Assembly: GCF_016786325.1 (NCBI RefSeq)
Contig: NZ_JADWYU010000132.1
Location: 1-64,000, forward strand
Length of the DNA: 64,000 bases
Reading direction: 5' to 3'
DNA from: Frankia nepalensis
GTDB taxonomy: Bacteria > Actinomycetota > Actinomycetes > Frankiales > Frankiaceae
Below are positions 1 through 64,000 of this stretch, piece after piece. The position numbers and the translations under genes were made by a program. Each line of letters starts with the position of its first letter. The first letter of the stretch is position 1. The notes below the pieces were generated by a model. It worked only from the letters and a program-made list of their open reading frames with translations, made no database searches and was not told the origin of the DNA.

Positions 1-233
1 GCTGACCCTGCCCAGCACGGGCGCCGGCGGTACGGGTCGTCGAAGCGTCGGGCGCCATGCTTTCACGCTACCGGAGCGGGCGAACGGTCCTCCTGGATGG
101 CGGCCATGCATACATTGGACGTCGTCTGGGCCGACGGGATGCCGTCGCCGCCGCCCGCGGCCACCGGCAGGTCCTGACCGTGTCGGTGTCGGCTTCACCG
201 CGTCCGCGGGCTCAGATCAACGACGGAGGGATC

Positions 234-1181
234 ATGAGTAGGCCCCTCGATGCAAGCGACGAGGCGTTCCACCCGGCCGGCGACGATCCGTGCTGGAACG
301 AAAGTGCGTGGTTCGGCTTTTCTGTTCCGGAACGGAGGATGAACGGGTTCGTATACTTCTTCCACGACGTTCGCACCGGGGTTTCCGGTGGCGGCCCCGC
401 GGTGTGGGACCCCAGCGGGGAAGAAACCTACACCTGCCGGTTCTATGACTGGCGCTGGCTGCAGCCACCCACCGGCCGCCTCGACTTCGGGGACTTCACG
501 CTGCCGAACAGCCTTCGTCACGAGGTGGTCGAGCCGCTGCGGCGCTACCGGTTGTCCTACGCGGAGCTGGGGCTGGAGCTCGATCTCGAATGGACCGCGT
601 TGATGGCGCCGCACGAGATCCGCTACGGCAACCTGTCGACCATGACCGGTGCCCGGCACTTCGACCAGCCCGGACGGATGACCGGATCGCTGCTGCTCGA
701 CGGTGAGCGCCTCGAGGTCGACTGCTACTCGCTGCGGGACCGCACCTGGGGCCCGCACCGGCCGGGCGCGTCCCGGTCGGGCGACTACCTGTGGGCGATC
801 GCCTCGCCCGAGGACCACTGGCACGCGATCACCATCGCGAGCGACGAGCCCGGTGTGGACACCGTCATGAACGGCTACCTCGTTCGCGACGGTGAGCTGG
901 GTGAGCTGGTTCGCGGCCAGCGCCGGGTGCTCGAGCGCCGCGCGGGCGCACCGGTACGGGTCCTGCTCGAGGCCGAGGACGACCGCGGGCGGCACCTGCG
1001 GGCCCACGGCGACGTGCGCACCGCCCTGCGCTGGTTCGGGTGGCCCGGCCGGCTGGCCTTCTGGACGCTGACTGACTGGCGCTGGGACGACCATCAGGGC
1101 TGGGGAGAAGATCAGGAGTTCTTTCCCCGCGAGCAGGCACGGTCGCTGATGGAGCCGCCCGCCGCGTCTGACCTCGGCTGA
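234..1181 (+). CDS. CrtC/AttH-like beta-barrel protein (DUF7064/7065 type)
   Basis: The 315-aa product has no signal peptide. A tryptophan-rich N-terminal half (motif NESAWFGFSVPER near residue 20) is followed by a central DRTWGPHRPG motif. Such 'DRTWG' motifs recur in the lipocalin-like proteins related to hydroxyneurosporene hydratase and AttH, which are abundant in mycobacteria and other actinomycetes and usually sit near lipid or steroid genes. No catalytic function is established for this branch. The ATG at 234 was chosen because CGACGGAGGG lies just upstream; the frame stays open further upstream, but the extension is arginine-rich and unlike the family. Family assignment is from recalled motif patterns. 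Substrate unknown. Confidence 0.7.
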   Translation: MSRPLDASDEAFHPAGDDPCWNESAWFGFSVPERRMNGFVYFFHDVRTGVSGGGPAVWDPSGEETYTCRFYDWRWLQPPTGRLDFGDFTLPNSLRHEVVEPLRRYRLSYAELGLELDLEWTALMAPHEIRYGNLSTMTGARHFDQPGRMTGSLLLDGERLEVDCYSLRDRTWGPHRPGASRSGDYLWAIASPEDHWHAITIASDEPGVDTVMNGYLVRDGELGELVRGQRRVLERRAGAPVRVLLEAEDDRGRHLRAHGDVRTALRWFGWPGRLAFWTLTDWRWDDHQGWGEDQEFFPREQARSLMEPPAASDLG

Positions 1182-1251
1182 ACACGCCGCCACCGCGGGA
1201 CGGTCTCCGGACGTACCGGCGGCCGTGACCCGAGAGATGTCGGCCCTGGCC

Positions 1252-2469
1252 TCAACTGGCCGGGTCCAGGGCCACCTTGAGCCAGCCCGGGCGGCGCAGG
1301 TCGAACTCCTCGTAGGCCGCGAGCACATCCCGCATCGGCTCATGCTGGGTGAGCACCTTCTCCGGGTGCGCCACTCCCGATTCCACCATGGCCAACAGCT
1401 TCGGGATGTACCGCGGGTGGTTGCCGTTTCCCATGTTGATGGTGAGGTTCTTGTTCATCGCGGTACCGATCGGGAAGAACCTGTCGGTCGGCGGATACAC
1501 CCCGACGATGCCCAGCGTGCCCGCCTTGGCCAGGCTTTCGACCGCCCACGTGTGGGCCTGCGTCGGCGCGTCGCCGGGCTTCCAGTGTCCGTCGTGCTCA
1601 TTCGTCTCGGGGGCGATCTCCCGCAGTTCCGCGCGGTGCTGATCGTCCTGCGCACGGGCCCTGGCGGCGGCGGGGCCGGACTTCGGGCTTTCCGCGTCCA
1701 CCCCCACGGCGTCGATGGCCCGGTCGGGGCCGATACCGCGCGTCAGATCCAGGAGCGCCTCGACCGGTTCCTCCTCGTTGAAGTTGACCACCTCGGCGCC
1801 CAGCGCCTGGGCGCGTTCCAGCCGGTCGGCGTGCCCGTCGACCGCGATCACCCGTGTCGCGCCGCGCTGGAACGCGGACAGAATCGCGAACTGCCCCACC
1901 GGCCCGCAGCCCCAGACCGCCACCACGTCGCCGTCCGACACTTCGGCTATGACCGCGCCGAAGTATCCGGTGGGGTAGATGTCCGACAGCGGGATCGCCT
2001 GATCATCGGAGATCGAGTCCGGCAGCCGGAACAGGTTGGTGTGGGCGTAGGGCACGCGGGCGTATTCGGCCTGCAGCCCGTCGAACGAGCCGTTGTCCTT
2101 CGGGGCGCCGTAGAAGCCCGATCCGGCCCGGCGGCCGTACGGGTTGATGTCGTCGCACTGGGCGAAGTAGCCGCTGCGGCAGTAGGAGCAGGAGCCGCAC
2201 CCGAGGACGGCGGACAGCAGCACCCGGTCGCCGCGCCTGACGTTGCGGACGCTCCGGCCGACCTCTTCGACCACGCCGACGCCCTCGTGCCCGATGATGA
2301 TGCCCGGCTTCATCCCCGGTACGGTGCCCCGGACGAAATGCAGATCCGTGCCACAGATAGCCGCGGTGGTGATGCGAACGACGGCGTCGGTCGGCTGCTC
2401 GATCTTCGGTTCGGCGACGGTGTCAAGACGGATATCACCCACACCGTGCCATACGACTGCTCTCATCAC
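1252..2469 (-). CDS. Zinc-dependent alcohol dehydrogenase (formaldehyde-dehydrogenase-like MDR)
   Basis: This 405-aa medium-chain dehydrogenase keeps the catalytic zinc ligands (Cys39 in CGTD; His61-Glu62 in GHEGVG) and the four-cysteine structural zinc loop (Cys91, 94, 97 and 105). The Rossmann glycine motif is WGCGPVGQ. A charged insertion around residues 255-295 is typical of the glutathione-dependent formaldehyde dehydrogenase-like branch, so oxidation of an alcohol or aldehyde adduct with NAD is likely, but the substrate cannot be read from sequence. It is transcribed alone, convergent with the CrtC-like gene and divergent from the lipid kinase. Confidence 0.9.
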   Translation of the reverse strand: MMRAVVWHGVGDIRLDTVAEPKIEQPTDAVVRITTAAICGTDLHFVRGTVPGMKPGIIIGHEGVGVVEEVGRSVRNVRRGDRVLLSAVLGCGSCSYCRSGYFAQCDDINPYGRRAGSGFYGAPKDNGSFDGLQAEYARVPYAHTNLFRLPDSISDDQAIPLSDIYPTGYFGAVIAEVSDGDVVAVWGCGPVGQFAILSAFQRGATRVIAVDGHADRLERAQALGAEVVNFNEEEPVEALLDLTRGIGPDRAIDAVGVDAESPKSGPAAARARAQDDQHRAELREIAPETNEHDGHWKPGDAPTQAHTWAVESLAKAGTLGIVGVYPPTDRFFPIGTAMNKNLTINMGNGNHPRYIPKLLAMVESGVAHPEKVLTQHEPMRDVLAAYEEFDLRRPGWLKVALDPAS

Positions 2470-2845
2470 CTTCCGCTCCTTCCGTCCCTCGTGGTTCGTG
2501 ACATTAATCGCGAACGCCCACCGGCCCGATTCACGGCGAACTCTCAGTCCACCGACTCACACGCCAACATCGACGGCACAGCAGGCTCATGCATTCGGTA
2601 CAGGTAACTATCGCCCCAGAGGGACGCCGACGCCCGACGAGGCCAGCGGGTGGAGGGGTAAAGCGCGACATCACCGAAATACGCAAGGCCCGGTGGCGGA
2701 CATGGCCGGGTCAGCTCGGATGGCTGTTTGTCACGACGCACGGGCCCGCCGTGACACGAACTCGCTCCGCGAAGGCGGCTGACGGCCCACCCGTGGACCG
2801 GCGCTCGCGGTTGCGGAGCCAGGCGAGACGGGTGAGCATGCCGGG
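2470..2845. other. Divergent intergenic region, no gene seen
   Basis: This 376-bp gap separates the divergent dehydrogenase and lipid kinase genes and must carry both promoters. Open frames across it are arginine-rich shadows without a ribosome-binding site or family signature. I could not pick out a convincing -35/-10 pair. Confidence 0.5.
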
Positions 2846-4225
2846 ATGGTTCGCCGGCGAGTACGGCGCGTGGAAGTGTCGGCACCGCCTGCGCATCGTC
2901 ATGGCTCTCCCGCCGATGCCGGACATGGTCGTCGCCCAGGCAGGCGGGTTTCCCCATCTCGGCGGGCAGCCGCCGTCGGCGCGCTGGTCTGCTTCGCCGC
3001 GGCGATCGCGGTCGTGCTGGCGCGGTTGGCCGACCGGCCGGTCGCCCTGCCGGTCTCGATCGTCGCCGTGTCCGTGACGGCGATGGCGGGCTGGACGGCG
3101 CTCGTTCAACGAGGGTCACGCCGGGTGATGGCCGCGCTCGTGGCCGCCCTCGCGTTCGCCGGGCTCCTTGCTTTCGCCGAGGCGGCCGGTCTTGTCAGCG
3201 TGCTCGTCCTTGTAGGGCTGCTGTTCGCGTCGGGAGGCACGGCACGCGCGGCTTTCGGCCGACATCGACCAAAAGGAGCGGTCGTCGGGCCCGCCCGGCG
3301 CGGAGTGCTGCTGGTGAACCCGCGCTCTGGCGGGGGTGCCGCCGAGCGCCATCGGCTCGTGGAACGGGCAGCCCAGCGCGGAGTCGAGGTCGTGATCCTC
3401 ACCCCGGGTTCGGACCTGCGCACCCTCGCCGAGCGGGCAGCCGACGCCGGTGCCGACGTGCTGGGCATGGCCGGTGGGGACGGTTCGCAGGGGCTGGTCG
3501 CCGACGTGGCCCGCCGGCGCGGGATGGCGTTCGTATGCGTCCCGGCCGGGACGCGCAACCACTTCGCCCTCGACCTGGGCCTTGACCGGAGCGATGTCGC
3601 GGGGGCCCTGGATGCCTTCGGCACGGCCATCGAGCAGCGTGTCGACCTCGGCCAGGTAGGCGACCGCGTCTTCGTCAACAACGTCTCGCTCGGCGTCTAC
3701 GCGGAGATCGTCCAGTCCGACAGCTACCGTGACGCCAAGGTGAGTACCGCCGCCGCCCTGCTTCCCGACCTTCTGGGCCCGGGCCGCACCCCGCCGGACC
3801 TTCGGTTCACCGCCGCGGACGTCCTGCTCGTCTCCAACAACCCTTACCACCTGCACAGCCTCGGCGGTCTCGGTACCCGGCCCCGGCTCGACAGCGGTCA
3901 GCTTGGCCTGGTCGCGCTGCGGGTCGACCGCGCCCGAGATCTGCCCACGCTCGTCGCGCTCGAGTCCATGGGCGCCATCAACACGTTCCACGGCTTTCAC
4001 CAGTGGAACAGCCCCACGGTGCGCGTCGATGCCGCCCGGCCGGTCAGCGTCGGTGTGGACGGAGAAGCGCTTCGCCTCGCCCCGCCGCTGCAACTGCGCT
4101 GCCTTCCCGGCGCCGTGCGCGTACGAGTGCCCCGGCACGCGCCCGGGGTACCAGCCCCACGACCGGGCATCTGGGGCACCGTTCCCGCCCTGATCCGCAT
4201 CGCCGCGGCCAGGCCGGCGGCCTGA
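2846..4225 (+). CDS. Membrane-anchored diacylglycerol/lipid kinase family protein
   Basis: The 459-aa protein has about four hydrophobic helices in residues 40-140, then a DAGK catalytic domain. The nucleotide-binding GGDGS motif (in GMAGGDGSQG) and the NPRSGGG phosphate-loop-like motif that opens the domain are both present. Families of this type phosphorylate diacylglycerol or related lipids, or make phosphatidylinositol mannoside precursors; the fused membrane segment suggests a membrane lipid substrate. ATG 2846 is the first start in frame, but the N-terminal 40 residues are basic and unstructured, so a later start is possible. It is transcribed alone and convergent with the TetR gene. 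Confidence 0.85.
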   Translation: MVRRRVRRVEVSAPPAHRHGSPADAGHGRRPGRRVSPSRRAAAVGALVCFAAAIAVVLARLADRPVALPVSIVAVSVTAMAGWTALVQRGSRRVMAALVAALAFAGLLAFAEAAGLVSVLVLVGLLFASGGTARAAFGRHRPKGAVVGPARRGVLLVNPRSGGGAAERHRLVERAAQRGVEVVILTPGSDLRTLAERAADAGADVLGMAGGDGSQGLVADVARRRGMAFVCVPAGTRNHFALDLGLDRSDVAGALDAFGTAIEQRVDLGQVGDRVFVNNVSLGVYAEIVQSDSYRDAKVSTAAALLPDLLGPGRTPPDLRFTAADVLLVSNNPYHLHSLGGLGTRPRLDSGQLGLVALRVDRARDLPTLVALESMGAINTFHGFHQWNSPTVRVDAARPVSVGVDGEALRLAPPLQLRCLPGAVRVRVPRHAPGVPAPRPGIWGTVPALIRIAAARPAA

Positions 4226-4324
4226 ACCGCCAGAGCGGAGAGAGCAGGCGGGGCGCGGACGTCGCCCGACGGCGACCGCGACGGTCCGCGCGTCGCCGCA
4301 TCGCGGGCCGCTGTCGGCCGATGG

Positions 4325-4915
4325 TCAGCGCGGCCGGCGTAGCCCGGTGACGAGGAGCTCGACCAGCCGGCGCGCGTCGTAGCGGGGATTGTTGCCGGCG
4401 CCCACGCAGAGGCTCGCGACGCCGCGCATGAGTTCCTGGGCGTTCAGGTCGGAGCGAATCTCCCCCGAGGCGGTCGCGGCCTCGAGCAGCCGGGTGCACA
4501 CCGGTTCGAGCCGCTCGAGGAAGTAGGAGTGCAGGGGGTCGAAGCAGGGGTCGTCCGACTGCAGGACGGCGGCGAGTCCGAGCTTGGTGACCAGGAAATC
4601 GACGAAGAGGTCGATCCATCGCCCCAGCGCGGCGTGCGGCGTCGCGCTACTCGCCAGCAGGGTGGGACCGGCCTCGGCGAGGGCCTCGACCTGGTGCCGG
4701 TAGACGGCGATGACAAGATCGGCTCGTGTCGGGAAGTGGCGGTAGATCGTGGCCGTCCCGACGCCCGCCTTGGCGGCGATGTCGCGTATCGGCGCTTCCA
4801 CGCCGGAGGTGACGAAGACGGCGGCGGCCGCGGCGAGCAGGGTCTCCTCGTTGCGCCGCGCGTCCGCCCGCTTGGGCCGCGTCGCCCGCCCCGCGTCCCG
4901 ATCGCCGTCGTCCAC
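4325..4915 (-). CDS. TetR/AcrR family transcriptional regulator
   Basis: The 196-aa protein has an N-terminal TetR helix-turn-helix (about residues 20-65, with the typical GVGTATIYRHFPTRADL recognition segment) and a variable helical ligand domain. It is divergent from the alpha/beta hydrolase gene, and two copies of a GGGAC-N3-GTCCC dyad lie between them (4945-4986). A repressor that controls itself and the hydrolase is the simplest reading. The ligand is unknown. Confidence 0.92.
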   Translation of the reverse strand: MDDGDRDAGRATRPKRADARRNEETLLAAAAAVFVTSGVEAPIRDIAAKAGVGTATIYRHFPTRADLVIAVYRHQVEALAEAGPTLLASSATPHAALGRWIDLFVDFLVTKLGLAAVLQSDDPCFDPLHSYFLERLEPVCTRLLEAATASGEIRSDLNAQELMRGVASLCVGAGNNPRYDARRLVELLVTGLRRPR

Positions 4916-4937
4916 CGCATCCTCCCACCACCGAGCT

Positions 4938-4986
4938 TGCTAAACGGGACAGCGTCCCGTATCGTCAAACGGGACATCGTCCCACT
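4938..4986. promoter_or_regulatory. Two TetR-type operator dyads over divergent promoters
   Basis: The palindrome ACGGGACAGCGTCCCGT at 4945-4961 is followed by a second copy, ACGGGACATCGTCCCAC, at 4970-4986, with centres 25 bp apart. On the plus strand TTGCTA (4938-4943), a 17-bp spacer and TATCGT (4961-4966) form a promoter-like pair with the first dyad filling the spacer. On the minus strand TTGACG (4969-4964) and TTTAGC (4945-4940), 18 bp apart, flank the same dyad. This is the expected layout for a TetR repressor blocking both directions. Confidence 0.75.
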
Positions 4987-5212
4987 TCCTCATGATGGCA
5001 GATCGGGGAACCGACAACCACCCCGCGCACAGCCATCACGCGCCCAGCCGCCATGCGTACCGCGAAGGAAGAAACGATCACGCACCGTGCCGCGGGCCGC
5101 GTGGGAACGCGCTGCGGCGCGCTTGCGCTCGGCACGACATCCCGCGGGACGGGCCTCCGCTTATCCCACGGCCCGCCGCCGCCAGCCGAAACATCCGCGA
5201 GGAGGGCCCTTC

Positions 5213-6157
5213 ATGGCCGAATCTGACAGGACGATCACGGAGGCGGACGTCGACGCGCCCGCTCCGATCGTCTCGGTGAAGCCGGTGGTGCTGCCGGCGC
5301 CGGGCCGCGGGGAGGACCTGCGGGTGAGGGTGTCCGCGCCGACGACCGGGCGCGAACTGCCGATCATCGTCTTCTCGCACGGCTTTGGCTCGTCGCTGGA
5401 CGGCTACGGCCCGCTGGCCGACTTCTGGGCCGCCCACGGCTTCGTGGTCATTCAACCGACCCATCTTGACTCGAGGACACTGGGCATTCCGCCGGACGAT
5501 CCCCGCGCCCCTCGGATCTGGCGTTTCCGCGTCGAGGACCTGAAGCGGGTCCTCGACCATCTTGACCTGCTGGAAGCCGCCGTTCCCGGCCTCGGCGGAC
5601 GCCTGGACCGAGACCGGATCGCCGCCGCCGGGCACTCGTTCGGCGGCCAGACAGCAGGCAATCTCCTGGGCCTGCGAGTCCTCGATCCGGAGACCGGGAA
5701 AGAGGAGGACCTGGCCGACCCGCGCGTCAGCGCGGGCGTCCTGCTCGCCACCGCCGGACGCGGCGGAGCCGACCTGACGCCCTTCGCGGCCGAGCACTTC
5801 CCCTTCATGAACCCGAGCTTCACCGAGATGACCACGCCGGCCCTCGTCGTCGCGGGGGACCGAGACGACTCCCCGCTGTCCGTCCGCGGGCCGGACTGGC
5901 TCACCGACCCGTACTTCCTGAGCCCGGGCGGCAAGAGCCTGCTCACCGTGTTCGGGGCGGAACACTCGCTCGGCGGAATCCCCGGCTACGAGGCCAGGGA
6001 GACGACGGACGAGAGCCCTGAACGAGTCGCCCTGGTCCAGCGAATCACCTGGGCCTACCTTCGCGCCGCGCTCGGCATCGAGGATTCCAGCTGGTCGGCG
6101 GCGCGCAGGGCCTTGCGGGAGAGCGCCAGTCCACTCGGCCGGATCGAATCCAGATGA
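5213..6157 (+). CDS. Alpha/beta hydrolase (chlorophyllase/PAF-acetylhydrolase-like)
   Basis: The 314-aa hydrolase has the oxyanion region IVFSHGFGSS (about residues 52-61), the nucleophile elbow AGHSFGG and a late histidine in AEHSLGG. The fold and insertions resemble chlorophyllase-like or dienelactone-hydrolase-like esterases. The ATG at 5213 follows GAGGAGGGCC. The frame remains open to 4529 but overlaps the TetR gene and is not protein-like there. Its position opposite TetR with shared operators suggests that induction responds to the compound it degrades. Substrate unknown. Confidence 0.88.
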   Translation: MAESDRTITEADVDAPAPIVSVKPVVLPAPGRGEDLRVRVSAPTTGRELPIIVFSHGFGSSLDGYGPLADFWAAHGFVVIQPTHLDSRTLGIPPDDPRAPRIWRFRVEDLKRVLDHLDLLEAAVPGLGGRLDRDRIAAAGHSFGGQTAGNLLGLRVLDPETGKEEDLADPRVSAGVLLATAGRGGADLTPFAAEHFPFMNPSFTEMTTPALVVAGDRDDSPLSVRGPDWLTDPYFLSPGGKSLLTVFGAEHSLGGIPGYEARETTDESPERVALVQRITWAYLRAALGIEDSSWSAARRALRESASPLGRIESR

Positions 6158-6428
6158 CGCCACGCAGGAGGGGGCCGATCTTTTATGCCCAGGCCGAGCG
6201 TTTCCGGTTCGCCGGGCAGGCCAACGGCATGGCCGGGCCGACAGCGCCCCGCCAGAGCAGACCCCTACCGTGCTTGGACTTGTCGTCACCGCCCACAGTG
6301 CGGCGGCGCCGCTGTTCTGACGCACCCCACCCGTGGTGGCCTCGACGCTCGAGGGTCGTGATGGCGGCTGCGCGTGCTGCTCGGACCCCGGCAACCTCGC
6401 CCGGTCGGGGACTCGGATCCCCGGTGGG

Positions 6429-7562
6429 CTACAGCGGCTGCAGGTCGCCGGACCCGAACGGGGTCCACTTCATGTAATGGCGATGGTGGGACGGGTTCCA
6501 CACGCTGTCTCCATGCTCCGCGCCCAGTATCACGCTGATCGTGGTCCCGGCGCGCAGCAGAACGCTGCCCGTATTTTCCAGGTCATCGATGGCCAGCACC
6601 CGGAAATGCACTCCTTCGCCGCTCACCAGAAAAAATGACTCAGGTGCCGATTGGCTATTTTTTTCCGCCATCAGCACCAGTATTCCGTCGGTCGGCACGG
6701 CATACCGGCTCCCGTTGGCCGGACCAACGATAGTTGTCGTCTTCCCGGCCATGGCGACCTTGCCGGTGGCGCTCAGGTCGGTGGCGTCGACGTGGGGGCG
6801 GGTGACGGTGACGGTGGTGTGCAGGATGCGCTCGGCGTGGTCCTCGCCGACCTGGGCGCGGCCCCGCAGGTAGAAGGTGGTGGTGCTGGTCAGGTTGTTG
6901 ACGGTGAATTCCCGGCGGTCGGTGACGTCGATGTCGGTGGCGCCGTAGAGCAGCCGGTAGTTCGCGTTCTGCGAGGCTTCCCAGCGCAGGGTGACGCTGC
7001 CGCCGTTGTCGACCTCGATGGGGGTCACGGTGAGGTTGCGCAGGTAGAAGTCGCGCGGGAACTTGCCGACCTCGATGACGGTCTGGGGTTCGTTCCAGGT
7101 GCTCTCGCCCTGAGGACGAGATCTTTCGATGATGGTGATCGGCGCGCTGCCGACCTGGCGGTTGACCGGGATGCCACGGAACTGGATGGTGATGCCCTCG
7201 TTGACGGAGATGGTGCCGTGTCCGGTGGGCGGGGCGAAGATGAACCGGCCGGTCTGGCTGTCGAAGGTGGGCGTCCAGCCGTCGATGCTGATGGACGCGG
7301 TGACGCCCTGGAGGTTGAGCGCGAATTCGGGTGAGCGTTCGCCGTCGGGGATGCGCACGGAGATGCGCGCGCATTCCAGGGGCAGGCTGGAACGCCGGGT
7401 GCCGACGATGATGATCTCGGCCTTCTCCGGTTCGCCGGAGGCCGGCGACACCCGTACGGGGTCGGGGACGGTCATGAGTTCGAATTCCAGGCCGGGTCCG
7501 GTCTCGAACCGGATGTCGGCGCCTTCGGCGGCCGGTCGCTGGAGCTGAAGCACCGTGGCCAT
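6429..7562 (-). CDS. Uncharacterised beta-rich protein, last gene of the four-gene operon
   Basis: The 377-aa product has no signal peptide. Residues about 10-180 are beta-rich with no family I recognise. A fibronectin/Ig-like segment follows (GGSVTLRWEAS, then FTVNNLTSTTTFYLRGRA) and resembles carbohydrate- or surface-binding domains. The C-terminal ~110 residues contain alternating strands ending GSGDLQPL. The ATG at 7562 has GGAGAACACG in front of it; the frame upstream runs into the preceding gene and was discarded. It lies 71 bp downstream of the 1184-aa gene and is probably co-transcribed. Function unknown. Confidence 0.72.
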   Translation of the reverse strand: MATVLQLQRPAAEGADIRFETGPGLEFELMTVPDPVRVSPASGEPEKAEIIIVGTRRSSLPLECARISVRIPDGERSPEFALNLQGVTASISIDGWTPTFDSQTGRFIFAPPTGHGTISVNEGITIQFRGIPVNRQVGSAPITIIERSRPQGESTWNEPQTVIEVGKFPRDFYLRNLTVTPIEVDNGGSVTLRWEASQNANYRLLYGATDIDVTDRREFTVNNLTSTTTFYLRGRAQVGEDHAERILHTTVTVTRPHVDATDLSATGKVAMAGKTTTIVGPANGSRYAVPTDGILVLMAEKNSQSAPESFFLVSGEGVHFRVLAIDDLENTGSVLLRAGTTISVILGAEHGDSVWNPSHHRHYMKWTPFGSGDLQPL

Positions 7563-7633
7563 CGTGTTCTCCTTCGGCGGGCGGCGGCGCGGCGCCGCGC
7601 GGTGGGTTCGGGCGGGTGCGGGGTTGGACGGGT

Positions 7634-10600
7634 CTAGCGGGTGGCGGAGTGGCGAGTGGCGGACGCGGCGTCGTCGAGGACGAGGAAGCCGGAGCGGATC
7701 TCGGGCGCGCCGACGGGTGCCTCGTCGTCGGTGGGCGCCACCATCGGCCAGCGGGCCCACTGCCCGTCGAAGGGTTCGGTCCAGCTCCAGGTGCCGACGG
7801 CGGTGGCGGGTCGGGGGATGGCCATGGCGTCGACGAGCTGGCCGTCGGGGGTTTCGATCTGGCGGGGCGCGGCGAGCAGCGGGCCGGTACGGAAGCAGAT
7901 CGCCATGCGGGTGAGCGCGGCGGTGACGAAGCGTTCGGGCACCCGCAACTGGCCGACGGGGAGGATGTCGGTCACGGCGTGGACGGCGGCGCGGGGGTCG
8001 AACAGCAGGGTGAGGATGGCGTTGTCCTCGCCGGCGAAACTCAGCCGCAGGCGGGAGCCGTCGCCGATCGGGCGCAGGTAGTCGCCCGCCGGGCCACGGG
8101 GGTCGACGACGGTCTCGAAGTGGTCGTAGTCGTCGTTGAGGACGTAGCCGACGAGCCCGTCGTCGGTCATGGGTGCCTCGCCGAGGCGGATGGTCCATGG
8201 GTAGGTGGGCATCTGCGGGGTGGGTGGGGACAGGACGGCGCGCCAGTGGACGTCCCGGCGGATCGGCCCGCACAGTTCCAGGTCGACGCGGGCGCGGACC
8301 AGGGCGAGCGGCCGGCCAGCGAGGAAGCTCAGCGCGGTGTCGTCGGGCCCGTCGGGGTCGATCGTGGTGAGCGCCTCGTCGATGGTCTGGCGGACGGCGG
8401 TGAAGGTGTCGACGCCGCGTTCCTTGATGGTGCGCAGGAAGCGGTACAGGTGGGGGTAGGGGCCGGCGAGCTCGCCGAAGTCGGTGAGCGGGGAGCCGGG
8501 CAGCGGGGTCCAGTCGACGATCCGGTCGCCCGACGGCGCCATCACGACCCGCAGCTCGCCGAGGGCGGCGCCGTCGGGGTCGTAGCAGGCGAGGGATGCG
8601 TCGAGCCGGTTGTGCAGCAGCCAGCCGGCGACCGGGTTCTCGCCAGGGGCGAGGTCGACGTCGTCGCCGACGTTACCGGTGTGGGTGGCGGGCAGCAGGT
8701 CGAAACGGAGCCTGGCGGGCTGGAGCAGCCGGGGCGACAGCTCGATGAACCGGTCCGGTTCCACGGGGTGGACGGGGTGGTCGGGGACCATCGTGTCGGG
8801 GACGACCGGGGTGAAGTGGTAGTCGTTCGTGATGAGGTTGACGGCCCGGCCGAACCGGTCGACGACCGACAGCCTGGTGAACTTCATCTGGCCGGCGCGC
8901 AGCTCGACGAACTGTGACGGTTCCCATTCGTCCCACTCGTCGAGCGGCTGGGGCCCCGGGTCGGGCGCGCGGTAGTCGCCGTCGGCGAGCAGGTCGGCGA
9001 TGGCGCCGGTGGGATGGGCGGTCGCGGCGGGCTCGCGCTGGCCGACGGCGGCGCCGAGGCCGTCGAGGCGCTGCACGAGCAGGTCGGACTGTTCGGCGTC
9101 GTCGCGCAGGGCCCTGGCGACGGTGGCGGCCGGGTCGTCGCGGTGGCGGGCGTAGGTGTCGAACCGGCCGGCCGTGGCGTGCCCGACCGACGGGGTGAGG
9201 TACTGGCGGCCCCGGACGACACGGGACTTCGCCGGGGCGCCGACGCCGAGCCAGCGGTAGCGGTTGCTGTCCCACTTCCAGTGCTCGGTGGCGCCGTCGC
9301 GGAACGTCAGCGGGTAGAACTCCGCCTCCCACATCATGTAGAGCGGCTGCCAGGGCTGCCGCCACGGCGCGGCGCCGAGTTCTGGCAGCGTGCCGGTGAC
9401 CGTGGCGGTGGCCAGGTCCATGCCGGCGGCGAGCGCGCGGTCGAGGATGAGGAACTCGGTGAGCGCGCCGCGGATCGCGTCGAGCAGCTCGGCGGGCAGC
9501 CCGCCGAGGGCGACCTTGGCCAGGTCGGCGGCGACGTCGGCCGCGCCGATGGTCGTCCGGCCGCCGGCGACGCGGGTGACGTGCCGGTCGGGCAGCCGGC
9601 ACGGCAGGGCGTCGCCGCGGATCAGGGGGGCGTTGAGGCGGGCGCCGGCGAGGACGACGGCGGGGTCGGCGTGCTGCTCGAACGGGTCACGCGGTACCCG
9701 GGTGAGCCTGCGGTCCCCGACGATGCCGTGGTCGGTGGCGTAGGCGGCGATGCTCGCGGCGAGTTCCGCGTGCTCCAGGCCCCAGGGCAGGGTCCGGCGG
9801 GCGGTGGCCAGGGCGGCGGTGAGCGCGGCGACCTGGCCGGCGGTGCCGTCGGGGTTCGCCGGGTCGAGCTGCGCGCCGATCTTCGACCGGAACTCGTCCG
9901 GCTGCTTCGACAGCCGCGACAGCCACCACAGCTGGTAGAGGCGTTCGCGGGCCGCGGTGAGGTCGTGCTCGAGGCGGTCGTGGGCGCGCTGGGCCCGGTT
10001 GAGGTCGGCGACGACGGTGTCCTCGGCACGCTGGCGGCGGGCCAGCGCGGCCGAGGACAGCGACGATGGCGTGCTCGGGTCGCCGCGGCCGACGACCTGC
10101 CAGCGGTAGCCGCCGGGCACCGGGCCGAAGCCGCCCTGGTGCGCGGTGCGTTCGACGATCTCCTCGCCGTCGCCGCGGTCGAGGTCGTCGAGAGCGCCGA
10201 GCAGGAACGCCCGGAACAGCGCGGCGTCGTCCGCGCTGAACGCGTCGGGCCCGTCGGCCTGCTCCTGCAGTTCGGCGGCGGCCTCGGCCGCGCTGTTGCC
10301 GATCGCGACCGCGACCGTGGAGCCGTCGGGGCTGTCGGAGTCGGGGACGGCGCCGTCCGGGTCCCAGTCGACGCCGAGCGCCGTGCCGGTGTAGAGGGTG
10401 CGGCGCCCGACGGCGGCCGCCGGGCCGGGCACCGTCCATTCCAGCTTCTCGAGCAGGTCGGTGAGCTCGCCGTCGGCGAGGATGTCCGAACCGGCGGTGG
10501 CGTACCAGCCGGCGACGGCGTAGCTGAGCCGGTCGGCGCCGGTGACGTCGTCGAGGGTGTCGTGGATCGAGAAGACGTTCTCGTTGTATGGCTGGAAGAC

Positions 10601-11188
10601 GGTGAACGTCATCAGGCCCGGGCCGACCGCGGTGAGGAACGGCTCCGGCGGGTCGGCCGGCTCCCGCCACGGGGCGTCCGCGGTGAGCTCGTGCCGGCGT
10701 CCGATCATGGTCGCGACGACGCCGTCGGCGGTCGGGTCGGCGAACGACACGGTGCCGTCCCGCGGGTCCAGGTAGTCGCTGTGCACCAGCCAGGCGCGCA
10801 CGGCCCGGCTGGAGCGGCCGTAACGGACGACCAGCCAGCGGTTCGGCACCAGCGGGAAGTCGCCGACGCCGCCGGTCGACTCGTGCTTCCCACGGCAGAG
10901 CGCCTCGGGCAGCTGCCATTGCAGGTAGACGCCGAGCCGGTCCGGGTTGCCGCGCCAGTCGGACTCGACGTCGAACGGGCGGGGCTCGGGCGGCAGGTTG
11001 TCCAGTTCGGTGAACCGGAAGTTGGTCCGCCAGCGCTGGAAGACGAACGTGCCGTCGGTGTCCCGGGTCCGGGCGTTGACGGCCAGCGCCGCGACGCTGA
11101 CCGGCACGACCACGGCGGCCTGCGTGTTCTTGCCGCCGGCGCGGCGCGTGGGCCGCGCCGCGCGGGGCGTCGTCGAGGAGTTGGTCAT
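7634..11188 (-). CDS. Very large uncharacterised protein (1184 aa), operon gene 3
   Basis: The product lacks a signal peptide and transmembrane segments. The N-terminal third has a conserved-looking core (GVYLQWQLPEAL, then DFPLVPNRWLVVRYG near residues 85-125). Around residues 385-500 there is a long helical, probably coiled-coil stretch, and the C-terminal half is beta-rich. I recognise no catalytic motif. GAGGA precedes the ATG at 11188, and only 13 bp separate it from the upstream operon gene. It is probably a structural or binding component working with its neighbours; that is inference from size, gene order and lack of enzyme motifs. Confidence 0.75.
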   Translation of the reverse strand: MTNSSTTPRAARPTRRAGGKNTQAAVVVPVSVAALAVNARTRDTDGTFVFQRWRTNFRFTELDNLPPEPRPFDVESDWRGNPDRLGVYLQWQLPEALCRGKHESTGGVGDFPLVPNRWLVVRYGRSSRAVRAWLVHSDYLDPRDGTVSFADPTADGVVATMIGRRHELTADAPWREPADPPEPFLTAVGPGLMTFTVFQPYNENVFSIHDTLDDVTGADRLSYAVAGWYATAGSDILADGELTDLLEKLEWTVPGPAAAVGRRTLYTGTALGVDWDPDGAVPDSDSPDGSTVAVAIGNSAAEAAAELQEQADGPDAFSADDAALFRAFLLGALDDLDRGDGEEIVERTAHQGGFGPVPGGYRWQVVGRGDPSTPSSLSSAALARRQRAEDTVVADLNRAQRAHDRLEHDLTAARERLYQLWWLSRLSKQPDEFRSKIGAQLDPANPDGTAGQVAALTAALATARRTLPWGLEHAELAASIAAYATDHGIVGDRRLTRVPRDPFEQHADPAVVLAGARLNAPLIRGDALPCRLPDRHVTRVAGGRTTIGAADVAADLAKVALGGLPAELLDAIRGALTEFLILDRALAAGMDLATATVTGTLPELGAAPWRQPWQPLYMMWEAEFYPLTFRDGATEHWKWDSNRYRWLGVGAPAKSRVVRGRQYLTPSVGHATAGRFDTYARHRDDPAATVARALRDDAEQSDLLVQRLDGLGAAVGQREPAATAHPTGAIADLLADGDYRAPDPGPQPLDEWDEWEPSQFVELRAGQMKFTRLSVVDRFGRAVNLITNDYHFTPVVPDTMVPDHPVHPVEPDRFIELSPRLLQPARLRFDLLPATHTGNVGDDVDLAPGENPVAGWLLHNRLDASLACYDPDGAALGELRVVMAPSGDRIVDWTPLPGSPLTDFGELAGPYPHLYRFLRTIKERGVDTFTAVRQTIDEALTTIDPDGPDDTALSFLAGRPLALVRARVDLELCGPIRRDVHWRAVLSPPTPQMPTYPWTIRLGEAPMTDDGLVGYVLNDDYDHFETVVDPRGPAGDYLRPIGDGSRLRLSFAGEDNAILTLLFDPRAAVHAVTDILPVGQLRVPERFVTAALTRMAICFRTGPLLAAPRQIETPDGQLVDAMAIPRPATAVGTWSWTEPFDGQWARWPMVAPTDDEAPVGAPEIRSGFLVLDDAASATRHSATR

Positions 11189-11201
11189 CGTCGGTCGGTC
11201 C

Positions 11202-13463
11202 TCACGGTCGCTCGAAGGTCTGCAGCTGCGGAGCTTTGATCATCTGGAGGGCGAACTGGCAGGACGCCAGGGTCGACAGCCCGTGCGCGGCGGCCAGCTC
11301 CGGCAGCAACGAGCCGTCGCTGCCCGCGAGGGACAGCACCCCGTCGCCGACGCCGCCGGTGATGGGGCGCAGGAAGCGGTCGAAGCCTGGCGGGTCGGGG
11401 AAGTCGCCGTCCTCGACGGGTGAGCCGATGTCGCCGGTGAGGTGGCGCAGCTGGATCGTCTCGAGGTCCCCGAGACCGAAGTGCAGGCCCTGCGGCGGTT
11501 CGGCGAGCGTCAGGGCGTCGATCAGCCCGGGGAACAGCAGCAGCCAGATGTCGGTGCCGACGACGATCCGGCGGACCGGTTCGACCGGAGCCGCGCCGCG
11601 GTAGCCGGTGATGACCGTCTTCGGCCAGTTCGGCACGAGCGTCGAGCGGATCAGCACGCCGCTGCCTGGCGGCGCCGCGCCAGCCGTCGCGAGATCGTTG
11701 AGCTCGCTGTCCAGGGTGTGCCCGACGCCGACGCTGAGCGCTCCGTCGACGGCCGCGCGGACCCAGCCGGCGTCGACGTAGCAGAAGCGCAGGCTTTCCT
11801 CGGGCAGCATCGCCTCGTCGGGAACGAGATGCCCGAACGGCACCATCTCCAGCCGGCGCAGCCGGTCCAGCCAGGCCACGACCGGGTCCAGCTCGGCGGC
11901 GACGGCGCCGCGCAGCACGTCCGCCACCTCGGGATCCCCGAGCCGCTGGCGGGCGAGTTCCGCGAACGGCCGGGCCCGGGCGGCGCCGCGGGCGTGCCGG
12001 ACCGGCGGGCGGCGCCGCCCGGCCGCGACCGCCGCGCCGGCGCCCGCCATCGCGCGGCGCACCCGGATGCCGTCGCCGTCGACGAGGAGCTGGTCGAACG
12101 CCCGCCGGGGAAGGTTCACCCCAAGGACGGCGGCCGCGTCGCGGGCCGCCCGCCCGGCCAGCCGCGGATGGGTCAGCAGCCGGCGGGCCGCCGAGCGGGC
12201 GGCCTTGCGGTAGCCGAGCAGGTGGGCGCGGAACTCGGCGTCGGCGAGCGCGAGGGTGCGTCCCAGGGTGAACGCGGCGGCGTAGCTCGTGTCGAAGACG
12301 CCGGCCCGCTGGTGGTAGATGAGCGCCTCACCGGCCGAGTCCAGCCGGGCCCGTTCCGGGGCGGGCAGGGCCGGCGCGGGTTCGGCCGTCAACGGGCCCC
12401 GGTAGAACGCGACGGTGCGCTCACCGGACTCCAGCCGCTGTGGCAGCGCGGTGCCGCCGCCGTCCAGCACCCGCGCCACGTCGCGCTGCCCGGGATCCGG
12501 GCTGGCCGGCGCGTCGTACCGGCGGCGCAGCAGCAGGTCCGGGACGTGCGGGCTGTCGACCTCGCCGCCCTCGGTCGCCAGATAGTGGACGAGGTCCCCG
12601 AAGCCGATGGTCGTGTCCTCGAGGGTCTCGAACACCCACGACCACAGCGACACGACTCGCAGCCCCTCCTGGGGTGGGGCCTGCCCGTTCAGGTACGCCT
12701 CGTGGCCGTCGAGGGACAGCAGGTGCGCCACGTGCATCCCGGCCTGCCGGGACGGGAACCGGTTCGCCACGACGACCGCGTTCAGCGCCGACTCGTCGGG
12801 CGGCGGGTCGCTGCCCCGCTGGGCGTCGGGTGGGCCGCCCTCCCGGATGTGCGCGAGCAGCCCCATCTCGGTCGGGGTCGGCGCGACCGCGCGGAACAGG
12901 GCGGCCGGCACGAGGATGCTCTGGCAGGTCAGGTCGTGCTCGTCGGGGAACAGCGACTCGGGTGTGATCGCCGGCGGGCGGCCGGTCAGGGCGCCGGCCC
13001 TCAGCTCGTCCACGGTGCAGCGGTCGACGTGGCCGATCGCGTCGGGGTCGTCGGGGAGCTCGCCCTCCCGGAAGACGCACAGCGCCATCCACGGCACCGG
13101 CGCCGGCTGGCCCGCGAGCGGCCGGTTCCACGGCAGCCCAGGGGTGTCGAGCGTGATGTGCGGCAGCAGCTGGCTGTAGACGCCGACACCGCCGGGGATC
13201 GGGTAGCAGGCATGCACCTCGGTCCCCTCGATCACGAACCGGGCGCCGCGGACCTCGAACCGGCGGCGCTGTTCGGGCAGCGCCGCCTCGGTGGGCTGCC
13301 CGGCTACGGTCTGCCGCGTCGTGATCTCGTACCGGCCGGCGTAGAGCGACGGGATCTTGTGGTCGAAGAACCGGGTGCGATGGGTGGCGCGGACAGCGGG
13401 CACGGCGGCATCGCCTTTCAGCGGCTCGGTACGGACATCGGCGGGTACGGCGTCGACAGCCAC
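11202..13463 (-). CDS. Large uncharacterised protein (about 753 aa), operon gene 2
   Basis: The N-terminal half carries patterned motifs (YPIPGGVGVYSQLLPHI, TPGLPWNRP) and the centre is helical and alanine-rich. No signal peptide, membrane helix or catalytic motif was found. In architecture it pairs with the 1184-aa gene: both have a short N-terminal beta-rich module followed by a long helical middle. The GTG at 13463 has a weak ribosome-binding site; an in-frame GTG at 13403, preceded by AAAGGCGA, would give a protein 20 residues shorter. It is 58 bp downstream of the DUF6603-like gene. Function unknown. Confidence 0.72.
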   Translation of the reverse strand: MAVDAVPADVRTEPLKGDAAVPAVRATHRTRFFDHKIPSLYAGRYEITTRQTVAGQPTEAALPEQRRRFEVRGARFVIEGTEVHACYPIPGGVGVYSQLLPHITLDTPGLPWNRPLAGQPAPVPWMALCVFREGELPDDPDAIGHVDRCTVDELRAGALTGRPPAITPESLFPDEHDLTCQSILVPAALFRAVAPTPTEMGLLAHIREGGPPDAQRGSDPPPDESALNAVVVANRFPSRQAGMHVAHLLSLDGHEAYLNGQAPPQEGLRVVSLWSWVFETLEDTTIGFGDLVHYLATEGGEVDSPHVPDLLLRRRYDAPASPDPGQRDVARVLDGGGTALPQRLESGERTVAFYRGPLTAEPAPALPAPERARLDSAGEALIYHQRAGVFDTSYAAAFTLGRTLALADAEFRAHLLGYRKAARSAARRLLTHPRLAGRAARDAAAVLGVNLPRRAFDQLLVDGDGIRVRRAMAGAGAAVAAGRRRPPVRHARGAARARPFAELARQRLGDPEVADVLRGAVAAELDPVVAWLDRLRRLEMVPFGHLVPDEAMLPEESLRFCYVDAGWVRAAVDGALSVGVGHTLDSELNDLATAGAAPPGSGVLIRSTLVPNWPKTVITGYRGAAPVEPVRRIVVGTDIWLLLFPGLIDALTLAEPPQGLHFGLGDLETIQLRHLTGDIGSPVEDGDFPDPPGFDRFLRPITGGVGDGVLSLAGSDGSLLPELAAAHGLSTLASCQFALQMIKAPQLQTFERP

Positions 13464-13521
13464 GACGTCGACAGGAACGGCATCGGCGGGAACACGGAGC
13501 AGGCGGGACGGGTCGCCGCCG

Positions 13522-16500
13522 TCAGGCGGGGACGAGCATCGGTTCCGCGGTGAACGCGGTCGCCGCGGCGCGGGCGTAGCCGGGCAGCTCGGCGTCGAGG
13601 TCGCCGAGGTCCAGGCCGAACCCGGTCAGCGCCGCCGCGAGCTGCGTCCGGGCGGCGCGCCGTTCCGGCGCGTCCACTCCGGCCACGATCAGCGCGATCG
13701 TGCCGTCCTCGTGGACCGGCGCCGGCCCGGGCCGTGCGTCCGGGTCCAGCGGCATCGGCCCGTCGTCCGGAAGCGGGTCGAAGGCAAGCGCCTGCTCGGA
13801 CATGTAGCCGGTGGAGGTGCCGTAGTCGACCGGCGGGGAGGTGTAGTGGGCGCCGGTGAGCTGGTCGTGGACCAACTGCTCGCCGGGCTGCGGGAGAACC
13901 TCGCCCCGGCCGGTCCCCCACATCGCCTGTGGCACGCTCGCCCGGGTTTCCGTCACCGACCAGCGCGACAGGTCACCCGCCTGCGCGTCGCGGGTCAGCG
14001 TCACCCGGTGCGAGCTGGCGAGGTCCTCCTGCTGCATCGGCCGGATGTCGAGCCTGTCCCCGCGGACGGCCGGAGTCTGCGCGGTGTCGAGGTAGATGCC
14101 GCTGACCGGCACCGCCGAGTCGGTGCTGAACGTGAACCCGGACTCCGAGACCTGCCACGGCGCCTGCGCGCCACCGCGCCGGCCGTCCTCGTCGTACCCG
14201 TCGGCGACCAGCCCGGAGACCGGCACCACCCGCACCGCCGCGTCAGGCGGCGGAAGCATCCGGGCGAACTCGTTCCAGGCCAGCGGCGGCGGCATCCGGT
14301 CACGGTCGGCACCGAAGCCGATCGTGAACGACACGAACCAGAGACTGACCTTCGCCTCACCGCCGGTCGGCGGCCCCCACACCCGCAGGTCCGCCCCGAT
14401 CTCGACGGTGATCGAGATCCGGACGAACCAGACCTTGATGGTCGCGGAGACCCCGACCGAGACCCCGATCGCGATGTCGAACCGGAACGGGTCCCACTGC
14501 ACGAGGGCGTCCGCGTAGGCCGTCAGCCAGGCGCGCAGCGCGCCCGAGTGGAACTTCACCTCCAGCCGGCCGCCGGCCATCACCGCCGACGGGGTGATCG
14601 CGAAGTAGCCGCCGCCGACGACGGTCACCTTCGACCCGAGACCCCAGGTGATCCCGAGCCGCTCGTTCTTCGGATAGCCCACCGGGACGTCGTAGCTGGG
14701 GTGGTAGCCACCCATGCTCAGCGCGAAGTCCCCGGCCTGCGGGTGCGCCCCGAACCACACCTTCAGCCCGACCCCGCCGTGAATCGCGCAGTCGTCGTCG
14801 AACACGTAGGAGTTCGGCGTGAGCGCCGCGCCAAGACTGAGCTCCCCGGCCACCGGCCGCAGCACCAGTTCGACCGCGAGCTCCAGCCGGGCGTACTTCT
14901 TGTCGCCGTGCCGCGGGAACTCGGTGCCCCCGATCCCGATGAGCGCGATCGTCAGGTCGTTGCCGGCCTGCACCAGCAGCATCGCCCGGCCGAAGATCGT
15001 CTCGAAGCAGCTGAACGCCAGGCCCGCCGCCACCCACAGGTCACCCCGCGACGGCCGCACCCACGGGTGGGCACCGCCGGTCAGGACCCGCAGCACCTCC
15101 ATCGGGTCCGACAGGCCCTCCTCGTCCGCCCCGATCTCCCCCGGATTGTCCAGCGCGACCAGGAAGGGGAAGTCGGCCACCGACGTGGCCTGCGGAACCC
15201 GGATCGCGCTGTTCCACCCCATACCCGCGGCGATCCCGCGGACCTGGAAAGCCAGCGGGCCGATTCCCTTGTCCCGGCCCAGAGACCCAAAGCCGAAGAA
15301 CGACGGCGACCCTCCGAGCTTCTCGACGACGTAGGCGCCCATCGCCGTCCCGTTGAGCACCCCGATATCGACCATGACCACCCCGGCGACGGTCGCCGCG
15401 TAGTCCGGATCGGTGGTGGGGAACGGGGACAACGCGCCCGCGACCCGCAAGGGCGGGTTCTCGTAGTTGATGCTCACGCCCTGTCCCCCGGCGGGCACAC
15501 CGGGATCGGTCCAGCCCCGGCCCGCGGGCAGCCGCGCCGGCGCCGGCATCGCCGTGACCGTCAGCCGGCCGGCCCGCGTCCGCGGCGGAACCACGACCAC
15601 GAACCCGCCGTCCCGGGCGCTGAGCATCGCGACCGGCCCCGGCCGCCGCGGCGCGCGCCCCGCCCGACGCCCCCCGACGGCGGGCGGCCACTGCCCGCGG
15701 GCCGCGCCCCCCGCCGCGCCAGCCGGGCCGCGCCGGCGCAGCGGCACCACGACCGGCGCCCCCGCCCCGGACAGCACCAGCCAGTCACCGGCGCCGACCA
15801 GCCCGGCACCGAGCGCCGCCGGCACCGGCGCGTCGCCGATCTCCGCCAGGCGGGCGGCGAGCCGCGCACCCTCCGCCGCCGGCACCGGACGACTCGCCGA
15901 CAGCACCTGCCAGCCGGATCCCCCGGCGCCCTCGGCGACCACCATCCGCAACGCGCCGCCAGGCAGCGACCCGCTACCAGCGGTACTCTTGCGCTTCCCG
16001 CGCGCCGTTCCGGCTTTCCGGGGAACGTCGTCCGGCACGACGACGACCGCGACCCGGCCATCCGGCCCAGTACCCGCCGCGATCCGCGTCCCGGTCAGCT
16101 CGTGGTGGTCCAACGTCAGGCCGGTCAGCTCCGCCAGCCCGCCCGGCAGATCCGGGCAGTCCGCGCCCACCAGACCGGCCAGTTCCCGGACCGTCAGCCG
16201 CCAGCCCGCCGGCCCGATCGTCACCCGCGCGCCCGCCACCGCCGTGCCGTCCCGGCCGTCCCGCTCGAACGCCACCCGGACCGGTACCGGACCGCCCATC
16301 TCCCCGGTCAACCGCCCCGAGATCCACAACCCGTCCGGGTCACCCGCCAGCGGCTCCAAGGGCAGGAACCGCCCGTCCCCCGGGCCAGGCGGGCACACCC
16401 GGCGCAACACCTCCGCCAGCCCATCCGACCCGACCAGATCCCGGGGCAGCTCGACGGTCCCGTCCACACCGGCCGGCCGGCCGTCACCGTCGGCCGCGCT

Positions 16501-16536
16501 CAGCAGGTCACGCAGTTCATCCACCCGGACGGTCAC
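13522..16536 (-). CDS. DUF6603-like large protein (about 1004 aa), operon gene 1
   Basis: The first ~350 residues are low-complexity and Gly/Ala/Arg-rich around a possible N-terminal domain. From about residue 355 on, there is a long amphipathic beta-strand domain with runs such as GVGLKVWFGAHPQAG and VGVSATIKVWFVRISI. This resembles DUF6603 proteins as I remember them, which are known in bacteria and fungi and have no assigned role. The alternating strands could form a large barrel or beta-helix. GTG 16536 was chosen because GGGGGGATGGGAC precedes it; the frame upstream to 16728 is Cys/Arg-rich and not protein-like. It is the promoter-proximal gene of the operon. Confidence 0.72.
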   Translation of the reverse strand: MTVRVDELRDLLSAADGDGRPAGVDGTVELPRDLVGSDGLAEVLRRVCPPGPGDGRFLPLEPLAGDPDGLWISGRLTGEMGGPVPVRVAFERDGRDGTAVAGARVTIGPAGWRLTVRELAGLVGADCPDLPGGLAELTGLTLDHHELTGTRIAAGTGPDGRVAVVVVPDDVPRKAGTARGKRKSTAGSGSLPGGALRMVVAEGAGGSGWQVLSASRPVPAAEGARLAARLAEIGDAPVPAALGAGLVGAGDWLVLSGAGAPVVVPLRRRGPAGAAGGAARGQWPPAVGGRRAGRAPRRPGPVAMLSARDGGFVVVVPPRTRAGRLTVTAMPAPARLPAGRGWTDPGVPAGGQGVSINYENPPLRVAGALSPFPTTDPDYAATVAGVVMVDIGVLNGTAMGAYVVEKLGGSPSFFGFGSLGRDKGIGPLAFQVRGIAAGMGWNSAIRVPQATSVADFPFLVALDNPGEIGADEEGLSDPMEVLRVLTGGAHPWVRPSRGDLWVAAGLAFSCFETIFGRAMLLVQAGNDLTIALIGIGGTEFPRHGDKKYARLELAVELVLRPVAGELSLGAALTPNSYVFDDDCAIHGGVGLKVWFGAHPQAGDFALSMGGYHPSYDVPVGYPKNERLGITWGLGSKVTVVGGGYFAITPSAVMAGGRLEVKFHSGALRAWLTAYADALVQWDPFRFDIAIGVSVGVSATIKVWFVRISITVEIGADLRVWGPPTGGEAKVSLWFVSFTIGFGADRDRMPPPLAWNEFARMLPPPDAAVRVVPVSGLVADGYDEDGRRGGAQAPWQVSESGFTFSTDSAVPVSGIYLDTAQTPAVRGDRLDIRPMQQEDLASSHRVTLTRDAQAGDLSRWSVTETRASVPQAMWGTGRGEVLPQPGEQLVHDQLTGAHYTSPPVDYGTSTGYMSEQALAFDPLPDDGPMPLDPDARPGPAPVHEDGTIALIVAGVDAPERRAARTQLAAALTGFGLDLGDLDAELPGYARAAATAFTAEPMLVPA

Positions 16537-16940
16537 GTCCCATCCCCCCGAGAAAGGTCCCCGGTGCGCACACCGGACCGGCCGACACAGAGCGCGCTGA
16601 AACAGCGCGCGAGCAGAAAAAGAAAACCAGCAACAGGCGCACGGGACAGAACGCACCCGACAGGAAAGACCACCGGGCACGGCGAACAACCACCGCGAGA
16701 CGAATAGCATCGCGCCACCCGCCGGCACGCCCGAAACCGGGCGGACCAGCCAGTTCGGCGATAAGAAAAAGCCGCGTCAGCTCACGCCGATCTCGGCCGA
16801 GAACCGCTGACGAGGCAGAGAGTAACCCACCACGCACCCGAGCGCGCACGCGCACGCGCCACCCGGAGCAGCCCGCGGACAACGAAAGTCATGGACGCCG
16901 CGACGCTGGTACTCAGCACACCGCACATCCCTTTCTCCGG
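16537..16940. other. Leader and promoter region of the large-protein operon
   Basis: This 404-bp gap lies upstream of the DUF6603-like gene. It holds an 8-bp perfect hairpin, GCGCGCTG-AAA-CAGCGCGC at 16590-16608, which would lie in the operon's 5' leader, and the terminator of the upstream gene (separate entry). I see no gene in it. The operon promoter probably lies at 16610-16760 but no clear -35/-10 pair stands out. Confidence 0.5.
16765..16812 (-). terminator. Rho-independent terminator of the upstream membrane-protein gene
   Basis: The arms CGTCAGC (16775-16781) and GCTGACG (16806-16812) enclose an inner perfect palindrome, TCTCGGCCGAGA (16791-16802). On the minus strand the structure is followed by CGGCTTTTTCTTAT. 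A GC-rich stem plus a T-run is classical, and it separates the gene ending at 16941 from the large-protein operon. Confidence 0.75.
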
Positions 16941-17546
16941 TCAGGTGGTCTGCACCATGGGTGGATGCCCGTTCCAGGTGACGAAACAGGACGAGGTGGC
17001 CCCGTCGCGGCTGAAATCCACCCGCAGCCAGCCTTCCGCCTGCCAGGCCTGGACCCGCCAGTCCGGCTCCGGCGTGGCGGACACCAGCCGCGCGGAGGTC
17101 GCGGTCATCTCCAGCACGACCCGGCCGCCGGTCAGCTGGTAGCTCTGGATGTCCGGGCCGCCGGGCGCCGTCTGTACCGGCGTGGGCGGCTGCGCGGCCG
17201 GCCCCGCCGAGGGCCCCGCCGCGCTGGCGGCCGCGGTCGCTGGGCCCGTCCCGGCAGGCCAGGCCGCCCCGTCCGGTCCGGATCCGGGCCCTGGCCCGCT
17301 CTCGGCGGGTCCGGGCGTCCCGGCCGCCGGGCCGGGCGACGCCGCCGGGCCGACCGGGGACACAGCCGCGCTGGGGGACGCGGATCGGGTGACGGGGACG
17401 ACGCCCGGAACGTCCGCGACCGCGTCGGCGGACAGCGCCCGCTGGACCCCGAACCAGGAGACCAGAACGGCCAGGCCGGTGCCGACGGTCCACAGGGCGA
17501 GACGGCGCAGCGTCCTGGCCACGCCGGCAGGGTACATGCCGGGCAT
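16941..17546 (-). CDS. Membrane-anchored Pro/Ala-rich protein of unknown function
   Basis: The ~201-aa protein has one N-terminal hydrophobic segment (about residues 17-36, LALWTVGTGLAVLVSWFG), a long Pro/Ala/Gly/Ser linker (residues 50-135) and a C-terminal ~65-residue globular part with tryptophans and a single cysteine. It looks like an extracytoplasmic domain on a flexible tether. It is divergent from the two-component system with only 28 bp between starts, so it may be a sensor accessory or a target. The start is either ATG 17546 or ATG 17537; neither has a good ribosome-binding site. Confidence 0.65.
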   Translation of the reverse strand: MPGMYPAGVARTLRRLALWTVGTGLAVLVSWFGVQRALSADAVADVPGVVPVTRSASPSAAVSPVGPAASPGPAAGTPGPAESGPGPGSGPDGAAWPAGTGPATAAASAAGPSAGPAAQPPTPVQTAPGGPDIQSYQLTGGRVVLEMTATSARLVSATPEPDWRVQAWQAEGWLRVDFSRDGATSSCFVTWNGHPPMVQTT

Positions 17547-17574
17547 CGGGGACGGCGGCCTACGGTACGGCGAT

Positions 17575-18282
17575 ATGGCGACAGTGCTGGTGGTCGAGGA
17601 CGATCCGGCGGTGCGGGCGGCGCTGGTGCGCCATCTCGCCGCCGCCGGGCACGCGGTTCGCAGCGCCGGCGCCGCCCTGGACGCGATCCGCGAGGTCACC
17701 CAGGTCGGCTGTGACCTGGTCGTGCTCGACCTGGGTCTGCCCGACCTCGACGGCGCCGCCGTGCTGCGGATGCTGCGCGGCGTCACGGACGTGCCGGTGG
17801 TGGTCGCCACGGCGCGCGACGACGACGCCAGCATCGTGCGGCTGCTCAACAGCGGCGCGGACGACTACCTCGTCAAGCCGTTCACGCCGGCGCATCTGGC
17901 CGCTCGGGTCGCCGCCGTGCTGCGCCGGACACGTCCGCAAGGTCCTGGCCGGGCTCCGGACGAGGTCACGACGAGGCCGCCCCTGCGGGTCGGAGAGCTG
18001 GCGGTCGACGTCCGCCGCCGGACGGCGACGTTGGCCGGCGCGCCGCTGGATCTCACCCGGCGGGAGTTCGACCTGCTGGCCTACCTCGCCGCCCGGCCCG
18101 GGGAGGTGGTCGCCCGGGGCGAGCTGCTCGCGGCGGTGTGGCGCCAGGCCTACGGCGGCGACCAGACCATCGACGTCCACCTGTCGTGGCTGCGGCGCAA
18201 GCTGGGCGAGACCGCGGCGAGGCCGCGCTACCTGCGCACGGTGCGCGGCGTGGGCGTGAAGCTCGAGGCGCCCGAGTCGTGA
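17575..18282 (+). CDS. OmpR-family response regulator
   Basis: The 235-aa protein has a receiver domain with the acidic pocket (Glu8-Asp9-Asp10), phosphoacceptor Asp52 and Lys101 in VKPF. A C-terminal winged helix (about residues 140-230) carries the usual LTRREFDLLAYL segment. Its stop overlaps the kinase GTG by four bases (GTGA), so the pair is translationally coupled. The direct repeat at 19621-19638 is a plausible target. The signal is unknown. Confidence 0.95.
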   Translation: MATVLVVEDDPAVRAALVRHLAAAGHAVRSAGAALDAIREVTQVGCDLVVLDLGLPDLDGAAVLRMLRGVTDVPVVVATARDDDASIVRLLNSGADDYLVKPFTPAHLAARVAAVLRRTRPQGPGRAPDEVTTRPPLRVGELAVDVRRRTATLAGAPLDLTRREFDLLAYLAARPGEVVARGELLAAVWRQAYGGDQTIDVHLSWLRRKLGETAARPRYLRTVRGVGVKLEAPES

Positions 18283-19637
18283 GGCGGGAACTGATCCGGC
18301 TCTCGATCGCGGTCACGTCGATGGTGGCGCTGGCCTTCCTGGTGCCGCTCGCGCTGATCGTGGCCCAGACGGCGCGTGACCGGGCCTTCGCCCAGGCGGA
18401 GCGGACCGCCGCCGAGCTCGGCCCGGCACTGGCGATCACCACCGACCGGGCCGCCCTGGACCGGGCACTCGCGGCCAGCCCCGGCGGAGCCGACGGCCTG
18501 GCCGCGGTCCACGTGCCGGACGCCGACGGCGCGCTGAGCGCGATCGGCCCGTCGAGGACCCGGCGGGACCAGCTCGCCGCCGTGGCGACGAGCGGGCGGG
18601 CGGCGGTGGTCGAGGTGCCGGGCGGCTCGGCGCTGCTGCGCCCGGTCGCGGTGAGCGACGCGCGGATCGCGGTGGTCGAGGTGTTCGTGCCCGCCTCGGC
18701 CATGAACCAGGGAGTACACGCCGCCTGGCTGGTGCTCGGCGGGCTGGCGGCGGGACTGGTGGCGATCTCGGTGCTGGTCGCCGACCGGCTGGGCAGCCGC
18801 ACCGTGCGGGCGACCCGTGGGCTCGCCGCCGCGGCCCGCCGCCTGGGCGCCGGCGACCTCGACGCCCGCGCGCCGGCGTCGGACGCCGGGGCGCCACCGG
18901 AGGTGCGGGACGCGGCCGTCGCGTTCAACGCCATGGCCGACCGGGTCCGCGATCTGCTGGCCGCCGAGCGGGAGCTGGCGGCCGACCTGTCCCATCGGCT
19001 CAGGACGCCGCTGACCGCGTTGCGCCTCGGTGCCGCCGCCCTGGCCGACGACGGCTCGGCCGATCAGGTCCAGCAGGCCGTCGACCGCCTCGAGCGCGAG
19101 GTCGATCTGATCATCCGGGCGGCGCGCGAGCGCGGCGCCGGCGGGCCGGTCGCCCGGGGCTGCGACGCGGCCGACGTCGTCCGCGACCGGGTCGCGTTCT
19201 GGTCGGCGCTCGCCGAGGACCAGGGACGCCCCTGGTGGCTGACCGGGGCGGACGAGAGCGCGCCGGTGCCCGTCGCCAGGGCCGAGCTGGTCGCCGCGCT
19301 GGACGCCCTGCTGGGCAACGTGTTCCAGCACACCGGCGAGGGCGTCGGGTTCGGGGTCGCGCTGTCGGTCACCGCGGACGCCGTCACCATCGTGGTCGCG
19401 GACGCGGGGCCGGGCATCGCGGACCCGGCCGAGGCGGTCCGGCGGGGCGCCGGGGCGGGCGGCGCGGGCTCGACGGGGCTCGGGCTCGACATCGCCCGGC
19501 GGGTGGCCGACTCGACCGGCGGCGAGCTGGCGATCGGGCGGTCCGGCCTCGGCGGCGCCGACCTCCGGCTGCGCCTGCGCACCACCCCCGGCCCGGCCGC
19601 GGCGCGCCGGCGGCGGCCTTCCCTAAGCCAGCCCTAA
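18279..19637 (+). CDS. Sensor histidine kinase
   Basis: The 452-aa kinase has two membrane helices (about 10-30 and 147-168) flanking an extracytoplasmic sensor of ~115 residues, then HAMP, a HisKA dimerisation helix with His239 (DLSHRLRTPLTAL) and an HATPase domain with N-box NVFQHTGEG, G1 motif DAGPGI and GSTGLGLDIA. The GTG start overlaps the regulator stop. It forms the cognate pair with the upstream OmpR-type protein and probably controls the cell-wall or glucan hydrolases that follow (inference). Confidence 0.95.
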   Translation: MRRELIRLSIAVTSMVALAFLVPLALIVAQTARDRAFAQAERTAAELGPALAITTDRAALDRALAASPGGADGLAAVHVPDADGALSAIGPSRTRRDQLAAVATSGRAAVVEVPGGSALLRPVAVSDARIAVVEVFVPASAMNQGVHAAWLVLGGLAAGLVAISVLVADRLGSRTVRATRGLAAAARRLGAGDLDARAPASDAGAPPEVRDAAVAFNAMADRVRDLLAAERELAADLSHRLRTPLTALRLGAAALADDGSADQVQQAVDRLEREVDLIIRAARERGAGGPVARGCDAADVVRDRVAFWSALAEDQGRPWWLTGADESAPVPVARAELVAALDALLGNVFQHTGEGVGFGVALSVTADAVTIVVADAGPGIADPAEAVRRGAGAGGAGSTGLGLDIARRVADSTGGELAIGRSGLGGADLRLRLRTTPGPAAARRRRPSLSQP

Positions 19638-19638
19638 G
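19621..19638 (+). promoter_or_regulatory. Direct repeat CCCTAAG-N4-CCCTAAG, likely response-regulator box
   Basis: Two identical heptamers, CCCTAAG at 19621 and 19632, are spaced 11 bp start to start, one helical turn. This is the usual architecture of OmpR/PhoB-type binding sites. They overlap the end of the kinase gene and lie 91 bp upstream of the GH18 gene. Confidence 0.6.
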
Positions 19639-19728
19639 AGACCTTCTCGGCTTCCTCAGGCCACGGGGCGCCGGCCCGCGCGCTGGCTAGCGTCCGCCGC
19701 GGACGCACACCGAGGAGGTCACATCACG

Positions 19729-21249
19729 ATGTCGTCGAAGCAGGGCCGGCACCGCCGGCGCCGCCGACAGGTCGTCTCCGGCACGGCGGTCGCGCTGGCG
19801 GCGGTGACCGGGCTCGTCCTGGCCCTCACCATCCCCGGCACCGCGTCGGCCGCCGGCTTCGCGGCGGCGTACTCGCGGACGGTGGACTGGGAGACCGGCT
19901 ACTCCGCCCAGTACCGGGTGACGAACACGACCGGGTCGGCCCGCGGGTTCACCCTCGAGTTCGACCTGCCCGCCGGCGCGCGGCTCACGTCGCTGTGGAA
20001 TGCTGGCCATCGGGTCGAGGGCCGGCACGTGACCGTCACCCCGCCGTCGTGGCAGCCCGAGCTCGCGCCCGGCGCCACGGTCGACGTCGGTTTCGTGGTG
20101 AGCCAGCCGGGCGGGGTCAGCGACCCGACCGGGTGCCGGATCGACGGCAGCCCGTGCGCGCCCGCCGGCGGCGACGGGCCGGCGCCTTCGTCCACGCCGC
20201 CTTCGGCCACCACCTCCGCGCCGCCGTCCGCGCCGGCGACGAGCGGGCCGACCGGCCCGGTCACGACCCCGTCGGGGCCGGCGGCGACCACCGCGCCGCC
20301 CGCCAGCACGCCACCCGGCGGCGGGTCCGACCGCTTCGCGCCCTACATCGACACCTCGCTGTACCCGCCGTTCGACCTGGTCTCGGCCGCGCGGGCTACC
20401 GGGGTGCGCACCTACACGCTGGCGTTCGTGCTCGCCGGCGGTGGCGGCTGCGACCCCAGATGGGGCGGCGTGTCCGAGCTGGGCCAGGACGGGGTCCCCG
20501 GCCAGATCGGCCGGCTGCGCGAGCTCGGCGGCGACGTCCGGGTCTCGTTCGGCGGCGCGAACGGCACCGAGCTGGCGCACGCCTGCGCCAGCCCGGCGGC
20601 GCTGGCCGCCGCCTACGGCGAGGTGATCAGTACCTACGGGCTGACCAGGGTGGACTTCGACATCGAGGGCTCGTCGCTGCCCGACACGGCGGCGAACGAC
20701 CGGCGTGCCCAGGCCATCGCCCAGCTCCAGCGGGCCGCGGCGGCCCAGGGGCGGGAGCTGGACGTGTCGTTCACGCTCCCGGTGCTGCCGTCGGAGCTGA
20801 CCCAGCCGGGCGTGGCGCTGCTGGAGAACGCGCGGGAGCGCGGTGTACGGGTCGACGCGGTCAATGTCATGGCGATGGACTACGGCGACGGCGCGGCGCC
20901 GAACCCGGAGGGCCGGATGGGCGCCTACGCCATCGACGCGGTGACCGCCACGCAGGCCCAGGTGAAGGGCGTGTTCGGGCTCTCGGACGCCGAGGCCTGG
21001 TCGCGGCTCGCCGTCACCCCGATGATCGGGGTCAACGACGTGCGGACCGAGGTGTTCCGGCCGTCCGACGCCCGGCAGGTCGCCGCGTTCGCCGTGGCGC
21101 ACGACCTGGCCTGGTGGTCCATGTGGTCGCTGACCCGGGACCAGCCGTGCCCCGGGGGCCCGGCCGACTACGCCCAGCCGACCTGCAGCAGCCTCGCCCA
21201 GCAGCCGCTGGAGTTCACCCGGATCTTCGCCGCCGGCTCCACCGGCTGA
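19729..21249 (+). CDS. Secreted CBM2-GH18 chitinase-like protein
   Basis: The 506-aa protein has an arginine-rich Sec signal (cleavage likely after ASA, ~residue 41), a CBM2-like module (about 43-140, with conserved Trp and NAGHRV), a Pro/Thr/Ser linker (146-200) and a GH18 barrel (about 204-500). The catalytic segment VDFDIEG, with Glu313, is the short form of the GH18 DxxDxDxE motif, so activity on chitin or related beta-1,4-GlcNAc polymers is likely. A good ribosome-binding site (GAGGAGG) precedes ATG 19729. It lies 91 bp after the two-component operon and is probably under its control. Confidence 0.88.
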   Translation: MSSKQGRHRRRRRQVVSGTAVALAAVTGLVLALTIPGTASAAGFAAAYSRTVDWETGYSAQYRVTNTTGSARGFTLEFDLPAGARLTSLWNAGHRVEGRHVTVTPPSWQPELAPGATVDVGFVVSQPGGVSDPTGCRIDGSPCAPAGGDGPAPSSTPPSATTSAPPSAPATSGPTGPVTTPSGPAATTAPPASTPPGGGSDRFAPYIDTSLYPPFDLVSAARATGVRTYTLAFVLAGGGGCDPRWGGVSELGQDGVPGQIGRLRELGGDVRVSFGGANGTELAHACASPAALAAAYGEVISTYGLTRVDFDIEGSSLPDTAANDRRAQAIAQLQRAAAAQGRELDVSFTLPVLPSELTQPGVALLENARERGVRVDAVNVMAMDYGDGAAPNPEGRMGAYAIDAVTATQAQVKGVFGLSDAEAWSRLAVTPMIGVNDVRTEVFRPSDARQVAAFAVAHDLAWWSMWSLTRDQPCPGGPADYAQPTCSSLAQQPLEFTRIFAAGSTG

Positions 21250-21256
21250 CCCGGCC

Positions 21257-21284
21257 CCGGCCGCGGCCACCCCGCCGCGGCCGG
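21257..21284 (+). terminator. GC-rich hairpin after the GH18 gene
   Basis: The arms CCGGCCGCGGC and GCCGCGGCCGG are perfectly complementary over 11 bp around a 6-nt loop and start 8 bp after the stop codon. There is no T-run, which is common for actinomycete terminators. Confidence 0.5.
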
Positions 21285-21473
21285 CGTCGCCGGCGCCCCC
21301 TCCGTTCCCCCTCCCCGGGGCGCCGTCGACACCCCGGCGCCGTCGCCCCTGTGGGGCCGACGCCGTCGGTGCCGGTGCCGCCCTCAACGCCGGCGGCACC
21401 GGTGCCGTGGGCGCCGTCCGAGAACGTCGCCATCCGAGAGCGTCGCCATCAGTCACCATCGAGGAGACCCGTG

Positions 21474-22682
21474 ATGCTGAACCGACGAGCCCTGCTGAGC
21501 GGCGGCGCCGCCGCGCTGGCCGGGGCAGGAGCGGGCGGCGTCCTCGCGGCCGCCCGCGGCGGCGGGGCTGGCCAGGCCGGCCTGGTCGCCGCCACCGGGG
21601 CCGCGGTCGAGATCCCGGCCCACACCCCTGGCACGCCGCTGCCGCTGGTCGTCGTCAACCACACCTACCGGTACGCCAACCGCGAGATCTGGTTCTACGT
21701 CGTCGGCACCGACCTGAGCACCGGCCGGCAGGTCTACGGCCGCCCGGACGGCGGCGTCACCGAGGTCGCGGCGGGCGTGGACGGCGCCGACATCGCGATC
21801 CCGCTGGCGGCCGACGGCGACACCGTGGCCGCTATCCCGGTCGGGATGTCCGGGCGGATCTACGTCTCGATCGGCGCGCGGCTCGATTTCCGTGTCGTCG
21901 CCGACGGTGCCGGCCGGCCGGCGCTGCAGTACCCGGCCGGCTGGGTGCGAGACGCGCCCGGCTACGCGGTGCTGCACGACTTCGTCGAGTTCACCCACAA
22001 CGCGGCCGGCATGTTCTGCAACACCACCATGGTCGACATGTTCAGCGTCCCGCTCCTGCTGCGGCTGCACGGCGACGGTGACCAGACCACGGGCCGGGTC
22101 GTGCCCGGCGGCCGGGACGCGATCTTCGCGGCGCTGCGGGCGATCCCGGCGTTCGCCCCGCTGGTCGTCGACGACCTGCGGGTGATAGCCCCCGGGCACG
22201 GCATCGACGCCGGGCTGTTCCCCGCCGCGTACTACGACTCCTACGTCGACGCGGTGTGGAGCCGCTACGCGTCGCGGCCGCTGGCCGTCGACGCCGCCGG
22301 GCGGCGCGTCACCGGGCGGGTGGTCGGGGACACGCTGACCTTCGACGGCCCGGTGGCGTCGTTCGCCCGGCCGAGCAGCCGCGACGTTTTCTTCTGCGAC
22401 GGCGCTCTCGGCGCCCCCAACGACGGGGTCACCGGACCGGTCGCGGCCGTGCTCGGCGCCGGGTTCAACCGCTCGACGCTGCTGGCCGACGCCGCGCAGC
22501 CCACCGCCGACCCCGCCGTCTTCTACCGCGACACGGTGACCAACCACTACGCGCGGGTCCTGCACGCGCACACCGACAACGGCCGCGCCTACGGTTTCGC
22601 CTTCGACGACGTCGGCGGGCAGGCCTCGTACGTCGAGGACCGCGCGCCGTCCCAGCTGACCTTCGTACTCACCCCGTTCTAG
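21474..22682 (+). CDS. Tat-exported GH64 beta-1,3-glucanase
   Basis: The 402-aa protein starts with a twin-arginine signal (NRRALLSGGAAAL). The mature part matches GH64 laminaripentaose-producing beta-1,3-glucanases: HTYRYANREIWFYVVG near the start, then DFVEFTHN and the FCNTTMVDMFSVPLLLRLHG block carrying the conserved acidic residue. It would cleave fungal or plant beta-1,3-glucan outside the cell. GAGGAG precedes ATG 21474; a GTG three bases upstream is also in frame. Together with the GH18 protein it forms a glucan/chitin (fungal wall) degrading pair. Confidence 0.9.
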   Translation: MLNRRALLSGGAAALAGAGAGGVLAAARGGGAGQAGLVAATGAAVEIPAHTPGTPLPLVVVNHTYRYANREIWFYVVGTDLSTGRQVYGRPDGGVTEVAAGVDGADIAIPLAADGDTVAAIPVGMSGRIYVSIGARLDFRVVADGAGRPALQYPAGWVRDAPGYAVLHDFVEFTHNAAGMFCNTTMVDMFSVPLLLRLHGDGDQTTGRVVPGGRDAIFAALRAIPAFAPLVVDDLRVIAPGHGIDAGLFPAAYYDSYVDAVWSRYASRPLAVDAAGRRVTGRVVGDTLTFDGPVASFARPSSRDVFFCDGALGAPNDGVTGPVAAVLGAGFNRSTLLADAAQPTADPAVFYRDTVTNHYARVLHAHTDNGRAYGFAFDDVGGQASYVEDRAPSQLTFVLTPF

Positions 22683-22699
22683 CCAGGTCGGCGTTCCGC

Positions 22700-22860
22700 G
22701 ACGTTCGCTCTGTGCCCGCGTGCGGCCGCGCGCTCGTCCTGTCCGACACGGGGAATCGTGTCAGACACCAGAGCCGCGACCAGCACCGTTTCGTGACCCT
22801 GATGTCCGACAGGATCGTTCGGGATCCTCGCGTGGCTGCCACGATGCGGGAGAGGAGCGG
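22700..22860. repeat. Dispersed repeat, copy 1
   Basis: About 160 bp here is repeated at 36879-37040 in the same orientation. The core 22728-22802 matches the other copy with one substitution and one 3-bp indel. It contains an imperfect inverted repeat (GTCCGACACG / CGTGTCAGAC, 22741-22766) and three copies of the palindromic nonamer TGTCNGACA (22740, 22759, 22803). It lies immediately 3' of the GH64 gene in a convergent gap. Confidence 0.85.
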
Positions 22861-22910
22861 CGCGCCGCACCGCCCGTCCGTCGGCAGGGCAGACATTGCC
22901 CGCGGCAGCA

Positions 22911-23414
22911 TCAGGCAGGTGTTCCGCGATTTCCTGCCGGGTCCCCCGCCAGGATGAGTTCCCGAAGGGCCGCGCGGACGTCGCGGAAGAGCGCGGCCGA
23001 CTCGGCGACGGCGGTCTCGAAGGGGCGGCCGGATCCGAATGTCACGCGCGGGTAGGGCGGATCGGGAAGTGGACCGCCCGCGCGCTCGGCGAGCAGGTAC
23101 GCGGCCCGGTGAAAAGGTCCGCCGCTGCGCTCCCACACAAGGATCAGTTCGATGCCAGCCGAGATCGCCACGTTCAGTCCGATGTCGTCCGCCTGCGCGC
23201 CGCGTGTCCGGCAGGCGAAGAACCGTTCGCGACCGTCGTACCGCGCCTCCAACCCGGCCGCGGTGAGCGCGGCCGTCTGCCTGTCCAGATCCGGCCACTG
23301 CCCGGGCGCCTTCCCCGCGTCCGCGCAGAGCGCGTAGTAGCGCTCCGGGCACCCGGCACGCTCGAACGCGCGCAGCACGAGTTCCGCCTTCTCTTCGCCT
23401 TCCTCGCCGGTCAT
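22911..23414 (-). CDS. Hypothetical protein (167 aa)
   Basis: This small acidic, soluble protein has no signal peptide and no membrane segment. It opens with a charged helix (MTGEEGEEKAEL) and ends in an Ala/Arg helical region. I do not recognise the family. It is convergent with the GH64 gene across the dispersed repeat and runs in the same direction as the MaoC gene 68 bp upstream. Start ATG 23414 was chosen because the upstream extension is low-complexity. Confidence 0.6.
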   Translation of the reverse strand: MTGEEGEEKAELVLRAFERAGCPERYYALCADAGKAPGQWPDLDRQTAALTAAGLEARYDGRERFFACRTRGAQADDIGLNVAISAGIELILVWERSGGPFHRAAYLLAERAGGPLPDPPYPRVTFGSGRPFETAVAESAALFRDVRAALRELILAGDPAGNRGTPA

Positions 23415-23482
23415 GCCTGTATCGTTCCGCCCGGACCTCTCGGATTCCGCGGCGAGTGGGTACGGCGCTCGGGGACCGTGCG

Positions 23483-24322
23483 CTAGCCGCGCAGTTCCGC
23501 CCGGCCGTGCGTGATGACCGGGACTCCGGCGCAGTCGGCCTCGAAGGCGTAGCCGAGCCCGCCGGCCTCGTAGACGCCGACGCGGAGGTCCTCGCCGACG
23601 AACGCCGGTGAGGCGAACCGCACCGCGACCCGCCGGACCCGCTCCGGGTCGCCGCCCGCCACCGCGCCGACGACCTCCCGCGCGCACAGCGCCATCGTGC
23701 ACAGCCCGTGCAGGAACGGCCGGTCGAAACCACCGCGACGCGCGGCCGCCACGTCGAAATGGTGGTCCGACCAGTCCCCCGACACCTCCGCGTACCGGCG
23801 CGGCATCTCGGCGTCCACCGCCACCGGGTAGTCCCCCACCGGACGCCGCCGCGCCTCGGCGGGAAAGGCGTGGTCCGGCACGGACGACCCGACCGCCGCG
23901 CAGGTGGCGTTCAGATACACGGTCGTCCACAACTGGTCGGCGACGACCTCGTCCCGCTCGTCCAGCGTCGAATAGCGCAGCGTGACCAGCGCGTTGCGAC
24001 CCGCCGGCCGCGCCGCGAAGCCGTGCACCCAGGTCCGCAGCCGCTCACCGGGGACCAACGGCCGGTGCAGCACGACATCGTGCTCGCCGTGCACCCCGCC
24101 CGAAGCCGCCGCCAGCACCGCCTCACTCACCAGCGCCTTGCGGCCGGCCTCCTGGGCCGCCCAGATCTGGGTCACGATCGCGACCGCCGGCACCGCCAGG
24201 CCAGACCGCACCCGCTCGGACCGATCGCCGGTCGCCACGGCATACCGCCGGATCAGGTCGGTGTCCAGACAGCCGGGGAACGGCCCCGTCGACTCCCCGG
24301 CGAGTGCTCCGGCGTCGGTCAT
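23483..24322 (-). CDS. MaoC-like double hotdog dehydratase
   Basis: The 279-aa protein contains two hotdog halves (about residues 10-140 and 150-275). The second half has the dehydratase-type segment GDWSDHHFD and the LHGLCTMA helix, typical of (R)-specific enoyl-CoA hydratases and of HtdX/MaoC proteins in actinomycetes. The first half lacks the catalytic pair, as is usual in fused double hotdogs. It probably hydrates enoyl-CoA or enoyl-ACP; the substrate is unknown. GGAGG lies six bases before ATG 24322. Confidence 0.85.
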   Translation of the reverse strand: MTDAGALAGESTGPFPGCLDTDLIRRYAVATGDRSERVRSGLAVPAVAIVTQIWAAQEAGRKALVSEAVLAAASGGVHGEHDVVLHRPLVPGERLRTWVHGFAARPAGRNALVTLRYSTLDERDEVVADQLWTTVYLNATCAAVGSSVPDHAFPAEARRRPVGDYPVAVDAEMPRRYAEVSGDWSDHHFDVAAARRGGFDRPFLHGLCTMALCAREVVGAVAGGDPERVRRVAVRFASPAFVGEDLRVGVYEAGGLGYAFEADCAGVPVITHGRAELRG

Positions 24323-24692
24323 GTCAGTACCTCCAGCCATACGGCCACGCGTTCGCCCCACTCGGGGCGGTCCCGGCGGATCCTTCTGTCGAATGATCCC
24401 CCGGCGGCGGATCCGGCCAGGGCGCGACGGATGTTCCGGCTCGCCGTCACGGCCGGCTCTGTCTCACGGGCGGCTCGTGGGGTCCGGCGCTGGCCCCGGC
24501 GCGCGGACCTTCGGGTCGTCGACGGCTGGCCACGGCACAGGTCGGATTCGACGGAGACGGATCAGGGGCGACAGCCCACCAAGCGATCACCCTGGTCGGG
24601 TGGCCCGGAGGAGTAGCTCACCGCCGGTGGCCGAGTTCTGGAACTCCTCGACCGCCCTCGGTCGATTCCGCGCGACCAGAAGCTGAGAATTC
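24323..24692. other. Intergenic region, nothing identified
   Basis: This 370-bp gap lies between two minus-strand genes. Frames through it are shadows. It should contain the MaoC promoter. No repeat, tRNA or gene was seen. Confidence 0.45.
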
Positions 24693-25031
24693 TCACAGAT
24701 CCCCACGACTGTCCAGAATTTCCCTCAGCCTGCGGATTTCGCCAATCAGTCGCGGCACGGCCTCGCGCGCCATCGCGATGAAGGCAGCATTCTCATCCCA
24801 ACGGCCATCACCCACATCCACATATCGTGGATGCTGCACCAGGGTGGCGGCGATCATCTCCCGGTGGTCGAAACCAGGCCACCTCTCAGCCCTTCCAGAC
24901 CCAGCCCGAGATACGGTGCTTACCGCGACGATATTCATCGCTCGATCATCATCGAGCGTGCGAACGAACCATGGCCCAGGAGTAGCCGCCGAGCACAGTC
25001 CCTCGATCGCTTCAAGCTCACTATCATGCAT
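24693..25031 (-). CDS. Hypothetical small protein with 'ATPGPW' motif
   Basis: The 112-aa protein starts with LEAIEGLCSAATPGPWFV and ends with AAFIAMAREAVPRLI. This pattern recurs in short actinomycete and phage proteins (Ea22-like type) of unknown function; I recall the pattern only, not a named family. The gene looks less GC-rich than its neighbours, which may point to acquisition. It is isolated between the sulfite-oxidase-like and MaoC genes. Confidence 0.65.
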   Translation of the reverse strand: MHDSELEAIEGLCSAATPGPWFVRTLDDDRAMNIVAVSTVSRAGSGRAERWPGFDHREMIAATLVQHPRYVDVGDGRWDENAAFIAMAREAVPRLIGEIRRLREILDSRGDL

Positions 25032-25304
25032 ACCAAGCCTCCCGAGGTGCCTGCACAGCCGATGGCGCGTTCGGGGTAGGCTGCGCGAGCCATTGCACCC
25101 CGGACAATCCGCAAGAGCGGCCGTTCCGACGGCGAGTCACCACGCCACCAGGACCGGCGGCGAGCAGGCTCGACCTGGCACGGCCGCCAGCCGCCGTTCT
25201 GAGTCTCGTGACGGCGGAGCGAACCGAGTTCAGGCACGTTACAGGATGACGCCGGACGCGTGTTCCCTGCCAGCGCCGCGACGCTGGCCCTGGGGGTCAG
25301 GAGG

Positions 25305-26588
25305 TCATGTCACGGTCACCGGGTGCAGGACGACGGCGCCGAACAGGTAGCCCTGGGTGTTGGGCGGCACGCTGGCCGGCTGGGTGGCGCCGGTCTCGTC
25401 AGTGGCTCGGGCGGCCAGGATCGCGGGCCCGGAAGCGGGTCGGCGCCAGTCGTACTCCCAGCGGACCCACTGGTTACGGGCCGGCGCATCGAGCAGGCGG
25501 GCCCGCCGCCAGGTCGTAGCGCCGTCGGTACTGACCTCGACCTTCGTGACCCGCCCTTGCCCCGACCACGACCGGCCCGTCAGCCGGACCCGGCGCGAGC
25601 CGCCGCCGTCAAGCGCGGCGTTCCACGCCAGCTCGAACGCGCTCTTGGTCACCTGGGTCGTCAGCGGCGGGCTCGCGCCGCCCGGCCAGGTGTCGCCGAA
25701 CAGCCGGTAGAACTGGGTGTTCCACGGAGACAGCAACGGACTGGTGGAGACTTCGATGTCTCCGACCCATTTGATCGACGCGATGCCGACCCACGACGGC
25801 ACGATCAGCCGCACCGGGTAGCCGTGGTCGGGTGGCAGCGGAGCGCCGTTCATCTCATACGCCACCAGCACGTCGTCCAGTGCCTTGGCCACGGGCAGCG
25901 GCCGCCGCACCCGACCGAGGTTCTCCCCGTTGGCCACGTACTCGTCGTCGAGGCCCTGGGGCATCACATCGATGGCCCCACCGGTTATCCCGGCCCGGCG
26001 CAGAACCGTCGACAGCGGGACACCGCGCCACCTGGCCTGCCCGATTGCGCCGAGCCGCCAGGCCGTCCCGGAGACCGCCTGGCCCTGCTGGGTCGTGTAG
26101 AAACTGCGCCCGTTGCCGGCGCATTCCACGAAGGCGTCCAGGGTGCGGGCCGGCAGCCGGCGCAGGTCGTGGTAGTCGAAGGTGACGGCGTCGGCGGCCG
26201 AGGGCTTGGAACGCAGCCCGTCGCCGAACACCCGCAGCCGCCAGTTCGCCGCGTCCAGCCGTGGGGTCGCGGTGTGGTTGCGCACGAAGAAGTGACTGGC
26301 CGGCTCGGCCCGGCCCAGCCCGGCCAGCGCCTCGAAATTCGTCTCCGCGTTCGTCCCTCGGACCGTGAAGACCTCCGGCGGCAGCGGCTTGACGATCGTC
26401 GGGATACCGGGCGTGCCGGCCCGGGCCGGCCCGGCCGCCGCCGCGACAGCCGCCCCCGGCCCGGTGGCCAGGGCCAGTAACCGCAGCAGCGAACGGCGGG
26501 ACAGACCATGGGCGCGGGCCTCCCCACGCACGAACTGGCGCAACCGCTCCTGGTCGTAGGCGATCTCGTCGCTGGTCGGCTCGATCAT
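25305..26588 (-). CDS. Tat-exported sulfite-oxidase-family molybdoenzyme
   Basis: The 427-aa protein has a twin-arginine motif (SRRSLLRLL, residues 30-38) and an Ala-rich signal. The oxidoreductase molybdopterin-binding domain carries the molybdenum ligand Cys156 in ECAGNGR, followed by the sulfite-oxidase dimerisation (Mo-co dimer) domain at about 300-425 (VEVSTDGATTWRRA). The substrate is probably sulfite or a sulfoxide-like compound. No cytochrome subunit gene is adjacent. Start ATG 26588 places the Tat motif 30 residues in; the long N-extension is unusual but the frame is clear. Confidence 0.9.
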   Translation of the reverse strand: MIEPTSDEIAYDQERLRQFVRGEARAHGLSRRSLLRLLALATGPGAAVAAAAGPARAGTPGIPTIVKPLPPEVFTVRGTNAETNFEALAGLGRAEPASHFFVRNHTATPRLDAANWRLRVFGDGLRSKPSAADAVTFDYHDLRRLPARTLDAFVECAGNGRSFYTTQQGQAVSGTAWRLGAIGQARWRGVPLSTVLRRAGITGGAIDVMPQGLDDEYVANGENLGRVRRPLPVAKALDDVLVAYEMNGAPLPPDHGYPVRLIVPSWVGIASIKWVGDIEVSTSPLLSPWNTQFYRLFGDTWPGGASPPLTTQVTKSAFELAWNAALDGGGSRRVRLTGRSWSGQGRVTKVEVSTDGATTWRRARLLDAPARNQWVRWEYDWRRPASGPAILAARATDETGATQPASVPPNTQGYLFGAVVLHPVTVT

Positions 26589-26899
26589 GCCGCACACGCT
26601 AGCCCGCACCACCACACCCGTCAGGGAAAACAGCCATTTCCCCGCAAGACCGATCGAGAAGATACACAAGCCCACCGCATGGTCCGCCATAGCCGAAGAT
26701 CACGCCGCCAGAGCGGCGCGAGACGACGAGCGACCCGGCGCCGCGGGAACCGGCGGTTCGCGGCATGGTGGCGGCAGGACCATGGGGTGCGTGCGAGCGC
26801 CCGGCGGCTCCGACCAGCTCGCGGCTGGCGGCCCACCAGACCGTTGTCCGACCCAGCACCTGGGACAGCCGTCCGCCCGATGCTAAAGTGATCGCTAAC
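26589..26899. other. Divergent promoter region (molybdoenzyme / LacI regulator)
   Basis: This 311-bp gap is locally AT-richer around 26625-26680. It must contain promoters for both divergent genes. At its right end TGCTAAAGT (26881-26889) resembles an extended -10 element close to the LacI start codon, so that transcript may be almost leaderless. Confidence 0.45.
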
Positions 26900-26901
26900 A
26901 T
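26886..26901. promoter_or_regulatory. LacI-type operator at the regulator's own start
   Basis: AAGTGATCGCTAACAT shares the CGCTAACAT half-site with the operator in front of araA (28108-28125), but the other arm is degenerate. It overlaps the start codon at 26900, which suggests autoregulation. Confidence 0.55.
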
Positions 26902-28024
26902 GCCAGGCCAGAACACGTCATCCGGGTCCCGCGACGCGGCGGGGGCGAGTCGGCGCGCGGCCGCAAGCCGGCCGGCCGCGCCCCCGGCGGACGACGTGGA
27001 TGGCGCCCGCGGCGCCCCGCGGCGCACGCCGGGGATGACCGACGTCGCGCGGCTGGCCGGCGTGTCCCACCAGACGGTGTCGCGGGTGCTCAACGGCCAC
27101 CCGAACGTCAAGGAGCAGACGCGGCTGCGGGTGCGGGCGGCGATGGAGCAGCTGGGGTACCGGCCGAACCGGGTGGCCCGGACGCTGGTCACCGGACAGT
27201 CGCACGTCGTGGGGATCGTGGCGCAGAACACCGCGCTGTACGGGCCGACGTCGGTCCGGACCGCGGTCGAGCGGTCGGTGAACGCGGCGGGATTCGCCGT
27301 CGGGGTGGCCAGCGTGCCGGCGCTCGACCGGAGCTCGATCGCCGAGGCGATCGGCCGCCTGCTGGACCAGCGGGTGGCGGGGGTCGTGGTGATCGCGCCG
27401 GTGACCTCGGCGAACGAGGCGCTCGACGATGTCCCGGACGACCTGCCGATGGTGGTGATCGGCGGTGACCCGGGCCGCCTGTCGCGGCTGGTCACCATCG
27501 ACCAGCGCCACGGCGCGCGCCTGGCGACGCGGTGCCTGCTGGCGGCGGGGCATGACACGGTCTGGCACGTGTCCGGTCCGGCGGGCTGGTATGACAGCGC
27601 CGAGCGGGTGCTGGGCTGGCGCGAGGCGCTGCTCGACGCCGGCGCCGAGGTGCCACCCGTCCTGGCGGCGGACTGGTCGCTGGACGCGGGGTACGAGGCC
27701 GGCCAGCTGCTGGCGCGGATGCCCTCGGCGCGCGCGGTCTTCGCGGCCAGCGACCACCTCGCGATGGGCGTCATGAAGGCGCTGCGCCAGGCGGGGCGGT
27801 CGGTGCCCGGTGACGTGAGCGTCGTCGGGTTCGACGACATCCCGGAGGCGGGGTACGTCTGCCCGCCGCTCACGACCGTGCGGCCCGACTTCGCGGCCGT
27901 GGCCGAGCAGGCGGTGCGTCTGCTGCTGTCCCAGCTGGACGGCTCGCCGCCGGACGGGCCGCCACGCCTAGCGCCGGTCGTGCCCGCGCTGGTCGAACGG
28001 GACAGCGTCGCCCCACCCCGCTGA
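26900..28024 (+). CDS. LacI-family regulator of the arabinose operon
   Basis: The 374-aa protein has an unusually long Ala/Arg-rich N-terminus (~45 residues) before the LacI helix-turn-helix (MTDVARLAGVSHQTVSRVLNG), followed by a periplasmic-binding-protein-like ligand domain ending FDDIPEAGY. It directly precedes araA-araB-araD, and the same operator half-site (CGCTAACAT) is found at its start and in the araA promoter. Role as arabinose-responsive repressor is inferred from position and operators. An alternative start just before MTDVARL has no better ribosome-binding site. Confidence 0.88.
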   Translation: MPGQNTSSGSRDAAGASRRAAASRPAAPPADDVDGARGAPRRTPGMTDVARLAGVSHQTVSRVLNGHPNVKEQTRLRVRAAMEQLGYRPNRVARTLVTGQSHVVGIVAQNTALYGPTSVRTAVERSVNAAGFAVGVASVPALDRSSIAEAIGRLLDQRVAGVVVIAPVTSANEALDDVPDDLPMVVIGGDPGRLSRLVTIDQRHGARLATRCLLAAGHDTVWHVSGPAGWYDSAERVLGWREALLDAGAEVPPVLAADWSLDAGYEAGQLLARMPSARAVFAASDHLAMGVMKALRQAGRSVPGDVSVVGFDDIPEAGYVCPPLTTVRPDFAAVAEQAVRLLLSQLDGSPPDGPPRLAPVVPALVERDSVAPPR

Positions 28025-28097
28025 GCCGCGCCTGGCCGATCACTCAGGTGGCTCCAGGCGACCGGTCCCGGCTCCCCCACCGGTCCGTTCCGTGGCT

Positions 28098-28125
28098 TGA
28101 CGCCCGGAATGTTAACGCTAACATT
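28098..28125 (+). promoter_or_regulatory. araA promoter with LacI-type operator
   Basis: The operator AATGTTAACGCTAACATT (28108-28125) has perfect 7-bp arms around ACGC, a LacI-family pattern. TTGACG at 28098-28103 and TAACAT at 28119-28124 form a promoter-like pair with a short 15-bp spacer, so the operator covers the -10. A repressor bound here would block transcription of araABD. Confidence 0.7.
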
Positions 28126-28222
28126 GTGCCTGACAGCCCGGCCCTCCGCTTCGTGCCGCCGCCGCGACGCCGCCTGTCAGCTGGTCGTGCCGGTGCCATC
28201 GTTCGCCCCGAGACGAGGTCAC

Positions 28223-29752
28223 ATGTCCTTGCCCGGTCACCCGTTGGCGGTGCCCGCCCTGCCGGGTGCCGCCGTCTGGTTCCTCACGGGGAGCCAGCAC
28301 CTCTACGGGCCCGAGACGCTCGACCAGGTCGCGACGCAGTCACGTCGCGTCGCGGCCAGGCTGGACGGCGACGAGACGATCCCGGCACGCGTCGTCTGGC
28401 AGCCGGTCCTGACCGACGCCGACGCCATCGCCGCCGTGTGCGCGCAGGCGGACGTCGACCCGGCGTGCGTCGGGGTGATCGCGTGGATGCACACCTTCTC
28501 CCCCGCGAAGATGTGGATCCGCGGGCTGGAGGCGCTGCGCACGCCGCTGCTGCACCTGCACACCCAGGCCGACCAGGCGCTGCCCTGGGACACCCTGGAC
28601 ATGGACTTCATGAACCTCAACCAGGCGGCACACGGGGACCGCGAGTTCGGCTACATCCAGACCCGGCTACGGCTGCCGAGGGTGACGGTCGTCGGTCACG
28701 TCGACGATCCCCTCACCCGCGAACGTGTCGGCCGCTGGGCGCGGGTCGCGACCGCCCGCGCCGACCTGCGCGGGATGCGGCTCGTCCGCTTCGGCGACAA
28801 CATGCGCGGCGTCGCCGTCACCGAGGGCGACAAGGTGGCGGCCGAGATCCGCCTCGGCGTGGCCGTGAACACGCACTCGGTCAACGACCTCGTCGACGTG
28901 GTCGACAAGGTCGACGACGACACGATCGACGAGCTGACGAGCGTCTACGACGACCAGTACGACGTCGCGGCCGAGCTGCGCGCCGGGGGCGAGCGCCACG
29001 CGTCGCTGCGCTACGCCGCCCGGGTCGAGGCGGGGCTGCGCGCCTTCCTCACCGAGGGCGGCTACCGCGCGTTCACCACCAACTTCGAGGACCTCGGCGG
29101 GCTGCGCCAGCTACCGGGCCTCGCGGTGCAGCGCCTCATGGCCGACGGCTATGGCTTCGGCGGCGAAGGGGACTGGAAGACCGCGCTGCTGCTGCGCGCG
29201 GTCAAGGTCATGGGCGCCGGACTGCCCGGGGGCACGTCGTTCATGGAGGACTACACCTACCACCTCGGCCCCGGTCCGCAGCGGATCCTCGGCGCGCACA
29301 TGCTCGAGGTCTGCCCGACGATCTCGGCGAGCCGCCCGACGGTCGAGATCCACCCGCTGAGCATCGGCGGGCGCGAGGACCCAGTCCGCCTGCGGTTCAC
29401 CGCCGCGCCGGGGCCCGGCGTCGTGGTGGGGCTGGCCGACCTGGGCGGCCGGTTCCGGCTCGTGGCCAACGGCATCGACGTCGTCGAGCCCGACCACGAG
29501 CTGCCGAGGCTCCCGGTCGCCTGCGCGGTGTGGTCCCCGCGGCCGAGCCTGCCGACCTCCGCCGAATGCTGGCTCACCGCCGGCGGCCCGCACCATACCG
29601 TCCTGTCCACCGCCGTCGACCTCGACATGCTGGACACGTTCGCCGGCATGACCGGCCTCGAGCTCGCGCCCATCGACGCCGACACGACCGTCCGCTCCTT
29701 CACCGCCGACCTGCGGCTGAACGACCTCTACTTCAGCCTAGACCGCCGGTAG
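28223..29752 (+). CDS. araA: L-arabinose isomerase
   Basis: The 509-aa protein matches full-length AraA. It starts with [17 protein letters not shown] and has the TFSPAKMWI and [11 protein letters not shown] segments, catalytic glutamates near FGGEGDWK and SFMEDYTYH, and metal-binding histidines including the one in [11 protein letters not shown]. It converts L-arabinose to L-ribulose in the cytoplasm, the first step of the pathway. Start ATG 28223 has GACGAGG upstream. The operon follows with araB 30 bp downstream. Confidence 0.96.
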
Positions 29753-29782
29753 CCGGCGCCCGGACGACCCACGAGGAGCACC

Positions 29783-31579
29783 ATGACCGCCAGCACCGAC
29801 CTCGCCGCGGACGCCTGTGTCGTCGGCGTCGACTTCGGCACCCTGTCGGGCCGGGCCAGCGTGATCCGGGTCCGCGACGGGCACGAGCTGTCCACCGCCG
29901 TGCACCCCTATGCCGACGGGGTGCTCGACACCCGGCTGCCGGGCGGCCGGGCGCTCGCCCCGGACTGGGCGCTGCAGAACCCGGCCGACTGGCTCGCGGT
30001 CCTCGCCACCGCCGTGCCCGCCGCGGTGCGCGCCGCCGGCATCGACCCGGCCCGCGTCGTCGGGATCGGCACCGACTTCACCGCGTGCACCGTGCTGCCG
30101 ACGGCCGCCGACGGCACCCCGCTGTGCCAGCTGCCCGGCTACGCCGACCGGCCGCACGCCTGGCCCAAGCTCTGGAAACACCACGCCGCCCAGCCGCACG
30201 CCGATCGCGTCAACGCCCTCGCCCACGCGCGTGGCGAGCCCTGGATCGGCCGGTACGGCGGGAAGATCTCCAGCGAGTGGCAGGTCGCCAAGGCGCTGCA
30301 GGTCCTCGAGGACGATCCCGAGATCTACGCCGCCACCAACCGCTGGATCGAGGCCGCCGACTGGATCGTCTGGCAGCTCACCGGGACGGAGACCCGCAAC
30401 GCCTGCACCGCCGGCTACAAGGGCGTCTTCCAGGACGGCGCCTACCCGAGCCGCGACTTCTTCGCCGCTCTGCACCCCGCGTTCGCGGACTACGCCGACA
30501 CCCGCCTGTCCACCGCGCTGCTCCCGCTCGGCGCCCCGGCCGGGCGCCTGACCGCCCGCGCGGCCTGCTGGACGGGCCTGCCCGTGGGCACGGTCGTCGC
30601 GGCCGGCAACGTGGACGCCCACGTCAGCGCGCCCGCGGTCGGGGTCACCGAGCCCGGGCACATGCTCGCGGTGATGGGCACGTCCACCTGCCACGTCATG
30701 TCCGCCGACGCGCTGGCCGAAGTCCCCGGCATGTGCGGCGTCGTCGACGGCGGCATCATCGCCGGCCGCTACGGCTACGAGGCCGGCCAGTCCGGCGTCG
30801 GCGACATCTTCGCCTGGTGGGCCGAGCGCAACGTCCCCGACTCCTACCGCCTCGCCGCCCGGGCGGCGGGCGAGTCCCTGCACCAGTACCTCACGGCGCT
30901 GACCGCCGACGACCCGGTCGGCGGCCACGGCCTGCTCGCCCTGGACTGGATGAACGGCAACCGGTCGATCCTCGTCGACCACACCCTGTCCGGGGTGCTC
31001 GTCGGCCTGACCCTGGCGACCCGCCCCGAACACGTCTACCGCGCGCTGCTGGAAGCCACCGCGTTCGGCACCCGCCGCATCCTCGACGCCTTCCGCGACG
31101 CCGGCGTGCCCGTCCGCGAGTTCTACGCCGCCGGCGGACTCATCCAGAACGCCACCCTCATGCGGCTCTACGCCGACGTCCTCGGCCACCCCATCCACCT
31201 CGCCGCGACCAGCCAGGCCCCCGCGCTCGGCTCCGCCATCCACGCCGCCGTCGCCGCCGGCGCCTACCCCGACGTCCCCGCCGCCGCGGCCGCCATGGGC
31301 CGGGTCCACCGCGACGCCTACCTTCCCGACCCGGCCCGGCACGCCGCCTACTCCCGCCTCTACGACGAGTACCGCGCGCTGCACGACTCCCTCGGCACCG
31401 CGGGCGGCGTCCTGCACCGCCTGCGCGCCCTGCGCGACGAGGCCCTGCGCGGCCGCGCGGGTCCGGCGGACGGTCCGGCACCTACCGACCCATCGCCCCT
31501 CGCCCGCCCGGTCGCGACAGCGGCCAGCCCGGACACGACGAGCCCGGACGCGACCAGCCCGACCGGAGACCCACGATGA
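29783..31579 (+). CDS. araB: L-ribulokinase
   Basis: The 598-aa FGGY-type sugar kinase starts VVGVDFGTLSGRASVIRV, the phosphate-1 motif of ribulokinases, and retains GTDFTACT and GTSTCHV. It phosphorylates L-ribulose with ATP to L-ribulose-5-phosphate. Slightly longer than usual because of a ~40-residue Pro/Asp/Thr-rich tail. GAGGAG precedes ATG 29783. Its stop overlaps the araD start (ATGA). Confidence 0.95.
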   Translation: MTASTDLAADACVVGVDFGTLSGRASVIRVRDGHELSTAVHPYADGVLDTRLPGGRALAPDWALQNPADWLAVLATAVPAAVRAAGIDPARVVGIGTDFTACTVLPTAADGTPLCQLPGYADRPHAWPKLWKHHAAQPHADRVNALAHARGEPWIGRYGGKISSEWQVAKALQVLEDDPEIYAATNRWIEAADWIVWQLTGTETRNACTAGYKGVFQDGAYPSRDFFAALHPAFADYADTRLSTALLPLGAPAGRLTARAACWTGLPVGTVVAAGNVDAHVSAPAVGVTEPGHMLAVMGTSTCHVMSADALAEVPGMCGVVDGGIIAGRYGYEAGQSGVGDIFAWWAERNVPDSYRLAARAAGESLHQYLTALTADDPVGGHGLLALDWMNGNRSILVDHTLSGVLVGLTLATRPEHVYRALLEATAFGTRRILDAFRDAGVPVREFYAAGGLIQNATLMRLYADVLGHPIHLAATSQAPALGSAIHAAVAAGAYPDVPAAAAAMGRVHRDAYLPDPARHAAYSRLYDEYRALHDSLGTAGGVLHRLRALRDEALRGRAGPADGPAPTDPSPLARPVATAASPDTTSPDATSPTGDPR

Positions 31580-32280
31580 CCTACCAGGCACCCTGGCCCG
31601 GGGTGGACGAGGCGCGCGAGCAGCTCGTCGGCCTGCACCTGTCCCTCGTCGACAACGGCCTCGTCGCCTGGACCTCCGGCAACGTCTCGGCCCGCGCCCG
31701 CGACGCCCGGGGCCAGGAGGTCATGGTGATCAAACCGTCCGGGGTCGACTACGCCGAGCTGACCGCGCAGAAGATGGTCGTCTGCGACCTGCGCGGCACC
31801 GTGGTCGCGGGCGGTCTCAGCCCGTCGAGCGACACCGCCGCGCACGCCTACGTCTACCGCCACCGCCCGGACGTCGGCGGCGTCGTGCACACCCACTCGC
31901 CCTACGCGTGCGCGTGGGCCGCCCGCCGCGAGCCCATCCCGTGCGTGCTGTCCGCCATGGCCGACGAGTTCGGCGGACCCATCCCCGTCGGCCCGCTGTC
32001 CGCGATCGGCGACGACACCATCGGCCGGGCCATCGTCGCCACCCTCGACGGGCACCGCTCCCCCGCCGTCCTCATGGCCAACCACGGCGTGTTCACCATC
32101 GGCCCCACCGCCCGCGCCGCGGTCAAGGCCGCCGTCATGTGCGAGGACGTCGCCCGCAGCGTCCACTTCGCCCACCAGCTCGGCATCCCCAAGTCGATCC
32201 CCCCCGAGCTCGTCGACCGGCTCTACCACCGCTACCAGACCGCCTACGGCCAGCGCGACCACCCGGTCGCCTCCCCGTGA
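31576..32280 (+). CDS. araD: L-ribulose-5-phosphate 4-epimerase
   Basis: The 234-aa class II aldolase-fold enzyme carries the phosphate-binding SGNVSAR, the KPSGVDY loop and the zinc ligands HTHSP and the later His in LMANHGVF. It makes D-xylulose-5-phosphate, feeding the pentose phosphate pathway. It completes araABD; no arabinose transporter gene is in the window. Confidence 0.95.
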   Translation: MTYQAPWPGVDEAREQLVGLHLSLVDNGLVAWTSGNVSARARDARGQEVMVIKPSGVDYAELTAQKMVVCDLRGTVVAGGLSPSSDTAAHAYVYRHRPDVGGVVHTHSPYACAWAARREPIPCVLSAMADEFGGPIPVGPLSAIGDDTIGRAIVATLDGHRSPAVLMANHGVFTIGPTARAAVKAAVMCEDVARSVHFAHQLGIPKSIPPELVDRLYHRYQTAYGQRDHPVASP

Positions 32281-32648
32281 ACGCCTGGCGCTGAACCCCA
32301 TGGCGCGGGCCGCCGGGCTCGCGTCTTTCGGGCACCGGCCGGCCAACCTCCTGTGCGTCGAGGTGACTGACCGCGGCTACTTTGCCCGGAAAACTCGGCC
32401 ACCTTGAGCCCCGACGCGGGCGCGAGAGGAAAGGAAGAACAGCCGGCGCCCACAGCGAGGCACCCGCAAGGGGGTAAACCGGATCCGCTGCCACGTCCAC
32501 ACCGAAGCCAGTCCCAAGATTACACCCGACCGAGGGTGAGAGATCCGGGCTGACTGTGCTAGACAAAGTACATGCGACGAACAGGCCGTTCCAGATGGGA
32601 TGCCGGGCGGTCAGTCGGTCTTCTTGACGCATACCTTCGGCCCATGGG
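32281..32648. other. Intergenic region after araD
   Basis: Apart from the terminator near its left end, this 368-bp gap holds no gene that I can support. It is AT-richer around 32370-32420 and 32500-32600 and presumably contains the methyltransferase promoter. Confidence 0.45.
32304..32328 (+). terminator. Terminator of the arabinose operon
   Basis: The stem CGCGGGCC / GGCTCGCG (one G-T wobble) with a 4-nt loop is followed by TCTTT and starts 24 bp after the araD stop. Confidence 0.6.
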
Positions 32649-33587
32649 GTGGGTGTGGAACTCCCCTACATAGACGTACTGCTCGACAACCGCGGCCGAG
32701 ATGACCAGGGGTCGGACGCCTTTTCCCGGCACATACACTGGGGGCTGTGGCCGCGGCTGCGCGGTACAGGAATCCGAGGGCGGAATGTCGTCGCCGCGCA
32801 GGAGCGTCTCGATGACACGGTCGCCGCCGGGGCACTGATCTCCGATGGCATGACCGTTCTGGATGTCGGCTGCGGCTTCGGAGGCACGCTGGGGCGATTA
32901 TCCGAAAGGTTACCGACGGCGCGGCTGGTCGGTGTGAACATCGACCATCGACAGCTTGCCCGAGCCCTGCCCACCCGTGCCCGGTTCATCTGCGCGGACG
33001 GCTGCGCGCTTCCGCTGCCCTCCGCCGCGTTCGACGCGGTTCTCGCGGTCGAGTGCATCTTCCATTTCCCGTCCCGACTCACCTTCCTCCAGGAGGCGCG
33101 GCGGGTCCTGAAACCCGGAGGACGGCTGTCTCTGTCGGACTTCGTGCCCGCGGACAATGCCGACACAGACAACGCCGCCAGCCGCTGGCTCGAGAACCAG
33201 GTCGCCAAGGGATACGGCCGGCAGTCGACGTGGTCGGACGGCGACTACCAGGCAATGGCCGACAAGGCCGGACTCGTGGTCGAACAGGACCAGGACGTCA
33301 CCAGGCTCACCCTGCCGACCTACCTCTACCTGCTCTCGAATGGCATCGCTCGCGCGGTCACCGGCCGTGGACATGTCCCGATCCGCTCCACGTTCCTGCT
33401 CTTTCTGCTCTCGGCCCTCGGCGCGGTCCGATACCGCCTGGTGGTCCTGCGCAAGCCAGGTGATCCGCCCCCGGGCCAGGACGATGGCGAGGCGGCGACG
33501 CCGGCCGAAGAGGCCGAACAGCCACATGAACGCGGTGTCGTCGGTAAGGCGCCGGTGTTCTTCGCGCCGCGGCTGCGGTCCTCGTAG
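32649..33587 (+). CDS. Class I SAM-dependent methyltransferase
   Basis: The 312-aa protein has SAM motif I LDVGCGFGGTLG, an acidic Asp in VGVNIDH, ICADGCALPLP and the RVLKPGGRL motif. The early HIHWGLW segment resembles sterol/tocopherol-type C- or O-methyltransferases. A hydrophobic stretch near residue 255 and a Glu-rich tail are atypical. The GTG at 32649 is the first possible start; GTG 32655 is equally likely. It stands alone, convergent with the AraC gene across a hairpin. Substrate unknown. Confidence 0.82.
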   Translation: MGVELPYIDVLLDNRGRDDQGSDAFSRHIHWGLWPRLRGTGIRGRNVVAAQERLDDTVAAGALISDGMTVLDVGCGFGGTLGRLSERLPTARLVGVNIDHRQLARALPTRARFICADGCALPLPSAAFDAVLAVECIFHFPSRLTFLQEARRVLKPGGRLSLSDFVPADNADTDNAASRWLENQVAKGYGRQSTWSDGDYQAMADKAGLVVEQDQDVTRLTLPTYLYLLSNGIARAVTGRGHVPIRSTFLLFLLSALGAVRYRLVVLRKPGDPPPGQDDGEAATPAEEAEQPHERGVVGKAPVFFAPRLRSS

Positions 33588-33596
33588 CGGGCCGTT

Positions 33597-33627
33597 CCGC
33601 GGCGGCCGGGCTTCCGCGCCGCCGCGG
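33597..33627. terminator. Bidirectional hairpin between methyltransferase and AraC genes
   Basis: The arms CCGCGGCGGC and GCCGCCGCGG are perfectly complementary over 10 bp around an 11-nt loop, in the 52-bp gap between two converging genes. There is no T-run. Confidence 0.55.
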
Positions 33628-33639
33628 GGAGTCTCGCGA

Positions 33640-34608
33640 TCAGCCTGGTGGCGTCGTCGGCGAACGCCGGTCGGCACGCCACGCTGGTTCCGGGCTCCGG
33701 TGATCACTGGGGCGAGTGCCGCGTAGTCGCTTGAACGCCACGCTCAGCGCGAAGGCGTTGGCGTAGCCGACCTTCTTCGCGATCGTGCCGACCGTGTGGT
33801 CGGTCTCCCGCAGCAGGTCCGCGGCCAACGCGATCCGCCAGCCCGTGAGGTAGGACATCGGTGGTTCACCGACCAGCGCCGTGAACCGCCGGGCGAGCGC
33901 CGCCCGCGACACCCCGGCTTCGGCCGCCAGGTCCGCCACCGTCCACGGGCGGGCGGGGGTGTCGTGCAACAGCCGCAGCGCGGTACCCACGACCGGGTCG
34001 TCGAGTGCGCGGCACCAGGCCGGGGCATCCGCATCCGGATTGTCGAACCAGCCGCGCAGCGCGCAGACCAGCATCAGGTCCAGCAGCCGGTCCAGCACCA
34101 GCTGCTGTCCTGGCCGGTCTCTGGCAATCTCCTCGGCCACCGTCTCGACCGACGGAGCAGGGCTGTCCTGGGCCGGCACCACCAGCACGGCGGGCAGGGC
34201 CCGCAGCAGCCGTTCGCTCAGCTCTCCCCGGCGCTCGAAAGCCCCGCTGAGCAGCACGGCCGCCCCTTCGGTGGGAGTTCCGCAGGTTCGAGCGGGCCAG
34301 GAAGCGCGCTCGATGCCGTTGGCCCCCGGGCAATAGTCAGCGCTGGTCACGACCAGCGAGGGCGTGGTCGCGGGGTCGTCGGCCACGGTGTAGGGCACGT
34401 CGCCGCGGATGACGGCGATGTCTCCAACGCCGATGGGCACCGGCTCGTGCTGGTCGGGAACGATCCAGGCATGGCGGCGCAGCATCGTGGCCAGCGTCAG
34501 CGGAGCGCCACTGGCCATCCGCAGAGCCCAGGGGGGTCGCACGATCGTCTGCCGGAAGATGGCACCGCGCGCCCGTACCTCTCCCAACAGCTCCGACACG
34601 GCGTCCAC
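33640..34608 (-). CDS. AraC-family regulator (cupin_6 type)
   Basis: The 322-aa protein has an N-terminal cupin-like domain of the AraC_binding type (WALRMASGAPLTLATML, IVPDQHEPVPIGVGDIAVIRGD) and a C-terminal double helix-turn-helix (about residues 205-305, AAEAGVSRAALARRF then VGYANAFALSVAFKRLRG). It is divergent from the NmrA-like reductase gene with an 80-bp gap, and this family usually controls the neighbouring oxidoreductase. The effector is unknown. Confidence 0.9.
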   Translation of the reverse strand: MDAVSELLGEVRARGAIFRQTIVRPPWALRMASGAPLTLATMLRRHAWIVPDQHEPVPIGVGDIAVIRGDVPYTVADDPATTPSLVVTSADYCPGANGIERASWPARTCGTPTEGAAVLLSGAFERRGELSERLLRALPAVLVVPAQDSPAPSVETVAEEIARDRPGQQLVLDRLLDLMLVCALRGWFDNPDADAPAWCRALDDPVVGTALRLLHDTPARPWTVADLAAEAGVSRAALARRFTALVGEPPMSYLTGWRIALAADLLRETDHTVGTIAKKVGYANAFALSVAFKRLRGTRPSDHRSPEPAWRADRRSPTTPPG

Positions 34609-34688
34609 ACCCTCATCGTAGACGCCTAGACATCAACCGGAGCCTTGCAGCCATGGACCGTCTCAGGGCCGGCCGGTTGACTGGAGAC

Positions 34689-35534
34689 ATGCCTGAACAT
34701 CCGATTCTTGTCACCGGGGCGACCGGCAAGTCTGGCCGCCGCGTCGTCAGCCGACTGCGGGCCAAGGGACTGCCGGTCCGCGCGGCGGCCCGGAACGGCG
34801 AGCACCTCTTCGACTGGACCGACAGCTGCTCCTGGGATGCCGTTCTGAAGGGCGTGCGGTCCATCTACGTCGTGCAACTGGACGGCACAAAGCTCGTTCG
34901 CCCGTTCATCGAGCGAGCGGTGCGGCATGGGGCACAGCGGATCGTGCTGGCCTCGGGGCGCGGGATCGACAATCCGGACTACGCGAAGGACAGCGGCGGC
35001 GTGTTGGACGGTTTCCTCGACGGTGAAGCCGCCGTGCGGGAGAGCGGTCTGGAGTGGACGATCAGCAGGCCGGGCTGGTTCGCGCAGAACTTCAGCGAGG
35101 GCTTCTTCGCCGATGCGATCCGCGCCGGTGAGCTGCGGCTGCCCGCCGGCGATGGGGCTGCCAGCTTCGTCGATGCCGAGGACATCGCCGCGGTGGTGGT
35201 CGCCGCGCTGACCGAGAACCGGCACGCGGGCCAGATCTATGAGTTGTCCGGACCCCTGGCGGTGACGCTGACCGAGGCGGTCGCCACGATCTCCGAGGCC
35301 ACCGGCCGCGACATCCGCTACGTGCCGCTCTCCGTCGAGCACTACGTCGCCGAACTCGTTCAGCGGGGCTTGCCACCCGCGGACGCCAAAGCCTTCGCGG
35401 ACGTCATGGAGCCGCTCAGAGAAGGTACGGACGAATATGTCTCCGACGGCGTGCCGCGTGCCCTTGGTCGCCAGCCGCGGACCTTCGCCGAGTTCGCCAG
35501 GTCCACTGCCGCCGCGGGCGGTTGGCCAGCCTGA
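34689..35534 (+). CDS. NmrA-like NAD(P)-binding SDR protein
   Basis: The 281-aa atypical short-chain dehydrogenase starts with the nucleotide motif VTGATGKSGRRV. It keeps ISRPGWFAQNF but lacks the classical YxxxK pair, like NmrA/quinone-oxidoreductase sensors. It may reduce a quinone or act as a redox sensor. CTGGAG precedes ATG 34689; the in-frame extension to 34653 has no ribosome-binding site. The divergent AraC gene probably regulates it. Confidence 0.88.
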   Translation: MPEHPILVTGATGKSGRRVVSRLRAKGLPVRAAARNGEHLFDWTDSCSWDAVLKGVRSIYVVQLDGTKLVRPFIERAVRHGAQRIVLASGRGIDNPDYAKDSGGVLDGFLDGEAAVRESGLEWTISRPGWFAQNFSEGFFADAIRAGELRLPAGDGAASFVDAEDIAAVVVAALTENRHAGQIYELSGPLAVTLTEAVATISEATGRDIRYVPLSVEHYVAELVQRGLPPADAKAFADVMEPLREGTDEYVSDGVPRALGRQPRTFAEFARSTAAAGGWPA

Positions 35535-35751
35535 CCATCACACCCGCGTCGGCCGGTTCGGCCGCGGGCGTCGGCCTCGGTTCGCCGATCGCCGCTGCCT
35601 GACCGGCCGCGAGGACCGTGCCCGCGACCGCGCCCAGCTCGCGGCCATCGCCTCGCCGTTCGCGGGAGCAGATCTACTGCCCTGCTGGACCGAAGCGCAC
35701 GACGCGGCGATCTTCAGACCCGACCCAGCCGTCTTCGGTACCATCGCGCAA

Positions 35752-36864
35752 GTGACAGCGCTGGATCCGTTCCGAGTCGATGTGCCAGCCGGCGTCCTCA
35801 CCGACCTGGCCGAACGTCTGCGGCGGACACGCCTTCCGAATGAGATACCGGGTATCGGCTGGGAACAGGGTATCCCGCTGGAAGTGCTCCAGGAAATCAT
35901 TCGCTACTGGCTGGACTCCTATGACTGGCGGGTCCACGAAGCCCGCCTGAACCGCTACGAGCAGTTCGTTACGACGGTCGACGGCCAGCGTTTCCACTTC
36001 CTGCACATTCGGTCGCGTCACGAGACGGCCGTCCCGTTGTTCCTGACCCACGGCTGGCCTGGCTCCGTGGTCGAGTTCCTGGACGTGATCGACGCGCTGT
36101 CCGATCCGGCTGACCCCGCCGACGCGTTCCACCTGGTGGTGCCCTCGCTGCCCGGCTACGGGTTCTCCGGCCCGACCACGGAGACGGGCTGGAACCCCCG
36201 GCGGATCGCCGCCGCCTTCGGTGAGATCGCCGATCGGCTCGGCTACCAGCGCTATGGCGTCCAGGGCGGGGACTGGGGCGCGATCGTCTCCTACAACATG
36301 GCCGAGTTGCGCCCGGAACGCGTCCTTGGCCTGCACGTCAACCTGATGAACGTGCCACCGCCCAGCGGCGAGGCGCCCGCTCCCCCAACCCCGTGGGCAC
36401 GGCGGATGGGACGCGCCGGCGGCGGCTACGACCTGATCCAGGGGACCAGACCGCAGACAATGGGTTATCTGCTCGACGACTCACCGGCCGGACTCGCGGC
36501 CTGGATCATCGAGAAGTTCCACGAATGGACCGACAGCTCCGGCGGCGACCTTGTCCTCACCAAGGACCAGATGCTGACCAACGTGATGGTCTACTGGGTT
36601 ACCCTCACCGGCGCGTCGTCGGCCCGCCTGTACTGGGAACGACGCCAGGCCCCGGAGACAATGGTGCCACAACGACGGGTATCCGTGCCAACCGGAGTGG
36701 CCAACTACCCGGGAGAACTGGTCCGGTCGCTCCGGCCGCACGCCGAGCGATTCTTCAACATCGTGCACTGGACCGAGCTCCCCCGCGGCGGGCACTTCCC
36801 CGCGATGGAAGTACCGGACATCTTCGTGGATGACGTACGGGAATTCTTCCGGCCTCTGCGCTAA
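35752..36864 (+). CDS. Epoxide hydrolase (EHN-type alpha/beta hydrolase)
   Basis: The 370-aa protein has the N-terminal epoxide hydrolase domain (FRVDVPAGVLTDLAERLRRT), the oxyanion HGWPG, nucleophile Asp174 in GGDWGA, and a late histidine in RGGHFPAMEVP, with the usual catalytic-acid region between. It opens epoxides to diols. GTG 35752 fits the family N-terminus but lacks a ribosome-binding site; the frame is open for another 105 codons, overlapping the previous gene. It may be co-transcribed with the NmrA-like gene. Confidence 0.85.
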   Translation: MTALDPFRVDVPAGVLTDLAERLRRTRLPNEIPGIGWEQGIPLEVLQEIIRYWLDSYDWRVHEARLNRYEQFVTTVDGQRFHFLHIRSRHETAVPLFLTHGWPGSVVEFLDVIDALSDPADPADAFHLVVPSLPGYGFSGPTTETGWNPRRIAAAFGEIADRLGYQRYGVQGGDWGAIVSYNMAELRPERVLGLHVNLMNVPPPSGEAPAPPTPWARRMGRAGGGYDLIQGTRPQTMGYLLDDSPAGLAAWIIEKFHEWTDSSGGDLVLTKDQMLTNVMVYWVTLTGASSARLYWERRQAPETMVPQRRVSVPTGVANYPGELVRSLRPHAERFFNIVHWTELPRGGHFPAMEVPDIFVDDVREFFRPLR

Positions 36865-36878
36865 TGCCATGCCCGGCA

Positions 36879-37040
36879 ACGTTCGCCGTGTGCCCGCCCG
36901 CGGCGGCGCGCTCGTCCTGTCCGACGTCACGGGGAATCGTGTCAGACACCAGAGCCGCGACCAGCACTGTTTCGTGACCCTGACGTCTGACAGGACGTCC
37001 GGGATCCCCAGTGTCTGCCGCGACGCGGGAGAGGAGTGGT
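36879..37040. repeat. Dispersed repeat, copy 2
   Basis: Second copy of the ~160-bp repeat at 22700-22860, same orientation. The core 36906-36983 differs by one base plus a 3-bp GTC insertion. As with copy 1, it lies just 3' of a plus-strand gene in a convergent gap, here between the epoxide hydrolase and GH16 genes. Confidence 0.85.
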
Positions 37041-37132
37041 GGGGCGGCCGCTCCGCCCGCCGTCGGGTCGGCCCGGTCGCCGCCACCTGGGCGCTGCCGG
37101 GTGGCGGCGGAGTCCTCCGGAGCTGGTCGCCG

Positions 37133-38203
37133 TCAACCGGTGTAGTTCGGTTCGGCGGTGATGGGCGTCGCCGGGCCGGCCGGTGGCAGTGGTCCTTCCG
37201 TGGGACTGGTGGGTGTCGGCGTCCGCGGTGACGGAGTGCCGGCGGTTGGGCTGGGGCTCGGCGACGCGGTGCCCGCGGTAGGGCTGGCACTCGGCGACGC
37301 GGTGCCCACGGGCGGGCTGGAACTTGGCGACGGCTCGGCGGTGGGCGGTGGGGCCGGATTCTCGTAGGCCCGTACGTAGTCGACGAGCAGCTGCGCGGGG
37401 AAGGCCGTGGCGGGTCCGGGTGTCCCTGCCCATGCCCCGACCGCCAGGTTGAGGATGAGGAAGAACGGCTTGTCGAACACCCACCCCGCGCCGTAGTCCG
37501 CCTTGGTCACCACCACGACGACGTTTCCGTCCACCGAGAACCGAAGCTCATCGGCGTCCCAGTCCACCGCGTAGACGTGGAACCCGGCCGCGAGCGGAGC
37601 GCCGCCGGGCAGCTCGGCGGCGCGCACGTCGCTGGAGTCCACCCTGCCCGAACCGGGGAGGGGCGGACCATGGACTCCGGCGTGCGCCCGGCTGGGCTCG
37701 CTCCCGATGTGCTCAAGAATGTCGATCTCGCCGCTGCGCGGCCAGCCAACCGTGTCGATGTCCGCGCCCTGCGCCCAGAAAGCCGACCACAGTCCTTGGC
37801 CGGGAGGCACCTTGATCCGTGCCTCGAAGCGGCCGTACGTCCCCGTGAACCGGTTCTGCGTGGTCACCTGAGCCGAGGTGTACTCGCACGGGACACCGTC
37901 GCACAACGCGCTGGTCTGCTCCCGCCTGGCGGTGATCACCAGGTTTCCGGACCCGTCCAGCGTCACGTTGCGCGGATCACTGGTGTAGGCGCTGACCAGC
38001 CCGTCTTCCGCCCAGTGCCGCGCCAGGTTCCATTTCGCCGGGTCGGGTGCTGTCCCGGCGGCTCCGGTGAACTCGTCGGCGAAGATCGGTTCGCCGAGGG
38101 GCTGGGTGACCGGCGTGGTAGACGCGACGGATCCCGGTGGCCACGTCACAGCGACCGCGCCGACGACGGAGAGCAGCACCGCGAGGACCTTTTTTCTACC
38201 CAT
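37133..38203 (-). CDS. Secreted GH16 endo-beta-glucanase
   Basis: The 356-aa protein has a Sec signal (MGRKKVLAVLLSVVGAVA), a GH16 domain (about residues 40-285) with the catalytic EIDILE motif preceded by GRFEARIKVPPGQGLW, then a Pro/Ser/Thr tail made of 11-residue units (33-bp repeats at about 37233-37331) and ends EPNYTG. Such tails normally lead to a binding module or anchor, and none follows. It likely degrades beta-1,3- or beta-1,3-1,4-glucan. ATG 38203 is preceded by GGAG; ATG 38236 is a weaker alternative. Confidence 0.87.
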   Translation of the reverse strand: MGRKKVLAVLLSVVGAVAVTWPPGSVASTTPVTQPLGEPIFADEFTGAAGTAPDPAKWNLARHWAEDGLVSAYTSDPRNVTLDGSGNLVITARREQTSALCDGVPCEYTSAQVTTQNRFTGTYGRFEARIKVPPGQGLWSAFWAQGADIDTVGWPRSGEIDILEHIGSEPSRAHAGVHGPPLPGSGRVDSSDVRAAELPGGAPLAAGFHVYAVDWDADELRFSVDGNVVVVVTKADYGAGWVFDKPFFLILNLAVGAWAGTPGPATAFPAQLLVDYVRAYENPAPPPTAEPSPSSSPPVGTASPSASPTAGTASPSPSPTAGTPSPRTPTPTSPTEGPLPPAGPATPITAEPNYTG

Positions 38204-38222
38204 CAGATCTCCAGACCCAGAC

Positions 38223-39165
38223 TTAGATGGGATCAATGCTCCACATGATTATCTTCTTGTCGAGGCCGCAGGTGACGATGCGCGTTCCCGACGGACCGAA
38301 GACGACGCCACGCGTTTGGCCGTTGTGTTTCCGCTGCGGGCCGGCCAGTTCCGCGCCGTCCGCCACGGACCAGAGCCGAAGATACCTGTCGTCGCGCCCG
38401 AGGCTGGCAAGCAGGCGGCCGTCCGGCGACCAGGCGACCAGGCGACTGCCTTGACGACGCCGCGATGAGCGGGCAGCACCCCTGTCGCGACGCGGGTGTC
38501 CGTGGAAAGAATCTCCACGGCACCGTCGTGATAGGCGACGGCCAGAAGCTTGCCGTCCGGCGAGTACGCGATACCCGCGATCGGTTGCATTCGCTCGGAG
38601 TGCTGGTCGACCTCGGTCGAGGTAGCCACGTTCCAGAACCGGACACGACTGTCGTTGTAGCTCGCCGCGAGGATGCCGCCGCGCGGGTCGAAGGCGGTGT
38701 CCCGAACCGGCTGGCCCACTGGCCCTGGAAACCGGGCCGCCCGCCAGCTCACCGTGTCCCACAGCAGGGTCAGATCGCCGATCTCGGTACTGATCAGTCG
38801 TTGCTCGTCCGGCGTGAAGGCGACCGACTCGATCGGCTGGGCGTGACCGGGAAAGCAGCCGACCAGCGAGTAGTCCGTGGCGTTCCACACCCAGACCCTG
38901 GCGTCGACGCCACCGGCCACCAGAAGGTTGCGTCGCTTCGCATACGCCACGGCGTACAGCGAGTATCCGGGATCCGGACCTGTGAGGACCCTGTCGAGAT
39001 CGCCGGTGTCGGAGTTCCACACGCCGAGCGTTCCGTCTTCGTTCGCGCTGGCGAACCGCCGGCCGGGACCGTCGAAGTCGACGGCGAAGACCTTGCCACC
39101 GAGCGAGGTGATGACCGCGCGGTCCTGGAGGTAGAACCGCGCGGGCGCCGCGCCCGGTGGGTCCA
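38223..39165 (-). pseudogene. WD40-repeat protein remnant, frameshifted by an 8-bp duplication
   Basis: Seven WD40 blades can be read: VFAVDFDGPG, LYAVAYAKRR, IESVAFTPDE, VRDTAFDPRG, IAGIAYSPDG, then VKAVAWSP-, and TRGVVFGPSG ending IIMWSIDPI. Blades 1-6 are in one frame; within blade 6 the tandem octamer GACCAGGC (38428-38443, plus strand) shifts the frame, and the rest continues in a second frame to a TAA at 38223. No start or N-terminal domain is recognisable; the sequence homologous to WD40 stops near 39165, next to a methyltransferase fragment. A sequencing error at the octamer cannot be excluded. Probably the C-terminal propeller of a larger regulatory protein. Confidence 0.75.
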
Positions 39166-39175
39166 GGTGACGCCC

Positions 39176-39307
39176 ACCGGGCTGGGTGGCCGCGAACGCG
39201 ACGCCGACGGGTACGCGGCGCTGCTCGGCTCGGCCGGTCTCCAGGTACGCCAGACGATCCCGACCGCGTCGCCCTTCTCCATCATCGAGGCCGTCCGCGC
39301 CGAGTAG
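39176..39307 (+). pseudogene. C-terminal fragment of an O-methyltransferase
   Basis: Some 43 codons ending at a TAG encode GGRERDADGYAALLGSAGL followed by TIPTASPFSIIEAV. This closely matches the end of hydroxyneurosporene/acetylserotonin-type O-methyltransferases as I know them. No upstream part is present; instead the antisense WD40 remnant begins. It is a rearrangement scar just upstream of the acyl-ACP cluster and may be a lost member of it. Confidence 0.6.
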
Positions 39308-39499
39308 CCGCTCCCCTGCCCGGGAACGGACTAAAGCACTTTCTCCCGCCCCGCCAGGCGGGCACAATAGGAGATACGTCACCACGGTCCGCCGGTGAGT
39401 ATCCGGCCGCGAACCTGAGTAGGGGACGATCCGACAGCTGACATTCTTTGAGTAAGCGTCACTCAGGATGTCGGCGCGACTGGGCGGTTCACTTCTCAT

Positions 39500-40213
39500 G
39501 TGCCATCAACCAGCCCTCCCAGCCCGGCGACGGCCATCCGCATCGCGTCCCGCTACGCCGCGGTACTCGACTTCGAGATACATTCTCCGGCGGGCTGGGG
39601 AAGCGGATCGGAGATCGACGATACAACCCTCGCCGCGCTGCGGGCCTTCCGCGCCGAGGTGCTGTGGTCGGATGGCCGCCGGCCGGCGTTCCGAAGTCCC
39701 GACAACCAGTTCGTCGACGCCGACGAATCCGACCCCGACGCGTTTCACCTGGCGCTGCGCGACCGGGCGGACGGCACTCTGGTGGGCTACGTGCGCGCCA
39801 TCCCCGCCGAGCGGTGTGCCCTCTCGTCGCCGGAGCGGCTGATCGGGGCCGGGCCGGTCAGCGCGGCACTCGCGGCGCACGGTGCCACCAGGGCCGACAT
39901 CCTGGACACCGGCCGGCTCGTGGTCGCCGGCGGCCGGCGCGGCAAGGGCACCGCGCCGCTGCTCGTCGCCGCCCTCGTCGCGCTCGGTCGCGATGTCGAC
40001 CGACCCATGATGCTGTGCGCGGCGGGAACCCGGGACGGTCAGCACCTCCTGTACCAACGACTCGGCTACACACCCATGACCAGTTGTCGCGTGCCGTCGG
40101 ACCGGTACGACGACGACATGTGCCCGATGCTGCGTGACGCCCGGCGCCGCATTCCCGGGGTCGACATTCTTGCCGAACAGTTCGAGGAACAGACAGGAGT
40201 CTTCCGCGCATGA
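39500..40213 (+). CDS. GNAT resembling autoinducer / N-acyl amino acid synthases
   Basis: The 237-aa protein shows the FeeM/LuxI-like pattern: FRAEVLWSDGRRPAF, a conserved NQFVDADESD segment, HLALRD with VGYVRAIP, LDTGRLVVAGGRRGKGTAPLL (acyl-donor loop) and AAGTRDGQHLLYQRLGY near the C-terminus. Members use acyl-ACP to acylate an amine (homoserine lactone precursor or amino acid). An ACP and KASIII are encoded two and three genes downstream, which supports an acyl-ACP donor. Start GTG 39500 is the only good option. Its stop overlaps the next ATG (ATGA). Confidence 0.75.
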   Translation: MPSTSPPSPATAIRIASRYAAVLDFEIHSPAGWGSGSEIDDTTLAALRAFRAEVLWSDGRRPAFRSPDNQFVDADESDPDAFHLALRDRADGTLVGYVRAIPAERCALSSPERLIGAGPVSAALAAHGATRADILDTGRLVVAGGRRGKGTAPLLVAALVALGRDVDRPMMLCAAGTRDGQHLLYQRLGYTPMTSCRVPSDRYDDDMCPMLRDARRRIPGVDILAEQFEEQTGVFRA

Positions 40214-41067
40214 CCCAGTACAGCGACCACACCGGCCGCGCCGCCCCGGCGCCGGCCGTCGGAAATTCCACCGTGACCGGCGAAGGAACGGGAACCGGAA
40301 AAGAAGACGACCCAGGGTCCGAGACCGTCGCCTTCGCCGCCTACGAGGCCGGCGTGACCCCCGCGCGGCAGGCCGTCGAATATCACCCCGGACTGCGCGG
40401 CCTTCTCGCGGACGACGGCGATCCGAGGCTTTTCCACGCCTGGATGCTGCGCTATTCGGTACACGGCGTGCACATGACGAGGCCGGTCGAGGGCTGGATC
40501 TCGACGGCCGGCGACCACTGCGCCGAGATCGGCCTGGCCGACCTCGGCCGCGCGCTGCGGGCGCACGCCCGCGCGGAGTCGGGCCACGAGCAGATGATGA
40601 TCACCGATGCCCGGTACCTGGCGACACACCCCGCCGGCCGCGACGGCATCGACCTCGAGGCGCTGTTCGCCGCGCCGCCGCTGGCCAGCGCGCTCGACTA
40701 CATCGAGCTGCACCACGACACGATCGAAGGCACCCGCCCCTACGGCCAGGTCGCGATCGAGTACGAGATCGAGCGGCTGTCCACGGCGATCGGCCCGACC
40801 GTGCTGGTGGCCGCCCGGCGCTTCATCGGCCCCGACGGCGCCGGCTACAGCTTCGTCGCCGACCACGTCGAGCTCGACCAGGGGCACACCACGTTCAACC
40901 GCCGCCAGCTCACCGGCGTGCTCACGGAACGCCCCGACGACCTGGAGTACCTGGTGGCGACGGGAACCCGGGCGCTGCGCACCTATCTCGGATTCCTCAC
41001 CGAGTGCCTCGACCTGGCTCGTGCCGACCTGACCGGTCGGCAGCCGCTGGCCGGGGCGTCCCGGTGA
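40210..41067 (+). CDS. Haem-oxygenase-like diiron protein (HDO / iron-containing redox enzyme)
   Basis: The 285-aa helical protein has the metal-ligand pattern of the family: Glu123-x2-His126 (ARAESGHEQ), candidate Glu184/186/188 (VAIEYEIERL) and His219-x3-Asp223-x2-His226 (DHVELDQGH). The last spacing matches the one I recall for CADD. Related enzymes do N-oxygenation, oxidative decarboxylation to alkenes, or C-C cleavage in natural product pathways. The first ~35 residues are low-complexity. It overlaps both neighbours by four bases, so it is clearly part of the operon. Reaction unknown. Confidence 0.78.
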   Translation: MTQYSDHTGRAAPAPAVGNSTVTGEGTGTGKEDDPGSETVAFAAYEAGVTPARQAVEYHPGLRGLLADDGDPRLFHAWMLRYSVHGVHMTRPVEGWISTAGDHCAEIGLADLGRALRAHARAESGHEQMMITDARYLATHPAGRDGIDLEALFAAPPLASALDYIELHHDTIEGTRPYGQVAIEYEIERLSTAIGPTVLVAARRFIGPDGAGYSFVADHVELDQGHTTFNRRQLTGVLTERPDDLEYLVATGTRALRTYLGFLTECLDLARADLTGRQPLAGASR

Positions 41068-42056
41068 GCCCGCGCGTGGGCGGCGCGCGGCTGCTCGGTC
41101 TCGGCGGCGCCCTGCCCACCCGGGTGGTGACCAACGACGAGCTGTGCGCCCGCCTCGACAGCAGTGACGAGTGGATCCGCGCCCGCACCGGCGTGCGGAC
41201 CCGGCGTATCGCCGGCGCCGGCGAGTCGGTCGCGCAACTCGCCGCCGTCGCCGGCGGCAAGGCCCTCGCCGACGCGGGGCTCGCTCCCGCCGACGTCGAC
41301 CTGGTGATCCTGACGTCCTCCAGCCGGCCGTCCCAGATCCCCGGGCTCGCCCCGGAGATCGCCGACCTGCTCGGCATCCGCGCGGCCGGCACCTTCGACA
41401 CGATCGCGGGCTGCGCCGGCTTCTGCTACGCGCTCGCCACGGCCGCGTCCGCCGTGACGAGCGGCACGACCCGCAACGCGCTCGTCGTCGCGTCCGAACG
41501 GGTCACCGACTACGCCAACTGGGACGACCCCAAGGCGGCGCCGTTGTGGGGTGACGGCGCCGGCGCCGCCGTCGTCGGCGGCGACGCGGGGTTCGGCGGA
41601 GGCGGGCTCGACGAGGGCGAGGGCGGGCTCACCGCCCCTATCGGACCGCCGGTGTGGGGTCATGACGGCTCCCGCAAGGATCTGATCCGCGTGCCCGGAG
41701 GCGGCGACGACCTCCTGCGCATGGACGGCCGGTCGGTGTTCCGGTGGGCGGCCAGCCTCGCGCCGAAGCTGCGCGAGGCGTGCCAGCGCGCGGGGATCCA
41801 GCCGGCCGAGCTCGCCGGCGTCGTCGTCCACCAGGCGAACCTGCGCCTCGTCGACGCGCTGGTCGACACCCTCGGAGCGGACCGCGCGGCGATCGCCCGC
41901 GACGTCGTCGAGGTCGGCAACACGTCCGCCGCGAGCATTCCGCTCGCGCTCACCCGGATGCGCACGAGCGGCGAGCTGCGTCCCGGCGACCCCGTCCTGC
42001 TCTTCGCCTTCGGCGCCGGCCTGACCTACTGCGGCCAGGTCATCCGGTGCCCCTGA
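41064..42056 (+). CDS. 3-oxoacyl-ACP synthase III (KASIII/FabH-like)
   Basis: The 330-aa protein has the full KASIII triad: Cys117 (AGCAGF), about His256 (VVVHQANLR) and about Asn286 (VGNTSAASIP), and ends with the FGAGLTYCGQ loop. It would condense an acyl-CoA starter with malonyl-ACP. A glycine/acidic insertion near residue 180 (GGGGLDEGEGG) is unusual. The GTG 41064 overlaps the HDO stop. In this operon it probably supplies or extends the acyl chain on the neighbouring ACP rather than serving primary fatty-acid synthesis. Confidence 0.9.
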   Translation: MSPRVGGARLLGLGGALPTRVVTNDELCARLDSSDEWIRARTGVRTRRIAGAGESVAQLAAVAGGKALADAGLAPADVDLVILTSSSRPSQIPGLAPEIADLLGIRAAGTFDTIAGCAGFCYALATAASAVTSGTTRNALVVASERVTDYANWDDPKAAPLWGDGAGAAVVGGDAGFGGGGLDEGEGGLTAPIGPPVWGHDGSRKDLIRVPGGGDDLLRMDGRSVFRWAASLAPKLREACQRAGIQPAELAGVVVHQANLRLVDALVDTLGADRAAIARDVVEVGNTSAASIPLALTRMRTSGELRPGDPVLLFAFGAGLTYCGQVIRCP

Positions 42057-42117
42057 CGGGGACGCGCCCGCCCCGTCCGTCCCACGCCCCGACGCCCAGC
42101 CACGAAAGGCGGTTCGC

Positions 42118-42426
42118 ATGTCACCCTCGGAGATCCTCACCCACCTGACGGCCATCCTCGTCCGGGTCGCGGAGGTCGACTCCGCCGCGGTGACCGCCGA
42201 CAAGTCGTTCGTCGAGGACCTGGACGTCGACTCGCTCGTGCTCGTCGAGGCCGTCGTCGTCGCCGAGGACGAGTTCGGCGTCCGGATCAGCGACGACGAC
42301 ATGGAGCACATCTCGACGGTCGGCGAGCTCGTCGGCCACATCGAACGCGCGTCGTCGAGCGCGGCCGGCGAGACCGGTCCAGCCGAGGCCGCGGGCGTCG
42401 GCGCGGGGTCGGCCGGGCAGGCATGA
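42118..42426 (+). CDS. Acyl carrier protein
   Basis: The 102-aa acidic helical protein has the phosphopantetheine site Ser39 in DVDSLVLVE. After the ~75-residue ACP fold there is an Ala/Gly-rich tail. Its last codons overlap the ATG of the oxidoreductase gene by four bases. It is probably the dedicated carrier for the KASIII and GNAT encoded in the same operon. Confidence 0.93.
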   Translation: MSPSEILTHLTAILVRVAEVDSAAVTADKSFVEDLDVDSLVLVEAVVVAEDEFGVRISDDDMEHISTVGELVGHIERASSSAAGETGPAEAAGVGAGSAGQA

Positions 42427-45400
42427 CCCCGCCGGCAGCGGTTCCCGCGCACCGGACGCCCTCGGCGACCGGCGGGAGTCATCCGCGAAGCGCGCCCGCC
42501 GGCACGCTCACCGCCCCGCTCTCGTCCGCGGGCGAGGCCGGGTGCGCGTCGGGCCGGCCCGGTGCCGGACCGCCGGCGGCGGCTTCGGCCGGGCCGGTGC
42601 TCACCGGCGTCGGCGCGCTGGTGCACGCCATCGCCCGCAACCGTCGGCGCGACCTCGCCGCCGGGCACCGGACCGGCGCGTTCGTCTCGGGCTATCCGGG
42701 CAGCCCGCTCGCGGGACTCGACCTGGAGCTCTCCAGGCACGCCGAGCCGCTCGCGCGGCTCGGCGTCGTGCACCGGCCCGGTGTCAACGAGGAGCTCGCC
42801 GCGACCGCCGTCGCCGGCAGCCAGCTCGCCGCGGGCCTGCCGGGCGCGCGGGTCGACGGCGTGACCGGCTGGTGGTACGGCAAGGCACCCGGTCTGGACC
42901 GCGCGGTCGACGCGCTGCGGCACGGTAACGTCGCCGGCACCGGCCCGCTCGGTGGCGTCGTGCTGCTCGTCGGGGACGACCCCGAGGCCAAGTCGTCGAC
43001 GTTGCCCAGCGCGTCCGAGGGGACGCTGCGCGACCTGCTGGTCCCGGTGTTCTATCCGGGCTCGGCGGCCGAGATCGGCCCGTTGGCCGACCACGCGGTC
43101 GCGCTGTCGCGGGCGAGCGGCCTGTGGGCCGCGTTGAAGATCGTCGCTTCGGTCGCGGACGGTTCGGTGACGGTCGCGGCCCGCCGCGCGGGCCCGCGGA
43201 CCGACGGCGGGCTCAGTGCCACGGACGGCGGGCTCGGGTCAGCGGACGGCGGGCTCGGCGTCGATCCGGTGATACCGGTCGTGGAGCACCGCGGCCGGCC
43301 GTACACGCACCGGCCGACCGGCCGGCTCCTCCCCCCGGCCACGCTGGACCTGGAGGAGGCGCTGCACACGGTCCGGCTCGAGATCGCCCGCCGCTACGGC
43401 CGGGAGAACGGGCTGAACCGGGTGGTGGTCCGCGGCCCGGCCGACCGGCTCGGAGTCGTCGTGCCCGGCCGGCTGTACCGCGACCTTCGCCAGGGCCTCG
43501 CCGACGAGGGCGTCACCGACGACATGCTGCGCGCCGCCGGCGTCCGGCTGCTGCACCTGGCGCTGCTCTGGCCGCTCGACCCGGCGCTGTCGCGGGAGTT
43601 CGGGCGCGGGCTCGACGAGGTGCTGGTGCTGGAGGAGAAGCAGGCATTCGTCGAGCCGGGTGTCCGGGATGCCCTCTACGGCCTGCCGGACGCGCCGCGG
43701 GTCGTCGGCCGCCACGACGAGCACGGCCACCCGCTGGTCCCGGCGCACGGGGTGCTCACCGCGGCGCGGCTGGCCGAGCTGGTGCGGGCGCGGTGTGCCG
43801 GCCGGCTGCCACGGCCGCGGACCACGCTCACCGTCCTGCCGACGCGGGCCCGCCCAGTGCCCGTCGGGTCGGGCTCCGCCGCGACACGGGCCGCGACCCC
43901 GGCCGGTATGCCGGCCCGCACGCCCGCGTACTGCTCCGGCTGCCCGCACAACCTGTCCACGCAGGTTCCGGACCCCACCACGCTGGTCGGCGCCGGGATC
44001 GGCTGCCACGCGATGGTCACCTGGGCTGACCCGGACCGGTTCGGCCAGGTCGTAGGGATCACCCAGATGGGCGGGGAGGGCGCGCAGTGGGTCGGCGCCG
44101 AGCCGTTCGTCGAACCGGCCGCGACCCGGCAGGGGTTCGTCCAGAACCTCGGTGACGGCACCTACTTCCACTCGGGTCAGCTCGCGGTACGCCAGGCCGT
44201 GGCGGCGGGCGCCACCCTCACCTTCAAGATCCTCTACAACGGCGCGGTGGCGATGACCGGCGGGCAGGACCCGACCGGGCGCGTCGGCGTGCCGGAGCTG
44301 ACCCGGATGCTGGAGCTGGAAGGCGTCACCCGCACGATCGTCACCACCGAGGACCCGCGCCGCTACCGGCGCGCGCGGCTGGCCGGCAACGCCCAGGTCT
44401 GGCACCGCGACCGGCTCGCCGAGGCGCAGCGCGCGCTTGGCGCGCGGACCGGCGTGACGGTACTCGTGCACGACCAGCGGTGCGCGGCCGAGACGCGGCG
44501 CGACCGCGCCCGGGGCGTGGCGGCCGCGCCCACCGAGATCGTTGTGATCAACGAACGGGTCTGCGAGGGATGCGGCGACTGCGCGGCCGTCTCCAACTGT
44601 CTGTCGCTGCATCCGGTCGACACCGAGCTCGGCCCGCGCACCCGGATCGACCAGTCGTCCTGCAACCTGGACCGGTCCTGCGTCCGCGGCGACTGCCCGT
44701 CGTTCGTCACCGTCCCCGCGCCGCGCGGGGTCACGCCCGGCCAGTCGGGCGCCGGGCCGGCCGACGCCGTGAGCGGCGCCGGGTCCCCGCGGTGGGCGGC
44801 CGCGCTCCCGCCGCCGCACTGCCCGCCGGCGGTTCCACCGGCGCCGGACGGGCCGGGTGGTGGCTTCGCCGTCCGCATGGTCGGTGTCGGCGGCACCGGC
44901 GTCGTGACCGTGAACCACATCCTGCTGGCGGCGGCCGCCCGAGACGGCCTGCACGCCGCCGCGCTGGACCAGACAGGGCTCGCGCAGAAGGGCGGGCCGG
45001 TGGTGTCGGAGCTGCGGATCGGGACGGCCCCGCCGGACGGCAACCGGGTCGGCCCCGCCGGCTGCGACGTCCTGCTGGCGTTCGACCCGCTCGGGGCGAC
45101 CAGCCCCCCGACGCTCGCGGCGCTCGACCCGCGCCGCTCGTCGGTGGTCGCGGCGAGCACCGCCGCTCCGACCATCCAGATGGTCACCGACGCGCGGCTG
45201 CGCGCGCCGGACCCGACCACGCTGCGCGCCGTGCTCGCCGAGCGGACCTCGCCTGGCCGGGTGAACGTGATCGACGCGCGCCGCATCGCCACCGAGCTGG
45301 TCGGCGACCCGATGGGCGCGAACCTGGTCCTGCTCGGCGCCGCGTGGCAGACCGGGCTGCTCCCGCTCAGCCTCGAGGCGCTGCTCGCGGCCATCACCGG

Positions 45401-46406
45401 CGGGAACACCGGCGCGGCGGGCAGGGCTGGCGGACGGGGGGCCCGCGACCTGGCCGCGTTCGGCTGGGGACGGGCGGCCGTGGCCCACCCCGAGGTGGTC
45501 GCGGGCCGCCTCGCCCAGACGCCGGCGCGGTTCCGGCTGCCGGCGGCCGCGCGCGGCCGCGACCTCGTCGACGGCGCGTTCCCGGCCGACGGCCCCGCCC
45601 GCGCCGCGGCGGACCGCGCCGGCCTGCTGGACCTCGTCGCCGCCCGGGCGGCCGACCTGCGCGACTACCAGAACCGCCGCTACGCGCTCGACTACGTGGC
45701 GTTCGTCGCCACCGTCGCCGCGGCCGAGGTGGACCGGCTCGCGGGCTCGACCCGGCTGGCCGAGGCGGTCGCCCGCGGGCTGCACAGGTTGCTCGCCTAC
45801 AAGGACGAGTACGAGGTGGCCCGTCTGCACCTGCGGTTCCACGCCGACGTGCGTGCGGCCGCGGCGGCCGCCGGAACCGACCACGCGGACATCCGCGACG
45901 GCGCGGTCGCGGCGCCGGCAGGCCCGCGCGGCCCGCGGTGGCCGTGGGGACTGGGCGGCCTGCGTTGGCATCTGCGCCCGCCGTTGCTGCGGGCGCTCGG
46001 CGTCAACCGGAAGATCCGCGTCGGGGGTCCGCTCGGCGTCCTCGCGCTACGTTCGCTCGTCGGGCTGCGCCGGCTGCGCGGCACACCGTTCGATCCGTTC
46101 GGGTACACCGCGCTGCGCCGGACCGAACGCGCGCTGATCGCCGAGTACCGCGCGGCCGTGCTCGCGACACTGCCCGGGCTCACCGCCGCGACCGCGGAAA
46201 CCGCGCTGGCGGTGGCCGGCGCGGCGGAGCTGGTCCGCGGCTACGAGCGCGTCAAGCTGGCCAGCGTGGACGCCTTCCGCGCCGCGCTCGGCGGTCCGTC
46301 GTCAGGCCACGGCCATGCCGACGTCGACGGCGGTCAGGGCCGCGTCCATCGTGGGGCCGCCGGCCAGGCTGAGGATCGCGAGACCGCATCCGGCCGCGTT
46401 GGCTGA
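42423..46406 (+). CDS. Indolepyruvate/2-oxoacid:ferredoxin oxidoreductase, large fused form
   Basis: The 1327-aa protein has the order alpha (pyrimidine-binding; VSGYPGSPLAGLDLEL, VNEELAATAVAGSQ), ThDP-binding half (CSGCPHNLST, LGDGTYFHSGQ, YNGAVAMTGGQ), a 4Fe-4S region (CEGCGDC-) and a C-terminal gamma domain (VGVGGTGVVTVNHILL). It would convert a 2-oxoacid (aryl or branched-chain) plus CoA to acyl-CoA, reducing ferredoxin. This could furnish starter acyl-CoA for the KASIII. The ~50-residue N-terminal extension is low-complexity. The last 105 bp overlap the convergent RHS gene, and the final ~35 residues look non-homologous, so the stop may have been lost recently. Confidence 0.88.
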   Translation: MTPPAAVPAHRTPSATGGSHPRSAPAGTLTAPLSSAGEAGCASGRPGAGPPAAASAGPVLTGVGALVHAIARNRRRDLAAGHRTGAFVSGYPGSPLAGLDLELSRHAEPLARLGVVHRPGVNEELAATAVAGSQLAAGLPGARVDGVTGWWYGKAPGLDRAVDALRHGNVAGTGPLGGVVLLVGDDPEAKSSTLPSASEGTLRDLLVPVFYPGSAAEIGPLADHAVALSRASGLWAALKIVASVADGSVTVAARRAGPRTDGGLSATDGGLGSADGGLGVDPVIPVVEHRGRPYTHRPTGRLLPPATLDLEEALHTVRLEIARRYGRENGLNRVVVRGPADRLGVVVPGRLYRDLRQGLADEGVTDDMLRAAGVRLLHLALLWPLDPALSREFGRGLDEVLVLEEKQAFVEPGVRDALYGLPDAPRVVGRHDEHGHPLVPAHGVLTAARLAELVRARCAGRLPRPRTTLTVLPTRARPVPVGSGSAATRAATPAGMPARTPAYCSGCPHNLSTQVPDPTTLVGAGIGCHAMVTWADPDRFGQVVGITQMGGEGAQWVGAEPFVEPAATRQGFVQNLGDGTYFHSGQLAVRQAVAAGATLTFKILYNGAVAMTGGQDPTGRVGVPELTRMLELEGVTRTIVTTEDPRRYRRARLAGNAQVWHRDRLAEAQRALGARTGVTVLVHDQRCAAETRRDRARGVAAAPTEIVVINERVCEGCGDCAAVSNCLSLHPVDTELGPRTRIDQSSCNLDRSCVRGDCPSFVTVPAPRGVTPGQSGAGPADAVSGAGSPRWAAALPPPHCPPAVPPAPDGPGGGFAVRMVGVGGTGVVTVNHILLAAAARDGLHAAALDQTGLAQKGGPVVSELRIGTAPPDGNRVGPAGCDVLLAFDPLGATSPPTLAALDPRRSSVVAASTAAPTIQMVTDARLRAPDPTTLRAVLAERTSPGRVNVIDARRIATELVGDPMGANLVLLGAAWQTGLLPLSLEALLAAITGGNTGAAGRAGGRGARDLAAFGWGRAAVAHPEVVAGRLAQTPARFRLPAAARGRDLVDGAFPADGPARAAADRAGLLDLVAARAADLRDYQNRRYALDYVAFVATVAAAEVDRLAGSTRLAEAVARGLHRLLAYKDEYEVARLHLRFHADVRAAAAAAGTDHADIRDGAVAAPAGPRGPRWPWGLGGLRWHLRPPLLRALGVNRKIRVGGPLGVLALRSLVGLRRLRGTPFDPFGYTALRRTERALIAEYRAAVLATLPGLTAATAETALAVAGAAELVRGYERVKLASVDAFRAALGGPSSGHGHADVDGGQGRVHRGAAGQAEDRETASGRVG

Positions 46407-49400
46407 CGGGCCCACGCATTCCTGGTAGATCGAGTACGCGTCGCCGATCGGTCCGAGGTACCTGGCCACCGGACTGCTTCTGATCTTGTCGGCTATCCAG
46501 CGCGCACCGTTCGAGATCACCTGGACGCCCTTTTTCACCGCCCTGACGAACGCGCTGCCGGCGGCTCTCAGCTTCGACCACGTGTGTTTGCGCGTCGCCC
46601 CGGGCGAACGCGCGTTCGGGTTGTCCGTCGATGGACCGCCGGCGAACTGGGCCACGGCCCCGATGACCTCGCCGGCCGAGTCGAAGTCAACGAGGTCCGT
46701 GAGCTCGCCGGCCGCGCCGGTGAAGGCGGCCAGACCGGGCAGGTCGGTGCCGGAGCTGAGCACGTTGACCGCGAGGACCGTCGCGCGCACCACCGTGGCG
46801 GCGAGCCACTCGGGAAACTGGCCGGACGGGTCGACCCGGTTGAGCGGGTCGCCACCGGCGAAGCCGTAGGGTGTCCCGGTCGTGGCCAGCTCCGGGTCCG
46901 GGGTGAAGAAGGCGGCCGTGTCCAGGTCGTAGAAGCGCGCGCGCAGGTACTGGCAGTTGCAGGCGTGGTCGGTGTACTGGCCGTTGAACTGGAGGAGGGA
47001 GCCGGCACCTCTGACCTCGCTGAAGTCGACGTGGCCGTAGGGGCTGTAGGTGTAGGACGCCGTCCATTCCCCCGAGGGGTCGGTGACGAGGCGGACGCTG
47101 CGCTGCGGGTCGGTGATCAGATAGGTCGGGCTGTCGCCGCTTACCTGCTCGAACGGCTCGCCTCCCGGCCCGTACAGGTAGGAGACGACGCCGTCGCCGA
47201 TCAGCAGCGGGTTCTTGCCGGAGACGTCCCAGGTGAAGGGGACGGTGTCCCGGCCGTGCTGGGTCCTGCCGACGAGAAGGCCGTCGCCGTCGTAGGTGTA
47301 GTGGACCCGGCAGTCCTCGCCGTCGTCGTCGCAGTCGTAGCCGGTGAGCCGGTCCTCCTGGTCGTAGCCGAGCTGGACGCCCTGGCCGTCCGACCGGACC
47401 GTCCGGGTCCGCGCGCCCGAGCCGTTGTACGCGAACGAGTTCACTGGCTTCTTGCCAGGACGGGTCTGGCCCGTGATTCGCCCCTGTGGGTCGATCGCGA
47501 TCTGTGTTCCGTCCGGGAACCGGGTGATGCCGCCGGTTCCGTGGTAGGCGTATGTGCCGCCGCATTCCTCGGGCTGGCAGTTTATCGACGCGAGCTGGCC
47601 GGAGGGCTGGTAGTCGAACGTGTCGTTCCACCCCTCGGGCACACCGGGGCCGACGATCGTCGTCTGCGTGATCTGACCGATCTCGTTCCGCTGGTACGTG
47701 AACGTTGCCATGGGTTCGTCGTCGTTGTCTCCGCCGGTTTTGTGGACCACGACCTCGTTCTGGGTGTACGTGACGCGGACGCCGTTCGGGTAGGTGATCT
47801 CGGAGAGCAGACCGTCGGGCGCGTAGGCGAACCTCGTACGGTTCGCCTTCCAGTCGGTCACCTCGACCACGCGGCGGTCGTCGTAGAGGCTGTAGTCGTA
47901 AAGGACCCGCCTGTTGCCCGGATAGATGATCTCGACGCGGCGCCCGGCCTCGTCGTACCTGTAGCCGACGTCCTCGCCGCCTCGGAGCTCGGGCAGTTCG
48001 TCCAGCTTGCAGTGATGCTTCTCGGCGTCGGAGGCGCGGTCCCCGTGGACGACCGCCAGGACCCTGCCCGCGCAGTCGTAGTAGTACCCGGTGACCTTCT
48101 CGCCGACCTTCATGGTCCCGCGATGCCCGTCGGACGTGTACTCGAAATGAACGGAGGTCCTGTCCACCGAGTAGGAGATGCCCACCAGCTGGTTCGCGTC
48201 GTCGTACCGGTACTCCGTCGCCTCTTCGGGCCCGCCGTCCCCGGAGTGGACGAGTTTGACGAGGTTCCCGGCCAGGTCGTACTCGTAGCGGGTCCTGCCC
48301 CGCAGGATGTCGGAGATCTGCCTGATCCGGCCGCGGGTGTCGTAGGCGTACTCCGTGGCGTTTCCGGCCGCGTCGGTCACCGTGCGCGGGGTGTCGTCGT
48401 CGTTGTAGGTGACGACGACACCCTGAATGGCGGGGGTGGCACCATCCCGGGATCTCTGGGTGTCCAGGGTACGGCCGGCGAAGTCCTTCCGCGTCTTCGT
48501 GATGTAGCCGGCGGCGTCCGTCACGGTCGTCGCGGAGGAGCCGGTGTCCGCCTTCTCAGGGTCGGTCTGGAAGGTGTCATACGTGACCGCCGTCGTCGCG
48601 TCACCGCTGGTCACGCTGGCCAGGCGCCCATGGTCGTCATAGCTGTACCTGGTCGGGTTCTTCGCCTCCTCGCAGACGGCATCGGGGGCTTCGGCCTCCA
48701 CCATCACCTGACAGGTCAGCTCGCCGCTGCGGCCATAGCCGCTGAGAGTCTTCTGCCAGGTTCCCTGGACGCTGCCCACGAGGTCGCCGGTCACCGGGTC
48801 GTAGGTGAAGCTGGTCCGCGCCCGCCCCGGCTCGGCGATCGACGTGACCTGGTCCAGATGATCGGGACTCACGTCGTAGCCGGTCGCGCGGTCCTCGGCG
48901 TCGACGCTCGTCGCCAGGCCGCCGTCGTCATAGACGAGGAACGAGGTCACTCCGCTTGGCAGCGTGACGCTCTCCGGCCTTCCGTCCTCGGTGTACGTGT
49001 AGGTCGTCGTCCTGCCCAGCGGGTCGGTGAGCGTGGCGATGTTGCCGGCGTCGTCGTACTCGTACGTCGTCGTCTTGCCTCGTTGGTCGACGACGGCGGT
49101 CGGCAGGCCGACGTCACCGACCAGCGGGTAGGAGTAGCGGATGGTGCCGCGCTCCCCGCCGGCGCCCTCGGCAAGCTCGGTGAGCCTCGCCTGGCCATCG
49201 AACACATAGCTCGTCACATGCCCTGCGGGATCCGTCATGGTCGTCGCACCGCCGGCATTCGGCGTGGCCACGCCGGACGATGGTGATGACGACGATGGTC
49301 GTGGTGACATCGTGGCGTTCGCCGTCGCTGTGACGCTCGGCGTGGCCCGCGTGGCCGAAACACTCGGCGCGGTCGCCGTCGCCGACCCGCCCGGCGGGGT

Positions 49401-50372
49401 CGTGAACGGCGTCCCCACGTACGTGAACCTGGTCGGCTCCTTTCGAGCGAGTTCCCTGACGGACTCGACGCGGCCGTCAGGGTAGTACTCGATGCTGGTC
49501 TTCGTTCCGGGCTGCTTGATCTCCTCCTCGAGCAGATGATGCTCGTCATACCGGAAATCCCAGATCACGGTGTCCGGCTCCGTGACACGATCAAGCTCGC
49601 CGTCGTCGGTGTAGACAAAAGTCGCGGTCCGCTGCTTCGGCACCCCGACCTCCTCGATCACCTCCTCGATATGACGACCCGCCGCGTCATACCGGAAGAC
49701 CAGCTTCCGGTAGCTGCCCGGGCGCCCGACGGTGAGCGCCGGGTAGCCGTCCTTCACTCCCCGAACCACGTCAGTCCGCTCCCCGGACAAGGTCTTCGTC
49801 CACTGGAGCTGGCCGTTGGCGTCGAAACCAAAGCTCCCCCCACCCCCGCGCCGGGTGAGGACATGGGTGTCACCCTCCCTCCTGAGCGACGCGAGCACCC
49901 TGGGCGGCGCCTCGTACTCACCGTCCGCGCCCACCGTGAAGGTGACCGTCGAACCGTTCTCCTGGTAGATGACGACCGTGCCGTCGCCGGAGTGCTCCAG
50001 TTTCATTCCGTAGTTGAAGCTCCAGCCGAGGCCGAAGCCGACGTCCTTGCCGGCGTTCACCGAGCTGTATGTGCGCACCAGCTCCAGCGGGCCGCCCGGC
50101 GCGGGCAGCGAGAAGTCCGTGAACTGCGCCCAGAACGCGCCGGACGCGCAGTTGACCGGCCCGGCGAGCGCGCACTCCGGCTGCCGCTCGCTGGGGTTCG
50201 GGGCCCCACCCTGCTCGGTGAGGGTCGGCGGCTGCATCGTCCGCGCGGCGTCGCTCGCCGGCTCGGACCCAGACCGATTCAAGGCCGGAAGGCCGAGTAA
50301 GACAAAGAGGAGCACGCCCACAAGCGTGACGATCCCGGCGCCGCCTAACGCGCGCTTCCTACGACCGCTCAT
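46302..50372 (-). CDS. RHS/YD-repeat protein with N-terminal membrane anchor
   Basis: The 1356-aa protein begins with a basic stretch and one hydrophobic segment (residues 14-30), then a DUF6531-like opening (CASGAFWAQFTDFSLPAPGGPLELVRTYSS), many YD repeats (YDDAGNIATLTDPLGRTTTY) and an RHS core box (FNGQYTDHACNCQYLRARFYDLDTA, split here by a residue change). The ~140-residue tail after DPSGQFPEW is hydrophobic and helical and would be the variable effector domain; I do not recognise a toxin fold. A Ser/Thr/Pro-rich stretch interrupts the repeats near residues 340-390. No immunity-like gene is adjacent. Role, likely surface or contact-dependent, is inference. Confidence 0.87.
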   Translation of the reverse strand: MSGRRKRALGGAGIVTLVGVLLFVLLGLPALNRSGSEPASDAARTMQPPTLTEQGGAPNPSERQPECALAGPVNCASGAFWAQFTDFSLPAPGGPLELVRTYSSVNAGKDVGFGLGWSFNYGMKLEHSGDGTVVIYQENGSTVTFTVGADGEYEAPPRVLASLRREGDTHVLTRRGGGGSFGFDANGQLQWTKTLSGERTDVVRGVKDGYPALTVGRPGSYRKLVFRYDAAGRHIEEVIEEVGVPKQRTATFVYTDDGELDRVTEPDTVIWDFRYDEHHLLEEEIKQPGTKTSIEYYPDGRVESVRELARKEPTRFTYVGTPFTTPPGGSATATAPSVSATRATPSVTATANATMSPRPSSSSPSSGVATPNAGGATTMTDPAGHVTSYVFDGQARLTELAEGAGGERGTIRYSYPLVGDVGLPTAVVDQRGKTTTYEYDDAGNIATLTDPLGRTTTYTYTEDGRPESVTLPSGVTSFLVYDDGGLATSVDAEDRATGYDVSPDHLDQVTSIAEPGRARTSFTYDPVTGDLVGSVQGTWQKTLSGYGRSGELTCQVMVEAEAPDAVCEEAKNPTRYSYDDHGRLASVTSGDATTAVTYDTFQTDPEKADTGSSATTVTDAAGYITKTRKDFAGRTLDTQRSRDGATPAIQGVVVTYNDDDTPRTVTDAAGNATEYAYDTRGRIRQISDILRGRTRYEYDLAGNLVKLVHSGDGGPEEATEYRYDDANQLVGISYSVDRTSVHFEYTSDGHRGTMKVGEKVTGYYYDCAGRVLAVVHGDRASDAEKHHCKLDELPELRGGEDVGYRYDEAGRRVEIIYPGNRRVLYDYSLYDDRRVVEVTDWKANRTRFAYAPDGLLSEITYPNGVRVTYTQNEVVVHKTGGDNDDEPMATFTYQRNEIGQITQTTIVGPGVPEGWNDTFDYQPSGQLASINCQPEECGGTYAYHGTGGITRFPDGTQIAIDPQGRITGQTRPGKKPVNSFAYNGSGARTRTVRSDGQGVQLGYDQEDRLTGYDCDDDGEDCRVHYTYDGDGLLVGRTQHGRDTVPFTWDVSGKNPLLIGDGVVSYLYGPGGEPFEQVSGDSPTYLITDPQRSVRLVTDPSGEWTASYTYSPYGHVDFSEVRGAGSLLQFNGQYTDHACNCQYLRARFYDLDTAAFFTPDPELATTGTPYGFAGGDPLNRVDPSGQFPEWLAATVVRATVLAVNVLSSGTDLPGLAAFTGAAGELTDLVDFDSAGEVIGAVAQFAGGPSTDNPNARSPGATRKHTWSKLRAAGSAFVRAVKKGVQVISNGARWIADKIRSSPVARYLGPIGDAYSIYQECVGPSANAAGCGLAILSLAGGPTMDAALTAVDVGMAVA

Positions 50373-50722
50373 GGCTTGACCCCCCGCGCCCGCAGTCAGC
50401 GCGAAGCGTACACCGCATACCGGACCGTGCCGACATCGTGGATGAGGAAGTCACCCCAGCCGTGCACTCGTTTCACGATCTCGGTGGAGCACCGACACTA
50501 GAGATCACCAACGGGACCCGCGCCTTCGCGCACAGGTCCAGCCGCCGCGCGCCGACGCCGGAGCTTTTCGCCGAGTCCGCGGTGGGCCGCCCCGGATATG
50601 ATGATCTACGCGACCGGCCTGGTCTGGGGCGAGGCCGCGGCCGGCGGCCGGCGGCGGCCTCGCCGTCATCCGCGCTTGCCAGGCAGGAGAATGGACGTCA
50701 CGGCCCGAGGTGACAGGTTTTC
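50373..50722. other. Intergenic region upstream of the RHS gene
   Basis: This 350-bp gap lies between the RHS start and the end of the MerR gene. It should contain the RHS promoter. Open frames in it are not protein-like and no repeat is visible. Confidence 0.45.
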
Positions 50723-51124
50723 CTACCTGCCGAGCGGCGAGAGGGCTTCGCAGTTGTCGCCCGGCGCGCCCGTTCGCCGTACGGCGGAGATCATGGCATC
50801 GAGCGCGTTGCGGGCGGCCAGCAGGTCGTCGATGGCGGCGCTTATGCGGTCACGGTCCTCGACCAGAACCGGTGCCAGTTCCTCGCAGGCGGGCACCAGC
50901 ACTCCCCCGTCCTCGATCATGCAGGGCAGCACTTCGCTGATCGTGACGGTGTTGAGGCCCGCGGCGAGAAGCATTCGGATCTTGAGGACCGTACGGACGT
51001 CGGTCTCCTGGTACTCGCGGTACCCGCTCTGCCGTCGCGCCGGCCGGAGAAGACCCTGCTCCCCGTAGTAACGAAGCATCCGCTCGCTCGTCCCGGTCCG
51101 CCGGGCGAGTTCTCCTATCCTCAT
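50723..51124 (-). CDS. MerR-family transcriptional regulator
   Basis: The 133-aa protein has the MerR winged helix (MRIGELARRTGTSERMLRYY) followed by a coiled dimerisation helix; no cysteine-rich metal-binding C-terminus is apparent, so it is probably not a metal sensor. ATG 51124 was chosen; ATG 51145 would overlap the shared promoter. It is divergent from the imine-reductase-like gene, and the intergenic DNA holds a canonical MerR-type promoter. Confidence 0.9.
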   Translation of the reverse strand: MRIGELARRTGTSERMLRYYGEQGLLRPARRQSGYREYQETDVRTVLKIRMLLAAGLNTVTISEVLPCMIEDGGVLVPACEELAPVLVEDRDRISAAIDDLLAARNALDAMISAVRRTGAPGDNCEALSPLGR

Positions 51125-51144
51125 GTGTCCGGCACCACCGTTCA

Positions 51145-51175
51145 TTGACTCTCACATCGATGTCAGAGTTTAGCT
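51145..51175 (+). promoter_or_regulatory. MerR-type promoter with 19-bp spacer and dyad operator
   Basis: TTGACT (51145-51150) and TTAGCT (51170-51175) are separated by 19 bp. The spacer is filled by a near-perfect 22-bp dyad (51148-51169, arms ACTCT...AGAGT around ACATCGATGT). This over-long spacer with a central palindrome is the hallmark of MerR-activated promoters. The -10 ends 8 bp before ATG 51184, so the transcript is probably leaderless. Confidence 0.8.
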
Positions 51176-51183
51176 TGACCGGC

Positions 51184-52077
51184 ATGACCACTCGGAACTC
51201 GACCCACGGCGATCGGCCGCGCGTGACCATTCTCGGCCTCGGCCGGATGGGGACCGCGCTGAACAGGGCGCTTCTTGCCGCCCACTACCAGACGACGGTG
51301 TGGAACCGGACCCCGTCGAAGGTCGACGGCCCGGTGGCCCTGGGCGCCGAACGCGCGGAAACCCCCGGCGCCGCGATCACGGCGAGCCCGATGACCGTCG
51401 TCTGTGTCGCGGACTACGCGGGGGTTCAGGAGGTACTGGCCGCGGGAGGCACCACGTTGCGGGGACGTACCCTGGTCAACCTCACCACCGGCACGCCGCG
51501 GGACGCCCGGGACATGGCGGCCTGGGTCGCCGGACGCGGCGCGGACTACCTGGACGGGGCGATGATGGCCGTTCCCCAGTCCGTCGCCACCCCCAGCGCG
51601 TTCTTTCTCTACAGCGGCTCCCAGGACGCGTTCGACCGCCACCGGCGCGCGCTGGACGCCCTGGCGACCAGCCACTATCTCGGCCACGACCCCGCCGCGG
51701 CGGAGCTGTGGGACCTCGCCCTGCTCGACAGCGGGTACGCGGCCCTCGCGGGCTTTCTTCACGGCCTCGCCCTGCTCGACACCGCGGCTGTCCCGCCGTC
51801 CCGTTTCGTGCCTCTGGTCGCCCAGTGGCTGCGCGGTATGACCGAGTACATGTCCGAGCTGGCGGGGGAAATCGAGTCCGGCGACTATTCAGCCGGTGCC
51901 TCGCCGGTCGGCATGAACCGGGCCGCGGTCATGAGCCTGATCCGCGTCAGCGAGGATCTCGGTATCGACGCCGCGCTGCTCGGCCCGCTCGGAACCCTGC
52001 TCGAGCGCGGTGTCGCGCAGGGGCGTGGCGACCAGAGCTTCGCGAGCCTGTTCGAACTCCTGCGGCGCGTCCACTGA
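51184..52077 (+). CDS. NAD(P)-dependent oxidoreductase of imine reductase / beta-HAD type
   Basis: The 297-aa protein has an N-terminal Rossmann domain (VTILGLGRMGTALNRALL, then TVWNRTPSK) and a helical C-terminal dimerisation domain with LALLDSGYAALAGFLHGLALL, a pattern typical of imine reductases rather than of 6-phosphogluconate dehydrogenase or hydroxyisobutyrate dehydrogenase. It would reduce a cyclic imine or carbonyl with NADPH. It lacks a ribosome-binding site and is likely translated from a leaderless message controlled by the divergent MerR protein. Confidence 0.82.
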   Translation: MTTRNSTHGDRPRVTILGLGRMGTALNRALLAAHYQTTVWNRTPSKVDGPVALGAERAETPGAAITASPMTVVCVADYAGVQEVLAAGGTTLRGRTLVNLTTGTPRDARDMAAWVAGRGADYLDGAMMAVPQSVATPSAFFLYSGSQDAFDRHRRALDALATSHYLGHDPAAAELWDLALLDSGYAALAGFLHGLALLDTAAVPPSRFVPLVAQWLRGMTEYMSELAGEIESGDYSAGASPVGMNRAAVMSLIRVSEDLGIDAALLGPLGTLLERGVAQGRGDQSFASLFELLRRVH

Positions 52078-52104
52078 GCCCGCGGGAGGATTCCCGCCCG
52101 TGCG

Positions 52105-52136
52105 CGGCCGGCCGGACACCCCCATCCGGCCGGCCG
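52105..52136. terminator. Bidirectional terminator between converging genes
   Basis: A perfect 12-bp GC stem (CGGCCGGCCGGA / TCCGGCCGGCCG) with an 8-nt loop lies in the 96-bp gap between the imine-reductase-like and DUF642-like genes. Confidence 0.6.
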
Positions 52137-52173
52137 GTAGTGCGGCCGGTGTGAGCCGTACCGTCAGCGGGGT

Positions 52174-52833
52174 TCAGGCGACTTCCTGGTCCTCGCAGCT
52201 GGTCACGCAGAACCTGACGTTGTCGATGACAGGTCCCCACGGCCCCTGCGAGAAGCTCCTGAAGATCACCTCGGAGTCAGCGTCGTCCGCGAGCCAGCGA
52301 AGGGACTCGGTGCGGTACCCCATCTCGCTCCCGGAGTGCCCCGTGGTGTCGAAGGAATACAGCTCGTACCCGCCGTCGACAAAAACTCCGAGCCGCTTCT
52401 CCGCCAGCCCGCCTTCCGGGTTTCCGGCTAGCGAGAACCGCAGCTCGTACCACTCGTTCGGAACGACCTCGAATTTCTGGCTGATGCCTCCCGGCCCACT
52501 TCCGTTGAGGTCGACCGACTGGGCGCCGTCCGCGGCCTGCCAGTAGTCCTGACCCACCACGTCGACCGTGCCGGGGTAGACCTCCCAGCCCTCCAGGTAC
52601 TGTCCGCCGCCGAACTCCTGAACGGGAGTGCCGATGGCCGGCTCCTCGAAGCCACTGGTGGTCACGCCCGTCACCACCGCCTGCGCTGGCAGCGCGTCGA
52701 CCCCCAGGACCATCAGCGCCGCGACCGCGGCCGTCACCGCCGCCGCCAGCGGCCTCCTCATCGGCCGTCGAGTATTCCGACCTGAACCCACGTTGACGTG
52801 ATCAGCTTTCGGGAAAGCGCCCGAGATGGACAT
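52174..52833 (-). CDS. Secreted DUF642 / choice-of-anchor C-like protein
   Basis: The 219-aa protein has a late Sec signal (hydrophobic core about residues 31-45, cut after AQA), then a jelly-roll-like domain with FEEPAIGTPVQEFGG, GTVDVVGQDYW, QSVDLNGSGPGGISQ and SFSQGPWGPVIDNV. This pattern is typical of DUF642/choice-of-anchor C domains, which are predicted carbohydrate- or surface-binding modules. Two cysteines near the C-terminus may pair. GGGAGG lies ~10 bp upstream of ATG 52833; ATG at codon 25 would give a shorter signal. Confidence 0.75.
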   Translation of the reverse strand: MSISGAFPKADHVNVGSGRNTRRPMRRPLAAAVTAAVAALMVLGVDALPAQAVVTGVTTSGFEEPAIGTPVQEFGGGQYLEGWEVYPGTVDVVGQDYWQAADGAQSVDLNGSGPGGISQKFEVVPNEWYELRFSLAGNPEGGLAEKRLGVFVDGGYELYSFDTTGHSGSEMGYRTESLRWLADDADSEVIFRSFSQGPWGPVIDNVRFCVTSCEDQEVA

Positions 52834-53142
52834 ATCGCTACTACCTCCCTCGTGATGGACTGTTGCGATCGAAATGCACAGCTCCTGATCGGAACTGACC
52901 GACAGGAGCGATCCCCGACTCAGGGGCATTTGGCCAGGAACACTCGGTCACTGTCGGCGCCGATGCTAATGTGATGCGCGGTCCTTACCTCGCCTTCGGC
53001 CTCCCGTGACCGTGGTAGGGCGGTTTCATCGCCTACCGGACTATCAGTGGTCTCGAACCTGCGTGGCCGTACTCGGGCATGCCTGCGCGCGGGGCTTTCA
53101 TGGCGTTCGCTGCCGGTGCTCGTTCGCGCTCCGACCCCGCCC

Positions 53143-53167
53143 GTCCGCGCCGTTTCCGCGGGTTTTT
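53143..53167 (+). terminator. Orphan rho-independent-like terminator
   Basis: The stem CCGCG (53145-53149) / CGCGG (53157-53161), extended by two wobble pairs, is followed by TTTTT at 53163-53167. No gene ends upstream on this strand, which suggests an unannotated short transcript from about 52980-53140. Confidence 0.4.
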
Positions 53168-53183
53168 ACCGGGAGGTTTATCG

Positions 53184-53284
53184 TGGTTTTGACAACCATT
53201 CCTGGCCGCCCCGGCGACCCGGCGCCCGCGCGAGTGCCGCTTCAGGCAACGTCGGCCCCATCGACGATCCTTGGCAGTCGTTGA
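53184..53284 (+). CDS. Possible 33-codon small ORF
   Basis: GTG 53184 has GGGAGG spaced seven bases upstream. The frame encodes about 33 residues beginning VVLTTIPGRPGD and is followed by a hairpin (53304-53327). The composition is Pro/Ala/Thr-rich and I do not recognise it. It could be chance. Confidence 0.25.
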
Positions 53285-53303
53285 TCCTGGGCGTGCTGGT
53301 TCC

Positions 53304-53327
53304 GCCCGCGGAGCAGAACCCGCGGGC
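53304..53327 (+). terminator. Hairpin after the small ORF
   Basis: GCCCGCGG and CCGCGGGC form a perfect 8-bp stem around an 8-nt loop, about 20 bp after the small ORF stop. No T-run follows. Confidence 0.35.
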
Positions 53328-53717
53328 CCGCACGACTGTGAGGTTGCGTCGGGCGACGCCATGGTTGGCCTCGGCGGCGGAACATGATCGGAAGATGGCT
53401 CTCTGCCGTCTTCGCCCGCCGGTCGGCTCAGGCCGAGACCCGACGAAGCCCACAAAACACCTACTCGGAGCACATCGACGCCGCGGGTGCGGGCGATGCC
53501 GCCCATGGGCCATGCGAGATCAAAATCCGGCTTCGGCGATCCGACGCGGCATCGTGCGCGGCAATCCCGAACGAGAAGATCGCCCCCGGCATCCGGCGAG
53601 TTTGGACTACCTCCACACGGCAACAGATAGGAACAGCGAAACTACAGAATGTAGCGATGGATGGACAGGTGGAGTGGGGGCATCCCCAGCCGGTGCACGG
53701 CCCGCGTGGGGCCCACT

Positions 53718-54311
53718 ATGACGAGGGGGGTCTCAGGCGATGGCGCCCCTGAAGGAGGACGCGCGGGTAACCGCGCCGCGGCGCCTTCAAAGGACTCGAT
53801 CCCCCTGAGCGGGACCGCCGCGCGACCGATGGAACTGCGGTCCGTCCTGGCGAGTATCGACATCGCCGAGCGGTCGGCCTACCGGCTGGCCGGGGAATCC
53901 GGCCTGGGCTCCGATGACGCCGACTGGCTGGGGCTGGCGGTGCGAGAGGCCGTGGCCAACGCGGTGATCCACGGCAACCGTCTCGACCCGAACCTGCCCG
54001 TGCGCCTGCTCCTCGAACGAGACGCCCACCGGATCAGAGTGACCATCGGCGACCAGGGTCCGGGGTTCACCCCGGAGGTGGCCGCCGACCGGGAGGTGAA
54101 CCTCACGCCGTCGGGCCGGGGGCTGGTCCTCATCGCCCATTGCGTCGACGTCATGGATGTCATCCGCCGTACCCATCCGCCGGGATGCGACGTCGTCCTG
54201 GTGAAACACCTACCGGAAGGACAACCTGATACCCATGAAGATCACCCGTCGCCAGCAGAACGGCGTCACCATCCTCGACATGGCCGGCAAGATCACCATT
54301 GGTGTGGGTGA
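53718..54311 (+). CDS. Anti-sigma-factor-type serine kinase (HATPase)
   Basis: The ~197-aa protein is a stand-alone GHKL ATPase: N-box REAVANAVIHGN, G1 DQGPGF and G2-like SGRGLVLIAH. These act as anti-sigma factors that phosphorylate an anti-anti-sigma protein, and a STAS gene follows. The reading frame runs 77 bp into that gene, so the C-terminal ~26 residues are unusual. ATG 53718 is the best start although the first ~30 residues are low-complexity; ATG 53829 would remove a predicted first strand. The partner sigma gene is not in the window. Confidence 0.82.
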   Translation: MTRGVSGDGAPEGGRAGNRAAAPSKDSIPLSGTAARPMELRSVLASIDIAERSAYRLAGESGLGSDDADWLGLAVREAVANAVIHGNRLDPNLPVRLLLERDAHRIRVTIGDQGPGFTPEVAADREVNLTPSGRGLVLIAHCVDVMDVIRRTHPPGCDVVLVKHLPEGQPDTHEDHPSPAERRHHPRHGRQDHHWCG

Positions 54312-54570
54312 TGTCGCGCTCCGCGAAGCCGTCCGCGAGGAGATGGACAACGGCACCCGCAACCTCCTGCTCAACTGCGCCAGTGTCACCACCGTCGACA
54401 GCTCCGGCGTCGGGGAACTCGTCCACTCGTACACGACCACCACCAACCGCGGCGGCCAGGTCAAACTGCTGAACCTGCCGCCCAAGGTCCACGACATCCT
54501 CACGTTCACCCAGCTGATCACCGTCTTCGACGTCTACGACGATGAGAAGGAAGCCGTCGGCAGTTTCTGA
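54235..54570 (+). CDS. Anti-anti-sigma factor (STAS domain)
   Basis: The 111-aa STAS protein carries the phosphorylation motif VDSSGVGELV (Ser56/57) and the C-terminal amphipathic helix. It is probably switched by the kinase encoded immediately upstream, whose frame overlaps it. Together they form a partner-switching module controlling a SigB/SigF-like factor located elsewhere. Confidence 0.93.
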   Translation: MKITRRQQNGVTILDMAGKITIGVGDVALREAVREEMDNGTRNLLLNCASVTTVDSSGVGELVHSYTTTTNRGGQVKLLNLPPKVHDILTFTQLITVFDVYDDEKEAVGSF

Positions 54571-54582
54571 GCCCGGGTTGGC

Positions 54583-54614
54583 TGGACGGTCGTGTCCCAG
54601 GACACGACCGTCCA
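54583..54614 (+). terminator. Strong hairpin after the STAS gene
   Basis: GGACGGTCGTGTCC and GGACACGACCGTCC form a perfect 14-bp stem (15 with a flanking T-A pair) around a 2-nt loop, 13 bp after the stop. Confidence 0.65.
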
Positions 54615-54645
54615 CCCACACACCCTCGCCAGCAGAAGACCCGGC

Positions 54646-54696
54646 CCGGCCGTCGCTCGTCAAAGACCCACCGGCCGTCCCTCGTCAAAGACCCAT
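54646..54696. repeat. Two-unit tandem repeat of about 25 bp
   Basis: CCGGCCGTCGCTCGTCAAAG and CCGGCCGTCCCTCGTCAAAG, each continuing ACCCA, occur back to back with one mismatch. They lie in the short gap before the converging dioxygenase gene. Confidence 0.6.
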
Positions 54697-54791
54697 AGGC
54701 GCCGGCCCTCCGCTCGGCGTGCCCGCCCTCGCGACCTACGCTGCCGCGTGGGCTGGGTCCGACGCCCCGGATGGCCGCGTGCTCGGAGGCT

Positions 54792-55718
54792 TCAGCGGGG
54801 TTCGTCGCCTCGCAGCGTGACGCGCTGGATCACGCGGTGCGCGTCGCCGAAGTCGCCGACGACGGCGTGCTGGGTCGCGCGGTTGTCCCAGAAGCCGATG
54901 GTCCCCGCCTTCCAGTGATAGCGCACCGTGAACTCCGGGCGCACCGAGTGCTGGTAGAGGAACGCGAGCAGCGCGTCGCTCTCGGCGCGCTTCAGCTCCT
55001 TGATGTGGGAGGTGAAGCCCGGGTTCACGAACAGCGACCGCTTTCCGGTCTCCGGGTGCGTGCGCACGACCGGGTGCTCGACCGGTTCGAGCTTGGTGAA
55101 GGTCTTGCCCTCCCAGCGGCCTTCACCGACCAGGTCGAGAACGATCTTGAACTGGTCCTCGCCGTCGTGCACGGCGGTCAGCGTGCTCAGAAACTCCTGA
55201 AGCGCCGGGCTGAGGTCGTCGAAGGCGGCCTTCTGGCTGGAGAACAGCGTGTCGCCCCCGGCGCGGGGCACCTCGACCGCGCGGAGGATCGAGCCGAGCG
55301 GCGGGCGCTTCACGAAGGTGACGTCGGTGTGCCAGTGCAGCCCGCGCGACACGTCGCCGACCTTGCCGTACGCCGCCGCCAGTTCCCTGGCCTGGGTGTA
55401 GTCGATCTGGAACACCTCGGGCTGGTCGGCCAGACCCGGGATGACCGGGTGACCCTCGGTCGGCTCGCCGAAGCGACGGGCGAAGGCGAGGTGCTCCCGC
55501 GGCGTCAGATCCTGGCCCGGGAAGAAGACCACCTTGTAGTGAAGCCAGGCCGCGCGGATCGCCGCGATCTCGCCGTCGTCGAGGGTGCGCAGGTCGAGGC
55601 CGAGGATCTCGGCACCCAGGTTGCCAGAGAGCGGAATGACCTCGAACGGCACATCGGGCGCCGCCGACTCGGTCGGAGCGGCGCCGGCGGCGGCTTCTGG
55701 CTCGGCGGTGACGGTCAT
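54792..55718 (-). CDS. TauD/TfdA-family Fe(II)/2-oxoglutarate dioxygenase
   Basis: The 308-aa enzyme has the iron-binding His130-x-Asp132 (HWHTDVTF), the distal His in ATQHAVVGD and the 2-oxoglutarate-binding Arg in AHRVIQRVTLRG. The family includes taurine, alkylsulfate and 2,4-D dioxygenases. The motif set fits TauD or alkylsulfatase-like members, but the substrate cannot be fixed. GAGGAG precedes ATG 55718. No sulfonate transporter is adjacent. The promoter may be distant (56195-56166). Confidence 0.9.
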   Translation of the reverse strand: MTVTAEPEAAAGAAPTESAAPDVPFEVIPLSGNLGAEILGLDLRTLDDGEIAAIRAAWLHYKVVFFPGQDLTPREHLAFARRFGEPTEGHPVIPGLADQPEVFQIDYTQARELAAAYGKVGDVSRGLHWHTDVTFVKRPPLGSILRAVEVPRAGGDTLFSSQKAAFDDLSPALQEFLSTLTAVHDGEDQFKIVLDLVGEGRWEGKTFTKLEPVEHPVVRTHPETGKRSLFVNPGFTSHIKELKRAESDALLAFLYQHSVRPEFTVRYHWKAGTIGFWDNRATQHAVVGDFGDAHRVIQRVTLRGDEPR

Positions 55719-56422
55719 GAGCAGGTCTCCTCGCGAGGTAGGTCGGCGGTGTGGTGGTCGTGGTGGCCGGTCCGACTGTGGGCGCCTGGCCGGTCTCGGT
55801 GACGCCGGAGATCGCCACGGGCCCTGGATCTTCGCGATGCGCCGCTGTCGCTCGCCACACCGGTCACGGTCAGCGCGGCGACGACGAAGGCGCGAGCAGC
55901 GCGACAAGCGAGGCGTGAACGCACGGAAATCCATTTCCAGGCGGCATGACAGGCACCGACCACGACGGGCTGGGCGTGGGGGTACGGCAAGGCAGGCACG
56001 CGGAAGCGGGCGCGGCCGGGTGGCTCGCGGCCAGATGCCCAGAGCTCAGGGTCTGCGGACGCGCCCGGTCGTCAGTTCGAACACAGAGCGCTACAGATGC
56101 GCTTGAAGTCGACGCAACGGCGCGAGGTCAGCCCTCCGTTGCAGCCGATCGTCGACACGATCCCAATAGTCGACCAACCCGATTGGATTTGTCAACTGCC
56201 AATGATCGGCGAATGTGCATGCGGATCGGCGCCCGGGCGACTCCAGCAAGATCTGCCGGAGGACCTTGACACCCGGCGACGGTGTAACCGAGTTCTGCTG
56301 GCTAGGTTCGAACCGACGTGGCGGGGGCTCTCCGAGCCGATCGACAAAGGGCCGCCGCCCCAGGCAGAGACCATCCGACGATCACCGCGGCTGTAGTATC
56401 GGACGACGGAGACGGGAGCGCT
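55719..56422. other. Divergent 704-bp leader region
   Basis: This gap separates the divergent dioxygenase and HD-hydrolase genes. On the minus strand TTGACA (56195-56190), 18 bp, GACTAT (56171-56166) form a good promoter pair, which would give the dioxygenase a ~440-nt leader. A 95-codon frame ending in an ATGA overlap with the dioxygenase start (55999-55715) is not protein-like and is not called. AT-richer around 56100-56220. Confidence 0.45.
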
Positions 56423-57127
56423 GTGGCCGGCACATCATCAGAACTGTCCGCCCCGGAACCATCCACGGCGCGCAAGCTCGGCAACTCTGCCCTCTCTCCG
56501 ACCGGCGCCCCTGGCCCGGTGCCTCCCCCACCGGATGTCACCGACCCACGGCTCAGTCGCCAGATCGCGTTCCTGATCGAGATCGACCAACTCAAGTCGG
56601 TGCTGCGCCGCAGCAACCTCGTGAATCTCTCCCGCCGAGAGAACGACGCCGAGCACTCCTGGCACCTGGCGATGTTCGCGGTCGTGCTGGCCGAGTACGC
56701 AGCATGCACGGTCGACGAGGCCCGGGTCCTGCGCATGCTGCTGATCCACGACCTCGTCGAGGTATACGCCGGGGACACCTTCGTCTACGACTCCGCGGCC
56801 GCCGCCGACCAGGAAGAACGCGAACGGGCCGCGGCCGAGCGCCTCTTCCCGCAGCTGCCGGACGAGCAGGCCACGGCCCTGCGCGCCCTGTGGGATGAGT
56901 TCGAGCGGCGCCAGACGCCCGAGGCGCGGTTCGCCCGAGCCCTCGACCGGGTGCAGCCGCTTCTCCTGAACTTCCACACCCAGGGCAGCACCTGGCGCCC
57001 CCACGGAGTGACCCGCGCGGACGTCCTGCGCCATCGCGAGGTCATCGAGGATGGTTCGCCCCGGCTGTGGGAGTACATCCACAGCATGCTCGACGAGGCC
57101 GTCCGCCGCGGGTACCTCGACGACTGA
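56423..57127 (+). CDS. HD-domain hydrolase (YfbR/HDDC2-like 5'-deoxynucleotidase family)
   Basis: The 234-aa protein has the HD_3 arrangement: ENDAEHSWHLA with its two His, then LLIHDLVEVYAGD and a late Asp region. YfbR/HDDC2 proteins dephosphorylate dNMPs with a divalent metal. GTG 56423 follows GGGAGCGCT; an N-terminal ~40-residue Pro/Ser-rich extension precedes the domain. It is followed by the GlxA-type regulator. Confidence 0.85.
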   Translation: MAGTSSELSAPEPSTARKLGNSALSPTGAPGPVPPPPDVTDPRLSRQIAFLIEIDQLKSVLRRSNLVNLSRRENDAEHSWHLAMFAVVLAEYAACTVDEARVLRMLLIHDLVEVYAGDTFVYDSAAAADQEERERAAAERLFPQLPDEQATALRALWDEFERRQTPEARFARALDRVQPLLLNFHTQGSTWRPHGVTRADVLRHREVIEDGSPRLWEYIHSMLDEAVRRGYLDD

Positions 57128-57300
57128 CCCGGTTGGCGGGCGGTCGACCCACCGAGGCCGCCCAGCGACCGGGATCAGTCGGCGACAAAGGACTCCAGGA
57201 ACGGCGTCATCGGCACCTGGCCGTTCGATGCCTGGCGATGGCAGATTCTGACAGAACTGTGTCATTGCCGCCATGGGACCAGTCGTCTGATGCTCGGTGG

Positions 57301-58368
57301 GTGACCTCCCGCCGCGCCGTCGTGATCGCCGTGTTCGACGGCGTCGAGCTGCTGGACGTGACCGGCCCCGCGTCGGTCTTCGCCACCGCGACCCGCCTGC
57401 TCGCCGCGAGCCTCGAGACGGATGTCGACACGGCCGCGACCGCGGGCGACGACGGCGATGAGGGAGGGTCAGGAACGGAGGGTCCGGGTTCGGTTGGCTA
57501 CCGCGTGACGCTGGTCGGCCCGCGCGCGGGCCCGATCCGCGCCACCGCCTCGGTCCAGCTGGTCGCCGACGCCTCGTTCGCCGAGGCCACCGACCCGCCA
57601 TGCGACACCGTGATCATTCCCGGTGGGCTGGAACCGAGCGCTGACGGACCGGCTCCGATCGTCGACCGGCAAGTCGTCGACTGGCTGGCCAGGACGCACC
57701 GCGACGCCCGCCGGGTCGCCTCGGTGTGCGCCGGCGCGCACATGCTGGCCACCGCCGGCCTGCTCGACGGCCGGTCCGCGACCACCCACTGGTTCACCGC
57801 GCCGCGGCTGGCCGCCGAGTTCCCCCGCGTCGCCGTCGACCCCGACCCGATCTTCATCCGGTCCGGCCGGATCTGGACGTGCGCCGGCGTCACCTCCGGG
57901 ATGGACCTGGCGCTGGCGATGGTGGCCGACGACCACGGCTCGGCGCTCGCCCTCGCCGTCGCCCGCTGGATGGTCATGTACCTGCGCCGCCCTGGCGGGC
58001 AGAGCCAGTTCAGCGTCCCACTGTCCGGCCCGGGCCCGGCCCGCGACGAGCTGGAGCGGCTGCGGGTGTGGATCGTCGACAACCTCGACGCCGACCTGTC
58101 CGTGGCCGCGCTGGCCCGGCGGGCGCGGATGAGCGAGCGGCACTTCGCCCGGGTCTTCGCCGCCCAGTGCGGCGTGACACCGGCCGCCTACGTCGACGCG
58201 GCCCGGGTCGAGGCCGCCCGCCGCCTGCTGGAGGAGACCGACCAGACCCTCGACGCCGTCGCCACCCGCTGCGGCTTCGGCTCCGTGGAAACCCTGCACC
58301 GGTCGTTCCGCCGCCGGCTGACCATGACGCCCGCGCAGTACCGCCAGCGCTTCCGCCTGAGCGCCTGA
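57301..58368 (+). CDS. GlxA-type regulator (DJ-1/PfpI + AraC HTH)
   Basis: The 355-aa protein has a DJ-1/PfpI domain (VVIAVFDGVELLDVTGPASVF, then SVCAGAHMLATAGLLDGRSATTHW; the nucleophile-elbow Cys is present) and a C-terminal AraC helix-turn-helix (about 250-350, RARMSERHFARVF). GTG 57301 fits the family start; ATG 57238 would add 21 residues. An acidic low-complexity insertion (~residues 40-60) is unusual. It precedes an HD-domain gene on the same strand, a likely target. Confidence 0.9.
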   Translation: MTSRRAVVIAVFDGVELLDVTGPASVFATATRLLAASLETDVDTAATAGDDGDEGGSGTEGPGSVGYRVTLVGPRAGPIRATASVQLVADASFAEATDPPCDTVIIPGGLEPSADGPAPIVDRQVVDWLARTHRDARRVASVCAGAHMLATAGLLDGRSATTHWFTAPRLAAEFPRVAVDPDPIFIRSGRIWTCAGVTSGMDLALAMVADDHGSALALAVARWMVMYLRRPGGQSQFSVPLSGPGPARDELERLRVWIVDNLDADLSVAALARRARMSERHFARVFAAQCGVTPAAYVDAARVEAARRLLEETDQTLDAVATRCGFGSVETLHRSFRRRLTMTPAQYRQRFRLSA

Positions 58369-58504
58369 TCTGACCGCCGGGCCTGCCCGCGTGTCTCCCC
58401 CGGTCCGCCGAGCACGGGCAGACCGGACGAGCCGCCCTCAGCCCGGGAGCCGTCCCGTGGCGCCCGCCGACCCACCCACAGCACGGACACGAAGCGAGGT
58501 ACCG

Positions 58505-59107
58505 ATGCCCCACATCCTGGCCGTCCGCCCCGACACCGCGCTGGCCGACGCCGCCGACCGCATGCTCGTCGACTGCTCCCCACCGCACCTGGTCGGGCAC
58601 TGCCACCGGACCTACCAGTTCGCCGCCGCGCTGCTCGGCCAGCAGGGCCGCGCGTTCGACGCGGAGGCGCTCTACGTCGCCTGCGCGCTGCACGACCTCG
58701 GCCTGACACCGACCTGGGACGATCCGGTGACCCCGTTCGAGGCGCGCGGCGCGCGGGTCGCCCACGACGCGCTGCTCGCCTGGCAGGCGCCCACCGAGCT
58801 GGCCGACCTGGTGCGCGACGCCATCGCGCTGCACCTCGAACTGGCCACCAGGGACGACGCGCGCGCCGGAGTCGCCGGCGTCAGCCTCGGCGCCGGGGCG
58901 GACGTGGCCGGCCTCAGCCTCGGTGACCTGCCACCCGACGTGGTGGGCGCGATCCTCGAACAGGACCCACGCGAGCCGGGCTTCAAGGACTACCTGACAG
59001 AGGTGATCCGGGCCCAGGCGGCGGCGAAGCCGACCTCACGGATCGCCCGCCACGTGGCCGACTTCAGCTTCGACACGATGATCCTGACCGCGCCGTTCGA
59101 CAACTGA
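58505..59107 (+). CDS. HD-domain protein (cyanamide-hydratase-like)
   Basis: The 200-aa protein has the HD motif HCHRTYQFA and CALHDLGLT, then HLE, as in cyanamide hydratase-like HD proteins. A short internal duplication (GVSLGAGADVAGLSLG) lies near residue 130. It is probably regulated by the GlxA-type protein encoded 136 bp upstream. Substrate unknown. Confidence 0.82.
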   Translation: MPHILAVRPDTALADAADRMLVDCSPPHLVGHCHRTYQFAAALLGQQGRAFDAEALYVACALHDLGLTPTWDDPVTPFEARGARVAHDALLAWQAPTELADLVRDAIALHLELATRDDARAGVAGVSLGAGADVAGLSLGDLPPDVVGAILEQDPREPGFKDYLTEVIRAQAAAKPTSRIARHVADFSFDTMILTAPFDN

Positions 59108-59154
59108 GGCCCGCCGTCAGGTCCCGATGTCCGCCTAGGCGCGTCGCGAGCGTT

Positions 59155-59179
59155 GTTTGGCTGGCGAGCAGCCGGGTAT
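59155..59179 (+). promoter_or_regulatory. SigB/SigF-like promoter of the kinase gene
   Basis: GTTT (59155-59158), a 15-bp spacer and GGGTAT (59174-59179) match the stress-sigma consensus GTTT-N(14-16)-GGGTAT, 84 bp upstream of the kinase start. The anti-sigma/anti-anti-sigma pair at 53.7-54.6 kb makes such a sigma factor plausible in this genome. Confidence 0.55.
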
Positions 59180-59262
59180 TCGCGCCCAGATCATCCTGAT
59201 TTGCGCTGGTGAAGTGCGAACATGAGCGCGACGATCTGCTGTGCTGCAAGCGAGGTGGCTGG

Positions 59263-60765
59263 ATGTCCTCGAAGAGCGGGGCCGGGAAGGCACTGCGGGC
59301 GAACGATCCGACGACCATTGGCCCCTACCGGCTGAGCGCTCGGCTCGGCAGCGGCGGCATGGGCACGGTGTACCTGGGTTCGGACCCGACGGGCCGTCAG
59401 GCGGCGGTCAAGGTGCTCCGCGACGACCACGGCGGCGACCAGCTGTCACGGCGGCGGTTCGCCCGGGAGGTGGTCGCCGTCGCCGCGATCGACAGCCCAC
59501 GGGTGGCCAGGCTGCTTGACGCCGACCCGCTCGACGAGCAGCCGTGGCTGGCGACCGAATACGTGCCAGGACCGACGCTGACGACCTCGGTCCTGACGCA
59601 CGGGCCGATGCCCGGCGACCGGCTACACGCCCTGGCAGCCGGCATGGCCGAGGCGCTGTGCGCGCTGCACGAGGCAGGGGTGGTGCACCGGGACCTGAAA
59701 CCCAGCAACATCATGCTGGCCGACGACGGCCCGAAGGTCATCGACTTCGGCATCGTCGCCGGCCTGCCAGGAACGGCGACCGCGTCCGGCATAGTGCTGG
59801 GAAGCCTCGGCTACATCGCCCCCGAACTCCTGGTCGACGGGGACCGGCCAAGCTCCAAGGCCGACATCTTCTCCTGGGCGCTCACGTTGGTCTTCGCCTC
59901 GACCGGGCAGGCGCCCTTCGGCGACGGTTCCCTCGAGGCGCTGCTCTACCGGACCGTCAACACCGTCCCCGACCTGCGCGCCATCCCCAGAGACCTGCGC
60001 GGCCTGACCGTCGCGGCCCTGCACAGGGACCCGCGGCGTCGCCCCACCGCGAGGGAGCTCCTCACCCAACTTCAGCGACCCCGAGCAGCCCTCACCCCGG
60101 GCACGCGAACCCACGGACCGCCGCCGACCGACGCGCCGACGACGGGCACCGTCACCCGACCCGCCGCGGTCCTGGCCGGCCCCGCCATCCTCGAAGCCGC
60201 CATGCGTGACGCTCACCACCACACGGCCGCCGCCCCTCTCCCCACCGGCGCCGTCAACCCCGCGGACCCGACCGCGGCAGGGCCCGGCCGCCGGCAGGTG
60301 CCCCGACACGCGCTGGTGACCGCGGTCCAGGAGCGAAGGCGGCGCGTCCTGCTCCCGGCCGCCGGAGTGCTCACGATCGTCGCCCTCACCGCGACCGGCT
60401 GGGTCACGGCGACGCCGGAGGACTCCCCCGGGGTCGCCAGCGCGCGGCGGCCACCGCTGTCGACCTCAGGACCCCCAGCCTCGGCCCAGGCCACAGCGCT
60501 CGTCCCGGCGACGGCCGCCGCACCCGGCGCCACGGGCACCGACCTGGCAGGCGCACAGGTCGCCGAACCGGTGACGGCCCCGCCACCGGCCACGCTCGAC
60601 CCACCGTCGGCCGAGCCCGGCTCAGACAAGCCGCGGCTCGCGGCACAACCTCCCGCCGCCGGCCGGCCCGAAAACACCGGGCACCCTCCGGCCCCGCAGA
60701 AGAGTCCACGCCGTCCTTCACGAGGACCCGCGCAACGGACCGGTCCGGCGGGCTCCCCCTCCTAG
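59263..60765 (+). CDS. Membrane Ser/Thr protein kinase (PknB-like)
   Basis: The 500-aa kinase has the full catalytic set: GSGGMGTVY, AAVKVL, HRDLKPSN, DFG (VIDFGIVAG) and APE in YIAPELLV. The catalytic domain is about residues 20-280, followed by a Pro-rich juxtamembrane segment, one membrane helix (about 365-385, LLPAAGVLTIVALTATGW) and a ~110-residue Pro/Ala/Thr-rich extracellular part without PASTA repeats. Start ATG 59263 follows CGAGGTGG. It is probably expressed from the SigB-like promoter upstream. Confidence 0.93.
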   Translation: MSSKSGAGKALRANDPTTIGPYRLSARLGSGGMGTVYLGSDPTGRQAAVKVLRDDHGGDQLSRRRFAREVVAVAAIDSPRVARLLDADPLDEQPWLATEYVPGPTLTTSVLTHGPMPGDRLHALAAGMAEALCALHEAGVVHRDLKPSNIMLADDGPKVIDFGIVAGLPGTATASGIVLGSLGYIAPELLVDGDRPSSKADIFSWALTLVFASTGQAPFGDGSLEALLYRTVNTVPDLRAIPRDLRGLTVAALHRDPRRRPTARELLTQLQRPRAALTPGTRTHGPPPTDAPTTGTVTRPAAVLAGPAILEAAMRDAHHHTAAAPLPTGAVNPADPTAAGPGRRQVPRHALVTAVQERRRRVLLPAAGVLTIVALTATGWVTATPEDSPGVASARRPPLSTSGPPASAQATALVPATAAAPGATGTDLAGAQVAEPVTAPPPATLDPPSAEPGSDKPRLAAQPPAAGRPENTGHPPAPQKSPRRPSRGPAQRTGPAGSPS

Positions 60766-60803
60766 ATCGTCCGCGCGATGCCGCCCAACGGCCCCCGGTC
60801 GAG

Positions 60804-61319
60804 TCAGCGTGGCACCTCCCGGCCCCGTCCGGGCGGCGTGCCGACGGCCACCAGGCCCGCGGCGGGGGTGATGAGGCGCCGGGCGATGAGCCAGCGGCCG
60901 TCGACCTTCTGGTAGTCGTCCTCGACGAGGCCGATGGTGGTCCAGTCGGCCGGCCGGGGGTGCCCCGTGGGGGTGTTGGCGGCGGCCCAGTGCCAGACCG
61001 TCGCGTAGCCGGTGAGCCGGGGGCGTCCGGCGTCCCAGTCGATGTCGGGCGGGGCGGAGGTGTGCGCGACGACGGGGCCGCCGCCGCGCGCACGCGCCGC
61101 CGCCGGCGCCCGCCCGGCGAGCATGAAGCCGACGAAGGCGTCGCGGCCGTGGAAGCGCTGGGGCGGGCCCGGCATGATCCGGTACTCGATGTCGGCGCCG
61201 GCGGTGAAGCACTCCTGCCCGAGCGCGCCGAAGTCGCCGAGGTCCGCGAGCTGGAAGAAGCGGAAGTGGGTGCGCCGGATGGCGCGTTCCGCGTCGAGGC
61301 GGTCCAGGGTGCCCGTCAT
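60804..61319 (-). CDS. SnoaL/NTF2-like protein, tandem copy 2
   Basis: The 171-aa cone-fold protein starts with LDAERAIRRTHFRFF and contains the conserved WTTIGLVEDDY and RWLIARRLITP strands. SnoaL-type proteins act as cyclases, isomerases or hydrolases, or bind small molecules. It is a paralogue of the preceding gene. ATG 61319 has GGAG at good spacing; GTG 61325 would overlap the upstream stop (GTGA). Substrate unknown. Confidence 0.85.
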   Translation of the reverse strand: MTGTLDRLDAERAIRRTHFRFFQLADLGDFGALGQECFTAGADIEYRIMPGPPQRFHGRDAFVGFMLAGRAPAAARARGGGPVVAHTSAPPDIDWDAGRPRLTGYATVWHWAAANTPTGHPRPADWTTIGLVEDDYQKVDGRWLIARRLITPAAGLVAVGTPPGRGREVPR

Positions 61320-61321
61320 CG

Positions 61322-61891
61322 TCACGCTCCGGGACGGTCGTGGGCCGCGGCGGGCGGCGGGGGTGAGCCGGCGGCGACGAGGCCGGCGACGGGGGTGACG
61401 CGGCGGTGCGCGATCAGCCAGCGTCCGTCGTGGAGGCGGTAGTCGTCCTCGACCAGGCCGATGGTGGTCCAGTCGGCGGGACGCAGGTCGCCGTGGTGTG
61501 CGTTGACGGTGTACCAGTGCCAGACGGTGGTGTAGGCGGACAGGCTGGGCTGGCCGTCCTCGTCCCAGTCGATGACGGCGAGTCCCGGCACGTGGGCGAC
61601 CATCTGGGAGCGGGGCGCCACGACGGTGAGCAGGTGCCGGGTGAACTCGTCGTGGCCGCGCAGCCGGTGGAACGCGGGGACGTGGCAGTCGAGCGTCGCG
61701 TCGGGGGTGAGGCATCGCGCCGCGACGCGTTCGTGTTCCCGGGTGTCGACCAGCCGGAAGAAGCGGGCGAAGGTGCGCAGGATGCTCCGCTCGGCCTCGA
61801 GACGCGCGAGGCGCCGCTCGGTCGTCGCCTCGCCCGGGGGGACCGGCTCGGCCGTGGGTGTGGCGGTGCCGGTGCGCGGGGCAGCGGTCAT
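61322..61891 (-). CDS. SnoaL/NTF2-like protein, tandem copy 1
   Basis: The 189-aa protein shares the same framework as the next gene (RPADWTTIGLVEDDY then DGRWLIAHRRVTPVAGLVAAG) and probably arose by tandem duplication. A Thr/Pro-rich N-terminus of ~25 residues precedes the domain. Its start overlaps the transporter stop by four bases (ATGA), so it is translated from the transporter message; a transporter-linked pathway for an aromatic or cyclic compound is possible. Confidence 0.85.
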   Translation of the reverse strand: MTAAPRTGTATPTAEPVPPGEATTERRLARLEAERSILRTFARFFRLVDTREHERVAARCLTPDATLDCHVPAFHRLRGHDEFTRHLLTVVAPRSQMVAHVPGLAVIDWDEDGQPSLSAYTTVWHWYTVNAHHGDLRPADWTTIGLVEDDYRLHDGRWLIAHRRVTPVAGLVAAGSPPPPAAAHDRPGA

Positions 61892-63624
61892 CGGGCCTCC
61901 TCGAGGTGGGCTGGGGGTTGCTGTCGGGGCGTGCGCCGCGCGCCGGGGATGGCGTCGAGCAGCTCCTGGGTACAGGGATGGCTCGGCCGGGTGAAGACCT
62001 CGCCGGTGGGGCCGGTCTCGACGACGCGGCCCGCCCGCATGACGGCGACGCGGTGCGCGAGCTGGCTGACGACGGCGAGGTCGTGGGAGATGAACAGGTA
62101 GGCCACGCCGGTCTCGTCCTGGACCCGGGCGAGCAGGTCGAGGATCTGGGCCTGCACCGAGACGTCGAGGGCGGAGACCGGCTCGTCGAAGACGATCAGC
62201 TCGGGTTCGAGGGCGAGCGCGCGGGCGATCGCGACGCGCTGGCGTTGCCCGCCGGACAGCTCGGCCGCCCTGCGGTCCAGCGTCGCGGCGGGCAGGCCGA
62301 CGCGGTCGAGCAGCTCCGCGGCGCGGGCCCGCCTGGTCGGGCGGGTGCCGACGCGGTAGGCCCGGAGCGGCTCGATGATCACCTGCGCGATGGTGTGCCT
62401 GGGGTCCAGCGACGCGTAGGGGTTCTGGTAGACGAGCTGCACATGGCGCCGCAGCGCCCGCAGCTCGCCGCCGCGGGCGGTGGTGACGTCCTGGCCGCGC
62501 AGCCTGATCCGCCCACCGCTGGGCGCGAGGAGCCGGGTGACCAGGCGGGCCGTCGTGGTCTTGCCTGAGCCGGACTCGCCGACCAGGGCGAGCGTCTCGC
62601 GGGGACCGATGGTGAAGGTGACGTCGTCGACGGCCGGGTGGGCCTCGCCCGGGAAGTGCCTGGTGAGGTGCTCCACGGCGAGCAGCGGCGCCGGGCCGGG
62701 CCCTGGCGACGTTCGCGCGGGCCTGGCGCGCGCCGGGGCCAGGCTCGGCGCGTCCTCGACGAGGCGGCGGGTGTAGGGGTGGCTCGGGTCCGCCAGCAGG
62801 TCGCGGGCCGGCCCGGTCTCCACGACGCGCCCGCCCGTCATGACGGCGATGCGGTCGGCGCGCTCGGCGGCCACCGCGAGATCGTGGGTGACCAGCAGGA
62901 TCGCGATGCCGGCGGCGTCGGCCAGGCGCCCCAGGTGATCGAGGATCCGTCGCTGCACGGTGACGTCGAGGGCGCTGGTCGGCTCGTCGGCGATCAGCAG
63001 TCTCGGCTGGGCGGCCAGCGCGATGGCGATCAGGACTCGTTGGCGCAGCCCGCCGGACAGCTCATGGGGGTACTGCCTGGCTCGCCGCGCCGGGTCGGGC
63101 ACCCCGGCCTGGTCGAGCAGTTCGACCGCGAGCCGCGGCAGGTCGTGGCGCGGGGCGAGCCGGTGGATGCGCAGCACCTCGGCGACCTGCGGTCCGACCC
63201 GCCGCACCGGGTTGAGCGCGACGCCGGGGTCCTGCGGCACGACGCCGATGTAGCGGCCCCGCAACGCCCGCAGCTGGCGCTCGGGCAGGGTGACAAGGTC
63301 ACGGCGGCCGAACGTCACGCTTCCGCCGTCGATCCGGGCCATGCTGGGGAGCAGGCCGGCGATCGCGTGCGCGGTGGTCGTCTTGCCGGATCCGGACTCC
63401 CCGACCAGGGCAAGGGTCTCCCCCGCCGACAGGTCCAGGTCCAGGTCGTGGACGACCCGCACCGGCCCGCTCCCGGTGTGGTACGACACCGACAACGACC
63501 GGACGGCCAGGACCGGGTCCTGCCGCGCGGGGCCAGCCGCCGGTTCGGCGAGGTCGCCGGCTGGCTGAGGGTGGGCCATGTCTGGGTGGGCCATGTCTGG
63601 GTGGGTTCTGTCTGGGCTGGTCAT
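61888..63624 (-). CDS. Oligopeptide/nickel-type ABC transporter, fused ATP-binding protein
   Basis: The 578-aa protein holds two ATPase domains of the DppD/DppF type in tandem: two Walker A motifs (GESGSGKTTTA twice), signatures LSGGLRQRV and LSGGQRQRV, and Walker B IADEPTSALD and VFDEPVSALD. The N-terminus carries three 15-bp repeats (63571-63615) encoding HPDMA units. Its start overlaps the permease stop (ATGA). Substrate, peptide or other, unknown. Confidence 0.93.
   Translation of the reverse strand: MTSPDRTHPDMAHPDMAHPQPAGDLAEPAAGPARQDPVLAVRSLSVSYHTGSGPVRVVHDLDLDLSAGETLALVGESGSGKTTTAHAIAGLLPSMARIDGGSVTFGRRDLVTLPERQLRALRGRYIGVVPQDPGVALNPVRRVGPQVAEVLRIHRLAPRHDLPRLAVELLDQAGVPDPARRARQYPHELSGGLRQRVLIAIALAAQPRLLIADEPTSALDVTVQRRILDHLGRLADAAGIAILLVTHDLAVAAERADRIAVMTGGRVVETGPARDLLADPSHPYTRRLVEDAPSLAPARARPARTSPGPGPAPLLAVEHLTRHFPGEAHPAVDDVTFTIGPRETLALVGESGSGKTTTARLVTRLLAPSGGRIRLRGQDVTTARGGELRALRRHVQLVYQNPYASLDPRHTIAQVIIEPLRAYRVGTRPTRRARAAELLDRVGLPAATLDRRAAELSGGQRQRVAIARALALEPELIVFDEPVSALDVSVQAQILDLLARVQDETGVAYLFISHDLAVVSQLAHRVAVMRAGRVVETGPTGEVFTRPSHPCTQELLDAIPGARRTPRQQPPAHLEEAR
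63571..63615. repeat. Three 15-bp tandem repeats inside the transporter gene
   Basis: The unit GTGGGCCATGTCTGG occurs twice exactly and a third time with GTT CTG in place of GCC ATG. It gives the HPDMA-HPDMA repeat in the N-terminal extension. Confidence 0.8.
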
Positions 63625-64000
63625 CGTTGCCTGCTCCGGTCGCTGTCGATGGCGCGGGAGATCCGGCTCGTGGCGAGGACGAGTGCCGCGAGGACCAGGC
63701 CGGGCAGGGCGGACAGCCACCACGCGGTGGCGAGGTAGGTGCGGCCGTGGGAGATCAGGCTGCCCCACTCCGGGGCGGGCGGGGCGGCGCCGTAGCCCAG
63801 GAAGCTCAGCGCGGACACCGCCAGCACCGCGCCGCCGACGTCGAGCGCGGCCAGGGCCAGGATCGGGCCGACGGCGTGCGGCGCGACGTGGTGGATCAGC
63901 ACACTGGGCCAGCGCGACCCCGACGCCCGCGCGGCCTCCACGAACACGGCCTGCCGGACCTTGAGGACCTCGGCTCGGGCGACGCGGGCGAAGCCGGCGA
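63621..64000 (-). CDS. ABC transporter permease (DppC-like), truncated by the window edge
   Basis: Only the C-terminal ~125 residues are present; the frame continues past 64000 (reading AGFARVARAEVLKVRQAVF before the first in-window start). The EAA loop EAARASGSRWPSVLIHHVAPHAVGPIL and two membrane helices mark it as the second permease of an oligopeptide-type importer. It heads the operon seen here: permease, double ATPase, two SnoaL genes. Confidence 0.9.
   Translation of the reverse strand, partial: AGFARVARAEVLKVRQAVFVEAARASGSRWPSVLIHHVAPHAVGPILALAALDVGGAVLAVSALSFLGYGAAPPAPEWGSLISHGRTYLATAWWLSALPGLVLAALVLATSRISRAIDSDRSRQR

Follow-up and report, generated by a model that had tools for sequence, protein, structure and literature searches.

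A five-gene operon of Frankia nepalensis that may direct the synthesis of a small, oxidised N-acyl amino acid

Five tightly packed genes on the same strand, located at positions 39500 to 46406 of the window (the 64,000-nucleotide stretch analysed here, from a 10.7 Mb actinomycete genome), look like a small pathway that has so far not been described. The best overall explanation, to which we assign a probability of about 0.4, is that the operon makes a small N-acylated and oxidised amino acid (or amine). The five families named in the preliminary description were correct, as judged from Pfam and family-model matches and motifs, and the catalytic motifs are intact in all five proteins. The features are as follows.

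39500..40213, + strand: GNAT with the LuxI/FeeM fold, predicted amino acid N-acyltransferase of the TyzA/TrzA type, 237 aa (Acetyltransf_5, homology, AF2 model)
40210..41067, + strand: haem-oxygenase-like diiron oxidase (HDO), 285 aa (PF14518 below cut-off, invariant residues)
41064..42056, + strand: beta-ketoacyl-ACP synthase III (KASIII), a diverged FabH paralogue, 330 aa (ACP_syn_III, PRK09352, C117/H256/N286)
42118..42426, + strand: acyl carrier protein (ACP), a diverged AcpP paralogue, 102 aa (PF00550, Ser39 in DVDSL)
42423..46406, + strand: fused 2-oxoacid oxidoreductase of the indolepyruvate:ferredoxin oxidoreductase family (IOR), 1327 aa (NF009589, TPP and Fe-S motifs)
46508..46527, + strand: weak terminator-like hairpin 3' of the IOR gene, consensus only (3 such sites versus 1.0 expected in shuffled sequences, not significant)

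The open reading frames and translations bear out the junctions first reported, namely 4-base overlaps at three of the four, as ATGA for GNAT/HDO (40210-40213) and ACP/IOR (42423-42426) and GTGA for HDO/KASIII (41064-41067), with 61 bp between the KASIII and ACP genes. For both the GNAT gene (GTG) and the IOR gene (ATG), the start codon given is the most upstream option. The ACP/IOR overlap hinges on the IOR start chosen, because there is an alternative GTG at 42597 and similarity to the family begins only at about residue 60. The overlapping of genes on the same strand favours a single pathway. However, the operon includes no transporter, regulator or amine-supply gene, which weakens this explanation.

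From the gene content, motifs, relationships and recurrence of sub-modules, we infer the following reactions, substrates and order of steps. The IOR would convert the 2-oxoacid of an aromatic or branched-chain amino acid to an acyl-CoA. From this acyl-CoA the FabH-derived KASIII would start a chain on the dedicated ACP, and housekeeping fatty acid synthase enzymes would carry out the reductions of the growing chain. The GNAT would then transfer the acyl group to the amino group of an amino acid, and the HDO would oxidise the N-acyl product in an O2-dependent reaction, most likely a desaturation or N-hydroxylation. The HDO would thus replace the ThiF cyclase and nitroreductase oxidase of the tyz and trz oxazolone pathways; neither a ThiF-like cyclase nor a nitroreductase-type oxidase was present among the five genes and the neighbouring ORFs scanned.

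The GNAT matches Acetyltransf_5 (28.4 bits, Pfam cut-off 22.4) and retains the motif RGKGTA, but did not match the Pfam FeeM model PF21926 at E<=1. It is 33 % identical (E 6e-22) to another GNAT of this genome, whose gene adjoins one for an Rv1355c/TrzS equivalog. The genome thus also carries a TrzA-TrzS-like (tryptazolone-type) pair, and the homology favours the N-acyl amino acid reading. By sequence, the operon GNAT is a member of the TyzA/TrzA-type family of amino acid N-acyltransferases. Amino acid N-acyltransferase activity has been proven for TrzA and TyzA (PMC12856293, PMC10404671), and the nearest folds reported for TyzA are FeeM and BjaI (PMC10404671, PMC12479983), both of which the operon GNAT matches as well. 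The logic shared with the trzA-trzS tryptazolone pathway (Rv1356c-Rv1355c; PMC12856293) would be that O2 serves to oxidise an N-acyl amino acid; the operon has the HDO, KASIII, ACP and IOR in place of the ThiF cyclase and nitroreductase. The tyzACB tyrazolone and FeeM/NasY N-acyl tyrosine systems (PMC10404671, PMC12479983) share the N-acyltransferase fold but have different accessory genes.

The AF2 model of the GNAT (pLDDT 85) most closely matched BjaI, MesI, TofI, RpaI and LasI in the PDB, followed by FeeM in a second comparison (E 6.7e-8 for BjaI; Z 16.8, 16.5 and 15.7 for TofI, RpaI and FeeM, respectively). The earlier label 'FeeM/LuxI-like' therefore agrees with the model, which resembles both FeeM and the acyl-homoserine lactone synthases BjaI, MesI, TofI and RpaI. 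As other GNATs score nearly as high, the substrate does not follow from the fold by itself. The closeness to LuxI-type synthases would suit a signal synthase, with the operon making a diffusible acyl-homoserine lactone or a related lactone or amide. However, FeeM has the same fold, the sequence relatives of the GNAT occur with ThiF cyclases, an arrangement typical of amino acid N-acylation, and no regulator gene was recognised among the neighbouring ORFs scanned, and we consider a signalling role very improbable.

GNAT homologues accompany ThiF cyclases, usually a KASIII and sometimes an ACP in Streptomyces, Kitasatospora, Nocardia, Amycolatopsis and other genera. At the 25 named actinomycete loci, ThiF adjoins in 23, KASIII in 21 and ACP in 4, and GNAT with KASIII supply is thus a recurring theme. 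The scan of these loci used only one motif as the pattern and may have missed rare clusters; a six-row GNAT alignment contained no stretch suitable as a search pattern. Though these cassettes resemble the operon in having a homologous GNAT (23-35 % identical), a KASIII and, in some, an ACP, their GNAT is usually fused to ThiF, their KASIII is of a different clade (~34 %) and they include neither HDO nor IOR. A plasmid search with the operon GNAT returned one match, a ThiF-annotated gene of Streptomyces. PDB sequence searches with the GNAT and the HDO gave nothing useful, and no relatives of either were found in the viral contigs searched.

The donor of the acyl group bears on a further alternative, in which the GNAT takes the acyl-CoA directly from the IOR, and the KASIII and ACP serve to assemble another, separate acyl part or come into play only after the GNAT. 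The top structural matches are CoA-dependent acyl-homoserine lactone synthases that use branched or aryl acyl-CoAs (isovaleryl-CoA for BjaI and p-coumaroyl-CoA for RpaI). TrzA accepts short acyl-CoAs (PMC12856293), and acyl-CoA donors have been reported for both TrzA and TyzA (PMC12856293, PMC10404671), so that homology does not imply an ACP donor and the N-acyl amino acid reading is weakened to that extent. Two points speak against direct use of an acyl-CoA. The operon has its KASIII and ACP genes between those for the HDO and the IOR, and a KASIII, in some cases with an ACP, repeatedly accompanies homologous GNATs elsewhere. We regard this alternative as rather unlikely.

The KASIII has ACP_syn_III and ACP_syn_III_C domains, scores 314 bits against PRK09352 (cut-off 249) and retains the C117/H256/N286 triad. 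It is 64 % identical to FabH of its own genus, and all matches at E<=1e-100 were in genomes of the host's own family. The closest PDB relative by sequence is 1mzj, the structure of ZhuH, a priming KASIII that accepts non-acetyl starters. The ACP (PP-binding, PF00550, 48 bits; DSL motif with Ser39) is ~50-57 % identical to housekeeping AcpP, whose gene follows fabH. Sequence comparison supports a dedicated KASIII-ACP pair, which looks as if it arose by duplication of the housekeeping fabH-acpP genes and then diverged.

The IOR belongs to the PRK13030 indolepyruvate:ferredoxin oxidoreductase family (NF009589, 1152.7 bits, cut-off 816), with a POR (gamma) domain (79.7 bits) and intact TPP (GDG at 577, ...N) and cysteine-rich Fe-S (at 714) motifs. 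Its nearest relatives, found using a 266-aa fragment, are 68 % identical and outside the host family; the paralogue in its own genome is 56 % identical over the TPP/Fe-S segment. The relatives adjoin acyl-CoA dehydrogenase genes, which is consistent with acyl-CoA production, as had been proposed for this enzyme. As regards the 2-oxoacid used, these neighbours point to acyl-CoA catabolism only. No ACP, KASIII, HDO or GNAT was found around 10 other IOR loci, and this weakens the pathway proposed here.

The operon is therefore a mosaic, with a KASIII-ACP pair like a fabH-acpP duplicate and an IOR closer to those of other families. Together with the sporadic GNAT and HDO, this mixed ancestry could mean that the five genes do not form one pathway, and that a catabolic IOR and a fabH-acpP duplicate came to lie beside a GNAT-HDO pair. 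The start/stop overlaps on one strand argue otherwise, as do copies that are intact and diverged, neither fresh duplicates nor decaying genes, and we find this account improbable. The putative metal ligands of the HDO, 1mzj as nearest relative of the KASIII and the neighbours of the IOR relatives each favour synthesis of an oxidised N-acyl amino acid.

The HDO falls just under the cut-off for Haem_oxygenas_2 (PF14518; 25.7 bits versus 28.9, E=1.2e-5). Residues E123, H126, E188, H219, D223 and H226 are invariant in an alignment with seven related HDOs and, from the family, are the predicted metal ligands (3H/3C type). They back the earlier assignment as a haem-oxygenase-like diiron enzyme; the single-sequence AF2 model (pLDDT 37.8) is too poor for comparison with the seven-helix haem oxygenase fold and does not contribute. 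One relative (L013, 36 % identical) was set aside as functional evidence, as most metal ligands are missing and its context differs.

Characterised HDOs use substrates that include fatty acids and amino acids (PMC13108848). The operon enzyme might likewise act on the acyl chain, free or presented by the dedicated ACP (desaturation or UndA-like decarboxylation), or on a free amino acid that has yet to be acylated. However, its gene directly overlaps that for the GNAT, and GNATs are partners of related HDOs even at loci with no annotated ACP close by, making a substrate other than the N-acyl product unlikely. A related precedent is the lipothrenin cluster (PMC10616846), in which an N-acyl amino acid is oxidised by a diiron N-oxygenase, but this is an AurF-like ferritin-fold enzyme, ThiF is present and the chain is recruited as a dicarboxylic acid.

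The complete five-gene set was found only in the host among the genomes and loci searched, an outcome that the preliminary description had listed as counting against the idea. As a single instance, the association is beyond testing by conservation, which weakens the proposal, whereas the recurrence of two sub-sets, GNAT-KASIII(-ACP) and FeeM-like GNAT-HDO, favours it. The view that no described pathway has this set also held, in that no such cluster was found in the open-licence literature; the nearest systems are the tyzACB and trzAS oxazolone pathways, which had not been named.

In mycobacteria and their relatives, N-acyl amino acids and oxazolones have recently come to be recognised as a class of bacterial lipids. 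If the proposal is right, the operon, with a diiron oxidase replacing the ThiF/nitroreductase half and chain-priming genes of its own, would extend this class chemically, with hydroxamates, enamides or alkynes as conceivable products, and this HDO would be one of few with a likely substrate that can be guessed from gene neighbours.

A FeeM-like GNAT was found beside a distantly related HDO in two genera of the host's family (L148 and L149). Such pairs are also on plasmids of Pseudomonas (syringae group) and Agarilytica and, weakly, Deefgea; a plasmid search with the operon HDO sequence found none. A Methylibium pair was dropped, as the gene preceding the HDO had no Pfam match. The pairs share the invariant residues of the operon HDO but have other supply genes (AMP-ligase and MMPL; anthranilate synthase, phenylacetate-CoA-ligase-like and flavodoxin). 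The HDOs are only 23-28 % alike and the GNATs of these pairs do not align convincingly with the operon GNAT (no similarity to those of L148/L149 in a profile comparison), so the pairing may be convergent, which weakens the proposal. We found no description of it in the open-licence literature. Tentatively, and at somewhat less than even odds, a FeeM/LuxI-fold N-acyl synthase with an HDO that oxidises the fresh N-acyl amino acid may be an undescribed module across Actinomycetota and Pseudomonadota, the present operon being a version with its own priming line (IOR, KASIII and ACP). The recurrence of the pair, including on mobile Pseudomonas plasmids, makes this idea testable.

Five genes on the forward strand make up the operon, and the coordinates, three four-base overlaps and 61 bp gap before the ACP gene recorded in the preliminary description were all reproduced.

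Features of the operon and its downstream neighbour (ORFs)
39500-40213, +, GNAT (P0001, TyzA/TrzA-type N-acyltransferase)
40210-41067, +, HDO (P0002, haem-oxygenase-like diiron oxidase); ATGA overlap with GNAT
41064-42056, +, KASIII (beta-ketoacyl-ACP synthase III); GTGA overlap with HDO
42118-42426, +, ACP (acyl carrier protein); 61 bp gap after KASIII
42423-46406, +, IOR (indolepyruvate:ferredoxin oxidoreductase family); ATGA overlap with ACP
46302-50372, opposite strand, RHS-repeat protein; shares about 100 bases at its 3' end with the end of the IOR ORF

The five families first assigned were backed by Pfam and NCBIfam, with only the HDO falling slightly below its Pfam cut-off (25.7 versus 28.9 bits). 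Motifs are intact in the GNAT (RGKGTA), KASIII (C117/H256/N286), ACP (Ser39) and IOR (GDG...N and the Fe-S cysteines). The IOR start is uncertain, because similarity to the family sets in only at about residue 60 and an alternative GTG is present at 42597. A divergent WD40-type ORF flanks the operon on one side and the convergent RHS-repeat ORF on the other. About 5 kb downstream (51145-52077) is a gene for a reductive-aminase-like NAD(P)-binding protein (PF21761, PF03446), with a MerR regulator nearby.

In the best-supported account of the proposed order, the IOR would convert a 2-oxoacid to an acyl-CoA, KASIII would use this to prime a chain on the ACP, the GNAT would transfer the acyl group to an amino acid and the HDO would oxidize the N-acyl product. 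N-acyl transfer is the firmest of these steps, followed by the role of the HDO on the N-acyl product, and the link from IOR to KASIII is the weakest. The component families are already known, as is the general logic of an N-acyl amino acid with O2-dependent tailoring (tyz, trz and lipothrenin), which is proposed here too. The preliminary description knew of no pathway with this gene set, and none was found in the open-licence literature either.

The window lies on a 67.5 kb contig of a 10.7 Mb genome. The HDO had no match at E≤1e-3 in the remaining genomes of the genus, and elsewhere in the family matches were weak (27-30 % identity) and confined to two genomes of other genera (G031 and G015). 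At E≤1e-10, one other genome among 394 of the class had a match, and at E≤1e-4 none among 396 of the phylum did beyond the window's own. GNAT relatives were found in four other genomes among 394, plus a second copy in the same genome. The search for the same neighbourhood suggested initially did not recover the full five-gene locus in class, phylum and species-genome scans or IOR neighbourhoods; partial sets, GNAT-KASIII(-ACP) and GNAT-HDO, recur.

In G031 and G015, an HDO gene overlaps that of a FeeM-like GNAT, followed by those for an MMPL protein and an AMP-ligase (L148, 8543-14205; L149, 6991-12976). The L148 GNAT has a weak Pfam FeeM match (E 0.0064) and is 50 % identical to that of L149. 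The L148 HDO is 57 % identical to one on Pseudomonas syringae group plasmids, where the preceding gene, annotated 'acetyltransferase' or hypothetical, has a weak FeeM match (E 0.037); this HDO occurs on 23 Pseudomonas plasmid records. Two of these plasmids (Pseudomonas amygdali and coronafaciens, L150 and L151) carry anthranilate synthase I/II, phenylacetate-CoA-ligase-like, small GNAT, HDO, flavodoxin, EamA transporter, alpha/beta hydrolase and LuxR regulator genes. Agarilytica, whose GNAT scores above the FeeM cut-off, has the same GNAT-HDO order, as does Deefgea on a weak match (E 0.0039); in Methylibium, a 218 aa gene without a family match takes the GNAT place before the HDO. In Paraburkholderia, a more distant HDO adjoins ATP-grasp ligases instead of a GNAT, and in Paraburkholderia phymatum (L156, 3390-6640) the HDO and two ATP-grasp genes resemble the mangotoxin gene set.

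The bare recurrence of this adjacency supports a functional link between GNAT and HDO. It does not support common descent, because the relationship between the window pair and the others is distant (HDO 23-28 % identity; GNATs without confident alignment). We put at about two in five the probability that a FeeM/LuxI-fold N-acyl synthase and an HDO constitute an undescribed module across Actinomycetota and Pseudomonadota, in which the HDO would oxidize the new N-acyl amino acid, the window operon being a version with its own priming line (IOR, KASIII and ACP).

When P0002 was aligned with seven related HDOs from GNAT-HDO and related loci, it had every invariant residue (H119, E123, G125, H126, E127, D133, Y185, E188, F215, H219, D223 and H226). 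The HDO family ligand pattern is three His and three carboxylates (PMC13108848), and by this pattern iron is probably bound by E123, H126, E188, H219, D223 and H226. Among the reactions known for HDOs are N-oxygenation, desaturation, C-C cleavage, and azetidine and alkyne formation (PMC13108848, PMC13185094). The nearest homologue (L013, 9458-10210; 36 % identity) has lost most putative ligands and lies in a different context, adjoining a DUF6745 gene; it is possibly a non-catalytic relative.

The AF2 model of the GNAT (pLDDT 85) matches the CoA-dependent AHL synthases BjaI, MesI and RpaI, also TofI and LasI and, in a second look, FeeM (Z 15.7); a published TyzA model reportedly matches FeeM and BjaI likewise. 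This fold supports placement in the LuxI/FeeM-type class, and not a substrate, because many other GNATs score only slightly lower. Among 84 980 species genomes scanned, 25 named loci were recovered, with ThiF adjoining or fused to the GNAT in 23, KASIII within the next few kb in 21, a detectable ACP in four and an HDO or IOR in none. A GNAT-ThiF fusion plus KASIII cassette, sometimes with ACP and without nitroreductase, is widespread (L026-L050 in named actinomycetes, L022 and L023); its product is not known to us. The second GNAT copy (L020, contig C67) and that of a sister genome (L024) both adjoin ThiF-nitroreductase fusions recognised by the NCBIfam equivalog 'Rv1355c family protein'. Rv1355c and Rv1356c correspond to TrzS and TrzA, the latter being the tryptazolone N-acyltransferase of Mycobacterium tuberculosis (PMC12856293); the tyz pathway is related to trz (PMC10404671). 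With its TrzA-TrzS-like pair at L020 (6609-9951), the window's genome might produce tryptazolone-type lipids as well. The pair is followed by a gene (3622-6153) for a TIR-NB-ARC-TPR protein.

The housekeeping operon of this genome is fabD-fabH-acpP-fabF. The window KASIII shares ≤64 % identity with FabH of the genus, versus about 86-92 % between the FabH pairs compared within the genus. Matches at E≤1e-100 were found in 33 of 35 sampled genomes of the family and none outside it, and in the tree KASIII forms a long branch (0.75) within a poorly resolved part of the family's FabH group. The ACP is approximately 50-57 % identical to housekeeping AcpP and follows KASIII as acpP follows fabH. An old fabH-acpP duplication inside the family, its exact placement not given by the tree, would be the simplest account of these sequences.

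Over a 266 aa TPP/Fe-S segment, other families hold the closest IOR relatives (68, 67, 63 and 65 %), and IORs of the window's own family, including a same-genome paralogue, share 55-58 %. None of GNAT, HDO, KASIII or ACP was found in ten IOR neighbourhoods. In several (L110, L114 and L111), the next genes encode an acyl-CoA dehydrogenase or an acyl-CoA carboxylase/dehydrogenase set, which fits an IOR that makes acyl-CoA.
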